DNA from: an uncultured Olsenella sp.
GTDB lineage: Bacteria; Actinomycetota; Coriobacteriia; Coriobacteriales; Atopobiaceae
DNA length: 64,000 nucleotides
NCBI GenBank assembly: GCA_900314535.1
Contig: OMVT01000010.1
Location: forward strand, 1 to 64,000
Direction of reading: 5' to 3'
Shown in pieces: positions 1 through 64,000 of this stretch. The notes beneath the pieces are model-generated. The model searched no databases. It saw only the letters and a list, made by a program, of their open reading frames with translations, and was not told the DNA's origin. The position numbers and the translations under genes were made by a program. Within the stretch, counting starts at the first letter, position 1. Every line of letters begins with the position of its first letter.

Positions 1-1
1 T

Positions 2-811
2 GTCCGCTCCCTCGAGGGCGTCGCTCCGACGAAGAAGCATGCCGTGTTCACGATCGCTGTCCCGATGACGGCAGGCACTGCGGCCGAGGTCACGATCAAC
101 TACGTGATCACCGACCCGGAGAAGGTCCGCAAGTTCGTCTGCGTCGACACGAACGATATCCCTGAGGTCGCTGTCGTCGACCCCGAGATGATGGCTTCGA
201 TGCCGGCAGGCCTCACGGCTGCCACGGGCATGGACGCACTCACCCATGCTATCGAAGGCTACACGACGAAGGGCGCCTGGGAGCTCTCCGACATGTTCCA
301 CTACAAGGCCATCCAGCTCATCTCCCAGAACCTCCGCGATGCCTACGCCGAGGCCAAGAGCGGCAAGCCCGCATCCGGCCGCGAGGGCATGGCGCTTGGC
401 CAGTACATCGCCGGCATGGGCTTCTCCAACGTCGGCCTCGGCATCGACCACTCGATGGCTCACACGCTCTCTGCGCACTATGACACGCCGCACGGCGTCG
501 CCTGCGCAATGCTGCTCCCGATCGCGATGGAGTTCAACAAGCCGGTCGTCACGAAGCGCCTCGCTGAGGTCGCTGTCGCTCTGGGCGTCGACACCAAGGG
601 CATGACGGACGACGAGGCAGCAGATGCCGCTATCGCCGCTGTCCGCAAGCTCTCCGAGGATGTCAACATCCCGAAGACGTGCAAGGGCCTCGTCGAGGAG
701 GACCTCGACCAGCTTGCAAAGGATGCCCTCGCCGATGCCTGCTATCCGGGCAACCCGCGCGAGGCCTCGCCGGAGCAGGTCAAGGACATGTTCCGCAAGA
801 TCATGGCATAA
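2..811 (+). CDS. fucO: Lactaldehyde reductase, iron-type alcohol dehydrogenase (5' end missing)
   Basis: The C-terminal ~270 residues of a group III (iron-activated) alcohol dehydrogenase; the window edge cuts off the N-terminal part (full FucO is ~383 aa). The frame is open from base 2. It would reduce L-lactaldehyde to 1,2-propanediol with NADH, the anaerobic end of fucose/rhamnose breakdown. Visible landmarks are the nucleotide-proximal TAGTAAEVTINYVITD stretch, the metal-site block DALTHAIEGYTTKGAWELSD (Asp and His ligands) and the later GIDHSMAHTLSAHYDTPHG block with the other two His ligands. These blocks match FucO more closely than butanol or glycerol dehydrogenases. A strong terminator follows, so it ends its transcription unit. 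Upstream partners are outside the window. Confidence 0.9.
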   Translation, partial: VRSLEGVAPTKKHAVFTIAVPMTAGTAAEVTINYVITDPEKVRKFVCVDTNDIPEVAVVDPEMMASMPAGLTAATGMDALTHAIEGYTTKGAWELSDMFHYKAIQLISQNLRDAYAEAKSGKPASGREGMALGQYIAGMGFSNVGLGIDHSMAHTLSAHYDTPHGVACAMLLPIAMEFNKPVVTKRLAEVAVALGVDTKGMTDDEAADAAIAAVRKLSEDVNIPKTCKGLVEEDLDQLAKDALADACYPGNPREASPEQVKDMFRKIMA

Positions 812-842
812 GGATTCAGCCAGAAACCGAAATGCTGCATGT

Positions 843-879
843 GCGCCCTTCCGGAATTTCCGGAGGGGCGCTTTCTTCT
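843..879 (+). terminator. Rho-independent terminator after fucO
   Basis: A 12-bp stem (one G-U pair) at 843-854 / 860-871 with a 5-nt AATTT loop, followed by TTTCTTC. It lies 31 nt after the fucO stop and argues against the upstream ATG at 839 as the start of the next gene, because that ATG sits before the hairpin. Confidence 0.85.
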
Positions 880-919
880 GCTACGATGCTCTGAAGCACC
901 GGATGCGGATGGGGGAGCT

Positions 920-2200
920 ATGGGGACGATCGATGACTATCTTCTGTGGCGGGGAGACCTCTCCTTTGCGGAGCGTCCCTTCAACGACTGCGACAATGTC
1001 ATCTGCTCCTGCATCTCCTACCTCGACCTTGCCTCGTTCGTGCCGAAGGAGGGGGAGTCTGGCTCTGCTTCTGTGCATGATGCCCTCAGAAGCCTTCTTG
1101 CAGCGTCGGGCGGTGACATCTCGCCCTATGTGCGGTCGATGGCAAACATCACGGCTGTGACGCTCGAGCTCCTGGCGGAATCCCGCCGCTTCGGCCCTCT
1201 TGCCCTCCACGATATGGTCGATGTCTTCGTGCCGGAGCGCTTGGTCCAGGCATCGGCGGTCACGATCGATGTCACGCCGCACGAGAGCTATGTGTCCTTC
1301 CGTGGCACGGACTCGACGCTTGTGGGATGGCAGGAGGACTTCATGCTGAGCTTCACCGTCACAGAAGCGCAGGAGATTTCTGCAGAATATCTTGCGCGCA
1401 TGGCGAGAAGGGCCCAGAAGAAGGGCAGGCGCCTCTATGTGGGCGGCCACTCGAAGGGCGGGAACCTGGCTTCCTATGCCGCATCGATGCTGCCATCCGA
1501 CCTTGCGCCTGAAGTCCTCTTCTGCTGGAGCAACGATGGCCCCGGCATGGATGCAGAGGTCTCGCCGAAGAGCGCCTGGGATGTGCTCGGACATCGGTTC
1601 CTGCGGATTCAGCCGACCTACTCCATCGTGGGCGAGCTCTTCGACAGGCCCGAGGAGCCGCGCATCTATGTGAAGAGCACGGCGCAGGGCGCCCTCCAGC
1701 ACGATCCGACTTCCTGGGAGATGGGGCCTTCAGGCATGGTCGCAGCAGAAGACCTTCTGCCCCAATGCAAGGTCACGAACCAGATATTTGCGGACTGGAT
1801 CGCCTCGGTCCCGAAAGACCAGCGCCGCTCCTTCACGGAGGAGCTCTTCCGCGTGCTTGCTGCAGGAGGAGCTGAGACCTTGGATGAAGTGACGGCGACG
1901 CCTGATGGCATCCAGAAGGTCGTGCAGGCACTGGCCGGATCGAGCCCTGCCACGAAGGATGCTATCATGAAGCTTGTGGCATCGACGGTCACAAACACGA
2001 TGTCCTATGCCCGCCACGCCGCAAGCCGTGCTGTGGAGACAGCCGCCTTGAGCGCTGCAAAGCTTGCCTCGCAGCTGCCACAGGGACGTCTACGCGATGA
2101 CGGCATTCAGGATGGCAGAGACGACAGAGATCACGAGGGCGCCCCAGAAGGCAGCGCCGAAGCTCGTGCAATAGATGCCAAGGCCGAAGACCGAGACTGA
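920..2200 (+). CDS. DUF2974 (Mbeg1-like) alpha/beta-hydrolase-fold protein
   Basis: Member of the DUF2974/Mbeg1-like family, lipase-like alpha/beta hydrolases of unknown substrate. The opening MGTIDDYLLWRGDLSF, then FNDCDNVICSCISYLDL, is the family's N-terminal signature. Around residue 175 the nucleophile elbow GGHSKGGNLASYAA is intact (G-H-S-K-G), so an active serine hydrolase is plausible. The start is the ATG at 920, with GGGGGAG just upstream; an in-frame ATG at 839 lies before the fucO terminator. The last ~37 codons (from about 2090) are charged, unlike the rest, and run antisense through the convergent holin-like gene. In another frame a stop occurs at about 2100, so the tail may come from a small indel. 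No signal peptide is seen. Substrate unknown. Confidence 0.75.
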   Translation: MGTIDDYLLWRGDLSFAERPFNDCDNVICSCISYLDLASFVPKEGESGSASVHDALRSLLAASGGDISPYVRSMANITAVTLELLAESRRFGPLALHDMVDVFVPERLVQASAVTIDVTPHESYVSFRGTDSTLVGWQEDFMLSFTVTEAQEISAEYLARMARRAQKKGRRLYVGGHSKGGNLASYAASMLPSDLAPEVLFCWSNDGPGMDAEVSPKSAWDVLGHRFLRIQPTYSIVGELFDRPEEPRIYVKSTAQGALQHDPTSWEMGPSGMVAAEDLLPQCKVTNQIFADWIASVPKDQRRSFTEELFRVLAAGGAETLDEVTATPDGIQKVVQALAGSSPATKDAIMKLVASTVTNTMSYARHAASRAVETAALSAAKLASQLPQGRLRDDGIQDGRDDRDHEGAPEGSAEARAIDAKAEDRD

Positions 2201-2446
2201 GAGCCAGCTTGCAATCTCGAGCGCGACGGCGTTCACGACAAGCGAGAACACGCCGAGCGAGATTATCGTCAGGGGCAGCGACAGCACCTTCATGATGGGC
2301 TTGATCGTCGCGTTCACGAGGGCGAGCGCGAGCGCTGCGAAGATGGCGCTCTTCACGGTATCGCCCAGAGGCACGATGCCGGGCACGAGATAGATGGCAA
2401 GGGCGATGGCAAGGGCACAGACGAACCAGCTCTTGAGAAAACGCAT
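2090..2446 (-). CDS. Phage-holin-superfamily IV / YvlD-like small membrane protein
   Basis: A 118-residue protein with four hydrophobic segments, in order: FVCALAIALAIYLVPGIV, AIFAALALALVNATIKPI, the LPLTIISLGVFSLVVNAVAL stretch, and GAAFWGALVISVVSAILNAV. The NATIKPI(M) and LPLTIISLGVF motifs are characteristic of the PF04020 'mycobacterial 4 TMS phage holin' family (YvlD in Bacillus). These are chromosomal proteins, usually unrelated to phage and linked to envelope stress; exact function unknown. On the minus strand AAAGGAG precedes the ATG. It is the only convincing minus-strand gene here and its 3' end overlaps the 3' end of the DUF2974 gene by 111 bp. Confidence 0.85.
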   Translation of the reverse strand: MRFLKSWFVCALAIALAIYLVPGIVPLGDTVKSAIFAALALALVNATIKPIMKVLSLPLTIISLGVFSLVVNAVALEIASWLSVSVFGLGIYCTSFGAAFWGALVISVVSAILNAVIA

Positions 2447-2558
2447 GGGAGACGCTCCTTTCCTCTTTCCTCGAGTCTACCCGAGAAGGCTGCCTGTCTT
2501 CTGAAGCGCTTTCCTGTTTCGCTTCCTCAGAGCTCTTCCCATCCTTTCTTCACAGCTG

Positions 2559-2580
2559 CTACTTTAGTGTGCTAAAGTAG
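2559..2580. promoter_or_regulatory. Perfect palindrome upstream of the TrpR-like gene, probable operator
   Basis: CTACTTTAG-TGTG-CTAAAGTAG: two 9-bp arms that are exact reverse complements around a 4-nt spacer, 25 bp before the ATG at 2606. It is AT-rich in a GC-rich setting and has no T tract, so it looks like a dimer-binding operator rather than a terminator. Autoregulation by the TrpR/YerC-like protein encoded next is the simplest reading (inference). Confidence 0.6.
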
Positions 2581-2605
2581 ACGAACGTCGTCCGGAGGGA
2601 GAGGC

Positions 2606-2908
2606 ATGGGCACCGGTATGGTAAGAGCAGGGGAGACCGAGCGTCTCATGGAGGCATTCTGCCTGCTCGAGACTCCTGACGAGGCACGTGCGTTCCTTCT
2701 CGACCTTCTGAGCAAGCGCGAGATCCAGGATCTTGCCCAGCGCCTCGAGATGGCGCGCCTTCTGGATTCCGGATCGTCGTATAACGCCGTGTCTGAGGCG
2801 ACAGGCGCCTCGTCGACGACCGTGAGCAGGGTCTCGAAATGCCTCAATGGCCCTGAAGGGGGCTATAGGCTCGTGCTGGGGCGCCTCAAGGGCAAGGGGC
2901 TCGCCTAG
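2606..2908 (+). CDS. TrpR-like transcriptional regulator (YerC/YecD family)
   Basis: A 100-residue all-helical DNA-binding protein of the TrpR superfamily, YerC/YecD type. LLSKREIQDLAQRLEMARLL is the conserved central block of this family. The following LDSGSSYNAVSEATGASSTT and VSRVSKCL form the helix-turn-helix. YerC proteins are mostly uncharacterised; they resemble the tryptophan repressor but are not tied to trp genes, and no trp genes are nearby. A perfect 9-bp inverted repeat lies just upstream and is probably its own operator. The RBS is GGAGGGAGAGGC. The downstream addB-like gene starts 64 bp later. Confidence 0.85.
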   Translation: MGTGMVRAGETERLMEAFCLLETPDEARAFLLDLLSKREIQDLAQRLEMARLLDSGSSYNAVSEATGASSTTVSRVSKCLNGPEGGYRLVLGRLKGKGLA

Positions 2909-2972
2909 GCCAGGCATTGCTGTCGCCTCCGCGCGCTACCATAGATGGGGACACCGGAAGCAAGGAGCAGCA

Positions 2973-5900
2973 ATGGGAATGCATATCGTGCATACGCGCG
3001 CAGAGGGCGTCGTGTCGGCAGATGTCGTGGCAGCGCTTCACGAGGCCAGCAGCAAGGGCGCAGCTGTCCTTGTCGTGCCCTCATTCGAGGCACAGATTGC
3101 AGCGCAGAAGCAGCTTGCAGGCCTTTCCGACCCAGCCCTTTTCGGCATCTCGGTCACGACGCTCTCCGCGTGGATCAAGGAGCGCTGGGATGTGTGGGGA
3201 GACGGCAGACACCTCGTCGAGAAGCCGGTCCGCACGATCGCAATCGAGCAGGTGCTCCTCGATGCTGGCCAGGCAGAGCCGCTTCCGGGCATGCTGCGCC
3301 TGCTCTCGTCCTTGGCAGAAGAGGCGCTGCCCTGGCTTCCGCTCATGCCGAACAGCAAGGTCGATGAATTCCGGGCAAAGCAGTATGGCCTTACGGCTGC
3401 CGAAGCCTCTGCAATAGGGCTTGTCGGCGCCTATGCAGACATGATCCATGCGCTTGGCTATATAGAGCCTGCAGAGGCTTCAGCCGAGATCGTCCCTGCG
3501 ATGGAGCGTGCAGGGGCACAGGTGCCCACGCTCGTCGTGAGCGGCATCTCGAAGCTGGGACGCAGCCAGCGCGAGCTTCTGGCGGCAGCTGCAGGTGCAT
3601 CCGACGTCTGGTTCATTGGCACCGAGCGCAATGCGGAGGCAGACCGCGGGCTCAGGAGCCTCGAGGAAGAGCTTCTTGCCCTTGCGGGCGACAATCATGT
3701 CGCATGCGAGGAGCCGGAGTCCGAAGCACCGGAGTCCACGGCACGGGCCGAGGAGCTCTCGAAGCTCAGACGCGCCCTCTTCACGGAGGCAGAGACGATG
3801 CATGGCACCGGCGCTGTCTTTCTGGCCGAGCCGGAAGGGCCCCTGGCCGAGGCAGAGCATCTGGCTGCAACGATCTGCCGTCTTGCTGATGCAGGCGAGA
3901 AGAAGATTGTCGTTTCCACGCCCGATCCCGCGCGTGCCTGGCGTGAGCTTGCGCCGAAGCTGGCTTGCCGCCATATCGCCGTCTCGGCCAGGCTTGAGCG
4001 CCCTCTTGCGAAGACCGAGGCGGGACATGCCTTCATCTCCTATGCGGAGACGGTAGCAGAGCTCGCCGAGCTTGCAGAGACGTGGCCCGGGCCTGAGACG
4101 CTCGAGGATGGGACGGAGCGCATTCGCCTCGGCGACATGTCCTGGTGGCCGCCCCGGGGCCTCACGGATTTCCTGCTCTCCGATATCAGCCACATCACGA
4201 CGGGGAAGGCGCAGACGCTCGACGCAAAGTGGAGGTCTGACAGGCTCCTTGTACCGGAAGACGTGCTTGCGACGCTCCAGAACGAGCGCGAGGTCGGCGC
4301 TTCCTGCGCCCATGCCACTCAGGAGATTCTGCGCGGCCGCATTGGCACGGCAGCACAGAGGCTGCTCACGCCCTATATCGCAGGTATCGAGACGCCTGAC
4401 GATCTTTTCGTGGATGAAGACCGGGACATCAGCATACGCACGGAGAGGCTCTCCGACACGCTTTCCGACACTTTCGAGGCAGGCACGCTCGAAGGCATCC
4501 TCTCGCTTGCGGGGACCTTGAAGGAGCTTGGCATCTCGGCCGACCCGAAGGCAGAGCATCCGGTATCGCTCAGGCTCGTCGTGGCCCTGATGAAGCAGGC
4601 CATGGGGGAGAAGGCGCTTGTGACAAGGCCTGCCTGGAGCGAGAAGGACGCCCCTGCCCAGGTGCGCATCGCGTCTCAGTCCGAGGTGGCAGGCATGGAG
4701 CCCTGCTCGGCAGATGCCCTCATCTGCTGCGGACAGACATCGCAGGAAAGCAGCATCGGCACCGGCGATGATGTGCTCTCTGCTCTGCTCGAGCGCTGCG
4801 GCATCGAGCCGGCACCCGACCCCATGCAGGATGCACGTGCCCGGTTCGTCTCGGCCATCTCGGTGCCCCGCCATCTCCTTGTGATGGAGCGCGTCAGAAA
4901 CGATGCAGACGCAAAGGAGAGCTACCCTTCGGTCATGCTGACAGAGCTGCTCTCTGTCTATGGATTTGACGACGGCAAGAAGGCCAAGGCGGGTAAGCTC
5001 TGGGAAGACCGTGCCCGTGAAGCAGGAGTCGGTGCTTCGTCTGCAGACGAGCAGCATATCGTGGAAGAGACCATGCCTGAAGGCAGGGCCCCCAGGCAGG
5101 CCGCCGCAGAAGATATTGTGCCTGCAGGCACAATCAGCGAGGCATCGAAGCATGCCATCGTCGTGCCGCCTCCTGGCAGGATCGACCTGCTGGATGGCAA
5201 GCCGCTCCTTTCTGCCACCCAGATCGAGACCTATCTCGAGTGCCCGCTCAAGTGGTTCAGCCTGAGAAGGCTCAAGCTCGAGAACCAGGATGCCGGATTC
5301 AGCGGCATGGAGATCGGCACGTTCGTCCACGGCGTGCTCGAGAGCCTGCACAAAAAGATGCTCGATGATGCGCTGGAGCGCGCGGGCATGAGCGAAGAGG
5401 ATCTCAAAGCTGTGTCTTGGGCTTCTCTTCCAGATTCACGCGTCGATGTGGAGCGCAACCCCGAGCGCATGGACTTTGCCCTTGCGCTTGCGGACAAGAT
5501 CTTCGACGAGAGGCTCGAAAGCCAGTATGTCAGGAAGCATGAGCGGCAGCCGCTCATACCGCATACCGAAGCGGACCTGGGGACGATTCGTCGGATCAGG
5601 CGCGATATCGAGACCTTCATCGGGTATGAGGCAGGGCTCTTCGATGGCTTCGAGCCGCGCCACTTCGAGTGGGATTTCGGCAGCAGGGACAATGCAGTCG
5701 AGTATGCTGGCGCCTATATCACGGGTACGATCGACCGCGTGGATGTCGACGGACATGGCCTGGCCTGCGTGATCGACTACAAGCAGAAGTCTGCAACGGG
5801 CTTCGCAAAGGAGTATGCGGTCTTCCCGAACGGGGCGCCTGCGTCGGGTGCAGGCTTCGTGCTGCCGAGGCGTGTGCAGTCGCTCATCTATGGGCAGGTC

Positions 5901-6236
5901 GTGCGGCGCCGGCATCCGGATCTCAAGGTGGTGGCTGCTGTCTATCTCTCGACACAGGACCCCCATGCGGTCTCTGGCGCGGTCTCGGCAAACCTCGCAG
6001 ACCGGATCTTCTGGAAGCATGCTCCCGCGAAGCGCACGCTCGAGACGATGGCCGTGAGCGACCAGGAGAGCTTCGGCACGGATGGACGGGGCATGGATGC
6101 CGTGCTCGATGCGACAGAGGAGCTTGTCAGACAGAAGATTGCGGAGCTCATGGCAGGAAATATCGAGGCGGCTCCGTGCGACGCCGAAGCGTGCATGTAT
6201 TGCCCGGTGCTTGGATGCGAAAAGAGGCTTGGATGA
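2973..6236 (+). CDS. addB: AddB-type helicase-nuclease subunit (PD-(D/E)XK nuclease)
   Basis: A ~1087-residue AddB-like subunit of an AddAB double-strand-break repair complex, which resects DNA ends for RecA loading. Near residues 750-780 are SATQIETYLECPLKWF and the GTFVHGVLE block. Further on, GTIDRVD plus CVIDYKQ supply the Asp and Asp-x-Lys of the RecB-family nuclease. The C-terminus CDAEACMYCPVLGC, with the Cys of LECPLKWF, fits the 4Fe-4S staple of AddB nucleases. The N-terminal region that carries GxSGSGKT in Bacillus AddB reads HTRAEGVVSADVV, so no Walker A is visible. The start is the ATG at 2973, with AAGGAG 5 nt upstream; longer frames begin inside the previous gene. The stop overlaps the addA start (ATGA). 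Confidence 0.82.
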   Translation: MGMHIVHTRAEGVVSADVVAALHEASSKGAAVLVVPSFEAQIAAQKQLAGLSDPALFGISVTTLSAWIKERWDVWGDGRHLVEKPVRTIAIEQVLLDAGQAEPLPGMLRLLSSLAEEALPWLPLMPNSKVDEFRAKQYGLTAAEASAIGLVGAYADMIHALGYIEPAEASAEIVPAMERAGAQVPTLVVSGISKLGRSQRELLAAAAGASDVWFIGTERNAEADRGLRSLEEELLALAGDNHVACEEPESEAPESTARAEELSKLRRALFTEAETMHGTGAVFLAEPEGPLAEAEHLAATICRLADAGEKKIVVSTPDPARAWRELAPKLACRHIAVSARLERPLAKTEAGHAFISYAETVAELAELAETWPGPETLEDGTERIRLGDMSWWPPRGLTDFLLSDISHITTGKAQTLDAKWRSDRLLVPEDVLATLQNEREVGASCAHATQEILRGRIGTAAQRLLTPYIAGIETPDDLFVDEDRDISIRTERLSDTLSDTFEAGTLEGILSLAGTLKELGISADPKAEHPVSLRLVVALMKQAMGEKALVTRPAWSEKDAPAQVRIASQSEVAGMEPCSADALICCGQTSQESSIGTGDDVLSALLERCGIEPAPDPMQDARARFVSAISVPRHLLVMERVRNDADAKESYPSVMLTELLSVYGFDDGKKAKAGKLWEDRAREAGVGASSADEQHIVEETMPEGRAPRQAAAEDIVPAGTISEASKHAIVVPPPGRIDLLDGKPLLSATQIETYLECPLKWFSLRRLKLENQDAGFSGMEIGTFVHGVLESLHKKMLDDALERAGMSEEDLKAVSWASLPDSRVDVERNPERMDFALALADKIFDERLESQYVRKHERQPLIPHTEADLGTIRRIRRDIETFIGYEAGLFDGFEPRHFEWDFGSRDNAVEYAGAYITGTIDRVDVDGHGLACVIDYKQKSATGFAKEYAVFPNGAPASGAGFVLPRRVQSLIYGQVVRRRHPDLKVVAAVYLSTQDPHAVSGAVSANLADRIFWKHAPAKRTLETMAVSDQESFGTDGRGMDAVLDATEELVRQKIAELMAGNIEAAPCDAEACMYCPVLGCEKRLG

Positions 6237-7216
6237 CGGCGAAGGTCGATATCTCGAAACTGAATCCCGACCAGAGGCATATCGTCAAGAAGCTCGACGA
6301 GCCGCTCTTCGTCGAGGCTGGTGCCGGTTCCGGCAAGACGTTCACGCTGACGCAGCGCATTGCCTGGGCCCTGGCGCCAGGGTCGGGCAAGGACGGCAAG
6401 CCCTTCCTCGACGATCTCTCGCAGGCGCTCGTGATCACGTTCACGAATGTCGCTGCCCGCGAGATCAAGGAGCGTGTGCGTGCAAAGCTCAGGAGCTCCG
6501 GCATGAACGAGCATGCGCTCGAGGTCGACTCTGCCTGGATATCTACGATTCACGGCATGTGCAAGAGGATCCTGACCCGCCATGCCCTGGATCTCGGCAT
6601 CGACCCAGCGTTCCGCGTCGCTTCTGGCAACGAGACAGACCAATATCTGAACGAGGCCCTCGAGGAAGTCATGGGGGAGGAGCGGCAGTCGGGAGATCCT
6701 GCCATGAAGGAACTCCTCTCCGCCTACAGGCTGGGCTCGCGGAATGAATCGGGCAGCTATACCGGCATCATGGGCCTTGTCCTCTCGGCGAGGCAGGCTG
6801 CCATTGCGGCGCCGGGCGGCTTCAAGGACCTCTTCGTGCCTGAAGCGGCAGATCCCAATGAGGTGATGGAACGCTTCATTTCTGCTTACGGATCTCTCTT
6901 GAGCAGCGATGTGAAGCTCTCGGCAAAGAGCTCCGATAAGGTCAAAGCGACAATGGAGCTGCTTGATGAATACAAGAATCTAGCCCCAGGAGCAAGGACA
7001 CCGGAGAAGACTCTCGAGATTCTGGGCCAGGTGCAGTGGCCTGGATCGTCCAAGAACTACAAGACCATGCTCGACGACGCAAAGGATGCGAAGGAGCATG
7101 CCGAGGAGGAGCTCCTGCTTGCCCAGTCCCGCAGCACGACCGAGACCCTGATCGCTCTTGGCGCTACTTCGAAAAGAAGAAGGCGCATTCGCTGCTCGAC
7201 AATGACGACCTCGTGA
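6233..7216 (+). CDS. addA: AddA/UvrD-type helicase, N-terminal part (frameshifted gene)
   Basis: The first ~310 residues of a UvrD-like superfamily 1 helicase subunit. It begins LNPDQRHIVKKLDEPLFVEA, followed by the Walker A GAGSGKT, then LVITFTNVAAREIKERVR (motif Ia) and WISTIHGMCKRIL. The ATG at 6233 overlaps the addB stop, so the pair is translationally coupled. Homology holds to about LIALG (7160). After that this frame reads an Arg-rich nonsense stretch and stops at 7216, while the helicase continues in the -1 frame. As written the product lacks motifs II-VI and the nuclease, so it cannot work alone. The cause is either a real indel, making the locus a pseudogene, or a sequencing/assembly error. 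No classical slippery heptamer is visible. Confidence 0.8.
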   Translation: MTAKVDISKLNPDQRHIVKKLDEPLFVEAGAGSGKTFTLTQRIAWALAPGSGKDGKPFLDDLSQALVITFTNVAAREIKERVRAKLRSSGMNEHALEVDSAWISTIHGMCKRILTRHALDLGIDPAFRVASGNETDQYLNEALEEVMGEERQSGDPAMKELLSAYRLGSRNESGSYTGIMGLVLSARQAAIAAPGGFKDLFVPEAADPNEVMERFISAYGSLLSSDVKLSAKSSDKVKATMELLDEYKNLAPGARTPEKTLEILGQVQWPGSSKNYKTMLDDAKDAKEHAEEELLLAQSRSTTETLIALGATSKRRRRIRCSTMTTS

Positions 7217-9741
7217 CGCTTGCGCTTCGGGCGCTCGAAGAGAACGAGGAGGTGCGGCGCGACTATGCCAACCGCTTCCGCCTTGTGATGGTCGACGAGT
7301 TCCAGGATACAGATGAGAAGCAGCTTCGCTTGATCAGCCTGCTTTCGGGCGAAGGTGCCCGCCATCTTGCTACGGTCGGTGACGCGCAGCAGTCCATCTA
7401 CCGCTTCCGCGGTGCCGATGTCTCGGTCTTCCATGGGAGGGGAAAGGGACTTCCCGACGAGGAGAAGATCCGTCTTGCAATCAACTACCGCAGCCACAGA
7501 GACATCCTCTCGTTTGTGGATGCAGTCTGCGGAGGCAAGGGAGGCAGGAAGGGAGTCCTTGACCACTTCATGCATCTCGACCCGGCAGAAGAGCATACGG
7601 GCACCTACGATACACCGCGGATTCCCCGCATCGATATCGAGGTCTGCGAGGATACTTCGCGGCCTTCGAAGGCGCAGGCTGCCGTCGAAGCGGCCATGAT
7701 CGCGAAGCGGTTCCGCGCGATGGCCGATGCCGGTGCGAATCCGGGCGACATGGTGCTGCTTCTGAGAGGAATGACGAACGCAGCGTACTACATCGATGCC
7801 ATCCGCAGGGAAGGGCTCTCCTGCATCGTCTCTGGAGGTTCCGGCTTCACGAAGACGGCAGAGGCTTCCATCCTGCAGGCGCTCCTGCACTACCTTGCGA
7901 ACAGCCGGGATACGGAAAGCGGCCTCTTCCCGCTCCTGTCGTCTGCGGTCTTCGGCATCCCAGCAGATGATTTCGTGCAGCTTGCCACGACGACGCAGAA
8001 AAAGGCAGATCTCCCGACGAAGCGCTCGATCGAGAACGGCTTCGTGACCATGCAGTTCAGAGGAGGCTACAAGCCGACGGCGCGTCTCGCGCGTGCCCAC
8101 GAGATCCTCGTGCGTGCCCGCCAGATTGCGAAGCGCCACAATATCGCAGATGCCTGCACCTATGTCGTGCGGGAATCGGGCTGGCTCACACGGCTTTCCT
8201 CCCAGGGCGCCCAGGGCGAGGCAGTCTGTGCCAATGTGCTTGCCGGACTTCGCTATATCCGCGGGCTCGTCGAGGATCTGGGGCTTGGAAGCTCCCGTGC
8301 AGCCTGGGAATACGACCGGTGGCTCCAGGTCTCGAAGATTCCGCCTGCTTCCCTTTCCGGAGGCAAACAGGGTGCCGTGAGGATCATGACCGTGCACGCC
8401 TCGAAGGGAGCCGAGTTCAAGATTGTCGCCGTGGCAGAGTGCTGGGCAAACCCGATGGCGGAGTCCTTCTGCTCGGGCTCCGTCCCGGGCCGTGGCCGTG
8501 CTGTCATCGTCCCGCCCGAAGGCTTCTCCTATACGCCGCCCCAAGAGGTGCCAGAAAACCCCGAGACGCTCGGCGAGTGGTATGAGCACCTGAGGGACGA
8601 GAACACTTCCGCCGATGCTGCAGAGCTGACCCGCCTTCTCTACGTTGCGCTCACGCGTGCCGAGGAAGCTCTTATCCTGGGCATTGCACCTGTCAGGAGC
8701 GCAAGCAAGAGCACGCCGACCAAGGCCACAAGGCCCCAGAACGAGCTTGCTGCCAAGGTGATGGGAGCGCTCTTCGGCGATGCGACGCCCGAGCCGGGCG
8801 AGCACCGGATAGAGTATGGCGGAACGGAGCCTGCGCTCGTGCATGTGGCAAAGCTCGCAACCCAGGAAGTGGAAAGACAGAAGGTCAAGGTGCTCGATGC
8901 CGGAGGATTGCTGGGCGAGCTCGAAGGCGCTCTTCCGGATGATCCCCGCCTGCTTGTCGCTCCCGAAGAGGAGCCGCAGACCTCATTTGCGGTCTTCGAG
9001 GAGAGCAGGGATGTGCTGGCGGAAGAGACCCGCATGCAGACCTCGCGCGAGGGCATCTTCTCCTACTCGTCTGTCCATGAGAAGATGGCTGAGATGGTCG
9101 ACATGCCGGACTTCGAGGGAGAGGCGCGGCCGAAGCGGGGAGGGCATGTGCTCCCGACCCGCGCCGAGCGCGATGCGATGCAGGAAGGGGCGCCTGTCGT
9201 CGCCGATGCGGACAAGGCGACAAACCTCGGCTCTGCCTTCCATCTCCTTGCCCAGAGCATGGCAGAGACAGGCTCTTTCCCGGATGCAGAAAGGATTGCA
9301 GCGCAGGAGCAGGCCTGGCGGCTCAGCCCCAGGGTGGCTTCGAGGCTCGAAGAGGCGCTTTCACGCTGGAGCGGCTCTTCCGCGAGGCATGAGGCGCTCT
9401 CCCATGTCCATGTCCAGGCGGAGGTGCCGTTCTTCTCGAAGGCACATGAAGAGAAGCTCGGGCGCTATGCAGAAGGCGCCTTCGACCTTCTGGCCTGGAA
9501 CGACAGAAGCGAAGCGTTCCTCGTCGACTACAAGACAGGTGATGTGGGGCTCACGTCCGAAGAGATCTTCCAGAGGCATTTCCTCCAGGCGGACCTCTAT
9601 GCCCGTGTCCTCATGGATCAGGGCTTCGGGAAGGTATCCTGCCGCTTCGTCTGTGTGGAGCTCGAGGATGCAGACCACCCTGGCGAGCCTTTCGTGGTCG
9701 CGTACAACTATGATGCAGAGCACACACCGGCCCTTTGGTAG
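7162..9741 (+). CDS. addA: AddA helicase-nuclease, C-terminal part (frameshifted gene)
   Basis: Continuation of AddA in a different frame, recognisable from RYFEKKKAHSLLDNDDL onward. In order: Walker B VMVDEFQDTD, ATVGDAQQSIYRFRGAD (motif III), LAINYRSH (motif IV), IMTVHASKGAEFK (motif V), LLYVALTRAEEALIL (motif VI), and a C-terminal RecB-type nuclease with GSAFHLLAQSMAE, FLVDYKTGD and QADLYA. The frame is open from about 7036, but the residues before 7162 are out of frame with the family, so there is no authentic start. Joined to the upstream part it would give about 1169 residues, normal for AddA. All C-terminal motifs are intact, which suggests a recent lesion or a sequence error rather than an old pseudogene. 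Confidence 0.82.
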   Translation, partial: RYFEKKKAHSLLDNDDLVTLALRALEENEEVRRDYANRFRLVMVDEFQDTDEKQLRLISLLSGEGARHLATVGDAQQSIYRFRGADVSVFHGRGKGLPDEEKIRLAINYRSHRDILSFVDAVCGGKGGRKGVLDHFMHLDPAEEHTGTYDTPRIPRIDIEVCEDTSRPSKAQAAVEAAMIAKRFRAMADAGANPGDMVLLLRGMTNAAYYIDAIRREGLSCIVSGGSGFTKTAEASILQALLHYLANSRDTESGLFPLLSSAVFGIPADDFVQLATTTQKKADLPTKRSIENGFVTMQFRGGYKPTARLARAHEILVRARQIAKRHNIADACTYVVRESGWLTRLSSQGAQGEAVCANVLAGLRYIRGLVEDLGLGSSRAAWEYDRWLQVSKIPPASLSGGKQGAVRIMTVHASKGAEFKIVAVAECWANPMAESFCSGSVPGRGRAVIVPPEGFSYTPPQEVPENPETLGEWYEHLRDENTSADAAELTRLLYVALTRAEEALILGIAPVRSASKSTPTKATRPQNELAAKVMGALFGDATPEPGEHRIEYGGTEPALVHVAKLATQEVERQKVKVLDAGGLLGELEGALPDDPRLLVAPEEEPQTSFAVFEESRDVLAEETRMQTSREGIFSYSSVHEKMAEMVDMPDFEGEARPKRGGHVLPTRAERDAMQEGAPVVADADKATNLGSAFHLLAQSMAETGSFPDAERIAAQEQAWRLSPRVASRLEEALSRWSGSSARHEALSHVHVQAEVPFFSKAHEEKLGRYAEGAFDLLAWNDRSEAFLVDYKTGDVGLTSEEIFQRHFLQADLYARVLMDQGFGKVSCRFVCVELEDADHPGEPFVVAYNYDAEHTPALW

Positions 9742-9767
9742 TACAGACGTTCCAGAGCATTCTGCTA

Positions 9768-9798
9768 TGCTGGAAGGAGGGCTTCCCGCCTTCCAGCA
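9768..9798. terminator. Hairpin between addA and dnaE, terminator-like
   Basis: TGCTGGAAGG and CCTTCCAGCA are perfect 10-bp arms; an inner GGG/CCC extends the stem around a CTT loop. The following bases (AATTCCTAT) give only a weak U tract, so termination would be partial. A TATGCT -10-like hexamer overlaps its left edge, so it may instead be a structured 5' leader or an operator for dnaE. Confidence 0.45.
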
Positions 9799-9818
9799 AT
9801 TCCTATGAGGAGAGATAG

Positions 9819-12800
9819 ATGGCGTTCGTACATCTTCATAACCACTCGGACTTCTCGCTTCTCGACGGCGCGACGCGCATACCGGCCATGGTGAAGAGGG
9901 CCGTGGATCTCGATATGCCGGCTGTGGCGCTCACGGACCATGGCTACATGTTCGGCATCCCGAACCTCGACCTCGAGTGCCGCTCCTACAACGACGCCCA
10001 GGAGAACATGAAGCAGTGGCGCCATGATATGGAATGCTTCAAGAAGGGCTGGGAGCTTGACGAGCCCCAGAACTCCTCTCCCGATGTCGGCTACTTCGAC
10101 GATGTCCACGCCCAGTGGGCCTCCGATGTCGCTGTCTGGGAAAGCTCGGACCATGACCTGAAGGCGGTCGAGGCGAACCGTCCGCGCCTCAAGATCAAGC
10201 CGATCTTCGGCTGCGAGGCCTATTTCATCACCGATGACTGCATCCCGCGCGGCACGAAGCAGCGCCGCTACCACCTGATCCTGCTCGCAAAGAACGAGAC
10301 GGGCTATGTCAACCTCATCAAGTGCATGTCGAAGGCGGCAGGCCACGAGATGATGTACTACAAGCCGAGGACGACGCTCGGGATGCTCGAGGAGTACCAC
10401 GAGGGCCTCATCTGCCAGAGCGCCTGCGTGCAGGGCATCATCCAGCAGAGGATCCTGGACGGCGAGTTCGAGGATGCAATGCATTGGGCCAAGGAATTCA
10501 AGCGCGTCTTCGGCGACGACTTCTATATGGAGATCCAGGATCATGGCCTGAAGTTCAGGAATGGCTGGGATGACCGCAAGCTCGACGAGCGTCTCGTGAA
10601 GATTGCCCACGAGCTCGGCATCAAGGTCGTCTGCACAAACGACTTCCACTACCTGACCCGCGAGGATGCAAAGACCCAGGACCTCCTGTCCTGCATCGGC
10701 AAGAACACGACCGTGAACGACACGACGCGCATGCGCATGGAGGGCACGGAGTTCTATATGAAGACCGAGGAGGAGATGCGCGAGCTCTTCTCCTGGTGTC
10801 CTGAAGCATGCGACACGACGCTCGAGATTGCCGACAAGTGCAACTTCGAGCTCGACTGGAACTCGATGTACCTGCCGGAGTTCCCAGGCCTCAAGCCGGG
10901 AGAGACGGCAGAGGAGCGCTTCCGCGCTGAGTGCGAGAAGGGCCTTGCCCGCCGCTATGGACCGGACTGGAAGAACGTGACGATCAACGGCATCAACGTC
11001 GAGGACCGCTACGAGCATGAGGCCGGCATCATCATCGGCAAGGGCTTCGCAAACTACTTCCTGATCGTCCAGGACTATGTCCAGTGGGCAAAGGACAACG
11101 GCATCGGCGTAGGACCGGGCCGTGGCTCTGCTGCTGGCGCTATCGTCGCCTACGCAATGAACATCACGAACTTCGATCCGCTCGAGAACGGCCTCATGTT
11201 CGAGAGGTTCCTGTCCCCGCAGCGTACCGAGATGCCCGATATCGATATGGACTTCGACGATGAGCACCTCCAGGATGTCCTGCAGCATGTGCGTGACGTC
11301 TACGGCGAGGACCGCGTCTGCAAGGTCATCACCTATTCGCAGATCAAGGCGAAGCAGGCCATCAACGATGCGAACCGCGTTCTGGGCTTCCCGGTCTACA
11401 TGGGCCAGAAGCTCTCGAAGATGCTTTCGAACGACCCGAAGCTCACGCTCAAGAATGCCCTCCACAAGAACGATGCGAAGCCTGACCAGTACTCTCCCGA
11501 CTTCGAGGAGGTCTACAACAAGGACCCGGATGCAAAGGCCATCATCGATGCTGCCATGTCCATCGAGGGCTACATGCGCGGCGAGGGCGTTCATGCCTGC
11601 GCTACGCTGATTGCACCGACCCCCGTCACGGACCACGTCCCGACGAAGCTCGATACGAAGGGCAACGTCACAATCACGCAGTACGAGGGCCACTCGGTCG
11701 CAGATATGGGCCTTCTCAAGATGGACTTCCTGGGACTTCGTACCCTCACGGTCATCAACAAGGCGCTCGCGAACATTCGTGCGAGCTATCCCGCAAAGGA
11801 AGATATCGAGAAGATGCCCGAGACCGTCAGGAAGACGATCAAGCCGGGGGCAGAGTGCGTCGATATCGATGTGGACAAGATCGACTTCTCCGATCCTGCC
11901 ATCTACAAGCTCATGGGCGACGGTCGCACAGCTGGCGTCTTCCAGGTCGAGTCTGCCGGCATGACAGCAACGATCAAGAACATGCAGCCGCGCGAGTACA
12001 AGCAGATCGTCGCTCTCATCGCCCTCTACCGCCCGGGCCCGCTCGGCGCCGGCATGGTCACAAGCTACATCAACCGCATGAACGGCAAGGAGCCGGTCGT
12101 CTTCTACGATGACCGCCTCTCCGACATCCTGGACGAGACCTACGGCACGATGGTCTACCAGGAGCAGGTCATGCAGATCTCGATGAAGATGTGCGGCTTC
12201 ACGCCAGGCGAGTCCGACTCCCGTATCCGCAAGCCTGTGGCCAAGAAGAAGATCAAGATGCTCACGAGCCAGATTTTCCACTGGGAAGGCAATGGCGCGG
12301 ATGAGACGATCTACGACCACTGGATGAACGGCGCTGTCGCGAACGGCTACAAGAAGGAGACGGCCCAGCGCATCTGGGACGATGTCCTCGAGTTCGCTTC
12401 CTACGCCTTCAACAAGAGCCACTCTGCCGGCTATGCCATCCTCGTCATGCAGACTGCCTGGCTCAAGGCCCATTTCCCGCGCGAGTACATGGCATCGGTC
12501 CTCACGTCCTACATGGGCAAGACGGACAAGATCGTCCACTACGTGAACTCCTGCAGGCATGAGGGCATCAAGATCCTGCCGCCTGACATCAACGAGTCCG
12601 GCCGCGACTTCACGGCCACGCATGAGGGCATCCGCTTCGGCTTTGCCGGCATCCGCGGCGTCGGCGAGTCGGTCGGCGAGGCGATCATGGCAGAGCGCGA
12701 GAAGGGCGGCCCCTTCAAGACGCTCCATGACTTCGTGGACCGTGTCGACTCCTCGCAGGCAAACCGCCGCGTCGTCGAGGCGCTGATCAAGAGCGGTGCC

Positions 12801-13718
12801 TTCGACTCGACGGGCTACACGAGGCGCCAGCTCATGCACTTCGTGGACAAGAACAATCCCTTGAACATCATCGACTCTGCCGCAAAGCGCCAGAGGGACC
12901 GCGCCGCTGGCCAGTCCTCGTTCTTCGACATGTTCTCGGAGGTTGAGGGCTCTGGCTTCGAGGATGAGGTGCCGGCGCCTGATGGCATCGAGTGGGACCG
13001 CCGCACGAAGCTTGCCCAGGAATACGAAGTCCTCGGCATCTATGTCTCCGACCATCCGCTGCGCCCGTACGAGTACGCGCTCTCGAAGGCACGCGACTAC
13101 AAGATCTCCGACCTCGAAGTCTCCGAAGAGGTCACGAACAGCTATACCGGCGCCACCTCGACGCGCTACCTCGTCGAGGAAGGCAAGTCGATCCGCCTTG
13201 CCGGCATGGTGACAGGCGCGCAGAAGAAGACGACGAAGACCGGCAAGTCCATGGCAATCGTGACGCTTGCCGACATGGAGGCAGAGACCACCATCGTCAT
13301 CTTCCCGAAGCTCTTCGAGGAGTGCGCAGAGGCCCTGCGAGGAGAGGTCGACGAGGAGACAGGCGAGACCGTCGGCGATGTCTTCATCCAGGTGCGCGGC
13401 AAGCTCGAGCGCTCCGATAGAGGCGACCAGGTCATTGCCCAGAGCGTAGAGCCGCTCATCCTGAACGATGCGACGAACCGTCCGAAGGTGCTCGAGGTGA
13501 ACCTGCCGAACTCGATGCTCTCGCGCGGCCACATGGAGACGCTCGACTCGATGCTTGTCCGCTATCCCGGTCTCGACCATGTGGAGCTCAGGGTGGAGGC
13601 AGCGACAGGCGACATGCTCTGCTTCGAGCTTCCCTGCAAGGTCGATGCACACAACATGGTGCTTCTCGCGGAAGTCTCAGATTTTCTTGGACATGACGGA
13701 AAAGTGATAGTAGCTTAG
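9819..13718 (+). CDS. dnaE: DNA polymerase III subunit alpha
   Basis: The 1299-residue replicative polymerase catalytic subunit, DnaE class. The PHP domain starts at residue 2 (FVHLHNHSDFSLLDG, then ALTDHGYMFG) and keeps the HxH and other metal-type residues, so a PHP proofreading exonuclease is possible, as known for mycobacterial DnaE1. Relative to usual DnaE it carries a ~60-residue insertion at about residues 55-115, between the LDLECRSY helix and the KIKPIFGCEAYF strand. The palm has GVGPGRGSAAGAIVAY and the catalytic Asp block MPDIDMDFDDEH. Later come YQEQVMQI, HKSHSAGYA-like (NKSHSAGYAILVMQTAWLK), the helix-hairpin-helix region and an OB fold (IRLAGMVTGAQKKTTKTGKS). RBS GAGGAGA. Expressed alone. 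Confidence 0.97.
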   Translation: MAFVHLHNHSDFSLLDGATRIPAMVKRAVDLDMPAVALTDHGYMFGIPNLDLECRSYNDAQENMKQWRHDMECFKKGWELDEPQNSSPDVGYFDDVHAQWASDVAVWESSDHDLKAVEANRPRLKIKPIFGCEAYFITDDCIPRGTKQRRYHLILLAKNETGYVNLIKCMSKAAGHEMMYYKPRTTLGMLEEYHEGLICQSACVQGIIQQRILDGEFEDAMHWAKEFKRVFGDDFYMEIQDHGLKFRNGWDDRKLDERLVKIAHELGIKVVCTNDFHYLTREDAKTQDLLSCIGKNTTVNDTTRMRMEGTEFYMKTEEEMRELFSWCPEACDTTLEIADKCNFELDWNSMYLPEFPGLKPGETAEERFRAECEKGLARRYGPDWKNVTINGINVEDRYEHEAGIIIGKGFANYFLIVQDYVQWAKDNGIGVGPGRGSAAGAIVAYAMNITNFDPLENGLMFERFLSPQRTEMPDIDMDFDDEHLQDVLQHVRDVYGEDRVCKVITYSQIKAKQAINDANRVLGFPVYMGQKLSKMLSNDPKLTLKNALHKNDAKPDQYSPDFEEVYNKDPDAKAIIDAAMSIEGYMRGEGVHACATLIAPTPVTDHVPTKLDTKGNVTITQYEGHSVADMGLLKMDFLGLRTLTVINKALANIRASYPAKEDIEKMPETVRKTIKPGAECVDIDVDKIDFSDPAIYKLMGDGRTAGVFQVESAGMTATIKNMQPREYKQIVALIALYRPGPLGAGMVTSYINRMNGKEPVVFYDDRLSDILDETYGTMVYQEQVMQISMKMCGFTPGESDSRIRKPVAKKKIKMLTSQIFHWEGNGADETIYDHWMNGAVANGYKKETAQRIWDDVLEFASYAFNKSHSAGYAILVMQTAWLKAHFPREYMASVLTSYMGKTDKIVHYVNSCRHEGIKILPPDINESGRDFTATHEGIRFGFAGIRGVGESVGEAIMAEREKGGPFKTLHDFVDRVDSSQANRRVVEALIKSGAFDSTGYTRRQLMHFVDKNNPLNIIDSAAKRQRDRAAGQSSFFDMFSEVEGSGFEDEVPAPDGIEWDRRTKLAQEYEVLGIYVSDHPLRPYEYALSKARDYKISDLEVSEEVTNSYTGATSTRYLVEEGKSIRLAGMVTGAQKKTTKTGKSMAIVTLADMEAETTIVIFPKLFEECAEALRGEVDEETGETVGDVFIQVRGKLERSDRGDQVIAQSVEPLILNDATNRPKVLEVNLPNSMLSRGHMETLDSMLVRYPGLDHVELRVEAATGDMLCFELPCKVDAHNMVLLAEVSDFLGHDGKVIVA

Positions 13719-13730
13719 TAGCAAATAGGA

Positions 13731-13760
13731 TATACTTCTGTTTAGACGCCCACAAGGGCG
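13731..13760 (+). promoter_or_regulatory. Promoter -10 and 5'-UTR hairpin of the desulfoferrodoxin gene
   Basis: TATACT at 13731-13736 is a good -10 box in an AT-rich patch after dnaE; no convincing -35 is seen. A transcript would start near 13743 and carry a CGCCC-ACAA-GGGCG hairpin (13747-13760) almost at its 5' end, a layout known to stabilise mRNA. The RBS AGAGGGG follows 30 nt later. Confidence 0.5.
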
Positions 13761-13805
13761 GGAACAAAGAGACTAAGTCACGTCCCACAAGAGAGGGGAT
13801 ACATC

Positions 13806-14186
13806 ATGAGTGAAGTCACGTTCTATCGCTGCAACAAGTGCGGCAACCTGGTCGCTGTCGTCAATAAGGGTGCCTGCACACCCCAGTGCTGCGGCCAGCC
13901 GATGGAGAAGCTCGTTGCCGGCTCTACCGATGCTGCCACCGAGAAGCATGTTCCGGTCGCAGTACGTGAGGGCGCAGATGTGAAGGTCACCGTCGGCTCT
14001 GTCGAGCACCCGATGCTCGAGGAGCACTCGATCCAGTGGATCGCTCTTGCCCAGGGCGACCGTGTCGAGATCCATCACCTGCATCCGGGCGAGAAGCCGG
14101 AGACGGTCTTCGCTTCCGTGGCAGAGGGCCCGGCGACGGTCTACGAGTACTGCAACCTCCACGGCCTTTGGAAGTGCGAGCTCTAA
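13806..14186 (+). CDS. dfx: Desulfoferrodoxin / superoxide reductase
   Basis: A 126-residue two-domain superoxide reductase, which reduces superoxide to H2O2 without making O2; typical of strict anaerobes. The N-terminal desulforedoxin domain has CNKCGN (residues 9-12) and the CC pair near 28-29 for the Fe(Cys)4 centre. The C-terminal domain has all expected ligands of the catalytic Fe(His)4Cys centre: the EKHVPV His, two His in EHPMLEEHSIQWI, and Cys and His in CNLHGLWKC. The Glu of EKHVPV, equivalent to the catalytic-loop Glu, is also present. Its own promoter lies before it and a strong terminator after it, so it is a monocistronic oxidative-stress gene. Confidence 0.96.
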   Translation: MSEVTFYRCNKCGNLVAVVNKGACTPQCCGQPMEKLVAGSTDAATEKHVPVAVREGADVKVTVGSVEHPMLEEHSIQWIALAQGDRVEIHHLHPGEKPETVFASVAEGPATVYEYCNLHGLWKCEL

Positions 14187-14226
14187 GCGCTACTATTCTG
14201 GCAAGACCTTTGTTTCGAGCAGGATG

Positions 14227-14260
14227 GGCTCGGGCGCAAGGCGCCCGGGCCTTTTTTCTT
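14227..14260 (+). terminator. Rho-independent terminator after dfx
   Basis: An 11-bp GC-rich stem (14227-14237 / 14241-14251, one G-U) with an AAG loop, followed by TTTTTTCTT. It ends only 13 nt before the ATG at 14273, so the next gene must be expressed by read-through or from a promoter inside dfx. Confidence 0.9.
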
Positions 14261-14272
14261 TGGATGGTGCAC

Positions 14273-16105
14273 ATGAAGATTGCCATAGCCCAGATGTCTT
14301 CGGTGGCAGGCGATTTCGAGGTGACGGCCAAGCGCATGGCCGAAAGCGCGAAGAAGGCAGCCGATGCAGGTGCCCGCCTCGTCGTCTTTCCGTATGCCGT
14401 GCTGACAGGCCCCTCTCCTGTCGAGGAGAGCGATATCGAGGCCTATGTGGGGGATGCGGCAGAGACGCTGCGCCGTCTGGCCGACGATATTCCCTGTGCT
14501 GCGATCGTGCCGGTCGTGGCGGGAACCGGCACCGGTCTTGCCGCCGAAGCCTTCCTGATAGACGATAGGGAGCTTGTGCCTCTGCGTATGGGTGCCATGG
14601 CGGCATCGATGGGCGCGCTTGCCAGCTCGGGGCAGCTTCCCCAGGCAGGCAGCATGCCGGCACCGGATCTTCCCGAGTTCGAGCTCGACGGCACGCATAT
14701 CGGCGTCGCCTTCACCTACGACGATCTCGACGACTACCGCGACTACGACTTCTCGCTCGATGTCCTGCTCTACCTTCCGCAGGATGGCTATGTTGCCAGA
14801 GATCCCGACTCGGCGCTTTCGCTCTCTCTTGCGGAGAACCGCTTTGCAAAGGATGCAGAAGAGATCGGCTGCTGGCTTGCCTGCGCCGACTCTGTCGGCG
14901 GCTATGGGCCTCAGCTCTTTGCCGGCGGAAGCTTCGTGCTCGATGCAGAGGGACGTCTCCAGGCGAAGGCACCGCTTCTCGAGGAGAGCCTTCTTGTCTT
15001 CGATATGGAAGACAAGGCTGAAGGGACGCCTGTGGCAGAGCTTCCTCATCCGGGCGTCCGGGAGAAGAGCCATGTGCTCTGGGAGCTTCTCGTACGGGGA
15101 CTTGCCGATCTTGTCCATGCAGAAGGGGAGGACAAGGTCGCGCTGGCGCTCGATGGAAGCCTTGCCTCGGGGCTTCTCGCTGCGCTTGCCTGCGATGCTT
15201 TGGGCCCCCGCAAGGTCGAGGCTCTCGTCGTGGACGGAAGCTCAGCTGCCGCAGAGCTTGCAGACCGGCTCCACATCGAGACAAGGATGCCTGATTTCCG
15301 CCTGCCCGTGCCGCAGCCGGGTGCCTGGGCCACGGAGTCGCCTCTGCTCCTCAAGGGTGTCGAGGCAGCCTTCCTGGCGGAGCTTGCCCGCCAGGAGCAT
15401 GCGCTTGTGCTCGTGCCGGATGACAAGACAGGCCTGGCGCTCGGAGAGGAGCATATGGGCGTCTCCGGCAAGGCCTGGGCACCCTTCGGCGACATCTGGA
15501 GGTCCCAGCTCCTCGATCTGGCCGAGGACAGGATGCGTGTCTCTCCGGTGCTCCCGGACGAGATGCTCAGCGCCTACGCTGTGCCTGACATCTTCGGCAT
15601 CTCCCAGAGCGCTGCGACCGACAAGGGCAGGCTCGAGGCGCTTGACCGCATGCTTGCCGCACGCATCGAGGATATGCATGATATGGCAGCGCTTCTCGAT
15701 GAGGGCTATCCTGCTGTTTTCGTGAAGGCGGCGCTCCATCGCCTCCATGATGCTGCACTCACGCGCCAGATGCTTCCGCCCTGCTTCGAGGTTTCGGACT
15801 GCATGCTTTCCGAGCTTGAGACCCCCGTCGGCGTTGCCTGGGTGGACCATGAGCGCGAAGGGGGAGGAGCTGAGAATCTCGAGGATATCGTGCACGAGCT
15901 CGAGCGCATGCTCCAGGGCCAGAAGGCAGGGGCTCTCCCGCCTCAGGACTCAGATGCTCTCGCCGATGCCTTCGAGCTCATCCGCGAGCTCTCGAACACG
16001 CCGGGTCCGAAAGAGGTGCCGGGCATGCCGGAAGGCACGGAGCAGGATGGCTTCACGATCCGCCCCGGCTTCCCGTCGTGGGGGCAGCCGTTCTCGGAGA
16101 ACTGA
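14273..16105 (+). CDS. NadE-like protein (nitrilase + NAD synthetase domains), both active sites degenerate
   Basis: A 610-residue protein with the architecture of glutamine-dependent NAD+ synthetase: an N-terminal nitrilase-type amidohydrolase domain (MKIAIAQM start, GDFEVTAKRM) and a C-terminal NAD-synthetase/ATP-pyrophosphatase domain. The catalytic residues are missing. The nitrilase Glu (FPE) is Tyr41 in VVFPYAVLTG, no LPNY-type Lys is found in the 100-135 region, and the ICED Cys position reads AFTYDD (Thr148). In the synthetase, the SGGxDS P-loop reads DGSLAS (294-299), and the TSNK/GYGT region is lost, leaving VPDDKTGLALG and PFGDIWRSQL. It is most likely a pseudoenzyme descended from NadE, perhaps regulatory. 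The start is the ATG at 14273 (in-frame ATG at 14264 also possible), 13 nt after a terminator. It precedes ruvC. Confidence 0.75.
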   Translation: MKIAIAQMSSVAGDFEVTAKRMAESAKKAADAGARLVVFPYAVLTGPSPVEESDIEAYVGDAAETLRRLADDIPCAAIVPVVAGTGTGLAAEAFLIDDRELVPLRMGAMAASMGALASSGQLPQAGSMPAPDLPEFELDGTHIGVAFTYDDLDDYRDYDFSLDVLLYLPQDGYVARDPDSALSLSLAENRFAKDAEEIGCWLACADSVGGYGPQLFAGGSFVLDAEGRLQAKAPLLEESLLVFDMEDKAEGTPVAELPHPGVREKSHVLWELLVRGLADLVHAEGEDKVALALDGSLASGLLAALACDALGPRKVEALVVDGSSAAAELADRLHIETRMPDFRLPVPQPGAWATESPLLLKGVEAAFLAELARQEHALVLVPDDKTGLALGEEHMGVSGKAWAPFGDIWRSQLLDLAEDRMRVSPVLPDEMLSAYAVPDIFGISQSAATDKGRLEALDRMLAARIEDMHDMAALLDEGYPAVFVKAALHRLHDAALTRQMLPPCFEVSDCMLSELETPVGVAWVDHEREGGGAENLEDIVHELERMLQGQKAGALPPQDSDALADAFELIRELSNTPGPKEVPGMPEGTEQDGFTIRPGFPSWGQPFSEN

Positions 16106-16193
16106 TATCTTCTGTGCGCTCCTGTGCCGCGTGCTGCAACATGCCGGTCTGTGCTACCATGGTATGAGTCAGAACGGTTGTTCGGGGGTTACC

Positions 16194-16829
16194 ATGGTCA
16201 TCATCGGCATCGATCCCGGCCTTGCGCATACGGGCTGGGGCATCATTGAGACAAGGGGCACGGTCTGCCGTGCCCGTGCCTATGGCTGCATCAAGACGGG
16301 GGCAGACGAGCCGCTCCACGAGAGGCTGGGCCGCATCTACCAGGACGTGAACGACGCGATCATCCAGTTCGAGCCCACCGAGCTTGCTATCGAGAAGATC
16401 TTCTTCGCAGAGAACAGCCGCTCGGCCATAGCGACAGCGCATGCAAGAGGAGCGGCACTTGTCGCTGCGGCAGAGAAGGGGCTCAAGGTCGGCGAGTACA
16501 CGCCGATGCAGATCAAGCAGGCTGTCGTCGGCACCGGTGCCGCCGACAAGCATCAGGTGATATTCATGGTGAGGCAGGTGCTTGCGCTCGATCATGACCC
16601 GCACCCCGACCACTGCGCCGATGCGCTTGCTGCTGCCATCTGCCACTGGAATCTGAGGCGCACACAGGACATTTCCCGCTATGCGAACGGCAACCAGAGG
16701 ACGGCAGCGCTCGTGCGCGAGGCGGAGATCGCCCAGAAGGAGCAGAGGCGCCGGGAGAAGCATGAGGAGACGGCGGCAGCAACGGCTGCCCGCCTCGAGA
16801 AGATGGCACGGGAAAGGGCTTCAAGATGA
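16194..16829 (+). CDS. ruvC: Holliday junction endonuclease RuvC
   Basis: Resolves four-way junctions together with RuvAB. The 211-residue sequence begins MVIIGIDPGLAHTGWGI, with the first catalytic Asp. ELAIEKIFFAENSRSA holds the second acidic residue, and DHCADALAAAICH the last two. After the usual end (~165 aa) there is a 45-residue Lys/Glu/Arg-rich helical tail. A GGGGG stretch precedes the ATG at 16194; an in-frame ATG at 16164 would add ten residues. A TACCAT -10-like motif (TGTGCTACCAT) at about 16150 may be its promoter. It overlaps ruvA by ATGA, starting a ruvC-ruvA-ruvB operon. Confidence 0.95.
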   Translation: MVIIGIDPGLAHTGWGIIETRGTVCRARAYGCIKTGADEPLHERLGRIYQDVNDAIIQFEPTELAIEKIFFAENSRSAIATAHARGAALVAAAEKGLKVGEYTPMQIKQAVVGTGAADKHQVIFMVRQVLALDHDPHPDHCADALAAAICHWNLRRTQDISRYANGNQRTAALVREAEIAQKEQRRREKHEETAAATAARLEKMARERASR

Positions 16830-17464
16830 TCGTGCAGCTGACAGGAACGCTCGTGGAGGTGCTGCCGACGACAGCTGTGCTCGATGTCGGCGGTGTCGGC
16901 TATGAGCTCGGCATATCGGCAAACACGGCGGCGTCGCTTCCCCAGGCAGGGGAGGCAGGCGTGACGCTTCTGACCCGCATGATCGTCTCCCAGGATGCAG
17001 TTCGGCTCTATGGATTCGCGACGAAGGAGGAGCGCGCGCTCTTCGACCGGCTGGTCCAGGTCGCAGGCGTGGGACCTCGCCTTGCGCTCTCCGTTCTCTC
17101 GACATTCACGCCGGCAGAGCTCTATGCCGTGGTCGCAGCAGACGATGCAGCGGGCATGTCGCGCGTGCCGGGTGTCGGCAAGAAGACGGCGCACCGCCTC
17201 ATCCTGGAGCTCCAGGGCGTCTTTGCGAAGGATCCTGTCCTCATGGGCCTTGCCGGCAAGGCTGCCACCGAGGTTCCCGCTGGCAAGAATGCGCCGCTGC
17301 CGCTTGTGGAGTCTCCTTCCGAAGAGGTTGCGCAGGCGCTTCTCTCCATGGGGTTCACCCCGAAGGAGGCAGAGCTTGCGCTCAAGGGCGCAGACGAGGC
17401 GGGAGCTGTGACCGTCGAGGCAGCGCTCAGCTATGCGCTGAAGCGTCTGGGAGGTGGCATCTAG
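16826..17464 (+). CDS. ruvA: Holliday junction DNA helicase subunit RuvA
   Basis: A 212-residue tetrameric junction-binding protein that targets RuvB. The N-terminal OB fold ([14 protein letters not shown], then [15 protein letters not shown]) is followed by two helix-hairpin-helix motifs ([20 protein letters not shown] and [19 protein letters not shown]). A flexible linker comes next, and then the C-terminal domain III ([20 protein letters not shown]) that contacts RuvB. The start overlaps the ruvC stop and ruvB begins immediately after the stop, as expected for a coupled operon. Confidence 0.97.
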
Positions 17465-17465
17465 G

Positions 17466-18518
17466 ATGTGGCAGGCCAAGCAGGACGATCTCTTCGAGGA
17501 CATGGCGCGGCCAGGACATGCCCGCCAGGTCTCGGGAGAGCTCACGGAAGACGATATCGAGGTCGACCGCACGCTCAGGCCCCGCACGCTCGATGACTAT
17601 ATCGGCCAGGAGCGTGTGCGCGACAACCTCCGTGTCCTCATCGAGGCGGCGAAGCGCCGTGGCGAACCGCTCGACCATGTGATCTTCTCGGGCCCTCCGG
17701 GCCTCGGCAAGACGACGCTCGCGAATGTCCTGGCAAACGAGATGGGCGCCAAGATGCATACGACGAGCGGCCCTGCGATCGAGCGCACAGGCGACCTTGC
17801 TGCAATACTTACGAACCTCGAGCCAGGCGATGTGCTCTTCGTCGACGAGATCCACCGCCTCAACCATCAGGTGGAGGAGGTCCTCTATCCTGCAATGGAG
17901 GACTTCTTCCTCGATATCGTGATCGGCAAGGGCCCTGCCGCCCGTTCGATCCGTCTCGATATCCCGAAGTTCACGCTTGTCGGCGCCACGACGAGGACGG
18001 GCCTTCTGACAGGGCCCCTCCGCGACCGCTTCGGCATCTCCTACCGTCTCGACTACTACACGATTCCTGAGCTCACGAAGATCGTCGTACGCTCTGCCGG
18101 CATCCTGGGTGTCGGGATCGACGAGGAGGGTGCGCAGGAGATCGCGTCGAGGAGCCGCGGCACGCCGCGCCTTGCGAACAGGCTCCTGAAGCGCGTGCGT
18201 GACTATGCTCAGGTGAAGAGCGATGGCACGATTACGGAAAAGGTTGCCCGCGAGGCGCTCTCGTTCTTCGAGATCGACGAGCTCGGCCTCGACTGGATGG
18301 ACGTGAAGATCCTGACAGCGCTCTGCAGCACGTTCCGCGGACGTCCTGTCGGCCTCACGACGATCGCAAGCGCTGTGAGTGAAGATCCCTCGACCATCGA
18401 GGACGTCTACGAGCCGTATTTGCTACAGTGTGGTCTGGTGATCCGGACCCCGCAGGGAAGGAAAGCGACCCGTGCGGCCTTCGAGCACCTCGGACTCATT
18501 CCGCCTACCGACGCATAG
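17466..18518 (+). CDS. ruvB: Holliday junction branch-migration ATPase RuvB
   Basis: AAA+ hexameric motor of branch migration, 350 residues. Walker [12 protein letters not shown] (near residue 75), Walker [11 protein letters not shown], sensor 1 VGATTR, arginine finger region [11 protein letters not shown], and the C-terminal winged helix ([20 protein letters not shown]). The start is taken as the ATG at 17466, 11 nt after GGGAGG; the GTG at 17454 would overlap that ribosome binding site and ruvA. Last gene of ruvCAB; the next gene starts 9 nt downstream. Confidence 0.97.
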
Positions 18519-18527
18519 GAGCGACTC

Positions 18528-18920
18528 ATGCTGCAACGCGACTATATCATGATGCTCATCACCCAGTTCGTCGACGCCGTCACGGACCCGCTGCTCCACG
18601 CAGCAGCGCATCAGGACCTGAAATCGATCCACGAGGCAGAGCATGCGGTGGGCGACCTCCTGCAGCTCGATCCCGAGACGGCGCTCATGCTGACGCCTGA
18701 ATCGCTCGTCACGATGATGGATCTCTCCGGCATCGGCGATACGGTTGCAGGATATGCTGCCTACGTGCTGAACAAGCTCGCCTCGCTCTATGAGAGGCGC
18801 GGAGATGACAAGACGTCCGAGCTGAGGCTTGCCCAGGCGCGTGCCGTTGCTGTGGCATTCGGCTGGGACCTCTCGAACATCCCGGACGAGCTTGCCGACC
18901 TCGACAAGCAGCTTGCATAG
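18528..18920 (+). CDS. DUF6483-like hypothetical protein
   Basis: 130 residues, soluble, mostly helical. The opening MLQRDYIMMLITQFVDAV resembles DUF6483 proteins of Gram-positive bacteria, whose function is not known. A TPR-like helical hairpin pattern may be present at about residues 75-105 (YAAYVLNKLASLYERRGDD), but this is weak. It starts 9 nt after ruvB with GGAGCG upstream and is probably the last gene of the ruv operon. No catalytic motif or membrane segment is visible. Confidence 0.65.
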   Translation: MLQRDYIMMLITQFVDAVTDPLLHAAAHQDLKSIHEAEHAVGDLLQLDPETALMLTPESLVTMMDLSGIGDTVAGYAAYVLNKLASLYERRGDDKTSELRLAQARAVAVAFGWDLSNIPDELADLDKQLA

Positions 18921-19068
18921 ATGCGGATGTTCCCTGCCGTTCATGGGCTGCATTCAGGCGCTAGCCGCACCTGTTCAGCCATTGGCAGACTTTGTTCCTG
19001 GAATTGCTGCCACTTCTCTCGCAGAAGCCCTAGAGTGATGGCGCGGGCGCGCGGTGGAAGGAGCGGAC

Positions 19069-19860
19069 ATGGCATGCTATGCACTCTCTGACATACATGG
19101 CAGACTGAAGACGCTCGACCGCCTCCTCGAGAAGGTCTCGCCTGCCGAAAACGACGAGATCTACATCCTGGGCGACATGGTCGACAGAGGACCTGACTCT
19201 GTCGAGGTCATGAAGCTCTGCCGGAACCTGCCGAATGCGACGGTCCTTCTTGGCAACCATGAGCAGCTCATGCTCGACTTCTTCCACAATCCGCAGGATC
19301 AGGAGGCGCTTCTGAACTGGGCCATCAATGGCGGCGTCCCGACTGCCCGGGGGCTCATGAAGATGAAGGCGGACGCACGCCACGATTTGCTCGACTGGGC
19401 GGCAGGCCTGGCGCGCTGGATCGTGAAGACCGTTGCCGGAAGGACGTACGTGCTCGTGCATGCCGGCCTGCGGACAGAGAAGCTCGCTGCCGATGCAGCG
19501 GACCATATCTCCGCAGCGCTTGCGGCGCAGGATGCGGATGACCTTGTCTGGATCCGCGAAGGGTATCTCGACCGGCCGACCGGCCTTCTCGATGCAAAGG
19601 GCGAAGGCCCCATCATCGTCGGCGGACATACGCCGACAGCGCTTGCAGAAACGCTTGCCGATGTGACAGACAGAAGTGCCCTGAACGACGATGGCAGATG
19701 CCAGATGCTCTCGCTTGGCGCGACGGAGGCGACAGGCGGCGTTGCCGACCGTCTTGTTATCGACTGCGGGGCGGGGTCGGTGCCTGACCATGGCAGGCTC
19801 TGCATGCTGAGGCTCGATGACCGGAAAGAGTTCTACGAGGACGTGCTTGATGGAGACTGA
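19069..19860 (+). CDS. PPP-family metallophosphatase (Ser/Thr phosphatase or Ap4A hydrolase-like)
   Basis: A 263-residue calcineurin-like phosphoesterase with the full PPP signature: YALSDIHGR (GDxHG-type, residues 4-12), ILGDMVDRGPDS and LLGNHEQLML, plus distal metal His residues (VLVHAGLR and GGHTPT). It would dephosphorylate phosphoproteins or cleave nucleotide substrates in the cytoplasm; specificity cannot be read from the sequence. The ATG at 19069 is preferred over the GTG at 19054 because GGAAGGAG sits 6 nt before it. The 148-nt gap upstream has a TAGAGT -10-like hexamer at about 19031. Its end overlaps the next gene by 11 nt. Confidence 0.85.
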   Translation: MACYALSDIHGRLKTLDRLLEKVSPAENDEIYILGDMVDRGPDSVEVMKLCRNLPNATVLLGNHEQLMLDFFHNPQDQEALLNWAINGGVPTARGLMKMKADARHDLLDWAAGLARWIVKTVAGRTYVLVHAGLRTEKLAADAADHISAALAAQDADDLVWIREGYLDRPTGLLDAKGEGPIIVGGHTPTALAETLADVTDRSALNDDGRCQMLSLGATEATGGVADRLVIDCGAGSVPDHGRLCMLRLDDRKEFYEDVLDGD

Positions 19861-20362
19861 GACGATCGTCCATCCTCTGGAACCGATTCTGCCGGCAGAC
19901 GCCCGCGTCCTCATCCTGGGGAGCCTTCCGAGCCCCAAGTCCCGCGAAGCCGGCATGTACTATGCAAATCCGCAGAACCGCTTCTGGCCTGTCATGGCAG
20001 GGCTCTGGGAAGAGGACGAGCCGCTCACAAATGAGGAGCGCATTGCCTTCTGTGCTGTGCACCATATCGCCCTCTGGGACGTGATCCATCGCTGCCGCAT
20101 ACGGGGTGCCTCTGATGCAAGCATCACCGACGTCGTGCCGAACGATATAGCGAAGCTTCTTTCAGGCACCTCGATTGGGTGCGTCTTCACGACGGGCACG
20201 AGAGCGCATGCGCTCTACCGGCGCTATGTGGAGAAGGCAGCAGGCATCTCTGCCCATGCCCTGCCTTCGACGAGCCCTGCAAATGCCCGGATGCGCCTCC
20301 CCGATCTGCTTTTGGCTTACCGTCCTGTCCGCGAAGCTGCAGATGGCGGAAAAGCCCGCTAA
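19850..20362 (+). CDS. DNA-deoxyinosine (hypoxanthine) glycosylase, UDG superfamily family 6
   Basis: A 170-residue base-excision enzyme of the hypoxanthine-DNA glycosylase type. VLILGSLPSPKSREAGMYYA followed by NPQNRFWPVM is the N-terminal UDG-fold signature of this family (ILGSxPS...YxxPxNxFW). HHIALWDVIHRCRIRGASD and the later LPSTSPANA are its other conserved blocks; SPANA matches the family's SPA motif. It removes hypoxanthine from deaminated DNA. The ATG at 19850 lies inside the end of the phosphatase gene, so the two are probably translationally coupled. Confidence 0.85.
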   Translation: METETIVHPLEPILPADARVLILGSLPSPKSREAGMYYANPQNRFWPVMAGLWEEDEPLTNEERIAFCAVHHIALWDVIHRCRIRGASDASITDVVPNDIAKLLSGTSIGCVFTTGTRAHALYRRYVEKAAGISAHALPSTSPANARMRLPDLLLAYRPVREAADGGKAR

Positions 20363-20414
20363 GATGGAGCAATAGTAAGATTTGCGCCATATCGCGGCAC
20401 GAGGGGTCAGCTCC

Positions 20415-22268
20415 ATGGGTCTCAAAGACATGCTCACATCAGAGGATACGCGCCGGCTCCTCATCGAGGCGCCGGCAGCGCGCTTCCTCCATGGAGCGCT
20501 CCGCACGGAAGAGGAGGCAGCGGGCCTCACCCGTCCCTGGCGCATGAGCGAGGCGGGCATGCGCGCGCTCGGCAGCTGCGTGGCATGGCATCCAGGGCTC
20601 TACAAGCAGATGGGAAAGACCTCTGCAGGCATGGTGCTGCGTCTCCGCACGAACTCGCTCGAGATTGCGCTCGAGCTTGTGTGGGATGAGGAGCCTTCCG
20701 GCACCCGGGCGGTGCTCAAGGATGTGGACGGAAAAGACCCTGCTGCCTGGAAAGCACATGACGGGGTGTCCTGCACCTGCGATGGACGGAAGCTTGCATT
20801 CCATGAGGCAGGAGAGGGCAGAGAGGTCGTCAGCTGGTATCTCGATGAGGATACGCTCCATCCTTCCTGGCACCTGCAGCGCCTTCCGGGTTTCGGGCCA
20901 GAGCATGAGGTGGAGATATGGCTGCCCTGCCTTCGCGGCGTGCGCCTGGGCAGGATCTGGGGCGACGGCACGACGCTCGAGCCCATTGAGGCACGCACCT
21001 TGTGCCTTGTGATTGGCGACTCGATAGCCCAGGGCTTCGTCACGGAAGATCCGCGGCATGCCTGGGTGGCCCAGTGGGCAGATTCTCAGAACCTCGACCT
21101 TCTGAACCTGTCCGTCGGCGGCCAGGTCTTCGAGCCGCAGTTCTTCGAGACGCTGCCCGAGGGCCTCGACGTCGCTCAGGTCATTGTCGAGCTCGGTGCA
21201 AACTACCGCTATGAGGCGTACCTGGAAAGCAGGCTCCGCTTCGATGTGCGCACGAGCCTTTCAGCGCTCGCAGCGCGCTATCCGGATGCCGAGACGTATG
21301 TCCTGACGCCGTTCTCCTATAGGGAGGAGCGCTACCAGACGCATCCGAGAAGCTGCATGGCAAAGGTTGCCCCCGTGCTCGAAGAGGAGTGTGCCCGCCA
21401 CCCATACATGAAGCTTGTGGATGGCTCGCATCTCTCCGATAGGGCTCCTCGGGCCTTCGCCGACGGATGCGACCATCCAGGAGAGAAGAGCCAATCTACG
21501 ATCTGTCGGCGCTTCGCGTATCTGACGCATCCTGACACGCGTTCTGAGGAAGAGCTTGCCGCGGCAGCGGGGAAGATCCTTGCCCATGCGCCGCGCCGTG
21601 CCTTCTCCCTCATGGAGCAGGCAAAAAGGGGCAGCCTTGCCTTTCTCCATGTCTCGGAAGGTTCGATCCTTGCGCGGAATGCCCAGGGGACCGAGATCCT
21701 CTTTGCGCCTGATGCAGAAGAGGGGAAGGATGCGCTTGCACTCCAGAGCCATGCAGACCGCCTCCTGCTCCTCGAGCCAGAACTTGCATCCTTTGCAGCA
21801 GAAGAGCTCGGACTCACGAAGAAGATGCCGCTCCACCTCGCGGTCTACAAGGGAAGGCGCCGCTGCAAGGTGGCCAAGCGCTACCATATCGAGACGCTCA
21901 GCAAGGATGCTGCAGATGAGGTATCAGCCTTCCTCCATGGGAAGAGCGAACGTGCCGATGCGGAGATTCTCGAAAGCCTTTCAGGCGGCACGCTTCTCGG
22001 CGGCTTCGATGGAGACGAGCTGGTCGGCGTCGTGGGGCTTCGTGCGGATGGCTCGATCGGCCCTCTCGAAGTGAAGCCGGAATGGCGCAGACGCGGCTGG
22101 GCGTCTGCCCTCGAAGGCAGGCTTGTGAACCGTCTTCTTGCGGAAGGCAGGGTGCCCTGGGCACTCATAGCGCCCGAAAGCAAGCCGTCGCTCCGTCTCC
22201 ATTCAGAGCTCGGCTTCGAGGTGAGCCCTGCAGATGAGCAGTGCCTTCTTCTGAGAGGGAACGTCTGA
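20415..22268 (+). CDS. SGNH hydrolase fused to a C-terminal GNAT acetyltransferase
   Basis: 617 residues in three parts. Residues ~30-185 look like a beta-sandwich of the SGNH-associated N-terminal type. Residues ~195-395 are an SGNH/GDSL hydrolase: LCLVIGDSIAQGF (catalytic Ser), LNLSVGGQVF (Gly) and VIVELGANYRY (Asn). The catalytic His is likely that of YLTHPDT, but the usual Asp three residues before it (DxxHP) is not seen. The last ~110 residues form a GNAT domain (LLGGFDGDELVGVVGLR, VKPEWRRRGWASALE as the acetyl-CoA loop, SLRLHSELGF). Coupling deacylation to acylation suggests sugar or peptidoglycan O-/N-acetyl editing (inference). The ATG at 20415 has GAGGGG 8 nt upstream. No signal peptide, so a cytoplasmic location is expected. 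Confidence 0.75.
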   Translation: MGLKDMLTSEDTRRLLIEAPAARFLHGALRTEEEAAGLTRPWRMSEAGMRALGSCVAWHPGLYKQMGKTSAGMVLRLRTNSLEIALELVWDEEPSGTRAVLKDVDGKDPAAWKAHDGVSCTCDGRKLAFHEAGEGREVVSWYLDEDTLHPSWHLQRLPGFGPEHEVEIWLPCLRGVRLGRIWGDGTTLEPIEARTLCLVIGDSIAQGFVTEDPRHAWVAQWADSQNLDLLNLSVGGQVFEPQFFETLPEGLDVAQVIVELGANYRYEAYLESRLRFDVRTSLSALAARYPDAETYVLTPFSYREERYQTHPRSCMAKVAPVLEEECARHPYMKLVDGSHLSDRAPRAFADGCDHPGEKSQSTICRRFAYLTHPDTRSEEELAAAAGKILAHAPRRAFSLMEQAKRGSLAFLHVSEGSILARNAQGTEILFAPDAEEGKDALALQSHADRLLLLEPELASFAAEELGLTKKMPLHLAVYKGRRRCKVAKRYHIETLSKDAADEVSAFLHGKSERADAEILESLSGGTLLGGFDGDELVGVVGLRADGSIGPLEVKPEWRRRGWASALEGRLVNRLLAEGRVPWALIAPESKPSLRLHSELGFEVSPADEQCLLLRGNV

Positions 22269-22326
22269 TCGCTGGCTGATCTATACTGATTCCTGACAAG
22301 AGACGAGACAGCAGAAGGAGGACCGT

Positions 22327-23589
22327 ATGGCCAGGCTCCTGAATCCTTTGGCTCCGCACCTTGCAGGAACGCTTTCGCCCGATGTGGAAGCAGGCGTGAA
22401 GGCTCTGCTTGCATCGGGTGCGCTTGCAGACGGTGCAACTCCCGACGAGGCAGCGCTCAGGCGCGACGCGCGTGCTGCCGACGAAGAGTCCGTCATGCGC
22501 CCGGCATTCCTGCGCGATACGGAAAAGATCATCCATATGCCTGCCTACAACAGGCTGTCCGGCAAGACCCAGGTGTTCTCGTTCGCAGCAAACGACGATC
22601 TCACGAGGCGCGGGCTCCACGTGCAGCTTGTGGCCCGGGTCGCCCGTGATATCGGCCGTGCCCTGGGACTCAATCTCGACCTGATCGAGGCCATGGCCTT
22701 GGGCCACGATCTTGGGCATACGCCCTTCGGGCATGCAGGCGAGCACTTCCTGAACGATGTTTTCCACGAGAGGAGCGGCCTCTGGTTCATGCACAACGCC
22801 CAGAGCGTGCGCGTCCTCGATGTGCTCTACGGCAGGAACATCGCGCTCCAGACGCTCGACGGCGCCCTCTGCCACAACGGCGAGTTCGTGAACCAGCATC
22901 TGAAGACAAGCGGTCTTGCGGATTTCGGAGAATTCGACAGGAGGATCGAGCGCTGCTGGGCAGAAGGGCCAGCATTCGTGAAGACGCTGCGGCCAATGAC
23001 AAAGGAAGGGTGCGTCGTGCGCCTCTCTGACATCATTGCCTATGTCGGCAAGGACCGCCAGGATGCGGTGCGTGCCGGCCTTGTCGGCGAGGACGCCTTC
23101 AGGGATGGCCTTGGCGGTGGCTACAATGCCTGGGCGCTCTCGGCCTTCGTCGCCGATATCGTGAACGAGAGCTTCGGAAAGCCTGAGATTTCGATGAGCG
23201 AGGAAGGCTTCCGGGAGCTCGCGCGTGCGAAGGAGGAGAACTACGAGAAGATCTACCGCACGCACGAGGTGGCAGGCGACTTCTCGGAGGACATCCAGGA
23301 GCTCTTCTCAGCGCTCTATGACCATGAGCTCGAAAGCCTCGCTTCGGGAGACGAGAGCCGCGCGATCTTCCATCATCACATCATCCCGCTCGAGGCGCAT
23401 CTGGCGCACTATGGCAGGACCTATGACTGGAAGAGCTCGCCTGACCAGACCGTGGCAGACTTCATCAGCGCGATGACCGACGACTACTTCATAGCAACCT
23501 GCGAGCGGCTCTTCCCTGAAGCGAGAAGGCTCTTCCCGAAGCGCAGCTACTTCGACTACAAGCTTCCTGTCAGGGAATGGGAGGGATAG
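22327..23589 (+). CDS. dgt: dNTP triphosphohydrolase (Dgt/HD superfamily)
   Basis: 420-residue HD-domain dNTPase that cleaves dNTPs to nucleoside and triphosphate, limiting dNTP pools. The family hallmarks are FLRDTEKIIHMPAYNRLSGK and KTQVF near residue 75, HVQLVARVARDIGRALGLN, the HD core MALGHDLGHTPFGHAGE (His-Asp) and the distal Asp region VRLSDIIAYVGKD. The RBS is AAGGAGG, 6 nt from the ATG, and TATACT at about 22281 may be its -10 box. The following rarA starts 4 nt after the stop, linking nucleotide-pool control with replication-fork repair. Confidence 0.92.
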   Translation: MARLLNPLAPHLAGTLSPDVEAGVKALLASGALADGATPDEAALRRDARAADEESVMRPAFLRDTEKIIHMPAYNRLSGKTQVFSFAANDDLTRRGLHVQLVARVARDIGRALGLNLDLIEAMALGHDLGHTPFGHAGEHFLNDVFHERSGLWFMHNAQSVRVLDVLYGRNIALQTLDGALCHNGEFVNQHLKTSGLADFGEFDRRIERCWAEGPAFVKTLRPMTKEGCVVRLSDIIAYVGKDRQDAVRAGLVGEDAFRDGLGGGYNAWALSAFVADIVNESFGKPEISMSEEGFRELARAKEENYEKIYRTHEVAGDFSEDIQELFSALYDHELESLASGDESRAIFHHHIIPLEAHLAHYGRTYDWKSSPDQTVADFISAMTDDYFIATCERLFPEARRLFPKRSYFDYKLPVREWEG

Positions 23590-23593
23590 CGGC

Positions 23594-24958
23594 GTGGACA
23601 ATCTGTTCAGTGCCTATGAACGCGAGGCGCGCATGAAGCATGCACCGCTTGCAGTGCGCATGCGTCCTGAGACGCTCGAGGACTATGTCGGCCAGACGGA
23701 GGCGGTAGGCCCTGGCTCGTGGCTCCGCGCGGCAATCGAGCACGATATGCTGACCTCTGTCATCCTCTATGGGCCAGCAGGGACCGGAAAGACCACCCTT
23801 GCCCGCATCATCGCGCATACGACGCACGCGGAGTTCGTCGAGGTCTCGGCTGTCACGGGAACCGTGAAGGACCTGAGGCGCGAGATTTCAGATGCCGAGC
23901 ACCGCTGGCTTGCGCAGGGGAAGCGCACAATCCTCTTCGTCGACGAGATCCACCGCTTCAGCAGGAGCCAGCAGGATGCGCTGCTCCATGCTGTCGAGGA
24001 CCGCACGGTCGTTCTTGTCGGCGCAACGACAGAAAATCCCTACTTCGAGGTGAACTCGGCCCTGCTTTCGCGCTCGCGTGTCGTCGAGCTCTCTCTTCTG
24101 TCCGACGACGATATCAAGCAGATCGTCGAGCGTGCGGTTGCGGCGCCTCAGGGTCTCGATGGGAAGTATGTGCTCGATGAGGATGCAGAAGCGGAGATTG
24201 TGACGCTTGCCGGCGGAGATGCACGGTCTGCTCTCACGTCGCTCGAGCTTGCAGCGCAGCTTGCAGCGCCTGTTCCTGGCAAAGAAAGCGAAGGCAAGGC
24301 AGACAAAGGCCCTTGGAAGATCACGCGGGCACTCGTCGAGGAGGCCAATCCTCGCCATGGGCAGAGCTACGACAAGTCGGGAGACGAGCATTACGATATC
24401 ATCTCCGCCTTCATCAAGTCGATGAGGGGATCCGACCCTGATGCAACGGTCTACTGGCTGGCCCGCATGATCGATGCAGGGGAGGATCCGAAGTTCATCG
24501 CGCGCCGCATCCTGATCTGCGCCTCGGAAGATATCGGCAATGCAGATCCGATGGCAATATGCGTGGCGGAGGCAGCATTCCGCTCGGCTGAGGTCATCGG
24601 CTATCCGGAATGCCGGATCAACCTCTGCCAGGCCGCGCTCTACAATGCGCTCGCCCCTAAGTCCAACGCAGCAGAGGCGGCAATCGATGCTGCGCTCAAG
24701 GAAGTGCGGGAAGGCCCTGCACGTGCCGTGCCGTCCTATCTGCGCGACCGCCACCGTCCGGGGTCCGAGTCCTATGGGACCTATCTCTATCCGCATGACT
24801 ATCCTTCTGGCTGGGTCGAGCAGCAGTATCTGCCGGATGGCCTCGAGCGTGGCTGCTTCTTCCAGCCGAGCGGCAGGGGATGGGAATCATGGCGCATCGA
24901 GCAGACAGGACGCGACCGCCAGGATGCAGCTTCGCATAAGGCCGGCAAAAACGGATAG
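23594..24958 (+). CDS. rarA: Replication-associated recombination protein RarA/MgsA
   Basis: A 454-residue AAA+ clamp-loader-like ATPase acting at stalled forks. It opens MDNLFSAYEREARMKHAPLA (GTG start, GGGAGGG 9 nt upstream), then MRPETLEDYVGQ. Walker A is GPAGTGKTTLAR, Walker [20 protein letters not shown], sensor VGATTENPYFEVNSALLSR. The C-terminal tetramerisation region includes DEHYDIISAFIKSMRGSDPD and VYWLARMIDAGEDPKFIARR, both diagnostic of RarA. The final ~25 residues after the family's usual DYP(S)GWVEQQYLP end are charged. Probably cotranscribed with dgt. Confidence 0.95.
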   Translation: MDNLFSAYEREARMKHAPLAVRMRPETLEDYVGQTEAVGPGSWLRAAIEHDMLTSVILYGPAGTGKTTLARIIAHTTHAEFVEVSAVTGTVKDLRREISDAEHRWLAQGKRTILFVDEIHRFSRSQQDALLHAVEDRTVVLVGATTENPYFEVNSALLSRSRVVELSLLSDDDIKQIVERAVAAPQGLDGKYVLDEDAEAEIVTLAGGDARSALTSLELAAQLAAPVPGKESEGKADKGPWKITRALVEEANPRHGQSYDKSGDEHYDIISAFIKSMRGSDPDATVYWLARMIDAGEDPKFIARRILICASEDIGNADPMAICVAEAAFRSAEVIGYPECRINLCQAALYNALAPKSNAAEAAIDAALKEVREGPARAVPSYLRDRHRPGSESYGTYLYPHDYPSGWVEQQYLPDGLERGCFFQPSGRGWESWRIEQTGRDRQDAASHKAGKNG

Positions 24959-25028
24959 AATCCAGAAGAGCATGCCTCCAGGGGAGGCCGAATCTTTGAG
25001 TATGTGCGCTGAGAGGAAGGGAGCCACC

Positions 25029-25574
25029 ATGAGTCTTACCGACGTGCTTCTGGCCGTGCTTGTGGCAGCAGGCATCTGGGCAGTGGCGGAGCTTGCCATC
25101 ACCATCAGGAAGGCCCGCAAGTCCATCGACGAGGTGACGGCTTCGGCGAACCACGCAATCGACGAGATCGAGCCCATCATCGCGAAGGCCGATGGCATGG
25201 TGGACGACCTGCAGCCATCTGCAAAGCAGGTCGAGCCAATCCTCGAGAGCGCACGCGATGCGGTCGACTCCGCAAACGAGAGCCTGGCCAAGATCAATGG
25301 CATCCTGGACGATGTCTCCGAGGTGTCCGGCACGGCAGCAGATGCGACGAATGTGGTTTCGGCGGGCGTTGCAAAGGTCGCAGCAGGAGCTGCAACTGCT
25401 GGTGCCCGCATTGCATCCGCTCTGGGCGCAAAGCCGAGAGGCGAGCATGCTCTCGAAGAGGGCGCTCCTGCAGCAGAGCCTGAAGATGCGAAGGAGGCTT
25501 CCTCCGACAAGGGCTATGTCACGTATCCTTCTGTGCAGGAGAGCCAGGATGCTGACAAGGAAACAGGAAGGTAG
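25029..25574 (+). CDS. DUF948-type membrane-anchored coiled-coil protein
   Basis: 181 residues: one N-terminal membrane anchor (LLAVLVAAGIWAVAELAI, residues 7-24), then a long amphipathic helical region with DEVTASANHAIDEIEPIIAK-like heptads (DUF948 pattern), an Ala-rich stretch and an acidic disordered tail. DUF948 proteins have no known activity. The start is the ATG at 25029 after GGAAGGGAG. It is followed after 12 nt by the anti-sigma gene, so it may belong to the sigma-factor operon, where DUF948 genes could act at the envelope (inference). The stop lies within a perfect 12-bp palindrome, GTAGGTACCTAC (25571-25582). Confidence 0.75.
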   Translation: MSLTDVLLAVLVAAGIWAVAELAITIRKARKSIDEVTASANHAIDEIEPIIAKADGMVDDLQPSAKQVEPILESARDAVDSANESLAKINGILDDVSEVSGTAADATNVVSAGVAKVAAGAATAGARIASALGAKPRGEHALEEGAPAAEPEDAKEASSDKGYVTYPSVQESQDADKETGR

Positions 25575-25586
25575 GTACCTACTCCC

Positions 25587-25964
25587 ATGCAGAAAAGGCA
25601 TGTAACCCTGAATATCCCGCCTGAGGCGGGCTTTGCAAGGTCGGTGCGCATGCTCGCCGCCAACCTCGGCGTCGTCTGCTCGTTCTCCGTGGACGATGTG
25701 GAAGATCTGCGCATGGCTGCCGAGGAAGGCTTCGTGTATGCCTGCGCGACGAAGCCGGAGAGCTGTGCTGTCACGTTCGACCTTTCCGATGGCACGGTCG
25801 AGATCACCTACAGCCTGGGCGATGCAGATGCATCGGAAGATGAGGCCATTGCCTATGCAGACCTCCTTCTCGCTGCGCTCTGCGACGATTACGAGATCGA
25901 CGCCGACAAGCACGAGCTCTATCTCATGAAGCACGTTGGGACGGTAGAGAATGCCGACAGATAA
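25587..25964 (+). CDS. Anti-sigma factor, RsbW/SpoIIAB-like but with degenerate ATP site
   Basis: A 125-residue protein with the GHKL-type fold of RsbW/SpoIIAB (VTLNIPPEAGFARSVRMLAA, then SFSVDDVEDLRMAAEEGF). It would hold the sigma factor encoded directly downstream, whose ATG lies inside this gene (14-nt overlap). In active RsbW kinases the N-box reads ExxxN; here it is E47-G-F-V-Y51, with Tyr instead of Asn, and no DxGxG box is visible in the short C-terminal half. ATP binding and phosphorylation of an RsbV partner are therefore doubtful, and no rsbV gene is adjacent. A 12-bp palindrome overlaps its ribosome binding region. Assignment rests mainly on the N-terminal half and on gene context. 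Confidence 0.7.
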   Translation: MQKRHVTLNIPPEAGFARSVRMLAANLGVVCSFSVDDVEDLRMAAEEGFVYACATKPESCAVTFDLSDGTVEITYSLGDADASEDEAIAYADLLLAALCDDYEIDADKHELYLMKHVGTVENADR

Positions 25965-26775
25965 TCCAGCCCCCAAGGTACGCCGCCGCGTATCTTCGAG
26001 GACACCACGCGGAAAGCTTGCCTGGGACAAGGACCGGACCCGGGAACTCTTCCGCCGCTACAAGGAGGAAGGGGACACCGAGGCGCGCGAGCAGCTGATT
26101 GTGAGCCATCTGAACCTTGTCCGCTTCCTTGCTTCGAAGTTCAAGAACAGGGGAGAACCGCTCGACGACCTCATCCAGGTCGGCACGATCGGCCTCATCA
26201 AGGCCATCGATCGCTTCGAGCCCGACCGAGGCCTCGAATTTACGACGTATGCGACGCCGACGATCATGGGCGAGATCAAGCGCCACTTCCGCGACAAGGG
26301 CTGGTCGGTCCGCGTGCCGAGGCGCCTGCAGGAGCTTTCTGCCAAGGTGAACCAGGCCACCGACGAGCTCACGAAGGAGCTTCAGCGCTCGCCTTCCGTC
26401 GAAGAGATTGCAGAGCGCCTGGGCACCTCCGTCGACGAGGTCCTCGAAGCCATGGAGTCCTCGAGCGCCTACAGCGCCGTGCCTCTCGAGGCCGGCGGCT
26501 CGAACGGCGATGAGGATGCGCCATCGGTGCTCGACCACTATGCCTCCGAAGACGAGAACCTCGCGTTCTCTGATGACCGCATGGTGATCGAGGATGCGAT
26601 TCGTGGCTTCTCTCCGCGCGAGCAGGAAGTCATCCGCATGCGCTTCATCGATGGCCTCACGCAGGTCGAGATTGCAGACAAGCTCGGCATCTCCCAGGTA
26701 CAGGTCTCGAGGCTCCTTCGCCGCACACTCAAGAAAATCCAGGAGAAGATCGATCCGGACGGCGTCATGCGCTAG
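25951..26775 (+). CDS. Sigma factor of the SigB/SigF/SigG group
   Basis: A 274-residue sigma-70 family group 3 factor. Region 2 reads LIVSHLNLVRFLASKFKNRG, then DDLIQVGTIGLIKAIDRFEP and LEFTTYATPTIMGEIKRHFR, followed by DKGWSVRVPRRLQEL, all diagnostic of the SigB/F/G class. Region 3 (AKVNQATDELTKELQRSP, VEEIAERLG) and region 4 (FSPREQEVIRMRFIDGLTQV, IADKLGISQVQVSRLLRR) are complete. It directs RNA polymerase to stress or stationary-phase promoters. Overlap with the anti-sigma gene gives coupled synthesis. Sporulation is not expected in this lineage, so a general-stress role is more likely. Confidence 0.93.
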   Translation: MPTDNPAPKVRRRVSSRTPRGKLAWDKDRTRELFRRYKEEGDTEAREQLIVSHLNLVRFLASKFKNRGEPLDDLIQVGTIGLIKAIDRFEPDRGLEFTTYATPTIMGEIKRHFRDKGWSVRVPRRLQELSAKVNQATDELTKELQRSPSVEEIAERLGTSVDEVLEAMESSSAYSAVPLEAGGSNGDEDAPSVLDHYASEDENLAFSDDRMVIEDAIRGFSPREQEVIRMRFIDGLTQVEIADKLGISQVQVSRLLRRTLKKIQEKIDPDGVMR

Positions 26776-26829
26776 AGCGCCCCTAACCTGCTATCATCAA
26801 TGAGCTGGCGAATCGACCAGGGGAGGGCC

Positions 26830-28146
26830 GTGGCTCCGAAGGACAACTCATATGCGACCGCACGCAAGGTCGCTGTCGTAAGCGCTGCCATCATCGGGTG
26901 CTGCGTGGCGCTTGCTCTTGTCGTGCGGCTGCTTGGCCTCATCGGCCCTGCCCTCGAGCTTCTGCTTGTGGGCGTCGTCCTCGGCTTCATCTGCAGCCCC
27001 ATCACGAACTGGCTCGAAGATCACGGGATAGGACGTGCCCTTGCTGCCTTCATCGCCCTCGTTGTCGTGATAGCGGCGCTCGTGGGCCTGGCCGTCATCG
27101 TGGTGCCGCCCTTCATCCAGCAGCTCATGCACCTGCTGCAGACGATTCCGACCTATATCCAGCAGCTCCAGGCCCAGATCACCGATTTCATGAGCCGCTA
27201 TACGACGACCGACAACGCCGGTGCCCAGTACATGCTCTCGCAGGGCGTCTCTGCGCTCTCGTCGTTTGGCTCCACGGTCTCGCAGGATCTCATGAACAAG
27301 ATCTCGAACGGCGTCATCACGAACGCCGTGACGACTGTGAACAATATCGTGACATTCTTCCTGGGGCTCGTGCTTGCCTACTGGTTCGCGAAGGACTATC
27401 CGGTCATGGTGAGGGAGCTCGCAACGATTGCCGGCGAGCGCCACGAGCATTCCGTCACGCTCATGCTCGCGGTCATGTCGCGCTCCATGGGCGGCTATAT
27501 GCGCTCCATGGTCATCACCTCGCTGGCAAATGGCGTCCTCGCGACCGTCGGCCTGGCTCTTTTCGGCTACCCCTATGCGGGCCTTGTCGGCGTCATCACG
27601 GGCGTCGCGCATTTCATCCCGGTCGTGGGGCCCTTCGTCTCGGCGGCATTTGCCGTCGTGCTCGGACTCTTCCAGAGCCCGCTGCTTGCCCTTGAGACCT
27701 TGATCGTCATGGTCATCGCCCAGAACGTGACGGACAACCTCCTGTCGCCTCTGGTCATGCAGTCTGCCGTGCAGGTGCATCCGGTGCTCTCGCTCATCTG
27801 CATCATCATGGGCTCGGCCTTGGGCGGCGTTCTCGGCATGATTCTGGCCGTGCCGCTCACGGCTGCCATCAAGGGTGTCTTTGTGTACTACTTCGAGTCG
27901 CGCACCGGACGCCAGCTTGTCACCTATGATGGGGCTATCTTCAAGGGCAGGCCGTACGTGGACGATGCAGGAAATATCGTTCCATCCTTCGACGCCCTGG
28001 ACGATGACAGGTTCTTCGAGAGCTCCAGGCTTGTCCGGGAGCTTCCGCACGAAGGGAAGAACACGTCAAACGCTGCAGGCACCAATGCGGGCGGCAGCGC
28101 ATCTGCACACAACCCCGGAGATTCCGCCGGGAACGACAACAGGTAA
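26830..28146 (+). CDS. AI-2E family (PerM/YdiK-type) transporter
   Basis: An integral membrane protein of about 438 residues with 7-8 hydrophobic segments and the family motifs GVVLGFICSPITNWLE, the central YWFAKDYPVM region, GYPYAGLVGVITGVAHFIPV, VGPFVSAAFAVVLGL and SALGGVLGMILAVPLTAA. Members include AI-2 exporters and Na+/H+ antiporters; the substrate cannot be predicted. The C-terminal ~50 residues are polar and cytoplasmic. A TGCTATCAT motif at 26789-26797 looks like an extended -10, so a transcript would begin near 26804. This favours the GTG at 26830 (GGGGAGGG just upstream) over the ATG at 26800, though the SD-start spacing is short. Confidence 0.85.
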   Translation: MAPKDNSYATARKVAVVSAAIIGCCVALALVVRLLGLIGPALELLLVGVVLGFICSPITNWLEDHGIGRALAAFIALVVVIAALVGLAVIVVPPFIQQLMHLLQTIPTYIQQLQAQITDFMSRYTTTDNAGAQYMLSQGVSALSSFGSTVSQDLMNKISNGVITNAVTTVNNIVTFFLGLVLAYWFAKDYPVMVRELATIAGERHEHSVTLMLAVMSRSMGGYMRSMVITSLANGVLATVGLALFGYPYAGLVGVITGVAHFIPVVGPFVSAAFAVVLGLFQSPLLALETLIVMVIAQNVTDNLLSPLVMQSAVQVHPVLSLICIIMGSALGGVLGMILAVPLTAAIKGVFVYYFESRTGRQLVTYDGAIFKGRPYVDDAGNIVPSFDALDDDRFFESSRLVRELPHEGKNTSNAAGTNAGGSASAHNPGDSAGNDNR

Positions 28147-28160
28147 AGGTTTGGAGACAC

Positions 28161-30812
28161 ATGAGCACTGCTGAGTACAAGACGATGACAACAGCGGAGA
28201 TCCGCGAGGATTTCCTGCGCTTCTTCGAGAGCAAGGGCTGCAGGCTCTATCCCTCCTCCTCGCTCATCCCGGACGATCCCTCGCTGCTCCTTGCAAACGC
28301 CGGCATGAACCAGTTCAAGGAGTACTACCAGGGCACGAAGACCATGAAGGAGATCGGTGCCTGCTCCTGCCAGAAGTGCCTGCGCACGAACGATATCGAC
28401 AACATCGGCGACGCACGCCACCTGTCGTTCTTCGAGATGCTCGGCAACTTCAGCTTCGGCGGCTACACGAAGGCAGATGCCATCGAGTGGGCCTATGAGT
28501 TCATCACGGGCGAAGACCACCTCGGCCTTCCTGCCGACCGTCTCTACATGACGGTCTTCGAGGACGACGACGAGGCCATCGAGCTCTGGCATGCCCAGGG
28601 TGTGCCCTATGACCACATCTCCCGCCTCGGTGCTGAGGACAACTTCTGGGCGGCAGGTCCGACCGGCCCCTGCGGCCCCTGCTCAGAGATCTACTTCGAC
28701 CAGGGCCCTGCCTTCGAGGGCGAGCGCCCGGGCGACGACGGCGACCGCTACCTTGAGTTCTGGAACCTCGTCTTCACGCAGTATGACCGCCAGGAGGACG
28801 GCTCCATGCCGGACCTTCCGCACCGCAACATCGATACCGGCATGGGCCTCGAGCGCATCGCTGCCATCATGCAGCACAAGGGCTCGAACTATGAGGGCGA
28901 TGTCATGCGCTCCCTCATCGCGCTCGGCGAGAAGCTTGCCGGCGTCGAGTACAAAGGCAGCTCGCACCTTGCCTCCGACAAGAGCCTGCGCATCCTGGCA
29001 GACCACTCCCGTGCTGTCACGTTCATGATCGGCGACGGCATCCTGCCTTCGAACGAGGGCCGTGGCTATGTCCTGAGGAGGCTCCTGCGCCGTGCTGTCT
29101 ATCACGGACGCCTGCTCGGCATCGAGGGCCCGTTCCTCACGACGTATGCGCATGAAGTGACGAAGATCCTGGGCGATGTCTATCCGGAGCTCGTCGAGAA
29201 CCAGGCCCTCATCGACGGCATCATCGCTGCCGAGGAGGAGCGCTTCCGTGGCACGCTCGATGCAGGCGAGGCGATGCTTGCCTCCGAGATGGAAAAGCTC
29301 GGCGAGGGCGAGCAGCTTTCTGGAGACGTGGCCTTCAGGCTCCACGACACGTATGGCTTCCCGATCGATCTCACCCGCGAGATCTCCGAGACCGCAGGCC
29401 ATGCTGTCGATATGGATGCCTTCCAGGCTGCCATGGATGCCCAGAAGGAGCGCGCACGCAAGAGCGCGAACCGCGATGCCTGGGGCCAGGCCAACAACGT
29501 CTGGACGGCGCTTTCCGACCGTCTCCCGAAGACGGAGTTCACGGGCTATGATTCCGACGAGCTTGAGGGCGCGAAGGTCCTTGCTATCGTCTCTGACGGC
29601 GAAGAGGTCAAGAGCGCCGAGGCAGGAGACGAGGTCGAGGTCGTGCTCGACAGGACGCCGTTCTACGCCGAGATGGGCGGCCAGGTCGGCGATACCGGCA
29701 CGCTTTCCGGCGTCTCTGCACGCCTTGCAGTCACGGACACGAAGGGCAAGAGCGGCATGAGCGCCCATGTGGCAACCGTCGAGGAAGGCGAGCTCCATGT
29801 CGGGGATACGCTCGACTGCACGGTCGACCATGGCAGGCGTGAGCTCATCCGCCGCAACCATACGGCGACGCACCTGCTCGATGCAGCCTTGAAGCAGGTC
29901 CTCGGCGACCATGCGAACCAGGCAGGCTCGCTCGTCGAGCCCGACCGCCTGCGCTTCGACTTCACGCACTTCGAGGCACTCACGGAAGACGAGCTCGAGC
30001 GCGTCGAAGGTCTCGTGAATGCCGAAATCTTCGCTGCCGAGCCGATCGTCACGAAGGTCATGGGCCTCGAGGAAGCCAAGGCATCCGGTGCTGTGGCCCT
30101 CTTCGGCGAGAAGTACGGCGACACCGTCAGGGTCGTCTCGACAGGCGAGAGCGACCATCCGTTCTCCCGCGAGCTCTGCGGCGGCACGCATGCGAGGAAC
30201 ACGGCAGAGCTTGGCTTCTTCAAGATCGTGTCCGAGAGCTCCGTCGGCTCCAACGCACGCCGTATCGAGGCTGTGACGTCTGCAGGCGCCGTGGAGTACG
30301 TCGACGAGAGGCTCTCCATCCTGAATGACGTGGCATCCGAGCTCAAATGCCAGCCGAAGGACGTGCTCTCCCGCATCGAGGCGCTCCAGCAGGAGCTGCG
30401 TGCAGCCGAGCGCAAGGCAGAGGACCTCATGTACGGCAGCTCCTCCGACCAGGTTGCACAGGCTGTGAAGGCAGCAGAGCAGCTTGATGGCTACAAGTGC
30501 GTCTTCGCGAAGCTCGCAGGCCTCTCCGGCAAGGAGCTCCGCAATGTCTGGGATGCCGTGAGAGACGGCATGGGCGGCGAGCCCTGCGCCGCCGTCATCG
30601 CCTCTTCGACGGCAGACGGCAAGGTCGCCCTGCTTGCTGCGGCAACCGAGACCGCTGTTGCCAAGGGCTTCAATGCCGGCAAGGTCATCAAGGAGATCTC
30701 CGGCCTCGTCGGCGGCCGTGGCGGCGGCAGGCCGCAGATGGCCCAGGCAGGCGGCTCCGATGCTTCCGGCATCGATGCTGCGCTCGAGGCAGCAAAGGGT
30801 CTCGTCAAGTGA
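28161..30812 (+). CDS. alaS: Alanine-tRNA ligase
   Basis: 883 residues, full length for bacterial AlaRS. The catalytic domain opens TTAEIREDFLRFFESKGCRL, with SLLLANAGMNQFK and the ARHLSFFEMLGNFSFG class II block. The editing domain has HTATHLLDAAL and ELCGGTHARNT, with the Zn ligands H-x3-H and C-x3-H. The C-terminal DHHA1 domain ends in GLVGGRGGGRPQMAQAGG. Only 14 nt separate it from the transporter gene, so there is no T-box leader. It overlaps ruvX by GTGA. Confidence 0.98.
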   Translation: MSTAEYKTMTTAEIREDFLRFFESKGCRLYPSSSLIPDDPSLLLANAGMNQFKEYYQGTKTMKEIGACSCQKCLRTNDIDNIGDARHLSFFEMLGNFSFGGYTKADAIEWAYEFITGEDHLGLPADRLYMTVFEDDDEAIELWHAQGVPYDHISRLGAEDNFWAAGPTGPCGPCSEIYFDQGPAFEGERPGDDGDRYLEFWNLVFTQYDRQEDGSMPDLPHRNIDTGMGLERIAAIMQHKGSNYEGDVMRSLIALGEKLAGVEYKGSSHLASDKSLRILADHSRAVTFMIGDGILPSNEGRGYVLRRLLRRAVYHGRLLGIEGPFLTTYAHEVTKILGDVYPELVENQALIDGIIAAEEERFRGTLDAGEAMLASEMEKLGEGEQLSGDVAFRLHDTYGFPIDLTREISETAGHAVDMDAFQAAMDAQKERARKSANRDAWGQANNVWTALSDRLPKTEFTGYDSDELEGAKVLAIVSDGEEVKSAEAGDEVEVVLDRTPFYAEMGGQVGDTGTLSGVSARLAVTDTKGKSGMSAHVATVEEGELHVGDTLDCTVDHGRRELIRRNHTATHLLDAALKQVLGDHANQAGSLVEPDRLRFDFTHFEALTEDELERVEGLVNAEIFAAEPIVTKVMGLEEAKASGAVALFGEKYGDTVRVVSTGESDHPFSRELCGGTHARNTAELGFFKIVSESSVGSNARRIEAVTSAGAVEYVDERLSILNDVASELKCQPKDVLSRIEALQQELRAAERKAEDLMYGSSSDQVAQAVKAAEQLDGYKCVFAKLAGLSGKELRNVWDAVRDGMGGEPCAAVIASSTADGKVALLAAATETAVAKGFNAGKVIKEISGLVGGRGGGRPQMAQAGGSDASGIDAALEAAKGLVK

Positions 30813-31237
30813 GGGCGCTTGCGCTCGATATCGGGGATGCGCGCATAGGGATTGCCGCAAGCGATGCTTCTGGCATGCTTGCGGTCCCTGTCTGCGTCCT
30901 TCCGGCTCAGGAGGTCCTTTCGCTCTCCCGGAACTTCCGCCGTGTCATCGAGGACCACGAGCCGGAGATCCTGGTCTGCGGCCGTCCGAAGACGATGGCA
31001 GGGGAGGATGGGCCCCAGGCAGAGAAGATCATGTCTGAGGGCAAGGCCATTGCTGAGAGGCTTGGCCTTCCTGTCGAGTTCGAGGACGAGCGCCTCTCCT
31101 CGAGCGAGGCAAAGCGGATTCTCCGTGCACAGGGACTCTCGGAGAAGCAGATGCGCGGCAAGGTCGACTCTGTCGCAGCCTCGCTCTTCCTTCAGACCTG
31201 GCTCGACGCGAAGCGCGCGCAGGATCGAGACGCCTGA
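30809..31237 (+). CDS. ruvX: Putative Holliday junction resolvase / pre-16S rRNA nuclease (RuvX/YqgF)
   Basis: A 142-residue RNase H-fold nuclease that matures the 16S rRNA 5' end. The GTG start lies within the alaS stop (GTGA). MRALALDIGDARIGIAASD carries the first Asp. EILVCGRPKTMAGEDGPQAE matches the family's VGLPxxxxGxxGxxA block. LPVEFEDERLSSSEA holds the second acidic residue, and KVDSVAASLFLQTWLD the last Asp. The alaS-ruvX order is common in Gram-positive bacteria. A very strong terminator follows. Confidence 0.93.
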   Translation: MRALALDIGDARIGIAASDASGMLAVPVCVLPAQEVLSLSRNFRRVIEDHEPEILVCGRPKTMAGEDGPQAEKIMSEGKAIAERLGLPVEFEDERLSSSEAKRILRAQGLSEKQMRGKVDSVAASLFLQTWLDAKRAQDRDA

Positions 31238-31261
31238 TTGCCTCCAGGCACAAGAGCTTCG

Positions 31262-31298
31262 AAGCCCTTTTCCGTACAAGCGGAGAAGGGCTTTTTTC
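31262..31298 (+). terminator. Rho-independent terminator after alaS-ruvX
   Basis: A 13-bp stem (31262-31274 / 31281-31293, one G-U) with a TACAAG loop and a following run of six T. It cleanly separates the alaS operon from the PTS block. Confidence 0.93.
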
Positions 31299-31725
31299 AT
31301 GCCGGAATTTCAGCAACTGGTATCAGATGAGTCCGACCGCAAAGCTTGAGCTGTCAAGGAAAATCGGAGATTCCAACAGAATGGATCCTGGTGGCCAATA
31401 GTGCTGCCCTAGTGAAGCATTGAGAGATTCGCAAATTACTAGAAATTGCAAAATGCAAGAACAATTACGCAGACGGTATACCGAATTCTGACTGTTTTGA
31501 TATGAATACGAAAAAAAGTTACGAATTAAGACCAGATAAAAACGTTACCGGAACCGCTATATACGAAAAATATTTAATTCGGTGAGCAGTTCCTGGTGCA
31601 CAAGAATTGTTGTCGAAATATAATGACGCAGTGTGGAAAACATGGTGGACACATAAGCACATATGTTCACGAACGAGAGTCCACATGTTCTGTAGGCAGC
31701 GTGAGAGAAGTAAGGAGGAAGTTGG
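31299..31725. other. AT-rich intergenic leader of the PTS operon (no gene)
   Basis: 427 bp with no plausible reading frame and a base composition far richer in A/T than the rest of the window. It contains the PTS promoter and a structured 5' leader, described separately. Oligo-A stretches (for example around 31510 and 31546) may give bent DNA. I see no transposase remnant or direct repeats marking an insertion. Confidence 0.7.
31619..31689 (+). promoter_or_regulatory. Consensus -10 and leader stem-loop of the mannose-type PTS operon
   Basis: TATAAT (31619-31624) is a perfect -10 box; no clear -35 lies 16-18 bp upstream, so an activator may be needed. A transcript from about 31631 would hold an 11-bp stem, AACATGGTGGAC (31639-31650) with GTCCACATGTT (31679-31689), with one bulged G, about 24 nt before the strong RBS AAGGAGG. 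No T tract follows, so it could be an operator, an RNA-protein site or part of an antiterminator. Sugar control is expected but not proven. Confidence 0.5.
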
Positions 31726-32712
31726 ATGGTAGGAATCGTCCTGGCAAGCCATGGCAAGTTCGCCGAAGGCATCAAGGAATCCGGAAGCATGATCTTTGGT
31801 CCTCAGGAGGACGTCGCCGCTGTTGTCCTGACCCCCGACATGGGTCCTGACGACATGCACAAGAAGCTGCTTGACGCCATCGCCACTTTCAGCGATCAGG
31901 AGCATGTCCTGTTCTTGGTCGACCTCTGGGGTGGCACACCGTTCAACCAGGTTTCACGCATCATCGACGAGGAGAAGCACGAGGACTGGGTCGCAATCAC
32001 CGGCCTCAACCTTCCGATGCTCGTCAGCGCGTACGGCTCCCGTATGGGTGCCGACACTGCTGTCGACGTCATGAAGGAGATCTTCTCCGAGTCCAAGGAT
32101 GGCATCAAGGTGAAGCCTGAGGAGCTCGAGCCGAAGTCTGAGACCGCGGCACCCGCTCCTGCTGCAGCTGCGGCCCCGCAGGGCGCCATTCCCGAGGGAA
32201 CGGTGCTTGGCACGGGTCACATCAACTACGCGTACGTCCGCATCGACACCCGTCTGCTCCACGGCCAGGTCGCAACGGCTTGGACGAAGCAGGTCAACCC
32301 GGATCGCATCCTGGTTGTCTCCGACGGTGTCGCCCACGACGAGCTGCGCAAGACCATGATCGTGCAGGCTGCGCCTCCAGGAGTCCATGTCCATGTCATC
32401 CCGATCAGCAAGCTGATCCAGGTCGACAAGGATCCGCGCTTCGGTGCGACGAAGGCCATGGTGCTCTTCGAGACTCCGCAGGATCTGCTCGAGGCCGAGA
32501 AGGGTGGCGTCAAGTTCCCGAAGGTGTGCATCGGCTCTATGGCACATTCCGCCGGCAAGACTGTCATCAACCAGGCAATCGCCTGCGATAAGGACGATGT
32601 CAAGACGCTCAAGGAATGCCGTGACAATGGCACGGAGTTCTACGTGCAGAAGGTCCCGTCGGACCGCGTCGATGACATCTGGAAGCTTCTTGCCGAAAAG
32701 AACATGGCCTAG
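31726..32712 (+). CDS. manX: PTS mannose-family EIIAB component
   Basis: 328 residues combining IIA and IIB of a Man/Lev-type PTS. IIA: MVGIVLASHGKFAEG with phospho-acceptor His9, and LFLVDLWGGTPFNQ. An Ala/Pro-rich linker follows (about residues 143-153). IIB: YVRIDTRLLHGQVATAW with phospho-acceptor His179. Phosphate passes from HPr through both His residues to the incoming sugar. The substrate may be mannose, glucose, fructose or an amino sugar; motifs do not decide. First gene of manX-manY-manZ, behind its own promoter, RBS AAGGAGG. Confidence 0.95.
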   Translation: MVGIVLASHGKFAEGIKESGSMIFGPQEDVAAVVLTPDMGPDDMHKKLLDAIATFSDQEHVLFLVDLWGGTPFNQVSRIIDEEKHEDWVAITGLNLPMLVSAYGSRMGADTAVDVMKEIFSESKDGIKVKPEELEPKSETAAPAPAAAAAPQGAIPEGTVLGTGHINYAYVRIDTRLLHGQVATAWTKQVNPDRILVVSDGVAHDELRKTMIVQAAPPGVHVHVIPISKLIQVDKDPRFGATKAMVLFETPQDLLEAEKGGVKFPKVCIGSMAHSAGKTVINQAIACDKDDVKTLKECRDNGTEFYVQKVPSDRVDDIWKLLAEKNMA

Positions 32713-32727
32713 AGAAGGAGGGAATGT

Positions 32728-33543
32728 ATGTCACCTATTACGGTACTTCTGGTCATTATCGTGGCCTTCCTGGCAGGCATGGAAGGCATCCTCGATGAGT
32801 GGGAATTCCATCAGCCGCTCGTTGCCTGCACGCTCATCGGCCTTGTCACGGGCCACCTCGATGCAGGCATCATCCTCGGCGGCCAGCTGCAGATGATCGC
32901 TCTCGGCTGGGCAAACATCGGCGCTGCTGTCGCTCCTGATGCAGCTCTCGCTTCCGTCGCCTCCGCAATCATCATGGTCCTCGCCCTCAACGGCGGCGGC
33001 AACCAGCAGGACGCCATCACGACGTCCATGGCAGTGGCAATCCCGCTGTCCGTCGCAGGCCTCTTCCTGACGATGATCTGCCGTACGATTGCTACGGCTA
33101 TCGTCCACGCAATGGATGCCTGCGCCGAGAAGGACGACATGGCTGGCATCGACCGCTGGCAGTTCATCGCCATCGCTATGCAGGGCCTTCGTATCGCCAT
33201 CCCGGCAGCCTGCCTCTGCTTCATTCCTTCCGATGCAGTCACCGCAGCTCTTAACGCTATGCCCGCATGGCTCACCGGCGGCATGGCAGTCGGCGGCGGC
33301 ATGGTCGCTGCAGTCGGCTACTGCATGGTCATCAACATGATGGCTTCCAAGGAGGTCTGGCCGTTCTTCGCGCTCGGCTTCGTCCTTGCAGCCATCAAGG
33401 AGCTCACGCTCATCGCCCTCGGCGTCATCGGCGTCTCCCTTGCCATCATCTACCTTGGCCTCAAGGACATGGTAAAGAGCGGCTCTGGTGCAGCTGCCGG
33501 TTCCGGCGACCCGCTGGGCGACATTCTGGACGACTACGAATAG
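32728..33543 (+). CDS. manY: PTS mannose-family EIIC membrane component
   Basis: 271-residue membrane channel subunit. VAFLAGMEGILDEWEFHQPL and the LVTGHLDAGIILGGQLQMI block, then GWANIGAAVAPDAALASV, are hallmark IIC-Man segments (LGDxxTGIxxGxxLQLxxLGxxxIG type). Several hydrophobic helices follow, up to VIGVSLAIIYLGL. With IID it forms the sugar translocator, also a target of class IIa bacteriocins in other bacteria. It lies 15 nt after manX with GAAGGAGGG upstream. Confidence 0.95.
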   Translation: MSPITVLLVIIVAFLAGMEGILDEWEFHQPLVACTLIGLVTGHLDAGIILGGQLQMIALGWANIGAAVAPDAALASVASAIIMVLALNGGGNQQDAITTSMAVAIPLSVAGLFLTMICRTIATAIVHAMDACAEKDDMAGIDRWQFIAIAMQGLRIAIPAACLCFIPSDAVTAALNAMPAWLTGGMAVGGGMVAAVGYCMVINMMASKEVWPFFALGFVLAAIKELTLIALGVIGVSLAIIYLGLKDMVKSGSGAAAGSGDPLGDILDDYE

Positions 33544-33561
33544 CAGAAGGAGTGTGAAACC

Positions 33562-34506
33562 ATGGCAGAAGCAACTATTGAGAAGAACGCAGACGGCAAG
33601 ATCGTCCTCTCGAAGGCAGTCCGCAAGCAGGTCATGTGGCGCCACCAGTACCTTCAGGGCTCCTGGAACTACGAACGCATGCAGAACGGCGGCTGGTGCT
33701 TCTCGATGATCCCGGCCATCAAGGCCCTCTACAAGGATCCTGAAGACCAGAAGGCGGCACTCAAACGCCACCTCGAGTTCTACAACACGCATCCGTACGT
33801 CTCCGCTCCGGTCATCGGCGTCGTCCTCGCAATGGAGGAGGAGCGCGCTAACGGCGCCCCGATCGACGACGTTGCAATCCAGGGCGTCAAGGTCGGCATG
33901 ATGGGCCCGCTCGCCGGTGTCGGCGACCCGGTCTTCTGGTACACGGTACGCCCGATCCTCGGCGCTCTCGGTGCCTCGCTGGCCCTCTCCGGCAGCATCG
34001 TCGGTCCGCTCCTGTTCTTCATTGCCTGGAACATCATCCGTATCGCCTTCCTGTGGTACACGCAGGAGGCCGGCTACAATCTGGGCACCTCCATCACGAA
34101 GGACCTTTCCGGCGGCCTGCTCGGCAGGCTGACCGAAGGCGCTTCCATCCTCGGCATGTTCATCATCGGTGCCCTGGTCGAGCGCTGGGTCTCCATCAAC
34201 TTCACTCCTGTCGTCGCCCAGATTCCGCAGCAGGCTGGTGCCTACATCGACTGGGAGAACCTTCCGGCTGGCGCTGATGGCATCAAGCAGGCGCTCACGA
34301 TGTACAGCTCCATCGGTGCCACGGCTCTCGATCCTGTCAAGACCGTTACCCTGCAGTCCAACCTCGACCAGCTCATCCCTGGCCTTGCTGCAGTGGGCCT
34401 GACGCTGTTCTGCTGCTGGCTCCTCAAGAAGAAGGTCTCGCCGATCGTCATCATCCTGTGCCTCTTCGCACTTGGTATCGTCGGCCGTCTCCTCGGCTTC
34501 CTGTAG
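33562..34506 (+). CDS. manZ: PTS mannose-family EIID membrane component
   Basis: 314 residues. The cytoplasmic N-terminal part contains QGSWNYERMQNGGWCFSMIP and HLEFYNTHPYVSAPVIGVVL, both IID signatures. GVKVGMMGPLAGVGDPVFWY comes next and the C-terminus has hydrophobic segments ending VIILCLFALGIVGRLLGFL. Partner of IIC. The start follows manY by 18 nt (AGAAGGAG). A GNRA-loop terminator follows, so manXYZ forms the operon core. Confidence 0.95.
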   Translation: MAEATIEKNADGKIVLSKAVRKQVMWRHQYLQGSWNYERMQNGGWCFSMIPAIKALYKDPEDQKAALKRHLEFYNTHPYVSAPVIGVVLAMEEERANGAPIDDVAIQGVKVGMMGPLAGVGDPVFWYTVRPILGALGASLALSGSIVGPLLFFIAWNIIRIAFLWYTQEAGYNLGTSITKDLSGGLLGRLTEGASILGMFIIGALVERWVSINFTPVVAQIPQQAGAYIDWENLPAGADGIKQALTMYSSIGATALDPVKTVTLQSNLDQLIPGLAAVGLTLFCCWLLKKKVSPIVIILCLFALGIVGRLLGFL

Positions 34507-34528
34507 GATTGCCAAGGCGCTATCATGG

Positions 34529-34562
34529 GGCCGTGCTTCCGCAAGGGAGCACGGCCTTTTCG
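34529..34562 (+). terminator. Terminator/attenuator between manZ and the DUF956 gene
   Basis: A 12-bp stem (34529-34540 / 34545-34556, one G-U) closed by a GCAA tetraloop, followed by only four T. The short U run and the close-following gene with its own AAGGAG suggest partial read-through. Confidence 0.8.
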
Positions 34563-34579
34563 ATTAAGGAGTCACATCA

Positions 34580-34999
34580 ATGGCAATGGTCCAGTCGCAG
34601 AACAGCTCGGTGGAATACACCTGCAAGGTGAGCTCTCTCCAGGGCCTCACCTCAACCGGCGACCTTATGGTCGGCAACAATGCCCTCGAGTACTACAACG
34701 AGCGCAATACCCAGGACTACATCCAGATTCCCTGGGATGAGATCGACTACATCTCGGCTTCGGTCTACGGCAAGCGCCACATTGCCCGCTGGGCCGTCTT
34801 CACGAAGGAGAATGGTCACTTCACGTTCTCTGCAAAGAACAACAGGGAAGCGCTCAGGGCAATCCGCGAGCATGTCGACCCGAACAGGATGCTGCGCTCT
34901 CCCGACTTCTTCGATGTCCTGCGTGGCGGCGTCAAGGCTGCTGGCAGAAATATCGCAGGCGTCTTCCATCCCAAGAGGGACACGGCTGACGAAGAGTAA
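34580..34999 (+). CDS. manO: DUF956 / ManO-like protein of the mannose PTS
   Basis: A 139-residue soluble protein of the DUF956 family, found almost only next to Man-type PTS operons and called ManO in lactic acid bacteria, where it is proposed to modulate PTS expression. Recognisable stretches: YTCKVSSLQGLTSTGDLMVG, FYNERN-like (YYNERNTQDYIQIPWDEIDY) and RWAVFTKENGHFTFSAKNNR. The fold resembles a PH-like/GRAM domain (inference). It sits behind the manZ terminator, so it is likely made at lower levels. The 192-nt gap after it holds two small hairpins (35022-35041 and 35145-35167) but no gene. Confidence 0.85.
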   Translation: MAMVQSQNSSVEYTCKVSSLQGLTSTGDLMVGNNALEYYNERNTQDYIQIPWDEIDYISASVYGKRHIARWAVFTKENGHFTFSAKNNREALRAIREHVDPNRMLRSPDFFDVLRGGVKAAGRNIAGVFHPKRDTADEE

Positions 35000-35191
35000 G
35001 CTTCTGCCTCGATTTATGCAGGCTGCGGGTGTTTTCGCAGCTTGGAGGCATCAAGTCTGCGCATTTCCTCTGTAGATGGGCATCTGCTGCGAACGCAGTC
35101 ACACTTTCGGCGTATGCTCAGGCACACTCAAGAAATCTGTCAGTCTGCCCTGTAGCCTTAAGGGCAGCTGCAAAGAAGCTAAGGACTGCCC

Positions 35192-36442
35192 ATGAGCTCG
35201 ACTCCACGCCATGAATCGCACCAACCACGCCGCCGTACGGCAGGCCATGCTGTGGGGACGGTGCCGGCGACCCATCTTTCGTCGCGCACGGCCCAGGTGA
35301 CGCAGAGGACGCGCGAGAAGAGCCGGGCGGGGCATGTACGCGAGGTCAAGCGCAAGTCGTCCCACGGACCGGCACCCTACATCCTGGGCACGATCATCGC
35401 AGTCGCAGTCGTCGCCTTCCTTGCAATCCGCGTCCTCCCGGGCGTGCTGAGCAGGATCGACAGTGCGGGCTCCAAGACGACGGTCGAGGAGGGCACCCAG
35501 GTCACGGTCACGGTGCCGAAGGGCGCTTCCGGCCAGACCATCTTCAAGACACTTGTCGAAGCAGGCCTTCTCGACAACAGCCAGTCGAGCGATTTCCTCA
35601 CTGCCTACAAGAGCCATGGGGACGACGCACAGATGCAGGCGGGCACCTACACTTTCACGGCAGGAGCGTCCGTCGAAGACATCGTGAACGGCCTCATTGC
35701 AGGGCCCAGCTCGAGCTATGCCTACAAGCTGACAGTGCCTGAAGGCTATACGGTCGCAAAGACCGCTGCGGCTGTCGCAGAAGCCATCCCTTCCATCACG
35801 GCCGACGATTTCACGGCGCAGGCAAAGGCATCGAACTATGTGGCAGACTATCCGTTCCTGGCCTCTGTACAGAGCGATTCCCTCGAGGGGTTCCTGTTCC
35901 CGAAGACCTACACGTTCAATGCGGATGTGGATGCCGACACGGTGATTCGTGCCATGCTCGACCAGTACAAGACGGAGATGGCATCCATCGACTTTGCCAC
36001 GGGCGAAGCGCAGATCAAGGCAAAGTACGGCATCACGATGTCTGACTATGATGTGCTGACCATGGCGTCGATTATCGAGCGCGAGGCTATGACGGACGAT
36101 CAGCGCGCAAACATCTCCTCTGTCTTCTACAACCGTCTCCAGGCTGCCATGCCGCTCCAGAGCGATGCGACGATGGGCTATGTTACAGGCGGCGAAGTGA
36201 CGGCAGACGACCTCAAGCAGGAATCGCCCTACAATACGTATCTCAACGAAGGCCTGCCGCCAACACCTATCTGCGCACCGAGCCTTGCCTCCATCCAGGC
36301 TGCGCTTGCTCCTGCCGACACGAACTATCTCTATTTCTATATCGTGCAGGAGAATGGCCAGACGACCTCGAGCTTCTCCGAGACGTATGACGAACATCTC
36401 GCAAGCATTGCTGCAAGCAGCAATGCAGAGACCGGGGAGTAG
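35192..36442 (+). CDS. mltG: Endolytic transglycosylase MltG (YceG-like)
   Basis: 416 residues. A basic cytoplasmic N-terminus of about 65 residues (Arg/His/Ser-rich) precedes one transmembrane helix (ILGTIIAVAVVAFLAIRVL) and the extracellular YceG domain. It cuts nascent glycan strands and sets their length. The catalytic Glu lies in LTMASIIEREAM, followed by SSVFYNRLQAAMPLQSDATM; YNTYLNEGLPPTPICAPSLA and the FSETYDEH end are family hallmarks. The gene usually precedes yqgF/aroE-type genes and here begins a run of tightly spaced genes (mltG, yqeG, prepilin peptidase). Confidence 0.95.
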   Translation: MSSTPRHESHQPRRRTAGHAVGTVPATHLSSRTAQVTQRTREKSRAGHVREVKRKSSHGPAPYILGTIIAVAVVAFLAIRVLPGVLSRIDSAGSKTTVEEGTQVTVTVPKGASGQTIFKTLVEAGLLDNSQSSDFLTAYKSHGDDAQMQAGTYTFTAGASVEDIVNGLIAGPSSSYAYKLTVPEGYTVAKTAAAVAEAIPSITADDFTAQAKASNYVADYPFLASVQSDSLEGFLFPKTYTFNADVDADTVIRAMLDQYKTEMASIDFATGEAQIKAKYGITMSDYDVLTMASIIEREAMTDDQRANISSVFYNRLQAAMPLQSDATMGYVTGGEVTADDLKQESPYNTYLNEGLPPTPICAPSLASIQAALAPADTNYLYFYIVQENGQTTSSFSETYDEHLASIAASSNAETGE

Positions 36443-36448
36443 GAGAGC

Positions 36449-36952
36449 GTGTCTCTCTTCGAGGCAAGCCGCTATGTCGCACGCATCGAGCTCATCGATC
36501 TCGATGCGCTCTGGCAGGAGGGCGTGCGCTTCCTTCTCGTAGACCGCGACAACACCTGCATGGCTCGCTCAACGATGCGCGTCGAACCTCCGGTCGCTGC
36601 CTGGTTCGCAAAGGCGCATGAGATCGGCTTTGCGACCTGCCTCGTCTCGAACAACTTCCATGGGACAGATGTCGAGAGGACAGCAGAAGAGCTTGACTCT
36701 GCCGTCGTCCACCATGCGATGAAGCCAGCACCGTTTGCGCTTGCGCATGCGCTGGCCCGCGAAGGGTTCTCTGCAGCAGAGACCTTACTTGTGGGAGACC
36801 AGATCTTCACGGATGTCGTGGCAGGAAACCTGGCGCATATCCCGACCATCCTTGTGCATCCGCTCTCGACGACAGACCTCTGGTATACGCAGATCCTGCG
36901 CCTCATCGAGCGTCCGCTTCTTACCGGCCACACTTTCGAAGGCGACCGATGA
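36449..36952 (+). CDS. yqeG: YqeG-family HAD phosphatase
   Basis: 167 residues, HAD superfamily subfamily IIIA. Motif I is LLVDRDNTC (nucleophile Asp; the family has DxDNT), motif II LVSNN, and Lys with motif III/IV at MKPAPFALAHAL and LLVGDQIFTDVVAGN. YqeG enzymes are predicted phosphatidylglycerophosphatases or small-molecule phosphatases. The GTG start at 36449 has GGAG 7 nt upstream and it overlaps the next gene by ATGA. Confidence 0.88.
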   Translation: MSLFEASRYVARIELIDLDALWQEGVRFLLVDRDNTCMARSTMRVEPPVAAWFAKAHEIGFATCLVSNNFHGTDVERTAEELDSAVVHHAMKPAPFALAHALAREGFSAAETLLVGDQIFTDVVAGNLAHIPTILVHPLSTTDLWYTQILRLIERPLLTGHTFEGDR

Positions 36953-37422
36953 TTGTCTGTGCCGCCCTGGCGCTCGCCTTGGCTGTAGCCGTGGAGGATG
37001 CACGCAGCTGCCGTATCCGGAACAGCTTCTGCCTTGCTATGGCAGCCCTGGGCCTTGCCTTCCAGGCGGTGCGCATCTGGGCGCCTGTGCTCTCAGGCGT
37101 GCTTGCCTTCCATCTTGCAGATGAGACTTCTGCCCCCCAGGCCGTTCTGGCAGCTGCGCTCCTTGTGCTCCTTTGTGGTGCAGCGCTTGAGCTTGCATGG
37201 CGCAGGATCCATGGAGCCTCCGGCATGGGGCTCGGCGATATTAAATACATTGCTGCCTGGGCAACGCTTCTGGGACCTGGCATCTTCGTGCCGCTTGCTG
37301 TGGCAGCGCTTGTGGGCGCCCTGGTCACGCTCGTTCAGAAGAAGAAGTGCTTTGCCTTCGGACCCTATCTTTCGGCCGCATTCTCCTGCATGCTTGTGCT
37401 CCTGTCCTCAGGCATCCTCTGA
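36949..37422 (+). CDS. Prepilin peptidase, type IV (A24 family, catalytic domain only)
   Basis: 157 residues, highly hydrophobic, 5-6 membrane segments. The two catalytic Asp contexts of A24 aspartyl peptidases are present: VEDARSCRIRN at the N-terminus (D-x3-R/IPN type) and GMGLGDIKYIAAWA (GxGD). The N-terminal methyltransferase domain of PilD is absent, as in many short Gram-positive or archaeal-type enzymes. It would cleave leader peptides of type IV pilin-like or competence pseudopilins, but none is encoded in this window. Coupled to yqeG by ATGA overlap. Confidence 0.85.
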   Translation: MIVCAALALALAVAVEDARSCRIRNSFCLAMAALGLAFQAVRIWAPVLSGVLAFHLADETSAPQAVLAAALLVLLCGAALELAWRRIHGASGMGLGDIKYIAAWATLLGPGIFVPLAVAALVGALVTLVQKKKCFAFGPYLSAAFSCMLVLLSSGIL

Positions 37423-37526
37423 TGCCCTGTTTTGATGCAGGATGCACGTGTGCTCTCCTCTGACAGGACAGCTTCGGTCTCGATGATAGAATCAAGGAGA
37501 TCAGACTGTGTTTTTCGGAGGTTTTG

Positions 37527-38078
37527 GTGGACAGACCATGCAATGGATATGTCGTACATGAAGGGTGCGATCATATCTTCTTCGTCGGCTTTCTCGGAGC
37601 CGGCAAGTCCACGGTGGCAAGAAATATCGGATGCCTCTTCTGCCGGCCCTATGTGGATACCGACCGCATGGTCGAAAGGATCCGCGGCAAGAGCGTCTGC
37701 GATATCTTCCGCGAGGATGGGGAAGAGTCGTTCCGCGATACGGAGACCGAGGTGCTCAGAAGCCTCAGCGAGAAGAAGTCGCTGCTCGTGAGCTGCGGCG
37801 GCGGCATCGTGGAGCGCTCCGAGAATGTCGACCTCATGCACAGCATGGGCAAGATCGTATTCTTGGATGGAGATCTCTCCGATTCGCTGAGGCAGATCCA
37901 GCACAAGGAGACACGGCCCGATCTGGGCGGCTGTCTCAAGGAGACGAGCGCCTGCTATAATCGCCGGCGTCCCCTCTATGAGGCGGCGGCAGACTATACG
38001 ATCGATATCAGGAACAAGAGCTTCGAAGAAGTCGCTTGCGATGCGTCGAAGCTTCTATGGGAGGAAGGGCTGCTATGA
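37527..38078 (+). CDS. aroK: Shikimate kinase
   Basis: 183 residues, step five of the shikimate pathway (shikimate to shikimate-3-phosphate). Catalytic features look intact: Walker A GFLGAGKST, PYVDTDRMVE (substrate Asp), ESFRDTETEVL (Arg), SCGGGIVE, lid-like HKETRPDLGG (Arg-Pro) and YNRRRPLYEAAADYTID. The GTG at 37527 is preferred (GGAGG 5 nt upstream); a TTG sits one codon earlier. TAGAAT at about 37488 may be a -10 box. The stop overlaps the start of the AroB-like gene (ATGA), showing the two are made together. Confidence 0.93.
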   Translation: MDRPCNGYVVHEGCDHIFFVGFLGAGKSTVARNIGCLFCRPYVDTDRMVERIRGKSVCDIFREDGEESFRDTETEVLRSLSEKKSLLVSCGGGIVERSENVDLMHSMGKIVFLDGDLSDSLRQIQHKETRPDLGGCLKETSACYNRRRPLYEAAADYTIDIRNKSFEEVACDASKLLWEEGLL

Positions 38079-39280
38079 GCGAAGAAGAGCTTGGGACGAG
38101 CGTCCCTCAGGACAACGGGGATGCTGCACAGGCTCCTGCCGATGTGGCTGAGGCTGCCGAAGTCCTTCAGGAAGAGGAAGCGCCGAAGTCTCCTCTGGCT
38201 GAGACGACCCGCCAGTGGGTGTCGCTTCCGGGCAGCTCCTGCAATGTCCGCATAGGCTCGGACAACCTCGAGAACTTCGGCCACGACCTCAAGAGCTCTG
38301 TCGGAAAGCCTGCGAAGGCTGCGCTCCTCGTGTCCGACAAGGCGGATCCGGACTTCGTCCAGGAGCTCCTCTGGCAGCTGAACGATGCCGGCTTCCAGGC
38401 GCTCAGGGGCTCTGTGCCGGGAGAGCTCACGCTTTCTGCGGCAGATGAACTCTTCGGCGAGCTTGACAGGCTGCATATCACGTCGGATGACCTGATTGTC
38501 TGTGTCGGTGCTGCCCCTGAGCTCTCGCTTGTCTTATATGCTGCCGGCGCCTGGTGTGGCCGTACGCCGGTCTGCGCCCTGCCGCTCGATCTCGAGGCAC
38601 TTGTCTGCGCAACCGTCACGCCTGAAGGAATCTCGGTCGGCACGCACAGGGATATGGTGTCTGGCCATAACAGCCTGAAGAACGTCTTTGCCGACTTTGC
38701 CCGCATCGACCTCGGACCTTCCGAGAAGCGTCTCCACGCCTATGCGACGATGGTCGCGACTGCGGTCTCCGATACGGAAAAGGCATTCGAAGCGCTCTAT
38801 AACAGGCGCGATGCCCTCGCCGAAGCTGACGAGGTGGCACTGCGCGAGCAGGTGAACGAGACGCTCAGGAGCCGCGGCCGCATTGCCTCCTCGACCTCTG
38901 TTGCCGTGCGCCAGTCGCTTTCCTACGGCGTCACGTTTGCAGAGGCGCTGAGCCATCTTGTGGAAGGCGTTCCCGCCTCGACGCTTCTGGCCGAAGGCCT
39001 GCGCTTCACGGCACGCGTGGCTGTGACCGAGGAGGACTTCAAGGTCGACGATATGCTTGCCCAGGACGAGCTGCTCTCAGCGCTGGGGCTGGGCACGGTC
39101 AGCGCCACGGTAGATCCCGATGCGCTCCTGCATGAGATGCGCGCCTGCGCACATCTGCGCTCGAACCGCTTCATGCTCGCCGTGCCGCGCGCTTTCGGAC
39201 GCGTCCGTCTCGCGACGATCGAGGATGCCCGCCTCAAGGCGCATCTCGAGGCCTGGTGCGCACAGCACCAGGCGGACTAG
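38075..39280 (+). CDS. AroB-fold protein lacking dehydroquinate-synthase catalytic residues
   Basis: 401 residues: an acidic N-terminal extension of ~45, then a domain aligning along its length with 3-dehydroquinate synthase (AroB), but with NAD, Zn and substrate residues lost. The nucleotide-binding GGGVxGD reads VGAAPELS (145-152); the DSSVGGKT segment reads ALVCATVTPEGISVG. The Zn-ligand block NxGHTFGHxxE reads LSYGVTFAEALSH (Val286 for the first His), and HGExVAxGM reads ASTLLAEGLRF. The residual similarity (YG.TFA.AL...EG...LLAEGLRF) makes a common origin likely. Translational coupling to an intact AroK suggests a binding or regulatory partner rather than an enzyme (inference). Alternatively it has acquired another activity. 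Confidence 0.7.
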   Translation: MSEEELGTSVPQDNGDAAQAPADVAEAAEVLQEEEAPKSPLAETTRQWVSLPGSSCNVRIGSDNLENFGHDLKSSVGKPAKAALLVSDKADPDFVQELLWQLNDAGFQALRGSVPGELTLSAADELFGELDRLHITSDDLIVCVGAAPELSLVLYAAGAWCGRTPVCALPLDLEALVCATVTPEGISVGTHRDMVSGHNSLKNVFADFARIDLGPSEKRLHAYATMVATAVSDTEKAFEALYNRRDALAEADEVALREQVNETLRSRGRIASSTSVAVRQSLSYGVTFAEALSHLVEGVPASTLLAEGLRFTARVAVTEEDFKVDDMLAQDELLSALGLGTVSATVDPDALLHEMRACAHLRSNRFMLAVPRAFGRVRLATIEDARLKAHLEAWCAQHQAD

Positions 39281-39316
39281 TTGCTTGGTACATTCAATCG
39301 GAAAGGATCTTTTGCT

Positions 39317-40453
39317 ATGGCAGATCAGGAAATGGGAAAGGCGCGTGTTGCACGCCTTCGTGCCCTCATGCAGGAGTATGGATATGACGCAGTCGTGCTG
39401 CGCCACAATCCGGATCTGCGCTGGCTCACAGGAGCCGAGCGCACGTTCGACGACGAGATCGCACATACGGCCTTCGTGACCCGCGAGGGCCAGTGGCTCC
39501 ATACGGATTCGCGCTACTTCGGCACATTCCAGGATCGCCTTGGCAAGGATACGGACTGGCAGCTCGATATGGATGCCGTGAGCCATCCGGCCTGGACAGC
39601 CTCCCTGATCAGGAAGACCCATGCCCGTGTCGTCGCAATCGAGGACACGGCAGACCTTGCCTTCTTCGATGCGCTCGAGGCAGAGCTTGGCCGCCAGTCG
39701 GCGGCATGCCTCCTGCCGCGCATGCATGGCACGGTCTCGGCGCTGCGTGTCGTGAAGGACGCCGAAGAGGTCTCCCTCATGCGCCATGCCCAGACCATCA
39801 CGGATGCTGCCTTCGAGCACATCTGCGGCTACATCAAGCCGGGACTCAACGAGCTCCAGATCAGGGCGGAGCTTGAGAGCGCGATGTTCGACCGCGGTGC
39901 CGATGCGCTCTCGTTCGACACGATCATCGCAAGCGGCCCGAACGGTGCCAACCCGCATGCCCAGCCGGGGGAGCGCCGCGTCGAGGAGGGCGACCTCATC
40001 GTCATGGACTATGGTGCCGGCTACCATGACTACCATTCGGATATGACAAGGACCGTGTGCGTCGGCAAGGCGACAGATGAGCAGAAGCAGGTCTACGCCG
40101 TCGTCCGCAAGGCGAACGAGACCTGCGAGGCAGCAATCCATGCCGGTGTCATCGGCGTCGATATCCATAACCTCGCCGTCAAGGTCATCTCCGATGCCGG
40201 CTACGGAGACTACTTCAAGCATGGTCTCGGCCACGGTGTCGGCCTCCAGATTCACGAAGCACCGTACTTCAGCCGCTCCGGCGCTCCGGCCGAGCACGGC
40301 GTCATCCCTGCAGGATCTGTGATCACGGTCGAGCCGGGCATCTACCTCCCGGGACGCTTCGGCATCCGCCTCGAGGACTTCGGACAGGTGACCGAGGATG
40401 GCTACGACGTCTTCACGGCATCCGCCCACGACCTCGTCGAGATCCCCTGCTAG
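39317..40453 (+). CDS. pepQ: M24 metallopeptidase, Xaa-Pro aminopeptidase/dipeptidase
   Basis: 378 residues. The N-terminal creatinase-like domain (RVARLRALMQEYGYDAVVLR) is followed by the pita-bread catalytic domain with all five metal ligands: Asp in VMDYGAGYHDYHSDMTRT (two), His in GLGHGVGLQIHEAPY, Glu in ITVEPGIYLPG and Glu in GIRLEDFGQV. It removes N-terminal residues preceding proline. The ATG at 39317 has AAAGGA 9 nt upstream; a TTG at 39281 abuts the previous stop but lacks a clear RBS. pepQ-efp gene order is common in Gram-positive bacteria and fits proline-related translation and turnover. Confidence 0.92.
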   Translation: MADQEMGKARVARLRALMQEYGYDAVVLRHNPDLRWLTGAERTFDDEIAHTAFVTREGQWLHTDSRYFGTFQDRLGKDTDWQLDMDAVSHPAWTASLIRKTHARVVAIEDTADLAFFDALEAELGRQSAACLLPRMHGTVSALRVVKDAEEVSLMRHAQTITDAAFEHICGYIKPGLNELQIRAELESAMFDRGADALSFDTIIASGPNGANPHAQPGERRVEEGDLIVMDYGAGYHDYHSDMTRTVCVGKATDEQKQVYAVVRKANETCEAAIHAGVIGVDIHNLAVKVISDAGYGDYFKHGLGHGVGLQIHEAPYFSRSGAPAEHGVIPAGSVITVEPGIYLPGRFGIRLEDFGQVTEDGYDVFTASAHDLVEIPC

Positions 40454-40478
40454 GACCCACATCTTCACACTTTGTGTA

Positions 40479-40512
40479 GTCGCTCCGGCTTGCCAGCATG
40501 AGCTGGAGCGAC
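40479..40512. repeat. Inverted repeat upstream of efp, probable operator or hairpin
   Basis: GTCGCTCCGGCT and AGCTGGAGCGAC pair over 12 bp (one G-U) around a 10-nt loop. There is no T tract. TATACT, a likely efp -10 box, begins 4 bp downstream at 40517, so the dyad covers the -35 region. A smaller ACAC-TTT-GTGT hairpin precedes it. It could be a weak pepQ terminator or a regulator site. Confidence 0.5.
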
Positions 40513-40563
40513 GTCGTATACTGATACCGTTTCGGAGTTTTACGGATAGGAAAGAGATCAACC

Positions 40564-41133
40564 GTGGCAACGCAGACCATCAGCACCGCTGATTTCAAGA
40601 ACGGCATGGGCCTCAAGATCGGCAACAAGTACTACACGATTGTCGAGTTCCAGCATGTCAAGCCGGGCAAGGGCGGCGCATTCGTGCGCTACAAGATCAA
40701 GGACCTGCGCGATGGCCGCACGATCGACCAGACCTGCAATGCAGGCACGAAGTTCGACAGCGTGCAGCTCATCACCAAGGAGATGCAGTATCTCTACAAC
40801 GACGGCGTCGACTACTACTTCATGGACAACGACACGTATGAGCAGGTCGCTGTTCCTGCCGACTTCATCGGCGACAACGCCCAGTGGCTCGTCGAGAACG
40901 ACAACGCCTCTCTGCTCTACGCTGACGATGAGCTCCTCGGCGTGACGCCTGCCATGTTCATCGAGGTCGAGATTACGCAGACCGACCCGGGCTTCAAGGG
41001 CGACACGGTCCAGGGCGGCACGAAGCCGGCCACGATCTCCACGGGCGCTACGATCCAGGTGCCGATGTACCTGAACCAGGGCGAGAAGATCAAGGTCGAC
41101 ACGCGCGACGGCAAGTTCGTCCAGCGCGTCTAG
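40564..41133 (+). CDS. efp: Translation elongation factor P
   Basis: 189 residues, three OB-like domains. EF-P relieves ribosome stalling at polyproline. The domain I tip loop reads HVKPGKGGAFVRYKIKDL, with Lys36 at the position modified in other bacteria; the modification type is unknown and no epmA/B or ymfI homologue is seen here. The signature at LLYADDELLGVTPAMFIEVE and the C-terminal GATIQVPMYLNQGEKIKVDT are standard. GTG start with AGGAAAGAG upstream. Terminator follows. Confidence 0.97.
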   Translation: MATQTISTADFKNGMGLKIGNKYYTIVEFQHVKPGKGGAFVRYKIKDLRDGRTIDQTCNAGTKFDSVQLITKEMQYLYNDGVDYYFMDNDTYEQVAVPADFIGDNAQWLVENDNASLLYADDELLGVTPAMFIEVEITQTDPGFKGDTVQGGTKPATISTGATIQVPMYLNQGEKIKVDTRDGKFVQRV

Positions 41134-41151
41134 CCTCTCGCACAATGAGGG

Positions 41152-41190
41152 ATGCCGCGTCCCATCTGGCGGTGGGGCGCGGCATTTTTC
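41152..41190 (+). terminator. Rho-independent terminator after efp
   Basis: A 13-bp stem (41152-41164 / 41173-41185, one G-U) with an 8-nt loop; with the last stem T, five T in a row follow. Downstream, to 41342, a TATACT at 41278 is a possible -10 for the next operon. Confidence 0.9.
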
Positions 41191-41342
41191 TATGCAGGCA
41201 GGCCCTGCAATGTGGAAACCTTGGGAGCAGCTGCCAGCGCGCTTCCAAGATGCGGCCCTGCCTCTGAGCTATTTGCGTATACTGGGTATGACCATAAGCA
41301 AGCCGGAAAGCTGGCTTTCTGGCGGATGCGGAAGGACGTTCT

Positions 41343-41702
41343 ATGGACGAGCTCTCCATCTCTGGCATTGGCATCTCCCGCCGCGTCATCGCGACCGTCG
41401 TTGCGCTGGCAGCAGAAAAGGTCGAAGGAGTCGCCTCTGTCGGCGGCAATGATACGCTTACCTCGAGCCTCATCAGGGTCTTCACGGCCAAGAGCCTCGA
41501 TGTCGCACAGGCAGTCGAGTCCGAAGAAGAGGACGGCCGCCTGCATATCACGGTCCATCTGTCGGTCTTCTATGGCTACCCGTTCTGCGAGCTTGCGCAG
41601 AACGTGCGCCAGGCAGTCGCAGATGCCGTGTCCGAACAGATCGGCGTTGAAGTATCGGCAGTCGATGTCTGCATCGACAGCCTCGTATTCCCCAAGGAGT
41701 AG
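41343..41702 (+). CDS. Asp23/Gls24 family envelope-stress protein
   Basis: 119 residues of the Asp23/Gls24 family (DUF322): ISGIGISRRVIATVVALAAE, KVEGVASVGG, then VHLSVFYGYPFCELAQNVRQ and AVADAVSEQIGVEVSAVDV. These proteins coat the inner membrane or sit in the cytoplasm and respond to alkaline or envelope stress. The asp23-like/nusB adjacency is common in Gram-positive bacteria. The nusB RBS lies in the last codons of this gene, so they form one operon. Confidence 0.9.
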   Translation: MDELSISGIGISRRVIATVVALAAEKVEGVASVGGNDTLTSSLIRVFTAKSLDVAQAVESEEEDGRLHITVHLSVFYGYPFCELAQNVRQAVADAVSEQIGVEVSAVDVCIDSLVFPKE

Positions 41703-41707
41703 AAGCC

Positions 41708-42355
41708 TTGTCAAAGCAATCGTCAAAGCAGTTCAAGGGACGCACCCTTGCACGCAGCCAGGCCCTGCAGATCATCTTCCAGGCAGAGGCAACGGGCCGT
41801 GCCGTGGATGAGGTGCTCGATGGGGACTATGCCCTCTCCGAAGGCCCGCTCGATCCCTTCGGCGAGCGTCTGGCACGTGGCACCTGGTCGCTGCGTCCCG
41901 GCCTTGACCGCATCATCGACTCCGTCGCTACGAACTGGTCGCTCTTCCGCATGCCGGCAGTCGATCGCAATCTCCTGAGGCTTGCCCTCTATGAGATCCT
42001 CGAGGTCGACGAGGTCGAGCTGCCTGTCACGATCGACGAATGCGTCGAGCTTGCCAAGGCCTATGGCACGGACGAATCGAGCCGCTTCGTGAACGGCGTG
42101 CTCGGAAAGATCGCACGCGAGCTCGAGGCAGGACGCGACCTCAAGCGCGAAGCTGAAGAGGGGACCGAGGAGGCAGAGGCGCTTGCCGCTGCAGCCCCCG
42201 AAGCAGAAGTCCCCGAAGAAGAGCGCGAGTGGCCTGCCTATGGTGCCGAGATCCGTGCCGAGGAAGAGGCTGAAGGTGCCGAGGAGGGCACCTGGCAGCC
42301 GGGCGAGGATGCAGAAGACGGCGATGAGGCCGCAGAGCCGGGCGAGGACGCGTAA
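41708..42355 (+). CDS. nusB: Transcription antitermination factor NusB with acidic C-terminal extension
   Basis: 215 residues; typical NusB is 130-150. The core is clear: GRTLARSQALQIIFQAEATG, DRIIDSVATNWSLFRMPAVD, RNLLRLALYEILEVDEVELP, VTIDECVELAKAYGTDESSR and FVNGVLGKIA. NusB binds boxA RNA with NusE in rRNA antitermination. After about residue 145 there is a Glu/Ala-rich tail of ~70 residues with almost no basic residues, presumably disordered. The start is the TTG at 41708, 7 nt after AAGGAG; no ATG is available. The TAA stop overlaps the xseB ATG. Confidence 0.92.
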   Translation: MSKQSSKQFKGRTLARSQALQIIFQAEATGRAVDEVLDGDYALSEGPLDPFGERLARGTWSLRPGLDRIIDSVATNWSLFRMPAVDRNLLRLALYEILEVDEVELPVTIDECVELAKAYGTDESSRFVNGVLGKIARELEAGRDLKREAEEGTEEAEALAAAAPEAEVPEEEREWPAYGAEIRAEEEAEGAEEGTWQPGEDAEDGDEAAEPGEDA

Positions 42356-42564
42356 TGGCCAAGATCGATACGTCTGCCTACAAGACCTTCGACGAGATTG
42401 CAGGCAGGCTCGACGAGATTGCCGGGCAGGTGCGCCAGAAGGATACGTCGCTCGAGCGTTCGCTCGACCTCTTCGACGAGGCCATCGCTCTTGGCTCCAA
42501 GGCAGTCGATATGGTCGACGCCCAGGATGCAGAGCACGCGGGCACCCAGACCAAGGAGGGCTAG
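42355..42564 (+). CDS. xseB: Exodeoxyribonuclease VII small subunit
   Basis: 69 residues, coiled-coil. YKTFDEIAGRLDEIAGQVRQ and SLERSLDLFDEAIALGSKAV match the XseB pattern (F-E-x-x-L..L..IV..LE....LE.sl.lFEeG). It is the regulatory small subunit of the ssDNA exonuclease. The large subunit gene xseA, usually adjacent, is not in the window. Starts within the nusB stop (TAATG) and precedes tlyA, a frequent neighbour. Confidence 0.88.
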   Translation: MAKIDTSAYKTFDEIAGRLDEIAGQVRQKDTSLERSLDLFDEAIALGSKAVDMVDAQDAEHAGTQTKEG

Positions 42565-42569
42565 AGCCT

Positions 42570-43367
42570 GTGGCACGGCGCAGAAGGCTCGATGAGGAAC
42601 TGGTAGCGCAGGGCTTCTTCCCAACAAGGGACGAGGCCCTGCGTTCTGTCATGGCAGGAGATGTCTCGACGACAGACCGCCGCATGGAATCTGCCGGCGA
42701 GCAGGTAAAGCCCGGCATCGAGCTTCATGTCAGAGGGCACATCCCGTTCGTGAGCAGGGGAGGACTCAAGCTCGAGCGGGGTCTCAAGGCCTTCGATGTG
42801 AAGCCAGAAGGCCTTGCCTGCCTCGATGTGGGCTGCTCGTCGGGAGGCTTTACGGACTGCCTTCTCTCCCACGGGGCAAGAAGCGTCCTTTCGGTCGATG
42901 TGGGCTATGCACAGTTTGACTGGTCGCTCCGGAACAATCCCAGAGTCGAGCTCCTCGAGCGCACGAATATCGTCGATGTGCCGACGCCTGAGCGCATGGG
43001 CACGATCGATCTTGCTGTCTGCGATGTGTCGTTCACCTCGGTCGTCTCCATCCTGCCTTCTGTCATGGAGCTCCTGAAAGATGACGGGGCGTTCCTGACG
43101 CTCGTGAAGCCGCAGTTCGAGGCAGCGCGCGATGAGGTGGACGAAGGCGGCATCGTGCACGATTCTGAAGTGAGGCTTGAAGCTCTCATGAAGGTGGCCG
43201 GTGCCTTTGTGGATGCAGGCCTTGCCATCAAGGGTGCCTGCGAAAGCCCGATCACGGGTGCCAAGGGCAACCACGAATACCTGCTGTATGGCAGAAGGGG
43301 AGAGGCTGGACTGGTGCCGGACCTCTCTCAGGTTGTCAGGGAGGGTGAGACCTTCATCGCTTCATAG
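42570..43367 (+). CDS. tlyA: TlyA family rRNA 2'-O-methyltransferase
   Basis: 265 residues. An N-terminal S4-type RNA-binding domain (ARRRRLDEELVAQGFFPTRD, EALRSVMAGDV) is followed by FVSRGGLKLERGLKAFDV and a Rossmann methyltransferase with CLDVGCSSGGFTDCLLSHGA (SAM motif I). CDVSFTSVVSILPSV and LTLVKPQFEAARDEV follow. TlyA methylates 16S/23S rRNA and determines capreomycin sensitivity in mycobacteria; older annotations call it hemolysin. GTG start at 42570, 9 nt after AAGGAGGG. The tlyA-nadK-recN order is conserved in Gram-positive bacteria. Confidence 0.94.
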   Translation: MARRRRLDEELVAQGFFPTRDEALRSVMAGDVSTTDRRMESAGEQVKPGIELHVRGHIPFVSRGGLKLERGLKAFDVKPEGLACLDVGCSSGGFTDCLLSHGARSVLSVDVGYAQFDWSLRNNPRVELLERTNIVDVPTPERMGTIDLAVCDVSFTSVVSILPSVMELLKDDGAFLTLVKPQFEAARDEVDEGGIVHDSEVRLEALMKVAGAFVDAGLAIKGACESPITGAKGNHEYLLYGRRGEAGLVPDLSQVVREGETFIAS

Positions 43368-43449
43368 AACATCTGTACGTCTGTGCTGCAAGATGGCGCT
43401 TGATGCTACACTGGGCGTACGGAATCGATGGAACGAAGGTGAACTGACG

Positions 43450-44304
43450 GTGAAGGTGCTTCTCGTACCGAACTATGGACGCAGCGATGCGCTTCAGGGC
43501 GCGCACAATCTTTCCGGCTGGCTCGAAGCCGAGGGGCATGAAGCCGTGCTTGCCCCCGACAAGAAGCGCCACGAGGAAGAGCGTCCCGGCCTTGCTGATG
43601 GCATGGACCTCGTGATCTCGCTTGGCGGCGACGGCACGCTCCTGCGTGCTGCCCGTATCGTCGGCTACCGGGAGATTCCGCTCATGGGATTCTCCTATGG
43701 ACATCTCGGCTTCCTTACTTGCGGCGGTCCGAAGGACATGCGCACGACCGTCGCGGCGGCGCTTGCAGGCGAGCTCCATTCTTCGCATAGGGCGACCCTT
43801 GCCATCGAGGCGGAATATGTGCTGCCGGACGGAAGCACCTATACCGAGAAGAGCTTTGCCCTGAACGATATGGCTGTGACCCGGGGCGGTCTCGGCGATG
43901 TCATCTCCTTCGATGTCGGGGTCTCGGGAAACCACATCGACAGGATCCGCGGCGACGGCTTCATCGTCTCTACGGCGACAGGCTCGACCGGCTATGCGCT
44001 GGCAGCAGGAGGCCCTATCGTGACGCCGGAGTTCACGGGCATGGTCTGCGTGCCGATCGCTCCCCATACCATCCTGGCCCGCGCCTTCCTGACGGCGCCT
44101 TCAGATGTCGTGGAGATCGACATGTCGGAGGAGCGCCCGGCAGAGCGCAGCGTCCTCGCCGATGGCCGCCTCATGGGCCATGGAGGACGGGCCATGCATA
44201 TGCGTGTCAGGCGCGGGGAGGGCGACATCATCCTCCTCGACTACAATGCGCAGAGCTTCTATTCGTCCGTTTCGCGCGTCTTCTACGGGAAAGTGGCCAA
44301 ATAG
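43450..44304 (+). CDS. nadK: NAD kinase
   Basis: 284 residues, makes NADP from NAD. Motifs: VISLGGDGTLLRAARIV (GGDG with the catalytic Asp), LMGFSYGHLGFLT, ALNDMAVTRGG (NE/D motif), GDGFIVSTATGSTGYALAAG and GGPIVTPEF. The start is the GTG at 43450 (GAAGGTGA upstream); a TGATGCTACACT motif at 43401-43412 resembles a -10 element. recN begins at the base after the stop codon. Confidence 0.95.
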   Translation: MKVLLVPNYGRSDALQGAHNLSGWLEAEGHEAVLAPDKKRHEEERPGLADGMDLVISLGGDGTLLRAARIVGYREIPLMGFSYGHLGFLTCGGPKDMRTTVAAALAGELHSSHRATLAIEAEYVLPDGSTYTEKSFALNDMAVTRGGLGDVISFDVGVSGNHIDRIRGDGFIVSTATGSTGYALAAGGPIVTPEFTGMVCVPIAPHTILARAFLTAPSDVVEIDMSEERPAERSVLADGRLMGHGGRAMHMRVRRGEGDIILLDYNAQSFYSSVSRVFYGKVAK

Positions 44305-45942
44305 ATGATTGACGAGATTCAGGTCAGAAATGTTGCCCTCATCAAGGAAGCGGAGATAGAGCCAGCAGAAGGCCTCACCGTGCTTACCGGCGAGACTGGC
44401 TCGGGCAAGTCTGCCCTGCTCTCGTCCCTGAAGCTTCTCGTCGGCGACAGGGCAGATGCCTCTTCGGTCAGGGAAGGCGCAGATGGCCTCGAAGTGCAGG
44501 GCCGCTTCTTCACGGATGACGGGGAAGAGGATGGCCATATCGTGCGGAGGCGCCTCACCGCTGATGGACGCGGCAAGGTCGATATCGACGGGCATATGGC
44601 ATCAGTGAAGGAGCTCGCACAGACGCTCGGCCGCACGGTCGATCTCTGTGGCCAGCATGAGCACCAGAAGCTTCTCGATGTCACGACGCATGTGCAGCTT
44701 CTCGATGCCTTTGCCGGAGAGCCTGCAGCTGAGGCACGTGAAGCCTACCAGGAAGCGCTCAGGAAATCTGACGCAGCCCATCGGGAGCTCAGACGTGTCG
44801 AGGAGGCGAGCCGTGCCTCCGAGGAGAAGCTCGACGAGGCGGCATTCGTGCTCTCGCGCATCGACGAGGTCGGACCTTCCGAGGAAGACTATGCAGAGCT
44901 CGAAGAGGCGCTGCCGAAGGCAGAGCATGCCGAGGCGCTCATGCGTGCTGCCGAAGGGGCACATGAGGCGGTAGCAGGAGACGATGGCGTCTCCGATGTG
45001 CTTTCTGCGGCAGTCGCCGAGCTGAGGGAGGCAGCGCGCTTCGACGAGAAGCTCGGAAAGCTGGCTGATGCCCTCGAGAGCGCCCTCATCGAGGCTGAGG
45101 ATGCTGCATCGGAGCTCAGGGACTATGCCGACTCGGTCGAGCTCGACCCCGAAGAGCTCGAGCATCTGCAGGAGCGCGAGGCTGCCTATCAGAGGCTCAT
45201 CCGTGCCTATGGTCCGGACCTTGCCCATGTGCTGGCACGGAGGGCGGAGGCAGAAGAGACCGTCTCTGCGGCGCAGGATGGGGGAGAGCGCGTACGCAAG
45301 GCGAAGAAGGCGCTCTCCGTTGCCGAGGCTGAGCTTGCAGAAGCTGCAAGGCAGCTCTCTTCCGTACGTGCGAAGGCAGCGCCTGAGCTTGCAGCTGCAA
45401 TAACCAAGGAGATGGGGCAGCTCGAGATGGGCACAGCCTCGCTCGAGGTCTCGCTCGAGCCGCTTCCACGCTCGCAATGGACGCTCGAGGGCCCTGACCA
45501 TGCAGAGCTCATGTATCGTCCCGGTGCCGGGCTCTCATCGCGCCCCCTTCGCCGCATCGCCTCGGGCGGCGAGGTGAGCCGTGTCATGCTGGCGGCAAAG
45601 GTCGTGCTCGGGGATGCCGACGAGACGGATACGCTCGTCTTCGACGAGGTCGATGCCGGTGTCGGCGGCGCCACGGCGAATGCTTTGGCCGAGGTGCTCA
45701 AGAAGCTCTCGCGCACGCATCAGGTCATCGTCGTCACGCATCTGGCGCAGGTTGCCGTCATGGCAGACAAGCACTACGTCGTCACGAAGACGGAAGGAAG
45801 CGTGCCCGAGACGAAGCTCTCTGAGGTCGAGGGAGATGCGCGCGTGCATGAGATCGCACGCATGCTTTCGGGCGACGAGTCGGAAGCTTCGCTCAGCCAC
45901 GCCCGCGAGATGCTCGAGCGCGTGCATGCCTCGTGGAATTGA
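44305..45942 (+). CDS. recN: DNA repair protein RecN
   Basis: 545-residue SMC-like ATPase in double-strand-break repair. The N-terminal head IDEIQVRNVALIKEAEIEP contains Walker A LTGETGSGKSALL, and VDLCGQHEHQKLLD is the RecN-specific block. A central Glu/Ala-rich coiled coil spans about residues 140-365. The C-terminal head has the signature IASGGEVSRVMLA, Walker B TLVFDEVDAGVGG, and VIVVTHLAQVA. Cotranscribed with nadK. Confidence 0.96.
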   Translation: MIDEIQVRNVALIKEAEIEPAEGLTVLTGETGSGKSALLSSLKLLVGDRADASSVREGADGLEVQGRFFTDDGEEDGHIVRRRLTADGRGKVDIDGHMASVKELAQTLGRTVDLCGQHEHQKLLDVTTHVQLLDAFAGEPAAEAREAYQEALRKSDAAHRELRRVEEASRASEEKLDEAAFVLSRIDEVGPSEEDYAELEEALPKAEHAEALMRAAEGAHEAVAGDDGVSDVLSAAVAELREAARFDEKLGKLADALESALIEAEDAASELRDYADSVELDPEELEHLQEREAAYQRLIRAYGPDLAHVLARRAEAEETVSAAQDGGERVRKAKKALSVAEAELAEAARQLSSVRAKAAPELAAAITKEMGQLEMGTASLEVSLEPLPRSQWTLEGPDHAELMYRPGAGLSSRPLRRIASGGEVSRVMLAAKVVLGDADETDTLVFDEVDAGVGGATANALAEVLKKLSRTHQVIVVTHLAQVAVMADKHYVVTKTEGSVPETKLSEVEGDARVHEIARMLSGDESEASLSHAREMLERVHASWN

Positions 45943-47694
<1,752 letters not shown>

Positions 47695-47701
47695 GGCGCA
47701 C

Positions 47702-48628
47702 TTGGATCTTGCATCTGCACGGAAGGAATTCATGGGCTACCTCGCTTTCGAACGAGGTAGCTCTTCTCATACCGTGGAAGCCTATGGAAGGGACCTCGAG
47801 CGCTATGTGAAGGCGCTCGAAGAGAAGGGCGTGACCGAGCCCGACGACGTGACCCGCCCTCTCATAGAGGAGCATCTCGAGCACCTTGCCGAGGAGGGCT
47901 ATGCTCCGTCTTCAGTCGAGCGGGCGCTTTCTGCCATCAAGAGCTTCCACCGCTTCATGCTCCAGGAAGAGATGTCTTCTGTCTCTCCTGCAGCGGCACT
48001 GCCGCTTCCGAAGAAGGCAGAGCGCTTGCCCGATGTCCTGAGCGTCAGGCAGGCGCTCGCGCTTCTCGACCAGCCCTTCCCGAAGACGGCGGCAGGACAG
48101 CGCGATCGTGCCATCATAGAAGTGCTCTATGGGTGCGGCCTTCGCGTCTCAGAGCTCACGGGCCTTGATGTTGGGGCGGTATCGCTCGAGGACGAGGTCG
48201 TGCGTGTCATCGGCAAGGGAAGCAAGGAGCGGCTCGTCCCGCTCATGGGAAGCGCCCACAAGGCGCTTGCGGAATACCTCTCCGACTGGAGGGGAGAGCT
48301 CGTCTCTTCGAGAAGCGGCGCTGCGGTCTTCCTGAATGTCCGCGGCGGCAGGATCTCGCGGCAGTCCGTCTTTGCAATCGTCGAGCGGGCAGGACGCGTC
48401 GTCGGCATAGACGGCCTCCATCCGCATACCCTCCGCCACAGCTTCGCGACGCACATGCTCCAGGGAGGGGCAGACATCCGCATCGTGCAGGAGCTTCTGG
48501 GCCACTCGTCGATCCAGACGACGCAGCTCTATACCCATCTCGACAGGAGCCATCTTCGGATGGCATACCTCTCGGCGCATCCCCGGGCGCGCAGGGAGCG
48601 GGAGCAGCCACACAATTCCGACAAATGA
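47702..48628 (+). CDS. xerD: Tyrosine recombinase XerD
   Basis: About 308 residues; resolves chromosome dimers at dif. The core-binding domain (FMGYLAFERGSSSHTVEAYG) is followed by the catalytic domain with all six residues: Arg in GCGLRVSELTGLD, Lys in GKGSKERLVPL, HPHTLRHSFATHM (His, Arg), LGHSSIQTTQLYTH (His, Tyr). The start is uncertain. The TTG at 47702 gives MDLASARKEFMGYL, matching XerD N-termini well, whereas the ATG at 47732 has a better RBS (GGAAGGA) but cuts the first helix. No transposon context, so a housekeeping Xer protein. Confidence 0.9.
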   Translation: MDLASARKEFMGYLAFERGSSSHTVEAYGRDLERYVKALEEKGVTEPDDVTRPLIEEHLEHLAEEGYAPSSVERALSAIKSFHRFMLQEEMSSVSPAAALPLPKKAERLPDVLSVRQALALLDQPFPKTAAGQRDRAIIEVLYGCGLRVSELTGLDVGAVSLEDEVVRVIGKGSKERLVPLMGSAHKALAEYLSDWRGELVSSRSGAAVFLNVRGGRISRQSVFAIVERAGRVVGIDGLHPHTLRHSFATHMLQGGADIRIVQELLGHSSIQTTQLYTHLDRSHLRMAYLSAHPRARREREQPHNSDK

Positions 48629-48710
48629 CCGCCGAGCCGGGCGGTGCCATACCACGCCTTCGAGCTTCGGGTTTGTGGGGACAAAAGAAAGAGACCGCTA
48701 GATGTTGTGG

Positions 48711-48742
48711 GGGTGCAGGCACGTGTGCCTGCACCCTTTTTT
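48711..48742 (+). terminator. Rho-independent terminator after xerD
   Basis: A perfect 12-bp stem (48711-48722 / 48725-48736) followed by six T. With a 2-nt centre, some of the inner pairs must open to form the loop. It separates the xerD operon from the mraZ promoter. Confidence 0.93.
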
Positions 48743-48762
48743 ATCTGCGGAAATGCAGTTTG

Positions 48763-48815
48763 GTGGGAGAAAGTGGGACAAAGGGTTGGAAAAGGGGGCG
48801 TCGAGACGTTATAGT
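48763..48815 (+). promoter_or_regulatory. dcw promoter with phased MraZ boxes
   Basis: GTGGGA occurs at 48763 and 48773, and a third, weaker copy (GGGTTG) at 48783. They are exactly 10 bp apart, the TGGGN-repeat layout of known MraZ operators. The -35 TTGGAA (48786-48791) overlaps the third box; an 18-bp spacer leads to TATAGT (48810-48815). MraZ bound to the boxes would block RNA polymerase. It drives mraZ, which starts at 48865 after GGGAGG. Confidence 0.7.
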
Positions 48816-48864
48816 TGGATACACGCTTTGAGAGGGGACAGGCCGAGTCGTCGGGAGGTGGCAG

Positions 48865-49293
48865 ATGTACCTGACGGGCGAGAAACAGCTCAAGCTCGAT
48901 GCCAAGCTGCGCCTTACCCTGCCGGCCGACTTCCGCCGCCAGTTCGGCGACCGCGTCTGCCTCGTTCCTCTCAAGGACGCAATCTGGGGCTTCACTCCAG
49001 AAGGCCACGAGGCATGGACCGCCTCCTATTTCCCGGATGGCTTCAATCCGAGGGACAGGGAGCAGGACAAGCTTCAGCGAACGCTCATGAGGAGGACCGT
49101 GACGGTGGACATCGATGCCGCCGGCCGTGTCGCGCTCAGCAAGGTTCCCGAAGAGAAGCTTGCGAAGCTCGGCATCTCCCGTGACGTCATGGTCATCGGC
49201 AACCGCGACCACTTCGAGGTCTGGGATTACCAGCACTTCGAGGAGCTCAACGCCGAGGACGATGACGACCTGGACGACCTCATGTTCGACTAG
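48865..49293 (+). CDS. mraZ: Transcriptional regulator MraZ
   Basis: 142 residues, two tandem SpoVT/AbrB-like MraZ modules. MYLTGEKQLKLDAKLRLTLP is followed by ADFRRQFGDRVCLVP (first DxxGR/LP-type module) and VDIDAAGRVALSKVPEEKLA (second), then VMVIGNRDHFEVWD. MraZ forms a dodecameric ring that binds TGGGN repeats and represses the dcw operon; matching repeats lie in the promoter just upstream, so autoregulation is expected. The acidic C-terminus has many Asp. Confidence 0.95.
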   Translation: MYLTGEKQLKLDAKLRLTLPADFRRQFGDRVCLVPLKDAIWGFTPEGHEAWTASYFPDGFNPRDREQDKLQRTLMRRTVTVDIDAAGRVALSKVPEEKLAKLGISRDVMVIGNRDHFEVWDYQHFEELNAEDDDDLDDLMFD

Positions 49294-49313
49294 CCGGAAA
49301 GGAGCAGCTCCCG

Positions 49314-50291
49314 TTGAAAGTCGAATATCGGCATAATCCCGTCATGCTCTCCGAGGTGCTGGAGGCCCTGGACCCCCAGCCTGGAGAGGTTGTCTGCGAC
49401 TGCACGCTCGGAGGAGCGGGGCACTCGGTCGCTCTGGCCGAGCGCATTGCTCCTGCTGGCCTCTCGATCGGAATCGACCAGGACGATATGGCTCTTGCCG
49501 CCGCAGCGGAACGCTTCGGCCGCGAGGTGCCCAGCGCCCGCCATCGGTTCCTCAAGGGCAACTTCGGCGACCTCGACCAGCTTCTGGTCGAAGCCGAGGT
49601 GCCTGGCGTAGACTGCTTCCTCTTCGACCTCGGGGTCTCGTCGCCTCAGCTCGACATACCCGACAGGGGCTTCTCGTACCACGAGGACGCTCCTCTGGAT
49701 ATGCGGATGGATCCGAGGAACAACACTCTAACCGCACAAGAGGTCGTGAACACCTACAACGAAGCAGACCTCACCCGGATTCTCCGCAGCTATGGAGACG
49801 AGAAGCATGCAGCATCCATCGCGCGCCACATCGTGCGCGCCCGCGAGAAGGCGCCCATCGAGACGACGCTCGAGCTCGTGGAGATCGTGAAGGCAGCCAT
49901 TCCTGCCCGCGACCGCCGCCATGGGGGACACCCGGCACGCAAGACCTTCCAGGCCCTGCGCATCGAGGTGAACCACGAGCTGGATGTGCTGGAGAGGGGA
50001 CTGCGCGCTGCCATCCGCTGGGCCAATACGGGCGGCAGGATCTGCGTGATCTCGTACCACTCGCTCGAGGACCGGCTTACGAAGCATGTGCTCTCCGAGC
50101 TCTCCCAGGGGTGCATCTGTCCGCCGGACCTTCCGGTCTGCGTGTGCGGACATGTGCCGATAATCGAGGTCAAGACCAGAAAGCCCCTGGCCGCGACCGA
50201 AGAGGAAGTGCGCTCGAACCCACGGGCGCGCAGCGCTCTGATGCGCGTGGCAGTCAAGCTCGATGTCACACAGGCTCAGGCGCAGACCTGA
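49314..50291 (+). CDS. rsmH: 16S rRNA (cytosine1402-N4)-methyltransferase RsmH
   Basis: 325 residues, formerly MraW. It opens EYRHNPVMLSEVLEAL, with SAM site VVCDCTLGGAGHSVALAERI. The LFDLGVSSPQLDIPDRGFSY block, RMDPRNNTLTAQEVVNTYNE and FQALRIEVNHELDVLERGL are diagnostic. TTG start at 49314, 9 nt after AAAGGAG. Second gene of the dcw operon. Confidence 0.96.
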   Translation: MKVEYRHNPVMLSEVLEALDPQPGEVVCDCTLGGAGHSVALAERIAPAGLSIGIDQDDMALAAAAERFGREVPSARHRFLKGNFGDLDQLLVEAEVPGVDCFLFDLGVSSPQLDIPDRGFSYHEDAPLDMRMDPRNNTLTAQEVVNTYNEADLTRILRSYGDEKHAASIARHIVRAREKAPIETTLELVEIVKAAIPARDRRHGGHPARKTFQALRIEVNHELDVLERGLRAAIRWANTGGRICVISYHSLEDRLTKHVLSELSQGCICPPDLPVCVCGHVPIIEVKTRKPLAATEEEVRSNPRARSALMRVAVKLDVTQAQAQT

Positions 50292-50412
50292 TGCTCACGG
50301 CCCCTCCGGACCGTCTGCATAGCACCCAATGCACCAAGGATGCAGCACCACCGCACCATAAACGAACCACAACGCACTACCAATGCAGACAACAGATGAG
50401 GGGTATTTCGGT

Positions 50413-50916
50413 ATGAGGTATGAGTCCTCTGAGGCAGTCCGCCTCGACGGATATGATATGCGCTCGAACATGCGCGAGGCCTCGGCCAGCCCCTCTTTCG
50501 ATGTATACGAAGGCGGCGGGCTCGATGCCCGCGTCCGCCAGGGCGTCACGCACCAGTTCCTCGTGAAGCTGGTCCGCGTCGCGCTTGTCGCGGCAGCCAT
50601 CTGCGCGCTCGGCTTTGCCCGTGTTGCGATCTCGACGGCGACCGTCTCAGCCCTCCAGGCAAACGAGTCCCTCGAGAGCCAGATCGGCGATGCCACGGCC
50701 CTCTACAACGACCTCAAGGCGTCGAAGTCGGCGCTGTCGAGCGTGTCGCGCATCGAGCGCATCGCGACGCAGAACTACGGTATGGTCCTCGAGGACCCCG
50801 AAGTCATCTCTTCGACGGCATCCTCCTCTGATAGCGCCGCTGCCTCTTCGACCGATGGCACGGCATCCCTTTCTCAGACTGACGCAGAGACTGCGGATTC
50901 TTCGAATGTGGAGTAG
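50413..50916 (+). CDS. ftsL: FtsL-like bitopic division protein
   Basis: 167 residues: a cytoplasmic N-terminus of about 50, one transmembrane helix (residues ~51-75, VRVALVAAAICALGFARVAI), an extracellular coiled coil (SALQANESLESQIGDATALY), the RIERIATQNYGMV block typical of FtsL/DivIC proteins, and a Ser/Thr/Ala-rich tail. It recruits and activates FtsWI. Identity rests on topology and position between rsmH and ftsI, since FtsL sequences diverge widely. ATG at 50413 with GAGGGG 9 nt upstream; the ATG at 50383 lacks an RBS. The preceding 120 nt are C/A-rich and free of genes. Confidence 0.85.
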   Translation: MRYESSEAVRLDGYDMRSNMREASASPSFDVYEGGGLDARVRQGVTHQFLVKLVRVALVAAAICALGFARVAISTATVSALQANESLESQIGDATALYNDLKASKSALSSVSRIERIATQNYGMVLEDPEVISSTASSSDSAAASSTDGTASLSQTDAETADSSNVE

Positions 50917-50948
50917 GGGCGCGCTCCTTCTGGCGTAAGCTCATCCAC

Positions 50949-52796
50949 ATGGACAGACAAGACAGACACAGCAGAGCGAACGGCCCCGAGAGGGGCCGCT
51001 CGTCGTACGACGAAATGGTCCAGAACCGCAAGGCGCGTGCCCGCAGGCGCGAGGAGCGCGCACAGCGCGGGGACAGGCAGTCCCGGCGGCATGGACACAC
51101 AGACGGCGGCGGCATCCTCTCCCATGTGAAGGGCATGGATGGTCGCCTTGTCGCGGTCTTCTGCATCCTTGCTGCGCTTGCACTCGTCGTGTGCGGACGC
51201 CTCTTCTATCTCCAGATCCTCCAGGGCCCTGAGCTCACGCAGATGGCAGCAGACAGCCGCACGAACGAGATCACGCTTACGGCAAAGCGTGGCACGATCT
51301 ACGACCGGAACGGCAATGTCCTTGCCATGAGCGTCGACGTGAAGACCATCTATTCGAATCCCTCCGAGATCACGGACAAGGACCAGGCTGCCCAGATCAT
51401 GGCAGACACGCTCGGCGGATCGAAGGATGACTACCTCGACATCATCGACCAGGACACGACCTTTGCCTATATCAAGAAGAAGGTCGACACGACGACCGCC
51501 TCGACGCTCGACGACAAGCTCGACGAAGCCAATATCGCAGGCGTCTATCTCCTCGATGACACGAAGCGCATCTACCCTTATGGCTCTGTCGCGGGACAGG
51601 TCCTCGGCATGGTCGGCTCGGATGGCCAGGGCCTCACAGGCCTCGAGCTCTACTACAACGATGTGCTCTCCGGCCAGGATGGCTCCATGATCATGGAGAC
51701 AGGCGCTGATGGCACGCCTATTGCAGGCGGTGTCGCTGAAGTCACGAAGGCGACCGCAGGCTCCGATATCGTGATCTCGATCGATGTGAACATCCAGGCA
51801 AAGCTCGAAGAGGTCCTGACCGAAGGAACGAAGAAGTACAAGGCAGACTCGTCGTCCGCCATGGTGACAGACCCGAATACGGGAGAGATTCTGGCAACCG
51901 CATCGACCCCTCTGGCCGACCTCTCGGATACCTCCGAGCTCACGAACGAGGCGCTGAACCTGCGCATGGTATCGGATCTCTATGAGCCGGGCTCCATCTT
52001 CAAGATACTGACGATGACATCCGGGCTGGCGCACGGGACGTTCAGCACCGATACGATCTTCAACGTGCCGGTCCAGATCCAGGTCGGCGACGACTATGTC
52101 ACGGATGCCATCACGCGCTACTCGGCCGAAGACATGACGGTCTCGCACATCCTCGAGGAATCCTCGAATGTCGGTGCCATCCTTATGGCCCGTGCTGTCG
52201 GCGCAGAAGGCTTCTCCTCCACGGTGTCGAGTCTGGGCATTGGCCATAGGACCGGCATCGACTATCCCGGCGAGGCGACGGGCATGGTCACGGACTACGA
52301 CAACTACACGTCGACGACGATGTCGGACATGGCATTCGGCCAGGGCCTGGCCATTCCTCAGGTGCAGATGGTCCAGGCTGTCGGTGCCATCGCGAACGGC
52401 GGATCGCTCATGACGCCACACTTCCTGACAGAGAAGGCCGGCGAGACCATGCAGTGGGACTCGAAGGGAACGGTCTGCACGCAGGATGTGACCGACCAGA
52501 TATCGGACGTACTCGAGTCTGTCATCGAGAACGGTACGGCAAAGCATGCAGCCGTGGAAGGCTACAAGGTCGCCGCAAAGACTGGCACGGCACAGATGAC
52601 GGAAGACGAGGAAGGCTACGCCGAAGGCAAGTACATAAGCTCCCTTATCGGCTATGCGAATGCCGACAATCCTCAGGTGCTTGTCTATGTCGGTTTGAAC
52701 GGCACGCCTTATCTTGCAGAAAGCTCATCAGCCTACATGTTCTCGAGTATCATGAGTGAGGCGCTTAAAGATATGGGAATCAAGCCCGTGTCCTAG
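50949..52796 (+). CDS. ftsI: Septal transpeptidase FtsI (PBP, class B)
   Basis: 615 residues. A basic cytoplasmic N-terminus of ~65, a transmembrane helix (VAVFCILAALALVVCGRLFY), then the pedestal domain (LTAKRGTIYDRNGNVLA). The transpeptidase has all three active-site motifs: YEPGSIFK (SxxK serine), EESSNVGA (SxN) and AAKTGTAQ (KTG). It cross-links septal peptidoglycan with FtsW. The ATG at 50949 has only a weak RBS. Beta-lactam target. murE, which often follows ftsI, is absent; murF comes next. Confidence 0.95.
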   Translation: MDRQDRHSRANGPERGRSSYDEMVQNRKARARRREERAQRGDRQSRRHGHTDGGGILSHVKGMDGRLVAVFCILAALALVVCGRLFYLQILQGPELTQMAADSRTNEITLTAKRGTIYDRNGNVLAMSVDVKTIYSNPSEITDKDQAAQIMADTLGGSKDDYLDIIDQDTTFAYIKKKVDTTTASTLDDKLDEANIAGVYLLDDTKRIYPYGSVAGQVLGMVGSDGQGLTGLELYYNDVLSGQDGSMIMETGADGTPIAGGVAEVTKATAGSDIVISIDVNIQAKLEEVLTEGTKKYKADSSSAMVTDPNTGEILATASTPLADLSDTSELTNEALNLRMVSDLYEPGSIFKILTMTSGLAHGTFSTDTIFNVPVQIQVGDDYVTDAITRYSAEDMTVSHILEESSNVGAILMARAVGAEGFSSTVSSLGIGHRTGIDYPGEATGMVTDYDNYTSTTMSDMAFGQGLAIPQVQMVQAVGAIANGGSLMTPHFLTEKAGETMQWDSKGTVCTQDVTDQISDVLESVIENGTAKHAAVEGYKVAAKTGTAQMTEDEEGYAEGKYISSLIGYANADNPQVLVYVGLNGTPYLAESSSAYMFSSIMSEALKDMGIKPVS

Positions 52797-52814
52797 AGGA
52801 GATACTGAAACAGC

Positions 52815-54260
52815 ATGCTGAAAATGACGATTGACGAGCTGATCCACGCAACGGGAGCAGAACTCGTGGCCGGCAGCCCCAAGCACACGTTCGAGGGCTG
52901 CACGATCGATTCGCGCAAGGCGCAGGAAGGCTCGCTCTTCGTGGCCTTCAAGGGCGAGAAGGTGGACGGCAACCTCTATGTGGCCAAGGCTCTCGAGGCA
53001 GGAGCTGCCTGTGCCGTGGTCACGGAGGAGCCGAATGAGGACGCACTCGCATATGCCCGCAAGGGAGGCTGCGCTATCGTCCGTGCGGCACATGACGACC
53101 CGGAGGAGTTCATGCTCCGCCTTGCCACCGCCTGGCGGCAGAAGCATCCTGACTGGATCGTCTGCGGTGTCACAGGCTCGGTCGGAAAGACCACGACGAA
53201 GGACATGTGCGCCGCGGCGCTCTCTGCCCGCTGGCGTGTCCACAAGACCGAAGGCAACTTCAACAACCTGATCGGCGTGCCCCTCACGCTCTTTGCCGCT
53301 CCTGACGATGCCCAGGCGCTTGTCGTCGAGATGGGCATGAACCATGCTGGCGAGATCCGCCGCCTGGCTGCAGCAGTGAGGCCTACCGTCGCTGTCATCA
53401 CGAATGTCGGCACGAGCCATATCGGCAACCTTGGCTCGCGCGAGAACATCGCCCGTGCGAAGGCAGAGATCGTCTCCGGCATGAGGCCATCGGCTGAGAC
53501 CTTTGCCGGCATCTCGCCCTGCCTTGTCCTCAATGCGACAGATGACTTCACGCCGTTCATCGAGAAGGGCTTTGCCCGTCCTGCCGGCCTTGAGGCCGTG
53601 AAGGTTGCCGGCAGGGAGAGCTCCTGCACCGCGACCGATGTCGAGCTCGACGAAGAGGGACGCGCCTCGTTCACGCTCCATATGGAGGGCGGATATACGC
53701 GCCCGGTGAAGCTCCGCATCCCGGGCAGGCATGCTGTGACGGACTTCTGCTATGCCATGGCAATCGCAGACCGCCTGCATGTGGACCGCGAGAAGGCGGC
53801 AGCTGCGATCGAGGGCCTCGAGGCCTACCGCATGCGCCTCGACGTGAAGGTCGCTGCAAACGGCGTCCGCGTCATCGACGACACCTACAACGCAAGCCCT
53901 GCATCCATGGCAGAGGCGCTCGACGTCCTGCACTCCATGAAGTGCGAGGGCAGGCGCATCTGCGTCCTCGGCGAGATGGGGGAGCTCGGTGCCGAAGCTG
54001 AGCGCCTGCATGGCTATGTCGGCGCCTACGTGGCGGCCGTGCGCCCCGACCTCTTCGTGACCATAGGCCACGACCTTGCGGCCGCCATGGTCGAAGGTGC
54101 CCGCACTATGGGCCTCTCCGAAGATGCCATCGCATCGTTTGCCACGGTCGAAGACGCCGCCAAGGCTATCGTGCCGGTTCTTGAGTCGAAAGATCTCGTC
54201 CTCGTGAAGGCATCGCGTGCCGAGGGACTTGACGCATTTGTCAGAGAGGTGCTTGTATAA
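52815..54260 (+). CDS. murF: UDP-MurNAc-tripeptide-D-Ala-D-Ala ligase
   Basis: 481 residues. The N-terminal substrate domain (TFEGCTIDSRKAQEGSLFVA, FKGEKVDGN) is followed by the ATP site GVTGSVGKTTTKDM and VVEMGMNHAGEIRRLA, typical of MurF rather than MurE. VIDDTYNASPASMAEAL and RICVLGEMGELG complete the ligase. It adds D-Ala-D-Ala to the precursor in the cytoplasm. ATG at 52815 with GAGGAG 14 nt upstream (a second ATG at 52824 is possible). The stop overlaps the mraY start (TAATG). Confidence 0.95.
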   Translation: MLKMTIDELIHATGAELVAGSPKHTFEGCTIDSRKAQEGSLFVAFKGEKVDGNLYVAKALEAGAACAVVTEEPNEDALAYARKGGCAIVRAAHDDPEEFMLRLATAWRQKHPDWIVCGVTGSVGKTTTKDMCAAALSARWRVHKTEGNFNNLIGVPLTLFAAPDDAQALVVEMGMNHAGEIRRLAAAVRPTVAVITNVGTSHIGNLGSRENIARAKAEIVSGMRPSAETFAGISPCLVLNATDDFTPFIEKGFARPAGLEAVKVAGRESSCTATDVELDEEGRASFTLHMEGGYTRPVKLRIPGRHAVTDFCYAMAIADRLHVDREKAAAAIEGLEAYRMRLDVKVAANGVRVIDDTYNASPASMAEALDVLHSMKCEGRRICVLGEMGELGAEAERLHGYVGAYVAAVRPDLFVTIGHDLAAAMVEGARTMGLSEDAIASFATVEDAAKAIVPVLESKDLVLVKASRAEGLDAFVREVLV

Positions 54261-55285
54261 TGATTCTCATCGGTTCTGCTGCCTATCCAAGCTATCAGGT
54301 ATTCCTGGCCTCCGGCGTGGCTGCGCTCCTCACGGGCATCCTCATGCCGCCCTTCATCCGCCTCATGAAGCATGAAGGGCTGGGACAGCAGGTGCGTGCA
54401 GATGGCCCGAAGCGCCATCTCATAAAGCAGGGCACCCCGACCATGGGTGGCATCATCATCCTGGCAGGCATCATCATCACGACGATTCTCATGGCACCGG
54501 GCTCCCCGAAGCTCGCTCTTGCCATCTTCGGCATGATCGCCACAGGCGCTCTTGGCCTCCTCGACGATATCGAGTCGGTTGCCCACAAGCGCTCGCTCGG
54601 CCTCACGCCGTCCCAGAAGATGATTGGCCTCACGATCATCTGCGCCATCTTCGGCATTGTCGCCGTGAACGTCTGCGGCATCGCCCCCACGATCGAGTTC
54701 CCGGGTGGAGCCGCCATCGACCTCGGCGTCCTCACGACCACGATAAACGGCGTGCACATCCCCTGGCTCTATCTCATCTTCGTGTTCCTGCTCCTTGCCG
54801 GCTTCTCGAACGCCGTGAACCTCACGGACGGCCTTGATGGCCTGGCAGGCGGCACGGTGCTTGTCGTCATGGTCGTCATGGCCATGGTTGCCTTCAACGA
54901 GGACGAGCTCGGCCTTGCGGTCTTTGCAGCATCCATCGCAGGCGCCTGCGTCGGATTCCTCTGGCACAACTGCTATCCTGCCTCGATCTTCATGGGCGAC
55001 ACGGGCTCCCTTGCCCTGGGTGGCGCCTTCGCATCCCTTGCCATCCTCACGAAGACCGAGATCTGCTCTCTTGTCATGGGTGGCCTCTTCATCGTCGAGG
55101 CGCTCTCCGTGATCATCCAGGTCGTGAGCTTCAAGACGCGTGGCAAGCGTGTCTTCCTCATGGCTCCTCTGCACCATCATTTCGAGAAGAAGGGCTGGAG
55201 CGAGACGAAGGTCGTCATCCGCTTCTGGATTGTGTCGGCGGCATTTGCGGTACTGGGCTTCGCGCTCTATTTCCAGCTCGGCTAG
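54260..55285 (+). CDS. mraY: Phospho-MurNAc-pentapeptide transferase MraY
   Basis: 341 residues, ~10 membrane helices; makes lipid I from UDP-MurNAc-pentapeptide and undecaprenyl phosphate. Catalytic blocks: GLLDDIESV (DD), AVNLTDGLDGLAGG (NxTDGLDG), NCYPASIFMGDTGSLALGG and MAPLHHHFEKKGWSE (HHH). All are complete. Translationally coupled to murF. The murD RBS AGGAGG overlaps its stop codon. Confidence 0.97.
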   Translation: MILIGSAAYPSYQVFLASGVAALLTGILMPPFIRLMKHEGLGQQVRADGPKRHLIKQGTPTMGGIIILAGIIITTILMAPGSPKLALAIFGMIATGALGLLDDIESVAHKRSLGLTPSQKMIGLTIICAIFGIVAVNVCGIAPTIEFPGGAAIDLGVLTTTINGVHIPWLYLIFVFLLLAGFSNAVNLTDGLDGLAGGTVLVVMVVMAMVAFNEDELGLAVFAASIAGACVGFLWHNCYPASIFMGDTGSLALGGAFASLAILTKTEICSLVMGGLFIVEALSVIIQVVSFKTRGKRVFLMAPLHHHFEKKGWSETKVVIRFWIVSAAFAVLGFALYFQLG

Positions 55286-55297
55286 GAGGCTTTGGCG

Positions 55298-56701
55298 ATG
55301 GCGAAAAATACGGAAAAGCTCGGACGTGTCCTCATCCTCGGTCTTGGCGGAACCGGTGCGGCAGTGGCGCGCTACTGCGCGAAGCGTCTCGGCGGCAGGG
55401 TGGAGTCTGTCACCATCGTAGGTGGCAAGGCAAGCCACGAGGGGCCGCTCGCAGAAGAGCTCCGCTCGCTCGGATGCACGGTCCAGCTCGGGACCGAAGA
55501 TATCGAGGGTGCATACGACCTTGCTGTCGCTTCGCCTGGCATCTCCGAGTTCTCCTCCTTCTTCCAGACGGCGAAGGAGCATGCTTCCGAGCTCATAGGG
55601 GAGCCCGAGTTCGCCTATCGCGAGAGCCCTGAGAACTGGGTCGCCATCACCGGCACGAACGGCAAGACGACCACGACGACGCTCTCCTGCAGGCTCCTTG
55701 AGGAGGCTGGCATGCAGGCAGAGACCGTCGGCAACATCGGCACGATCATAACGAGCAGGCTCGACGAGAGACAGGAGGGCTCCTGGTTCGTGGCTGAGCT
55801 CTCGAGCTTCCAGCTTGCGACGACGAAAAAGCTCCACCCGAAGGTGGCAGTGCTCCTGAATGTCACGCCTGACCACATCGAGTGGCACAAGACGCTCGAG
55901 AACTATGCTGCCGCGAAGGAGAAGATCTTCCAGAACCTCGGAGAAGGGGACCTTGCGGTCATCTCTGAGGACGACGAATGGTGCCGCGCCATCGCAGGGC
56001 GTGTCCGTGCCCGTGGCGTCCGTGTCTGCTCGCTCAGCGTACAGGCGGAGCCGGAAGGCCCCGATGCCGCCTTCCTCAGGGGAGACGAGCTCATCGTGCG
56101 CCTGGGCGGTGCCGAGCACGATCTTCTGAGCCGCCAGGACATGGTGCTTGAAGGCATCCACAACGCCGAGAATGCACTTGCTGCATCGGCGCTGGCGCTC
56201 CATGTCGGCGTGCCGGTCGAGACGGTCAGACAGGGCCTCCGCTCCTTCCATGCCCTCGAGCACAGGATCGAGCCGTGCGGCGAGGCGGGAGGCATCCGCT
56301 TCGTGAACGACTCGAAGGGAACGAACACCGATGCGGTCGAGAAGGCGCTCGAAGCCTTCCGTCCGGGCCATATCGTGATCCTGCTGGGCGGCCACGACAA
56401 GGGGACCGACCTCACCTCGCTTGCGAAGAAGGTTGCAGCGCGCTGCCGCGTTGCCGTCTGCTACGGCGCTGCTGGTCCGAGGATCGCCGGAGCCATACGT
56501 GCGGCAGGAGGCACAGCCGAGGTCCTCGAAGAGCCGCATATGCGCGAAGCCTTCGCACGTGCCGTTTCTGTGGCCATCCCCGAAGACGTGGTACTGTTGT
56601 CACCCGCCTGCTCCTCGTTCGATGAGTTCCACAACATGGAGGAACGTGGTGAGCTATTCAAGAAACTCGCAGCCGAGTATTGTGCAGGAGTCCGAAGCTG
56701 A
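55298..56701 (+). CDS. murD: UDP-MurNAc-L-alanine-D-glutamate ligase
   Basis: 467 residues. The N-terminal Rossmann domain (VLILGLGGTGAAVARYC) is followed by central ATPase motif VAITGTNGKTTTTTLSCRLL, then WFVAELSSFQL, LLNVTPDHIEWHKTLENYAA, and the C-terminal RIEPCGEAGGIRFVNDSKGT and ILLGGHDKGTDL. LSPACSSFDEFHNMEERGE is diagnostic of MurD. ATG at 55298, 8 nt after AGGAGG; the TTG at 55292 is too close to that RBS. The stop TGA shares its A with the ftsW start. Confidence 0.96.
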   Translation: MAKNTEKLGRVLILGLGGTGAAVARYCAKRLGGRVESVTIVGGKASHEGPLAEELRSLGCTVQLGTEDIEGAYDLAVASPGISEFSSFFQTAKEHASELIGEPEFAYRESPENWVAITGTNGKTTTTTLSCRLLEEAGMQAETVGNIGTIITSRLDERQEGSWFVAELSSFQLATTKKLHPKVAVLLNVTPDHIEWHKTLENYAAAKEKIFQNLGEGDLAVISEDDEWCRAIAGRVRARGVRVCSLSVQAEPEGPDAAFLRGDELIVRLGGAEHDLLSRQDMVLEGIHNAENALAASALALHVGVPVETVRQGLRSFHALEHRIEPCGEAGGIRFVNDSKGTNTDAVEKALEAFRPGHIVILLGGHDKGTDLTSLAKKVAARCRVAVCYGAAGPRIAGAIRAAGGTAEVLEEPHMREAFARAVSVAIPEDVVLLSPACSSFDEFHNMEERGELFKKLAAEYCAGVRS

Positions 56702-58248
56702 TGCCAAGTGCCCAAGCGACAAGGAAACAGAGCCGGGAAACGTTTGCCGGCAAGCATATGCGCGCCATCAGGGGCGTGCCGGCACGGTTCATGGCACCAA
56801 GGCTGATCGTCATTGCCTGCTCTGTCTTCCTTGCCCTCTTCGGCCTCCTCATGATCTATTCGTCGTCGTCGATCACGGCGCTCAATTCTGCGTCCTTCGG
56901 CAACGATCCGACATACTTCCTCACGCATCAGGCCATCAACCTCGCTATCGGCGTTGCGATGGCTGTCGTCATAGCAACGCGCGACTATCACTTCTGGGCA
57001 CGCGGGCCGGTGTTCCTTGCGCTCGTCATGCTCGTCGTCCTTCTGCTCCTCCTCGTCGAGACGCCGTTTGCCGGTCAGGATGCCTATGGTGCAACGCGCT
57101 GGATTGCTGTCCCTGGCTTCGGCACGCTCCAGCCCTCCGAGTTCGCAAAGCCTGTCGTGATCCTCGCCGGTGCAGGCGCTCTTGCCCGGTACTATGAGGA
57201 GCATTCGATCGACCGCCAGGAGCTTGTCCTGCAGATTGGCGCGGGCATCATAGTGCCGCTTCTCCTCATCCTCTTGCAGCCTGACAAGGGCACGACCATC
57301 ATCATCGGCGCCACCCTCATCGTCATGGCCCTCATTGCCGGCTTCTCGTGGAAGGTCGTCGCCGGCGCGTTCGTGGCGGGTGCCATCATCTTCGGCGTCT
57401 ATTCCTATCTGGATGGCTATTCGAGGCAGCGAATCATCACGATGATGAACCCGTGGGAAGACCCCTACGGCTCCGGCTATCAGCTCATCCAGGGCTGGTA
57501 TGCCTTCGGATCGGGTGGCCTCTTCGGTGTCGGCATCGGCTTCTCGCACCAGAAGTACGCCTATCTGCCCATGGCATACAACGACTTCATCTTCGCGATC
57601 GTGGGCGAGGAGTGTGGCCTTGTCGGTACCATCGGCATCGTCTGCATCTTCCTCCTTCTGCTCTTCGCGAGCTACAAGATTGCAAACTATGCGCCGGACC
57701 TTCTGGGGCGTCTCATTGCCTGCGGATGCTCGACGATCCTCGTCGTGCAGCTCTTCGTGAACATCGGCGGCGTGCTCGGCCTCATGCCCCTTTCAGGCAA
57801 GCCGGTTCCGTTCCTGTCGTATGGCGGCTCGTCGATCATGAGCTGCTGCATCCTTGTCGGCCTCATCCTCTCGGTATCCAGGTCCTCGATCCTGCCTGAG
57901 ACCGAGCATGACCGTGCGCGCTCTCAGCTCCGTGTCGCAGATGGCATGGCAGCACGTGGCGGCACGGGTGTCGGCGAGGTCATGACAAGGTCGGAGAGCA
58001 GGGCACAGGCGTCTGCTCCGACGTTCAGGGTCGTCGAGGGCGGTGCTTCGGCACATGCCGAAGTCCGTGCCCACGCAGAGGCAAGGGCAGCGCGGCGTGC
58101 CTCTGAGAGCCGGAGCTCCCGCGATCTTATGGATCCGGCCTCTCGGCTCAGGCGTCCCGATACCGGGCCGCAGGTCAGAATGCGCACGCAGTCGCCCCAT
58201 CTCAATCAGGAAAGCACCGGACGCAGACGTCCGAGGAGAGGAAGATAG
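56701..58248 (+). CDS. ftsW: SEDS peptidoglycan polymerase FtsW with long cytoplasmic tail
   Basis: 515 residues. Ten membrane segments with the SEDS hallmarks TRWIAVPGFGTLQPSEFAKP, LLQPDKGTTIIIGATL, PYGSGYQLIQGWYAFGSGG, FAIVGEECGLVG and PFLSYGGSSIM. It polymerises glycan strands at the septum with FtsI. After the last helix (about residue 395) there is a hydrophilic Ala/Arg/Ser-rich tail of ~115 residues with AEVRAHAEARAARRA-type repeats, longer than in most FtsW. ATG at 56701 overlaps the murD stop (TGATG). Confidence 0.94.
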   Translation: MPSAQATRKQSRETFAGKHMRAIRGVPARFMAPRLIVIACSVFLALFGLLMIYSSSSITALNSASFGNDPTYFLTHQAINLAIGVAMAVVIATRDYHFWARGPVFLALVMLVVLLLLLVETPFAGQDAYGATRWIAVPGFGTLQPSEFAKPVVILAGAGALARYYEEHSIDRQELVLQIGAGIIVPLLLILLQPDKGTTIIIGATLIVMALIAGFSWKVVAGAFVAGAIIFGVYSYLDGYSRQRIITMMNPWEDPYGSGYQLIQGWYAFGSGGLFGVGIGFSHQKYAYLPMAYNDFIFAIVGEECGLVGTIGIVCIFLLLLFASYKIANYAPDLLGRLIACGCSTILVVQLFVNIGGVLGLMPLSGKPVPFLSYGGSSIMSCCILVGLILSVSRSSILPETEHDRARSQLRVADGMAARGGTGVGEVMTRSESRAQASAPTFRVVEGGASAHAEVRAHAEARAARRASESRSSRDLMDPASRLRRPDTGPQVRMRTQSPHLNQESTGRRRPRRGR

Positions 58249-58249
58249 C

Positions 58250-59374
58250 ATGGCACTCAAGGTCGCACTTGCTGCAGGTGGCACTGCAGGACACATCAAT
58301 CCAGCCCTTGCGCTTGCAGAGGAGCTCAAACGCCGTGGCCACGAGGTGAGCTTCTATGGGCAGCCGAACCGTCTCGAGGCAACGCTTGTGCCTGAGGCAG
58401 GATTTGACTTCTTCCCGACGAGGATCTCGGGCTTCGACCGCGAGCGCCCCTGGACGCTCATCTCCGCATTCGTGAGGATGACAAAGGCAGAACGTGCAAT
58501 CGGCAGCCATTTTCAAGAGACGGGTGTGCCCGATGTCGCCGTGGGATTCGGCGCCTATGTCGAGATGCCGCTTCTGCGCTGGTGCTCGAAGCACGATGTG
58601 CCGGTCGTCGTCCATGAGCAGAACTCGGTGCCGGGCCTTGCGAACAAGGTGTGCTCTGGATTCGCACGCACCCTCTGCCTCTCGCTTCCTGAGGCCATGC
58701 CTGCCTTCGAAGGCAAGCTCGGCAAGGATACGAAGGTCGTCGTCACGGGCAACCCGGTAAGGCGCTCCGTCATCTCTGCGACGCGTGCCGATGGCAGGCG
58801 TGCCTTCGGCGTGCCGGAAGATGCACGGATGCTCCTCGTCTTTGGCGGCTCTCTTGGTGCCCATCACCTGAATGAGGCGCTCTGCGAGATGAAGGATGAG
58901 CTCCTCTCGAGGAAAGACCTCTATGTCGTGCACTCGACGGGCAAGGATGACGCAGAGTTCGTCGAGAAGACGCTTGCCCTCACGCCAGAGGAGAAGAAGC
59001 GCTATCAGGTGAAGCCCTACATCTCGAACATGGGCGAGGCGCTTGCGGCAGCAGACTGCGTGATCTCCCGTGCTGGCGCCTCCTCGATTGCAGAGATTGC
59101 CGCCCTTGCGGTTCCAAGCCTGCTCATTCCGTATCCGAAGGCCACTGCCGACCATCAGACGACGAATGCGCACTATCTTGTAGATGCAGGCGCTGCACAC
59201 CTGCTTCCGGATGCCGAGGTCGAGACCGAGCGCTTCCGCGAAGAGGTCCTGTCGCTTGTCGACAACGCGGAGGAGCGCGGAGCGATGAGGAAGGCAGCAG
59301 AAGGGCTCGGGCAGGCACATGCTGCTGCAGCCCTGGCAGACGAAGTGGAACGTGCTGCTCAGGCAAAAGCCTAG
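58250..59374 (+). CDS. murG: Undecaprenyl-PP-MurNAc-pentapeptide GlcNAc transferase MurG
   Basis: 374 residues, GT28 glycosyltransferase making lipid II at the inner membrane face. LAAGGTAGHINPALALAEEL (glycine-rich loop), PVVVHEQNSVPGLANKV, LLVFGGSLGAHHLNEAL and CVISRAGASSIAEIAAL, followed by PSLLIPYPKATADHQTTNA, are all intact. GAGGAGAGGAAG precedes the ATG at 58250, one base after the ftsW stop. Confidence 0.97.
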   Translation: MALKVALAAGGTAGHINPALALAEELKRRGHEVSFYGQPNRLEATLVPEAGFDFFPTRISGFDRERPWTLISAFVRMTKAERAIGSHFQETGVPDVAVGFGAYVEMPLLRWCSKHDVPVVVHEQNSVPGLANKVCSGFARTLCLSLPEAMPAFEGKLGKDTKVVVTGNPVRRSVISATRADGRRAFGVPEDARMLLVFGGSLGAHHLNEALCEMKDELLSRKDLYVVHSTGKDDAEFVEKTLALTPEEKKRYQVKPYISNMGEALAAADCVISRAGASSIAEIAALAVPSLLIPYPKATADHQTTNAHYLVDAGAAHLLPDAEVETERFREEVLSLVDNAEERGAMRKAAEGLGQAHAAAALADEVERAAQAKA

Positions 59375-59414
59375 AGCATAGAAGAGTTTGGACGTCTTGA
59401 AGGAGAGACCAGAC

Positions 59415-60836
59415 ATGGCTGAAGGAACTTCCGCATTCAAGAGCGCGCATTTCATCGGCATCGGCGGTGCAGGCATGAGCGGCATCGCGCTCGTGCTGCA
59501 TGAGCGTGGCTGCAAGGTGACCGGATCCGACCTCAAGGCATCGCGCTATGTGCGCGAGCTCGAGAACGCCGGCGTGAAGGTCTATGTGGGACATGAGGCA
59601 AGCACGATCGACGAGGTCGCACCTGACGTCGTCGTGATCTCCACAGCCATCCCGGAGACGAATCCGGAGCTTGTGCGTGCCCGCGAGCTTGGCATCCCCG
59701 TGTGGCCGCGCGCCCGCATGCTGTCGGCACTCTCTGATGGCGCCTGCACGGTCGCTGTTGCCGGAACCCACGGCAAGACGACGACCTCGTCCATGATTGC
59801 CACGATGCTCGACCGCATGGGCAAGGATCCTTCCTTCCTCATCGGTGGCATCGTCGAAGGCTATGACACGAACGGCAGGAACGGCAACGGCGGCTACTTC
59901 GTCTGCGAGGCAGACGAGTCCGATGGCTCCTTCCTCTACCTCAACCCGAACATCGCCGTCATCACGAACATCGAGGAGGATCACCTCGACCACTACGGCA
60001 CCCTCGAGAACATCGAGAAGACGTTCTGCAAGTTCATGAGCCTCGTGGGCGATTCCGGCACCATCGTGATCATGGGAGACAACCCGCACTATGTGGAGCT
60101 TGCCAAGTCGACCGGACGCTCTGTCGTGACCTATGGCTTCAAGCCGGAGAATGACTATGTGTGCGAGCCAGAGGATACGCACCATCAGCTCGAGAGCCAC
60201 TTCACGGTGAAGACGCCCAAGGGCACGATAGAGAAGATCGTCATCCATGCGAACCCGGGCAAGCACAACATGCTGAACGCCACCGCATCGCTCGCCGTGG
60301 CCGATGTCCTTGGCTTCAACCTCGACGATGCGGCCAAGGCTCTCTCGAGCTTCCAGGGCGCCCGCAGGCGCTTCACGCACGTCGGCGACCGTGACGGCAT
60401 CACCGTGATCGACGACTATGGACACCATCCCACCGAGATTGCAGCGACGCTCTCTGCTGCTGCCGATCTCGAGTTCAAGCGCATCATCGTCGTCTTCCAG
60501 CCGCACCGCTACAGTCGCACGCAGGCCCTGGCGCCGCTCTTCGGCACGGCCTTCGACAAGGCAGACGTCCTCCTTGTGATGGATGTCTTCTCGGCAGGCG
60601 AGATGCCGATTCCTGGCATCTCCGGCAAGACGGTCGCAAACGAGGTCCGCGATCATGGCCATGTGGGCGATGTCGAGTACCTGCCGAACCGCAAGGAGCT
60701 TATCGAGCGCCTCGTCGAGATTGCACGTCCGGGCGATATGGTCATCACCCAGGGTGCAGGCGATGTCACGAGCATGGGTCCTGCATTCCTGAAGGCGCTT
60801 GCCGAGCGTGACGAGAAGGCAGAGCAGAAGGACTAG
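59415..60836 (+). CDS. murC: UDP-MurNAc-L-alanine ligase
   Basis: 473 residues. The N-terminal domain HFIGIGGAGMSGIALVLHER is typical of MurC. The ATP site is VAVAGTHGKTTTSSM, followed by YFVCEADESDGSFLYLNPNI, ITNIEEDHLDHYG, RRFTHVGDRDGITVIDDYGH (with HHP) and VVFQPHRYSRTQ. It adds the first peptide residue, L-Ala. ATG at 59415, 7 nt after AAGGAGAG; upstream TTG codons in frame lack an RBS. Confidence 0.96.
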   Translation: MAEGTSAFKSAHFIGIGGAGMSGIALVLHERGCKVTGSDLKASRYVRELENAGVKVYVGHEASTIDEVAPDVVVISTAIPETNPELVRARELGIPVWPRARMLSALSDGACTVAVAGTHGKTTTSSMIATMLDRMGKDPSFLIGGIVEGYDTNGRNGNGGYFVCEADESDGSFLYLNPNIAVITNIEEDHLDHYGTLENIEKTFCKFMSLVGDSGTIVIMGDNPHYVELAKSTGRSVVTYGFKPENDYVCEPEDTHHQLESHFTVKTPKGTIEKIVIHANPGKHNMLNATASLAVADVLGFNLDDAAKALSSFQGARRRFTHVGDRDGITVIDDYGHHPTEIAATLSAAADLEFKRIIVVFQPHRYSRTQALAPLFGTAFDKADVLLVMDVFSAGEMPIPGISGKTVANEVRDHGHVGDVEYLPNRKELIERLVEIARPGDMVITQGAGDVTSMGPAFLKALAERDEKAEQKD

Positions 60837-60885
60837 CAGCCAGGTCCAGAGTAGGGAAGAGCCAGGCCAGGAAGGAGGCACGTTC

Positions 60886-62274
60886 ATGCCAAAAGGCCAG
60901 CGTCCCACAAAGAGGCAGGCGACGCCGCGCCAGAGCTCGAGCGTGCCTCAGATGAAGCGCTCTGTCGTGCGCGGAAGCGGCACGCCAGCCCGCGGCAACA
61001 GCGTCGTCGGCAGGTCGCTCAAGGACGAAACACGCCGCTCTAGAAGGGCAGCCAAGAATCCGAACAAGGTCGAGAAGGTCCCGACCTTCGGCCACAAGGT
61101 CAAGGATACCGAGGCGGCACCCGGGCCGGAAAAGCATGTCGACCACCAGGAGCTCGTATCGCGTGTCGCCCTCTTCGGCGGCATCGCGATCGCTCTGGCA
61201 TCGGTCGCCCTTGTCGTCTTCCTCCTGCTCTCCGTAAGTCCTGCCTTCACGATCACGGACATCGAGACGCAGGGCTCGGCCCATGTGAGCCAGGATTCCA
61301 TTGCAAAGCTTGCCCAGATTCCGGCGGGCACGACGCTTCTCAATGTCGATGAGAAGGCTGTCGAGACGAACATCAAGAAGAACCCTTGGGTCGCCTCGAT
61401 CAATATCGAGCGCAAGTTCCCCAATACGCTTTCGATCAGCGTGAACGAGCGCTCGGTCTCCGCCATTGTCCTCATGAACTCAGGAAGCGTTGCCTGGTAT
61501 CTGGGGTCCGATGGCTGCTGGATAGAGCCGGTGACGCTCGACCGCTCGAGCGGACAGACCTCCGAGGAGTCAGCGCTGGCTCTTGCCACCTCGCAGAGCT
61601 GCATCCTCATCAGCAATGTCCCTGCCACGGTCCAGCCGGTTGCAGGCTCTGCTGCGACAGACGATGTGATTGTCGCCGTGAACACGTATCTCAACAGCTT
61701 CTCGTCCTCCTTCAAGTCGCAGATCGTGAGCTTCTCGGCAAGCTCGATAGAGAGCCTCTCCTGCCTCCTCTCGAACGGTGTGGAGGTATCTCTGGGAGCC
61801 GCGACGAACATCTCTGCGAAGGAGACTGCCATCACGGCCATCCTCTCCGAGCATGCGGGCAAGGTCACCTATATCAATGTCCGCGTTCCTACGAATCCCT
61901 CGTACAGAAGCGTCGATTCCGACAAGGTCGGGCAGGGGACAGGCGTCACGGCTGAGACGGAGAACTCGGCGTCTTCTGACAGCGCCTCCACGAGCACGAG
62001 CGGAACGACGTCGACCGATACGTCGTCCACGACATCGACAGGCACCTCCAGCACCACAGCGTCCGGTACGTCGTCGACGGATGCGACCTCTGGCACGACC
62101 ACAGGAACCTCGTCGGGCACCACATCGGGCACGGCATCCTCCGGCACCACGTCCTCTTCCGGAACGACCTCAGGTACGGCTTCAGGCACGACCTCCGGTA
62201 CGACCTCTTCGGGTACGGCATCCTCGACCGGCACAGGGATGACGTCGTCCTCGACGAGCTCTGCGGGAGCCTAG
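60886..62274 (+). CDS. ftsQ: Division protein FtsQ with Ser/Thr/Gly-rich tail
   Basis: 462 residues; actinobacterial FtsQ is commonly ~250-320. A basic cytoplasmic N-terminus of ~95 residues (KKR/S-rich), one transmembrane helix (GIAIALASVALVVFLLLSVS), a POTRA domain (FTITDIETQGSAHVSQDSIA, LLNVDEKAVETNIKKNPWVA) and the FtsQ beta-domain (FPNTLSISVNERSVSAIV). From about residue 345 to the end the protein is almost only Ser, Thr, Gly and Ala (TSGTTS-type repeats), placed outside the membrane. The RBS GGAAGGAGG precedes the ATG at 60886. Last gene before a terminator. Confidence 0.9.
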   Translation: MPKGQRPTKRQATPRQSSSVPQMKRSVVRGSGTPARGNSVVGRSLKDETRRSRRAAKNPNKVEKVPTFGHKVKDTEAAPGPEKHVDHQELVSRVALFGGIAIALASVALVVFLLLSVSPAFTITDIETQGSAHVSQDSIAKLAQIPAGTTLLNVDEKAVETNIKKNPWVASINIERKFPNTLSISVNERSVSAIVLMNSGSVAWYLGSDGCWIEPVTLDRSSGQTSEESALALATSQSCILISNVPATVQPVAGSAATDDVIVAVNTYLNSFSSSFKSQIVSFSASSIESLSCLLSNGVEVSLGAATNISAKETAITAILSEHAGKVTYINVRVPTNPSYRSVDSDKVGQGTGVTAETENSASSDSASTSTSGTTSTDTSSTTSTGTSSTTASGTSSTDATSGTTTGTSSGTTSGTASSGTTSSSGTTSGTASGTTSGTTSSGTASSTGTGMTSSSTSSAGA

Positions 62275-62296
62275 AAGATCCAAGGCAATGAGCCAT

Positions 62297-62331
62297 GAGA
62301 GGCCCGCTTCATCGGAGCGGGCCTCTCTTGT
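62297..62331 (+). terminator. Rho-independent terminator closing the mraZ-ftsQ operon
   Basis: A perfect 12-bp stem GAGAGGCCCGCT / AGCGGGCCTCTC (62297-62308 / 62316-62327) with a 7-nt loop; the U tract is short (TTG). ftsZ therefore has its own promoter. Confidence 0.75.
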
Positions 62332-62758
62332 GCCTTCAAAGAGGCTGCTCTCATCCCATCGAAGCCTCAGGCAGCTTGAGCGCTGGCTGAAAAGTCTCAA
62401 GGACAGAGATAAGGTCGAGGGTCGGACTCGAGGGTTGAGAGTCGAGGAATGAGGCTTCAAAACCCTAACCATCAAGTACTGCTTTAAGCTTATAACGCAT
62501 GTAAATTGAGGCATCTACCTGCGCAATCCATATTTCTGACAAAAGTGTTGACGGAAGTTGGGACGTTGTGCAAATATATGCCGCTTTAGATGAGGCGTTG
62601 AGCTTAACTTGAGGGTTAGGGTTTCTCCAACGACTTGCCGAAAGCTCGCAGCACCAAAGAAGGACACAGACACTCAAACGCAGCACGAACGCAGCAGCAA
62701 CGGATCTATGGACATGACGGACCACAAACGCCCCGTCGCCAAGCAAGGAGGAACTTCC
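62332..62758. other. AT-richer regulatory region upstream of ftsZ (no gene)
   Basis: 427 bp without a credible gene. It holds TCGAGGGT direct repeats (62414 and 62427, a partial TCGAGG copy at about 62441), a long imperfect inverted repeat (listed separately), and a candidate promoter inside it: TTGACG at about 62549 with AAATAT about 18 bp downstream. A transcript from there would have a 5' leader of ~170 nt. TATAAC at 62491 is a second -10 candidate. The RBS AAGGAGG sits 7 nt before the ftsZ ATG. Confidence 0.6.
62460..62624. repeat. Long imperfect inverted repeat flanking the ftsZ promoter
   Basis: The outer arms AAACCCTAACCATCAAGT (62460-62477) and ACTTGAGGGTTAGGGTTT (62607-62624) are reverse complements over 18 nt with one mismatch. 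Pairing continues inward with gaps: TAAGCT (62485-62490) with AGCTTA (62601-62606), AACGC (62494-62498) with GCGTT, and CATCTA (62512-62517) with TAGATG. Each arm thus spans roughly 50-60 bp around a ~60-bp centre that carries the likely promoter. Confidence 0.65.
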
Positions 62759-63907
62759 ATGACTGACAACGACATCCCCAGCAACTACCTCGCAGTCATC
62801 AAGGTCGTAGGCGTCGGCGGCGGTGGCACGAACGCCGTCAACCGCATGATCGACGAGGGCATCCGCGGCGTCGAGTTCGTCGCAATCAACACCGATGCCC
62901 AGGCACTTGCAATCTCCGATGCTGACATCAAGGTCCACATCGGCACCGACATCACGAAGGGCCTCGGCGCTGGCGCCAACCCTGAGGTCGGCCAGCAGGC
63001 TGCCCAGGAGAGCAAGGACGACATCAAGGCCGCTCTTGCCGGTGCAGACATGGTCTTCATCACGGCTGGCGAGGGTGGCGGCACCGGCACCGGCGCAGCA
63101 CCTGTCGTTGCTGACATCGCAAAGAACGACGTAGGCGCTCTGACCGTCGCAATCGTCACGAAGCCGTTCACGTTCGAGGGCCGCAGGCGCTCCCAGTCCG
63201 CTCTCGGCGGCATCGACAACCTCGCTGCCAATGTCGATACCCTTGTCGTCATTCCCAACGACCGTCTGCTCGACCTCTCCGAGAAGAAGACCACGATGCT
63301 CGAGGCCTTCCGCATGGCAGACGAGGTCCTCGCACAGGGCACGCAGGGCATCACCGACCTCATCACGGTCCCTGGCCTCATCAATGTCGACTTCGCAGAC
63401 GTCTGCACGATCATGAAGGACTCCGGTTCCGCAATGATGGGCATCGGCGTCGCCTCCGGCGACTCCCGTGCTGCTGATGCAGCCGAGGAGGCCATCTCGA
63501 GCCCGCTTCTCGAGACCTCGATCGACGGCGCAACGCGCGTCCTGCTCTCCATTGCCGGCAACAAGGATCTCGGCATCCAGGAGATCAACGACGCTGCAGA
63601 CATCGTCGCAAAGAACGTCGACCCCGATGCGAACATCATCTTTGGCACCGTCGTCGACGAGTCCCTGGGCGATCAGGTCCGCGTTACGGTCATCGCGACG
63701 GGCCTCGACGAGAACGACTCCGACAGCCTTCCGACGCTTGACTCCGTGAGCTCGAGCAGGAGCTCCCGTCCGACATCGCGTCCGTCCACGCCCGCTACGA
63801 GGACGTCTGCACCTGCCCGCTCGAACGCTGGCTCCCGCACGAACTCCTCCTCGAACGCGAACCAGGGCTTCGATATCCCTGACTTTCTGAAGCACTCCCG
63901 CATGTAG
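62759..63907 (+). CDS. ftsZ: Cell division protein FtsZ
   Basis: 382 residues, tubulin-like GTPase forming the Z-ring. [16 protein letters not shown], then [11 protein letters not shown], the tubulin signature [16 protein letters not shown] and the synergy loop [15 protein letters not shown] Ser/Arg/Pro-rich linker leads to the C-terminal peptide [13 protein letters not shown], which binds membrane-anchor partners (SepF in this lineage, since ftsA is absent here). ATG at 62759, 7 nt after AAGGAGG; an in-frame ATG at 62708 has no RBS. Own promoter region upstream. Confidence 0.98.
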
Positions 63908-63916
63908 GAGAGCCTG

Positions 63917-64000
63917 ATGGAAACGCCGTCTCTCACACGAAAGAGCGTCTCTGGCGTGTCGTTCCTGACGGATGGGCACGCTGAGGGACAGGTGCGCTTC
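63917..64000 (+). CDS. Start of probable PgeF/laccase-domain protein (3' end missing)
   Basis: Only 28 codons are inside the window (METPSLTRKSVSGVSFLTDG...). TAGGAGAG lies 5-6 nt before the ATG, which follows the ftsZ stop by 9 nt. In many Gram-positive genomes the gene after ftsZ encodes a YfiH/PgeF purine-nucleoside or peptidoglycan-editing hydrolase, and the GVSFLTDG...VRF beginning fits such proteins. The assignment is mostly from position. Confidence 0.45.
   Translation, partial: METPSLTRKSVSGVSFLTDGHAEGQVRF

Follow-up and report, generated by a model that had tools for sequence, protein, structure and literature searches.

The window analysed here, a 64,000-nucleotide stretch of a contig from an uncultured Olsenella sp., carries at positions 38075-39280 (forward strand) an intact open reading frame, aroB*, whose 401-aa product (AroB*) is a protein of the dehydroquinate (DHQ) synthase fold that appears catalytically dead. 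Because AroB* has lost its catalytic residues yet is predicted to fold, is translated with its neighbour and is under purifying selection, our comparisons show, at the level of sequence, that it has a protein-level function other than dehydroquinate synthesis. Our best explanation, to which we would give about an even chance, is that AroB* is a displaced and repurposed DHQ synthase that serves as a binding or scaffold protein with no catalysis of its own, in most cases produced together with a kinase of shifted specificity (AroK*) encoded immediately upstream.

AroB* keeps the fold and not the active site of DHQ synthase

Scored against the aroB model TIGR01357, AroB* reaches 27.6 bits, below the equivalog cut-off of 305, and the Pfam model of the DHQ synthase C-terminal domain gives 17.5 bits, where the cut-off is 27.6. 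Its homology to DHQ synthase and the shared fold are nonetheless certain, because a family profile of 48 relatives matches the M. tuberculosis DHQ synthase 3qbd (2.5e-15) and because a Foldseek search with the AlphaFold2 model (pLDDT 91.8, with the first ~40 residues disordered) returns the DHQ synthases 5eks and 3qbd at TM ~0.86 (target length) and 15-20% identity. The fold spans residues 44-401, preceded by a variable tail at residues 1-43. The sequence-only reading had highlighted an acidic N-terminal extension; the acidic stretch is present (12 D/E and 1 K/R in residues 1-43), but it is predicted to be disordered (block pLDDT 44-59) and its length is not conserved, varying from a few to more than 50 residues among relatives, so we dropped it as a functional domain or defining feature. 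A frameshift or assembly artefact was also rejected, given intact frames in well over 100 genomes, as was plasmid carriage of the locus, for which a plasmid comparison gave no match.

We aligned the window AroB* with 27 true AroBs of the same order, in which all positions named here are invariant. Residue names follow A. nidulans DHQS numbering, with equivalences that we assume from motifs and general knowledge of the enzyme. In the window protein the NAD glycine motif GGG has become GAA (145-147), GGK has become TPE (182-184) and KN has become RD (192-193), with further replacements at D119 (S151), R130 (G162), K197 (A228), N268 (S283), H275 (E290) and K356 (A359). The Zn ligands are replaced as well (E194 by T225, H271 by V286 and H287 by A301) and are not retained family-wide. 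Only R264 is kept (as R279), and the K250 position holds R267. Across 61 AroB* of two families, the NAD, metal and substrate residues have given way, mostly to residues that differ from protein to protein. Departures from this pattern are the NAD loop's first Gly and the R264-equivalent Arg, which are kept (49/52 and 9/9), and the K250 position, which is Arg in 46/52 and 9/9. The initial description of an AroB-fold protein without the NAD glycine motif, the GGK lysine and the Zn histidines therefore agrees with the alignment, which does not restore these residues, and the survey extends their loss to the whole family. AroB* cannot be expected to make dehydroquinate, because mutation of the metal-binding His residues is by itself enough to kill DHQ synthase (PMC9074039).

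Translational coupling, gene order and selection

The upstream gene, aroK* (37524-38078, forward strand, with a TTG or GTG start), encodes a kinase of the shikimate kinase family. The aroB* ATG at 38075 overlaps the aroK* TGA (38076-38078) in a 4-bp ATGA (38075-38078), and a Shine-Dalgarno-like GGAGG lies inside aroK* at 38059-38063, ~12 nt before the ATG. This overlap is conserved in all loci with both genes, reading NTGA in 50/50 loci (from the two families plus G078) and in 59/59 loci from named genomes, two sets that share some genomes and so cannot be summed as independent. The translational coupling proposed from the window alone is borne out by this universality.

The remaining genes of the locus, all on the forward strand, follow a recurring order, with the conserved neighbours mltG (YceG family, 35192-36442) and the HAD phosphatase gene yqeG (36449-36952) upstream, then a variable A24 prepilin-peptidase-like gene (36949-37422), and the conserved pepP/M24 aminopeptidase gene (39317-40453) downstream. 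Beyond pepP lie genes that we take, from position and general knowledge, to be efp (40564-41133), an asp23-like gene (41343-41702) and nusB (41708-42355). Since mltG-yqeG...pepP-efp-nusB is the ancestral order, these neighbours give no functional hint. Within this setting AroB* shows dN/dS values of 0.07-0.29 in nine close pairs, indicating purifying selection, and catalytic loss, purifying selection and a conserved expression context coincide as in a pseudoenzyme under selection.

AroK* carries a changed pocket residue

AroK* resembles shikimate kinase (AroK, PF01202) in keeping the equivalents of the P-loop, Asp34, Arg58, GGG, Arg117 and Arg136, all of which are present in the window protein (Walker A, Asp47, Arg71, GGG and Arg148 among them). 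It differs at a pocket and lid position, where Leu119 of shikimate kinases is Asp133, and in an N-terminal motif, C15-D16-H17, that precedes the first strand. The lid Asp and the CDH motif occur in 113/113 AroK*, whereas the lid position in 16 ordinary aroK is Leu, Met or Tyr; the AroK* of G078 has neither the lid Asp nor the Cys of CDH. Leu119 belongs to the lipophilic lining of the shikimate pocket (PMC7144000). Since all 113 share the lid Asp and CDH and Leu119 lines that pocket, AroK* is unlikely to be an ordinary shikimate kinase, and its earlier description as fully conserved was wrong at this one pocket residue. Losses within the shikimate-kinase set are rare (R136 in 4/104, and R58, G80 and R117 once each). 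At four loci (L028, L029, L043 and L051, from G059, G071, G003 and G012), AroK* lacks individual shikimate-binding residues (R136, or R58 and G80), and aroB* is intact.

Dehydroquinate source and history of the locus

The genome that contains the window (2.41 Mb, 98.5% complete) also encodes a true aroB on contig C57, scoring 340 bits against TIGR01357 and thus above the cut-off of 305. It belongs to a complete operon in the order aroF-tyrA-aroB-aroA-aroC-pheA-aroE::SK-aroQ, whose products include DAHP synthase, prephenate dehydrogenase, chorismate mutase-prephenate dehydratase and a type II dehydroquinase. This second aro operon also provides a second complete shikimate kinase as an aroE-shikimate kinase fusion (L081:6174-7532, 453 aa). 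The suggestion of another route to dehydroquinate, or of scavenged aromatics, raised together with the idea of looking for a second aroB, is not supported, given this complete operon; absence of a second aroB is out, and an alternative (AroA'/AroB') route is not needed because the true aroB is there.

Searched by sequence at E ≤ 0.001, AroB* was matched in 108/120 relatives, although outside Atopobiaceae many of these matches are true AroB. A single AroB* sequence gave no matches against genome contigs, and an alignment-based search gave 60 loci. Named AroB* loci are from Atopobiaceae, in Olsenella, Parafannyhessea, Lancefieldella, Thermophilibacter and Tractidigestivibacter. Of the 73 genomes sampled from this family, the window's own, 71 carry AroB*, the exceptions being G048 (missing) and G034 (a very diverged copy). 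So do 66 of the 67 genomes in a second family, f10, probably Coriobacteriaceae with Collinsella; in the remaining one, G155 (72% complete), the search showed a true aroB and nothing else. Both families carry the second aro operon, and the other sampled families usually have, at this locus, a normal aroB beside a normal aroK and aroC. In a tree, AroB* (including the long-branched G078 copy) split from all true AroBs (100/100), and second-operon AroBs formed a clade of their own (100/100). The aroK*-aroB* pair in the window is the ancestral aroK-aroB, since displaced. We infer that a second operon was gained and took the place of the ancestral aroB.

AroB* and AroK* do not always travel together. 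AroB* occurs without AroK* beside it in 11 genomes from 7 genera, which weakens the idea of an obligate pair. No aroA over the cut-off, aroC or true aroB was found in G034, G009 or G011, which keep AroB*, nor in G078, which keeps the pair, in drafts that are 94%, 86%, 57% and 94% complete, respectively; the AroB* of G034 and G078 are very diverged. Each single absence is weak in drafts of 57-94% completeness, but as a group these absences speak against AroB* working only in the shikimate pathway.

We also observed irregular loci. The aroB* frame is split at L180 (G026 C1:142787-145577), with mltG and yqeG between the halves, and at G162 C2:489052-491980, through rearrangement or misassembly. 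In the complete-looking family member G048 (L179, C2:603500-615500) both aroK* and aroB* are lost, and mltG and yqeG are not beside pepP; at ~606886 of this contig a 13708-aa open frame runs across pepP, possibly marking an assembly gap or masked stretch.

Proposed role and alternative explanations

The comparisons show that an ancestor of Atopobiaceae and the order's second family possessed aroK-aroB at the usual yqeG...pepP-efp position, and that a complete aro operon of foreign type now supplies dehydroquinate. The old AroB has lost its metal, NAD and substrate residues but keeps its fold, its co-translation and purifying selection; in our preferred reading it would work by binding. Its old cleft keeps the basic Arg267 and Arg279, adjoined by newly conserved Trp160, Arg310, Arg314, Asp325, Asp331 and Arg378; its ligand would be a small acid or a partner protein. 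In genomes that have AroK*, the two proteins would be made in a fixed ratio, a joint role is likely, and AroB* probably binds AroK* in a putative complex. AroK*, with its lid Asp, would probably phosphorylate a substrate other than shikimate or act as an ATP-driven switch, and it would be the dispensable partner; AroB* is the more persistent one.

The sequence-only reading had proposed that AroB* holds or regulates AroK, and a subunit role of AroB* in shikimate synthesis, regulating or stabilising AroK*, would fit the universal 4-bp overlap, the presence of an adjacent aroB* reading frame beside AroK* in every locus read, and the existence of natural AroK-AroB fusions as NCBIfam models (NF010556 and NF010627). 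As the whole story it falls short, since AroB* is kept without AroK* and where the shikimate pathway is not detectable, and for the same reason we regard service to AroK in shikimate synthesis as unlikely; the second complete shikimate kinase in the window's genome and the changed AroK* pocket also speak against it. Somewhat less probable is a new enzyme performing different chemistry in the old cleft, an idea that draws on newly conserved residues shared by both families (D139, W160, R267, R310, R314, D325, D331 and R378) and on P183, which occupies the old GGK site in 51/52 of the window's family. The positions of H271, H275, H287, K161 and N162 vary freely, however, with no fixed replacements at the metal or NAD sites, and the strongest conservation, at Arg, Gly, Pro, Trp and Asp, fits fold or binding.

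We consider it a little less probable again that AroB at this locus already moonlighted non-catalytically before the foreign operon arrived, so that catalysis moved and only the second role was kept. G108 and G178 (L182 and L183, family f2) each carry an independently degenerate AroB at the ancestral aroC-aroK-aroB locus with a true aroB elsewhere (dN/dS 0.20 between the two), and family f5 offers further, less clear cases in G076, at the same locus, and G109; G108 and G076 also have a foreign-type true aroB, and all of the degenerate frames are intact. These independent cases are few, however, the G076 protein still has many of its catalytic residues and is perhaps only decaying, and G109 lies outside the usual gene neighbourhood. 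A decaying relic kept only for operon continuity, with translation running through to pepP-efp, is very improbable: aroB* does sit inside a conserved gene cluster and diverges faster than its neighbours (in genomes without AroK*, identity to the second family is ~29% for AroB*, in statistics with missing values, vs. ~53% for pepP, with neighbour genes likewise evolving faster in those genomes), but the low dN/dS, frames uninterrupted in nearly all of 140 genomes and a confidently predicted fold all stand against it.

As a tentative extension of the preferred binding or scaffold role, AroB* and AroK* might constitute an undescribed two-protein module of the two families that lies outside aromatic biosynthesis and couples a ligand-sensing or ligand-holding dead cyclase to a kinase of changed specificity.

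Relation to known systems

AroB* shares with AroB (TIGR01357, PF01761/PF24621) its fold (TM 0.86), its gene position (aroK-aroB-pepP-efp) and its ancestry, but has lost every metal ligand, the glycines of the NAD motif and most of the substrate residues. In the bifunctional AroK/AroB proteins, too, a shikimate kinase and a DHQ synthase are produced as a unit, whereas the window encodes two proteins, a dead AroB and an altered AroK, and NF010556 and NF010627 match only the window kinase, far below cut-off. The sugar-phosphate cyclases (EEVS, DDGS and 2-deoxy-scyllo-inosose synthase) belong to the same fold superfamily, with 2gru among the AroB* structure matches, but they are metal- and NAD-dependent enzymes and AroB* lacks such residues.

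Recruited or dead shikimate enzymes are already known. The dead domain of Candida albicans Aro1 is reportedly the DHQase. Four of the five domains of this protein are active (PMC9074039); the dead one is a precedent for AroB*, as an inactive shikimate-pathway domain retained within an active assembly, and differs in being a domain of a fused protein, not a DHQ synthase, in a pathway that is active. Plant SKL1, which resembles shikimate kinase and has been recruited into chloroplast biogenesis (PMC12203367, PMC2593004), is similarly a shikimate-pathway enzyme duplicate in another role, but it belongs to the kinase family, is found in plants and has no DHQ synthase partner. Searches of one literature collection on DHQ synthase pseudoenzymes and on DHQ synthase in Coriobacteria found no earlier description.

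Core enzymes often leave dead copies that are decaying relics, but AroB* is kept under selection across two families, shares one start-stop overlap with aroK* in all pairs read and has outlasted a pathway that was replaced or lost, which makes it a clean case of a metabolic enzyme gaining a non-catalytic job. Its carriers include common gut and mouth bacteria such as Olsenella, Lancefieldella and relatives, and probably Collinsella. Automatic annotation is likely to call the two genes functional AroB and AroK, an error that would mislead reconstructions of the pathway, and the lid Asp of AroK* yields a specific prediction of a changed substrate.
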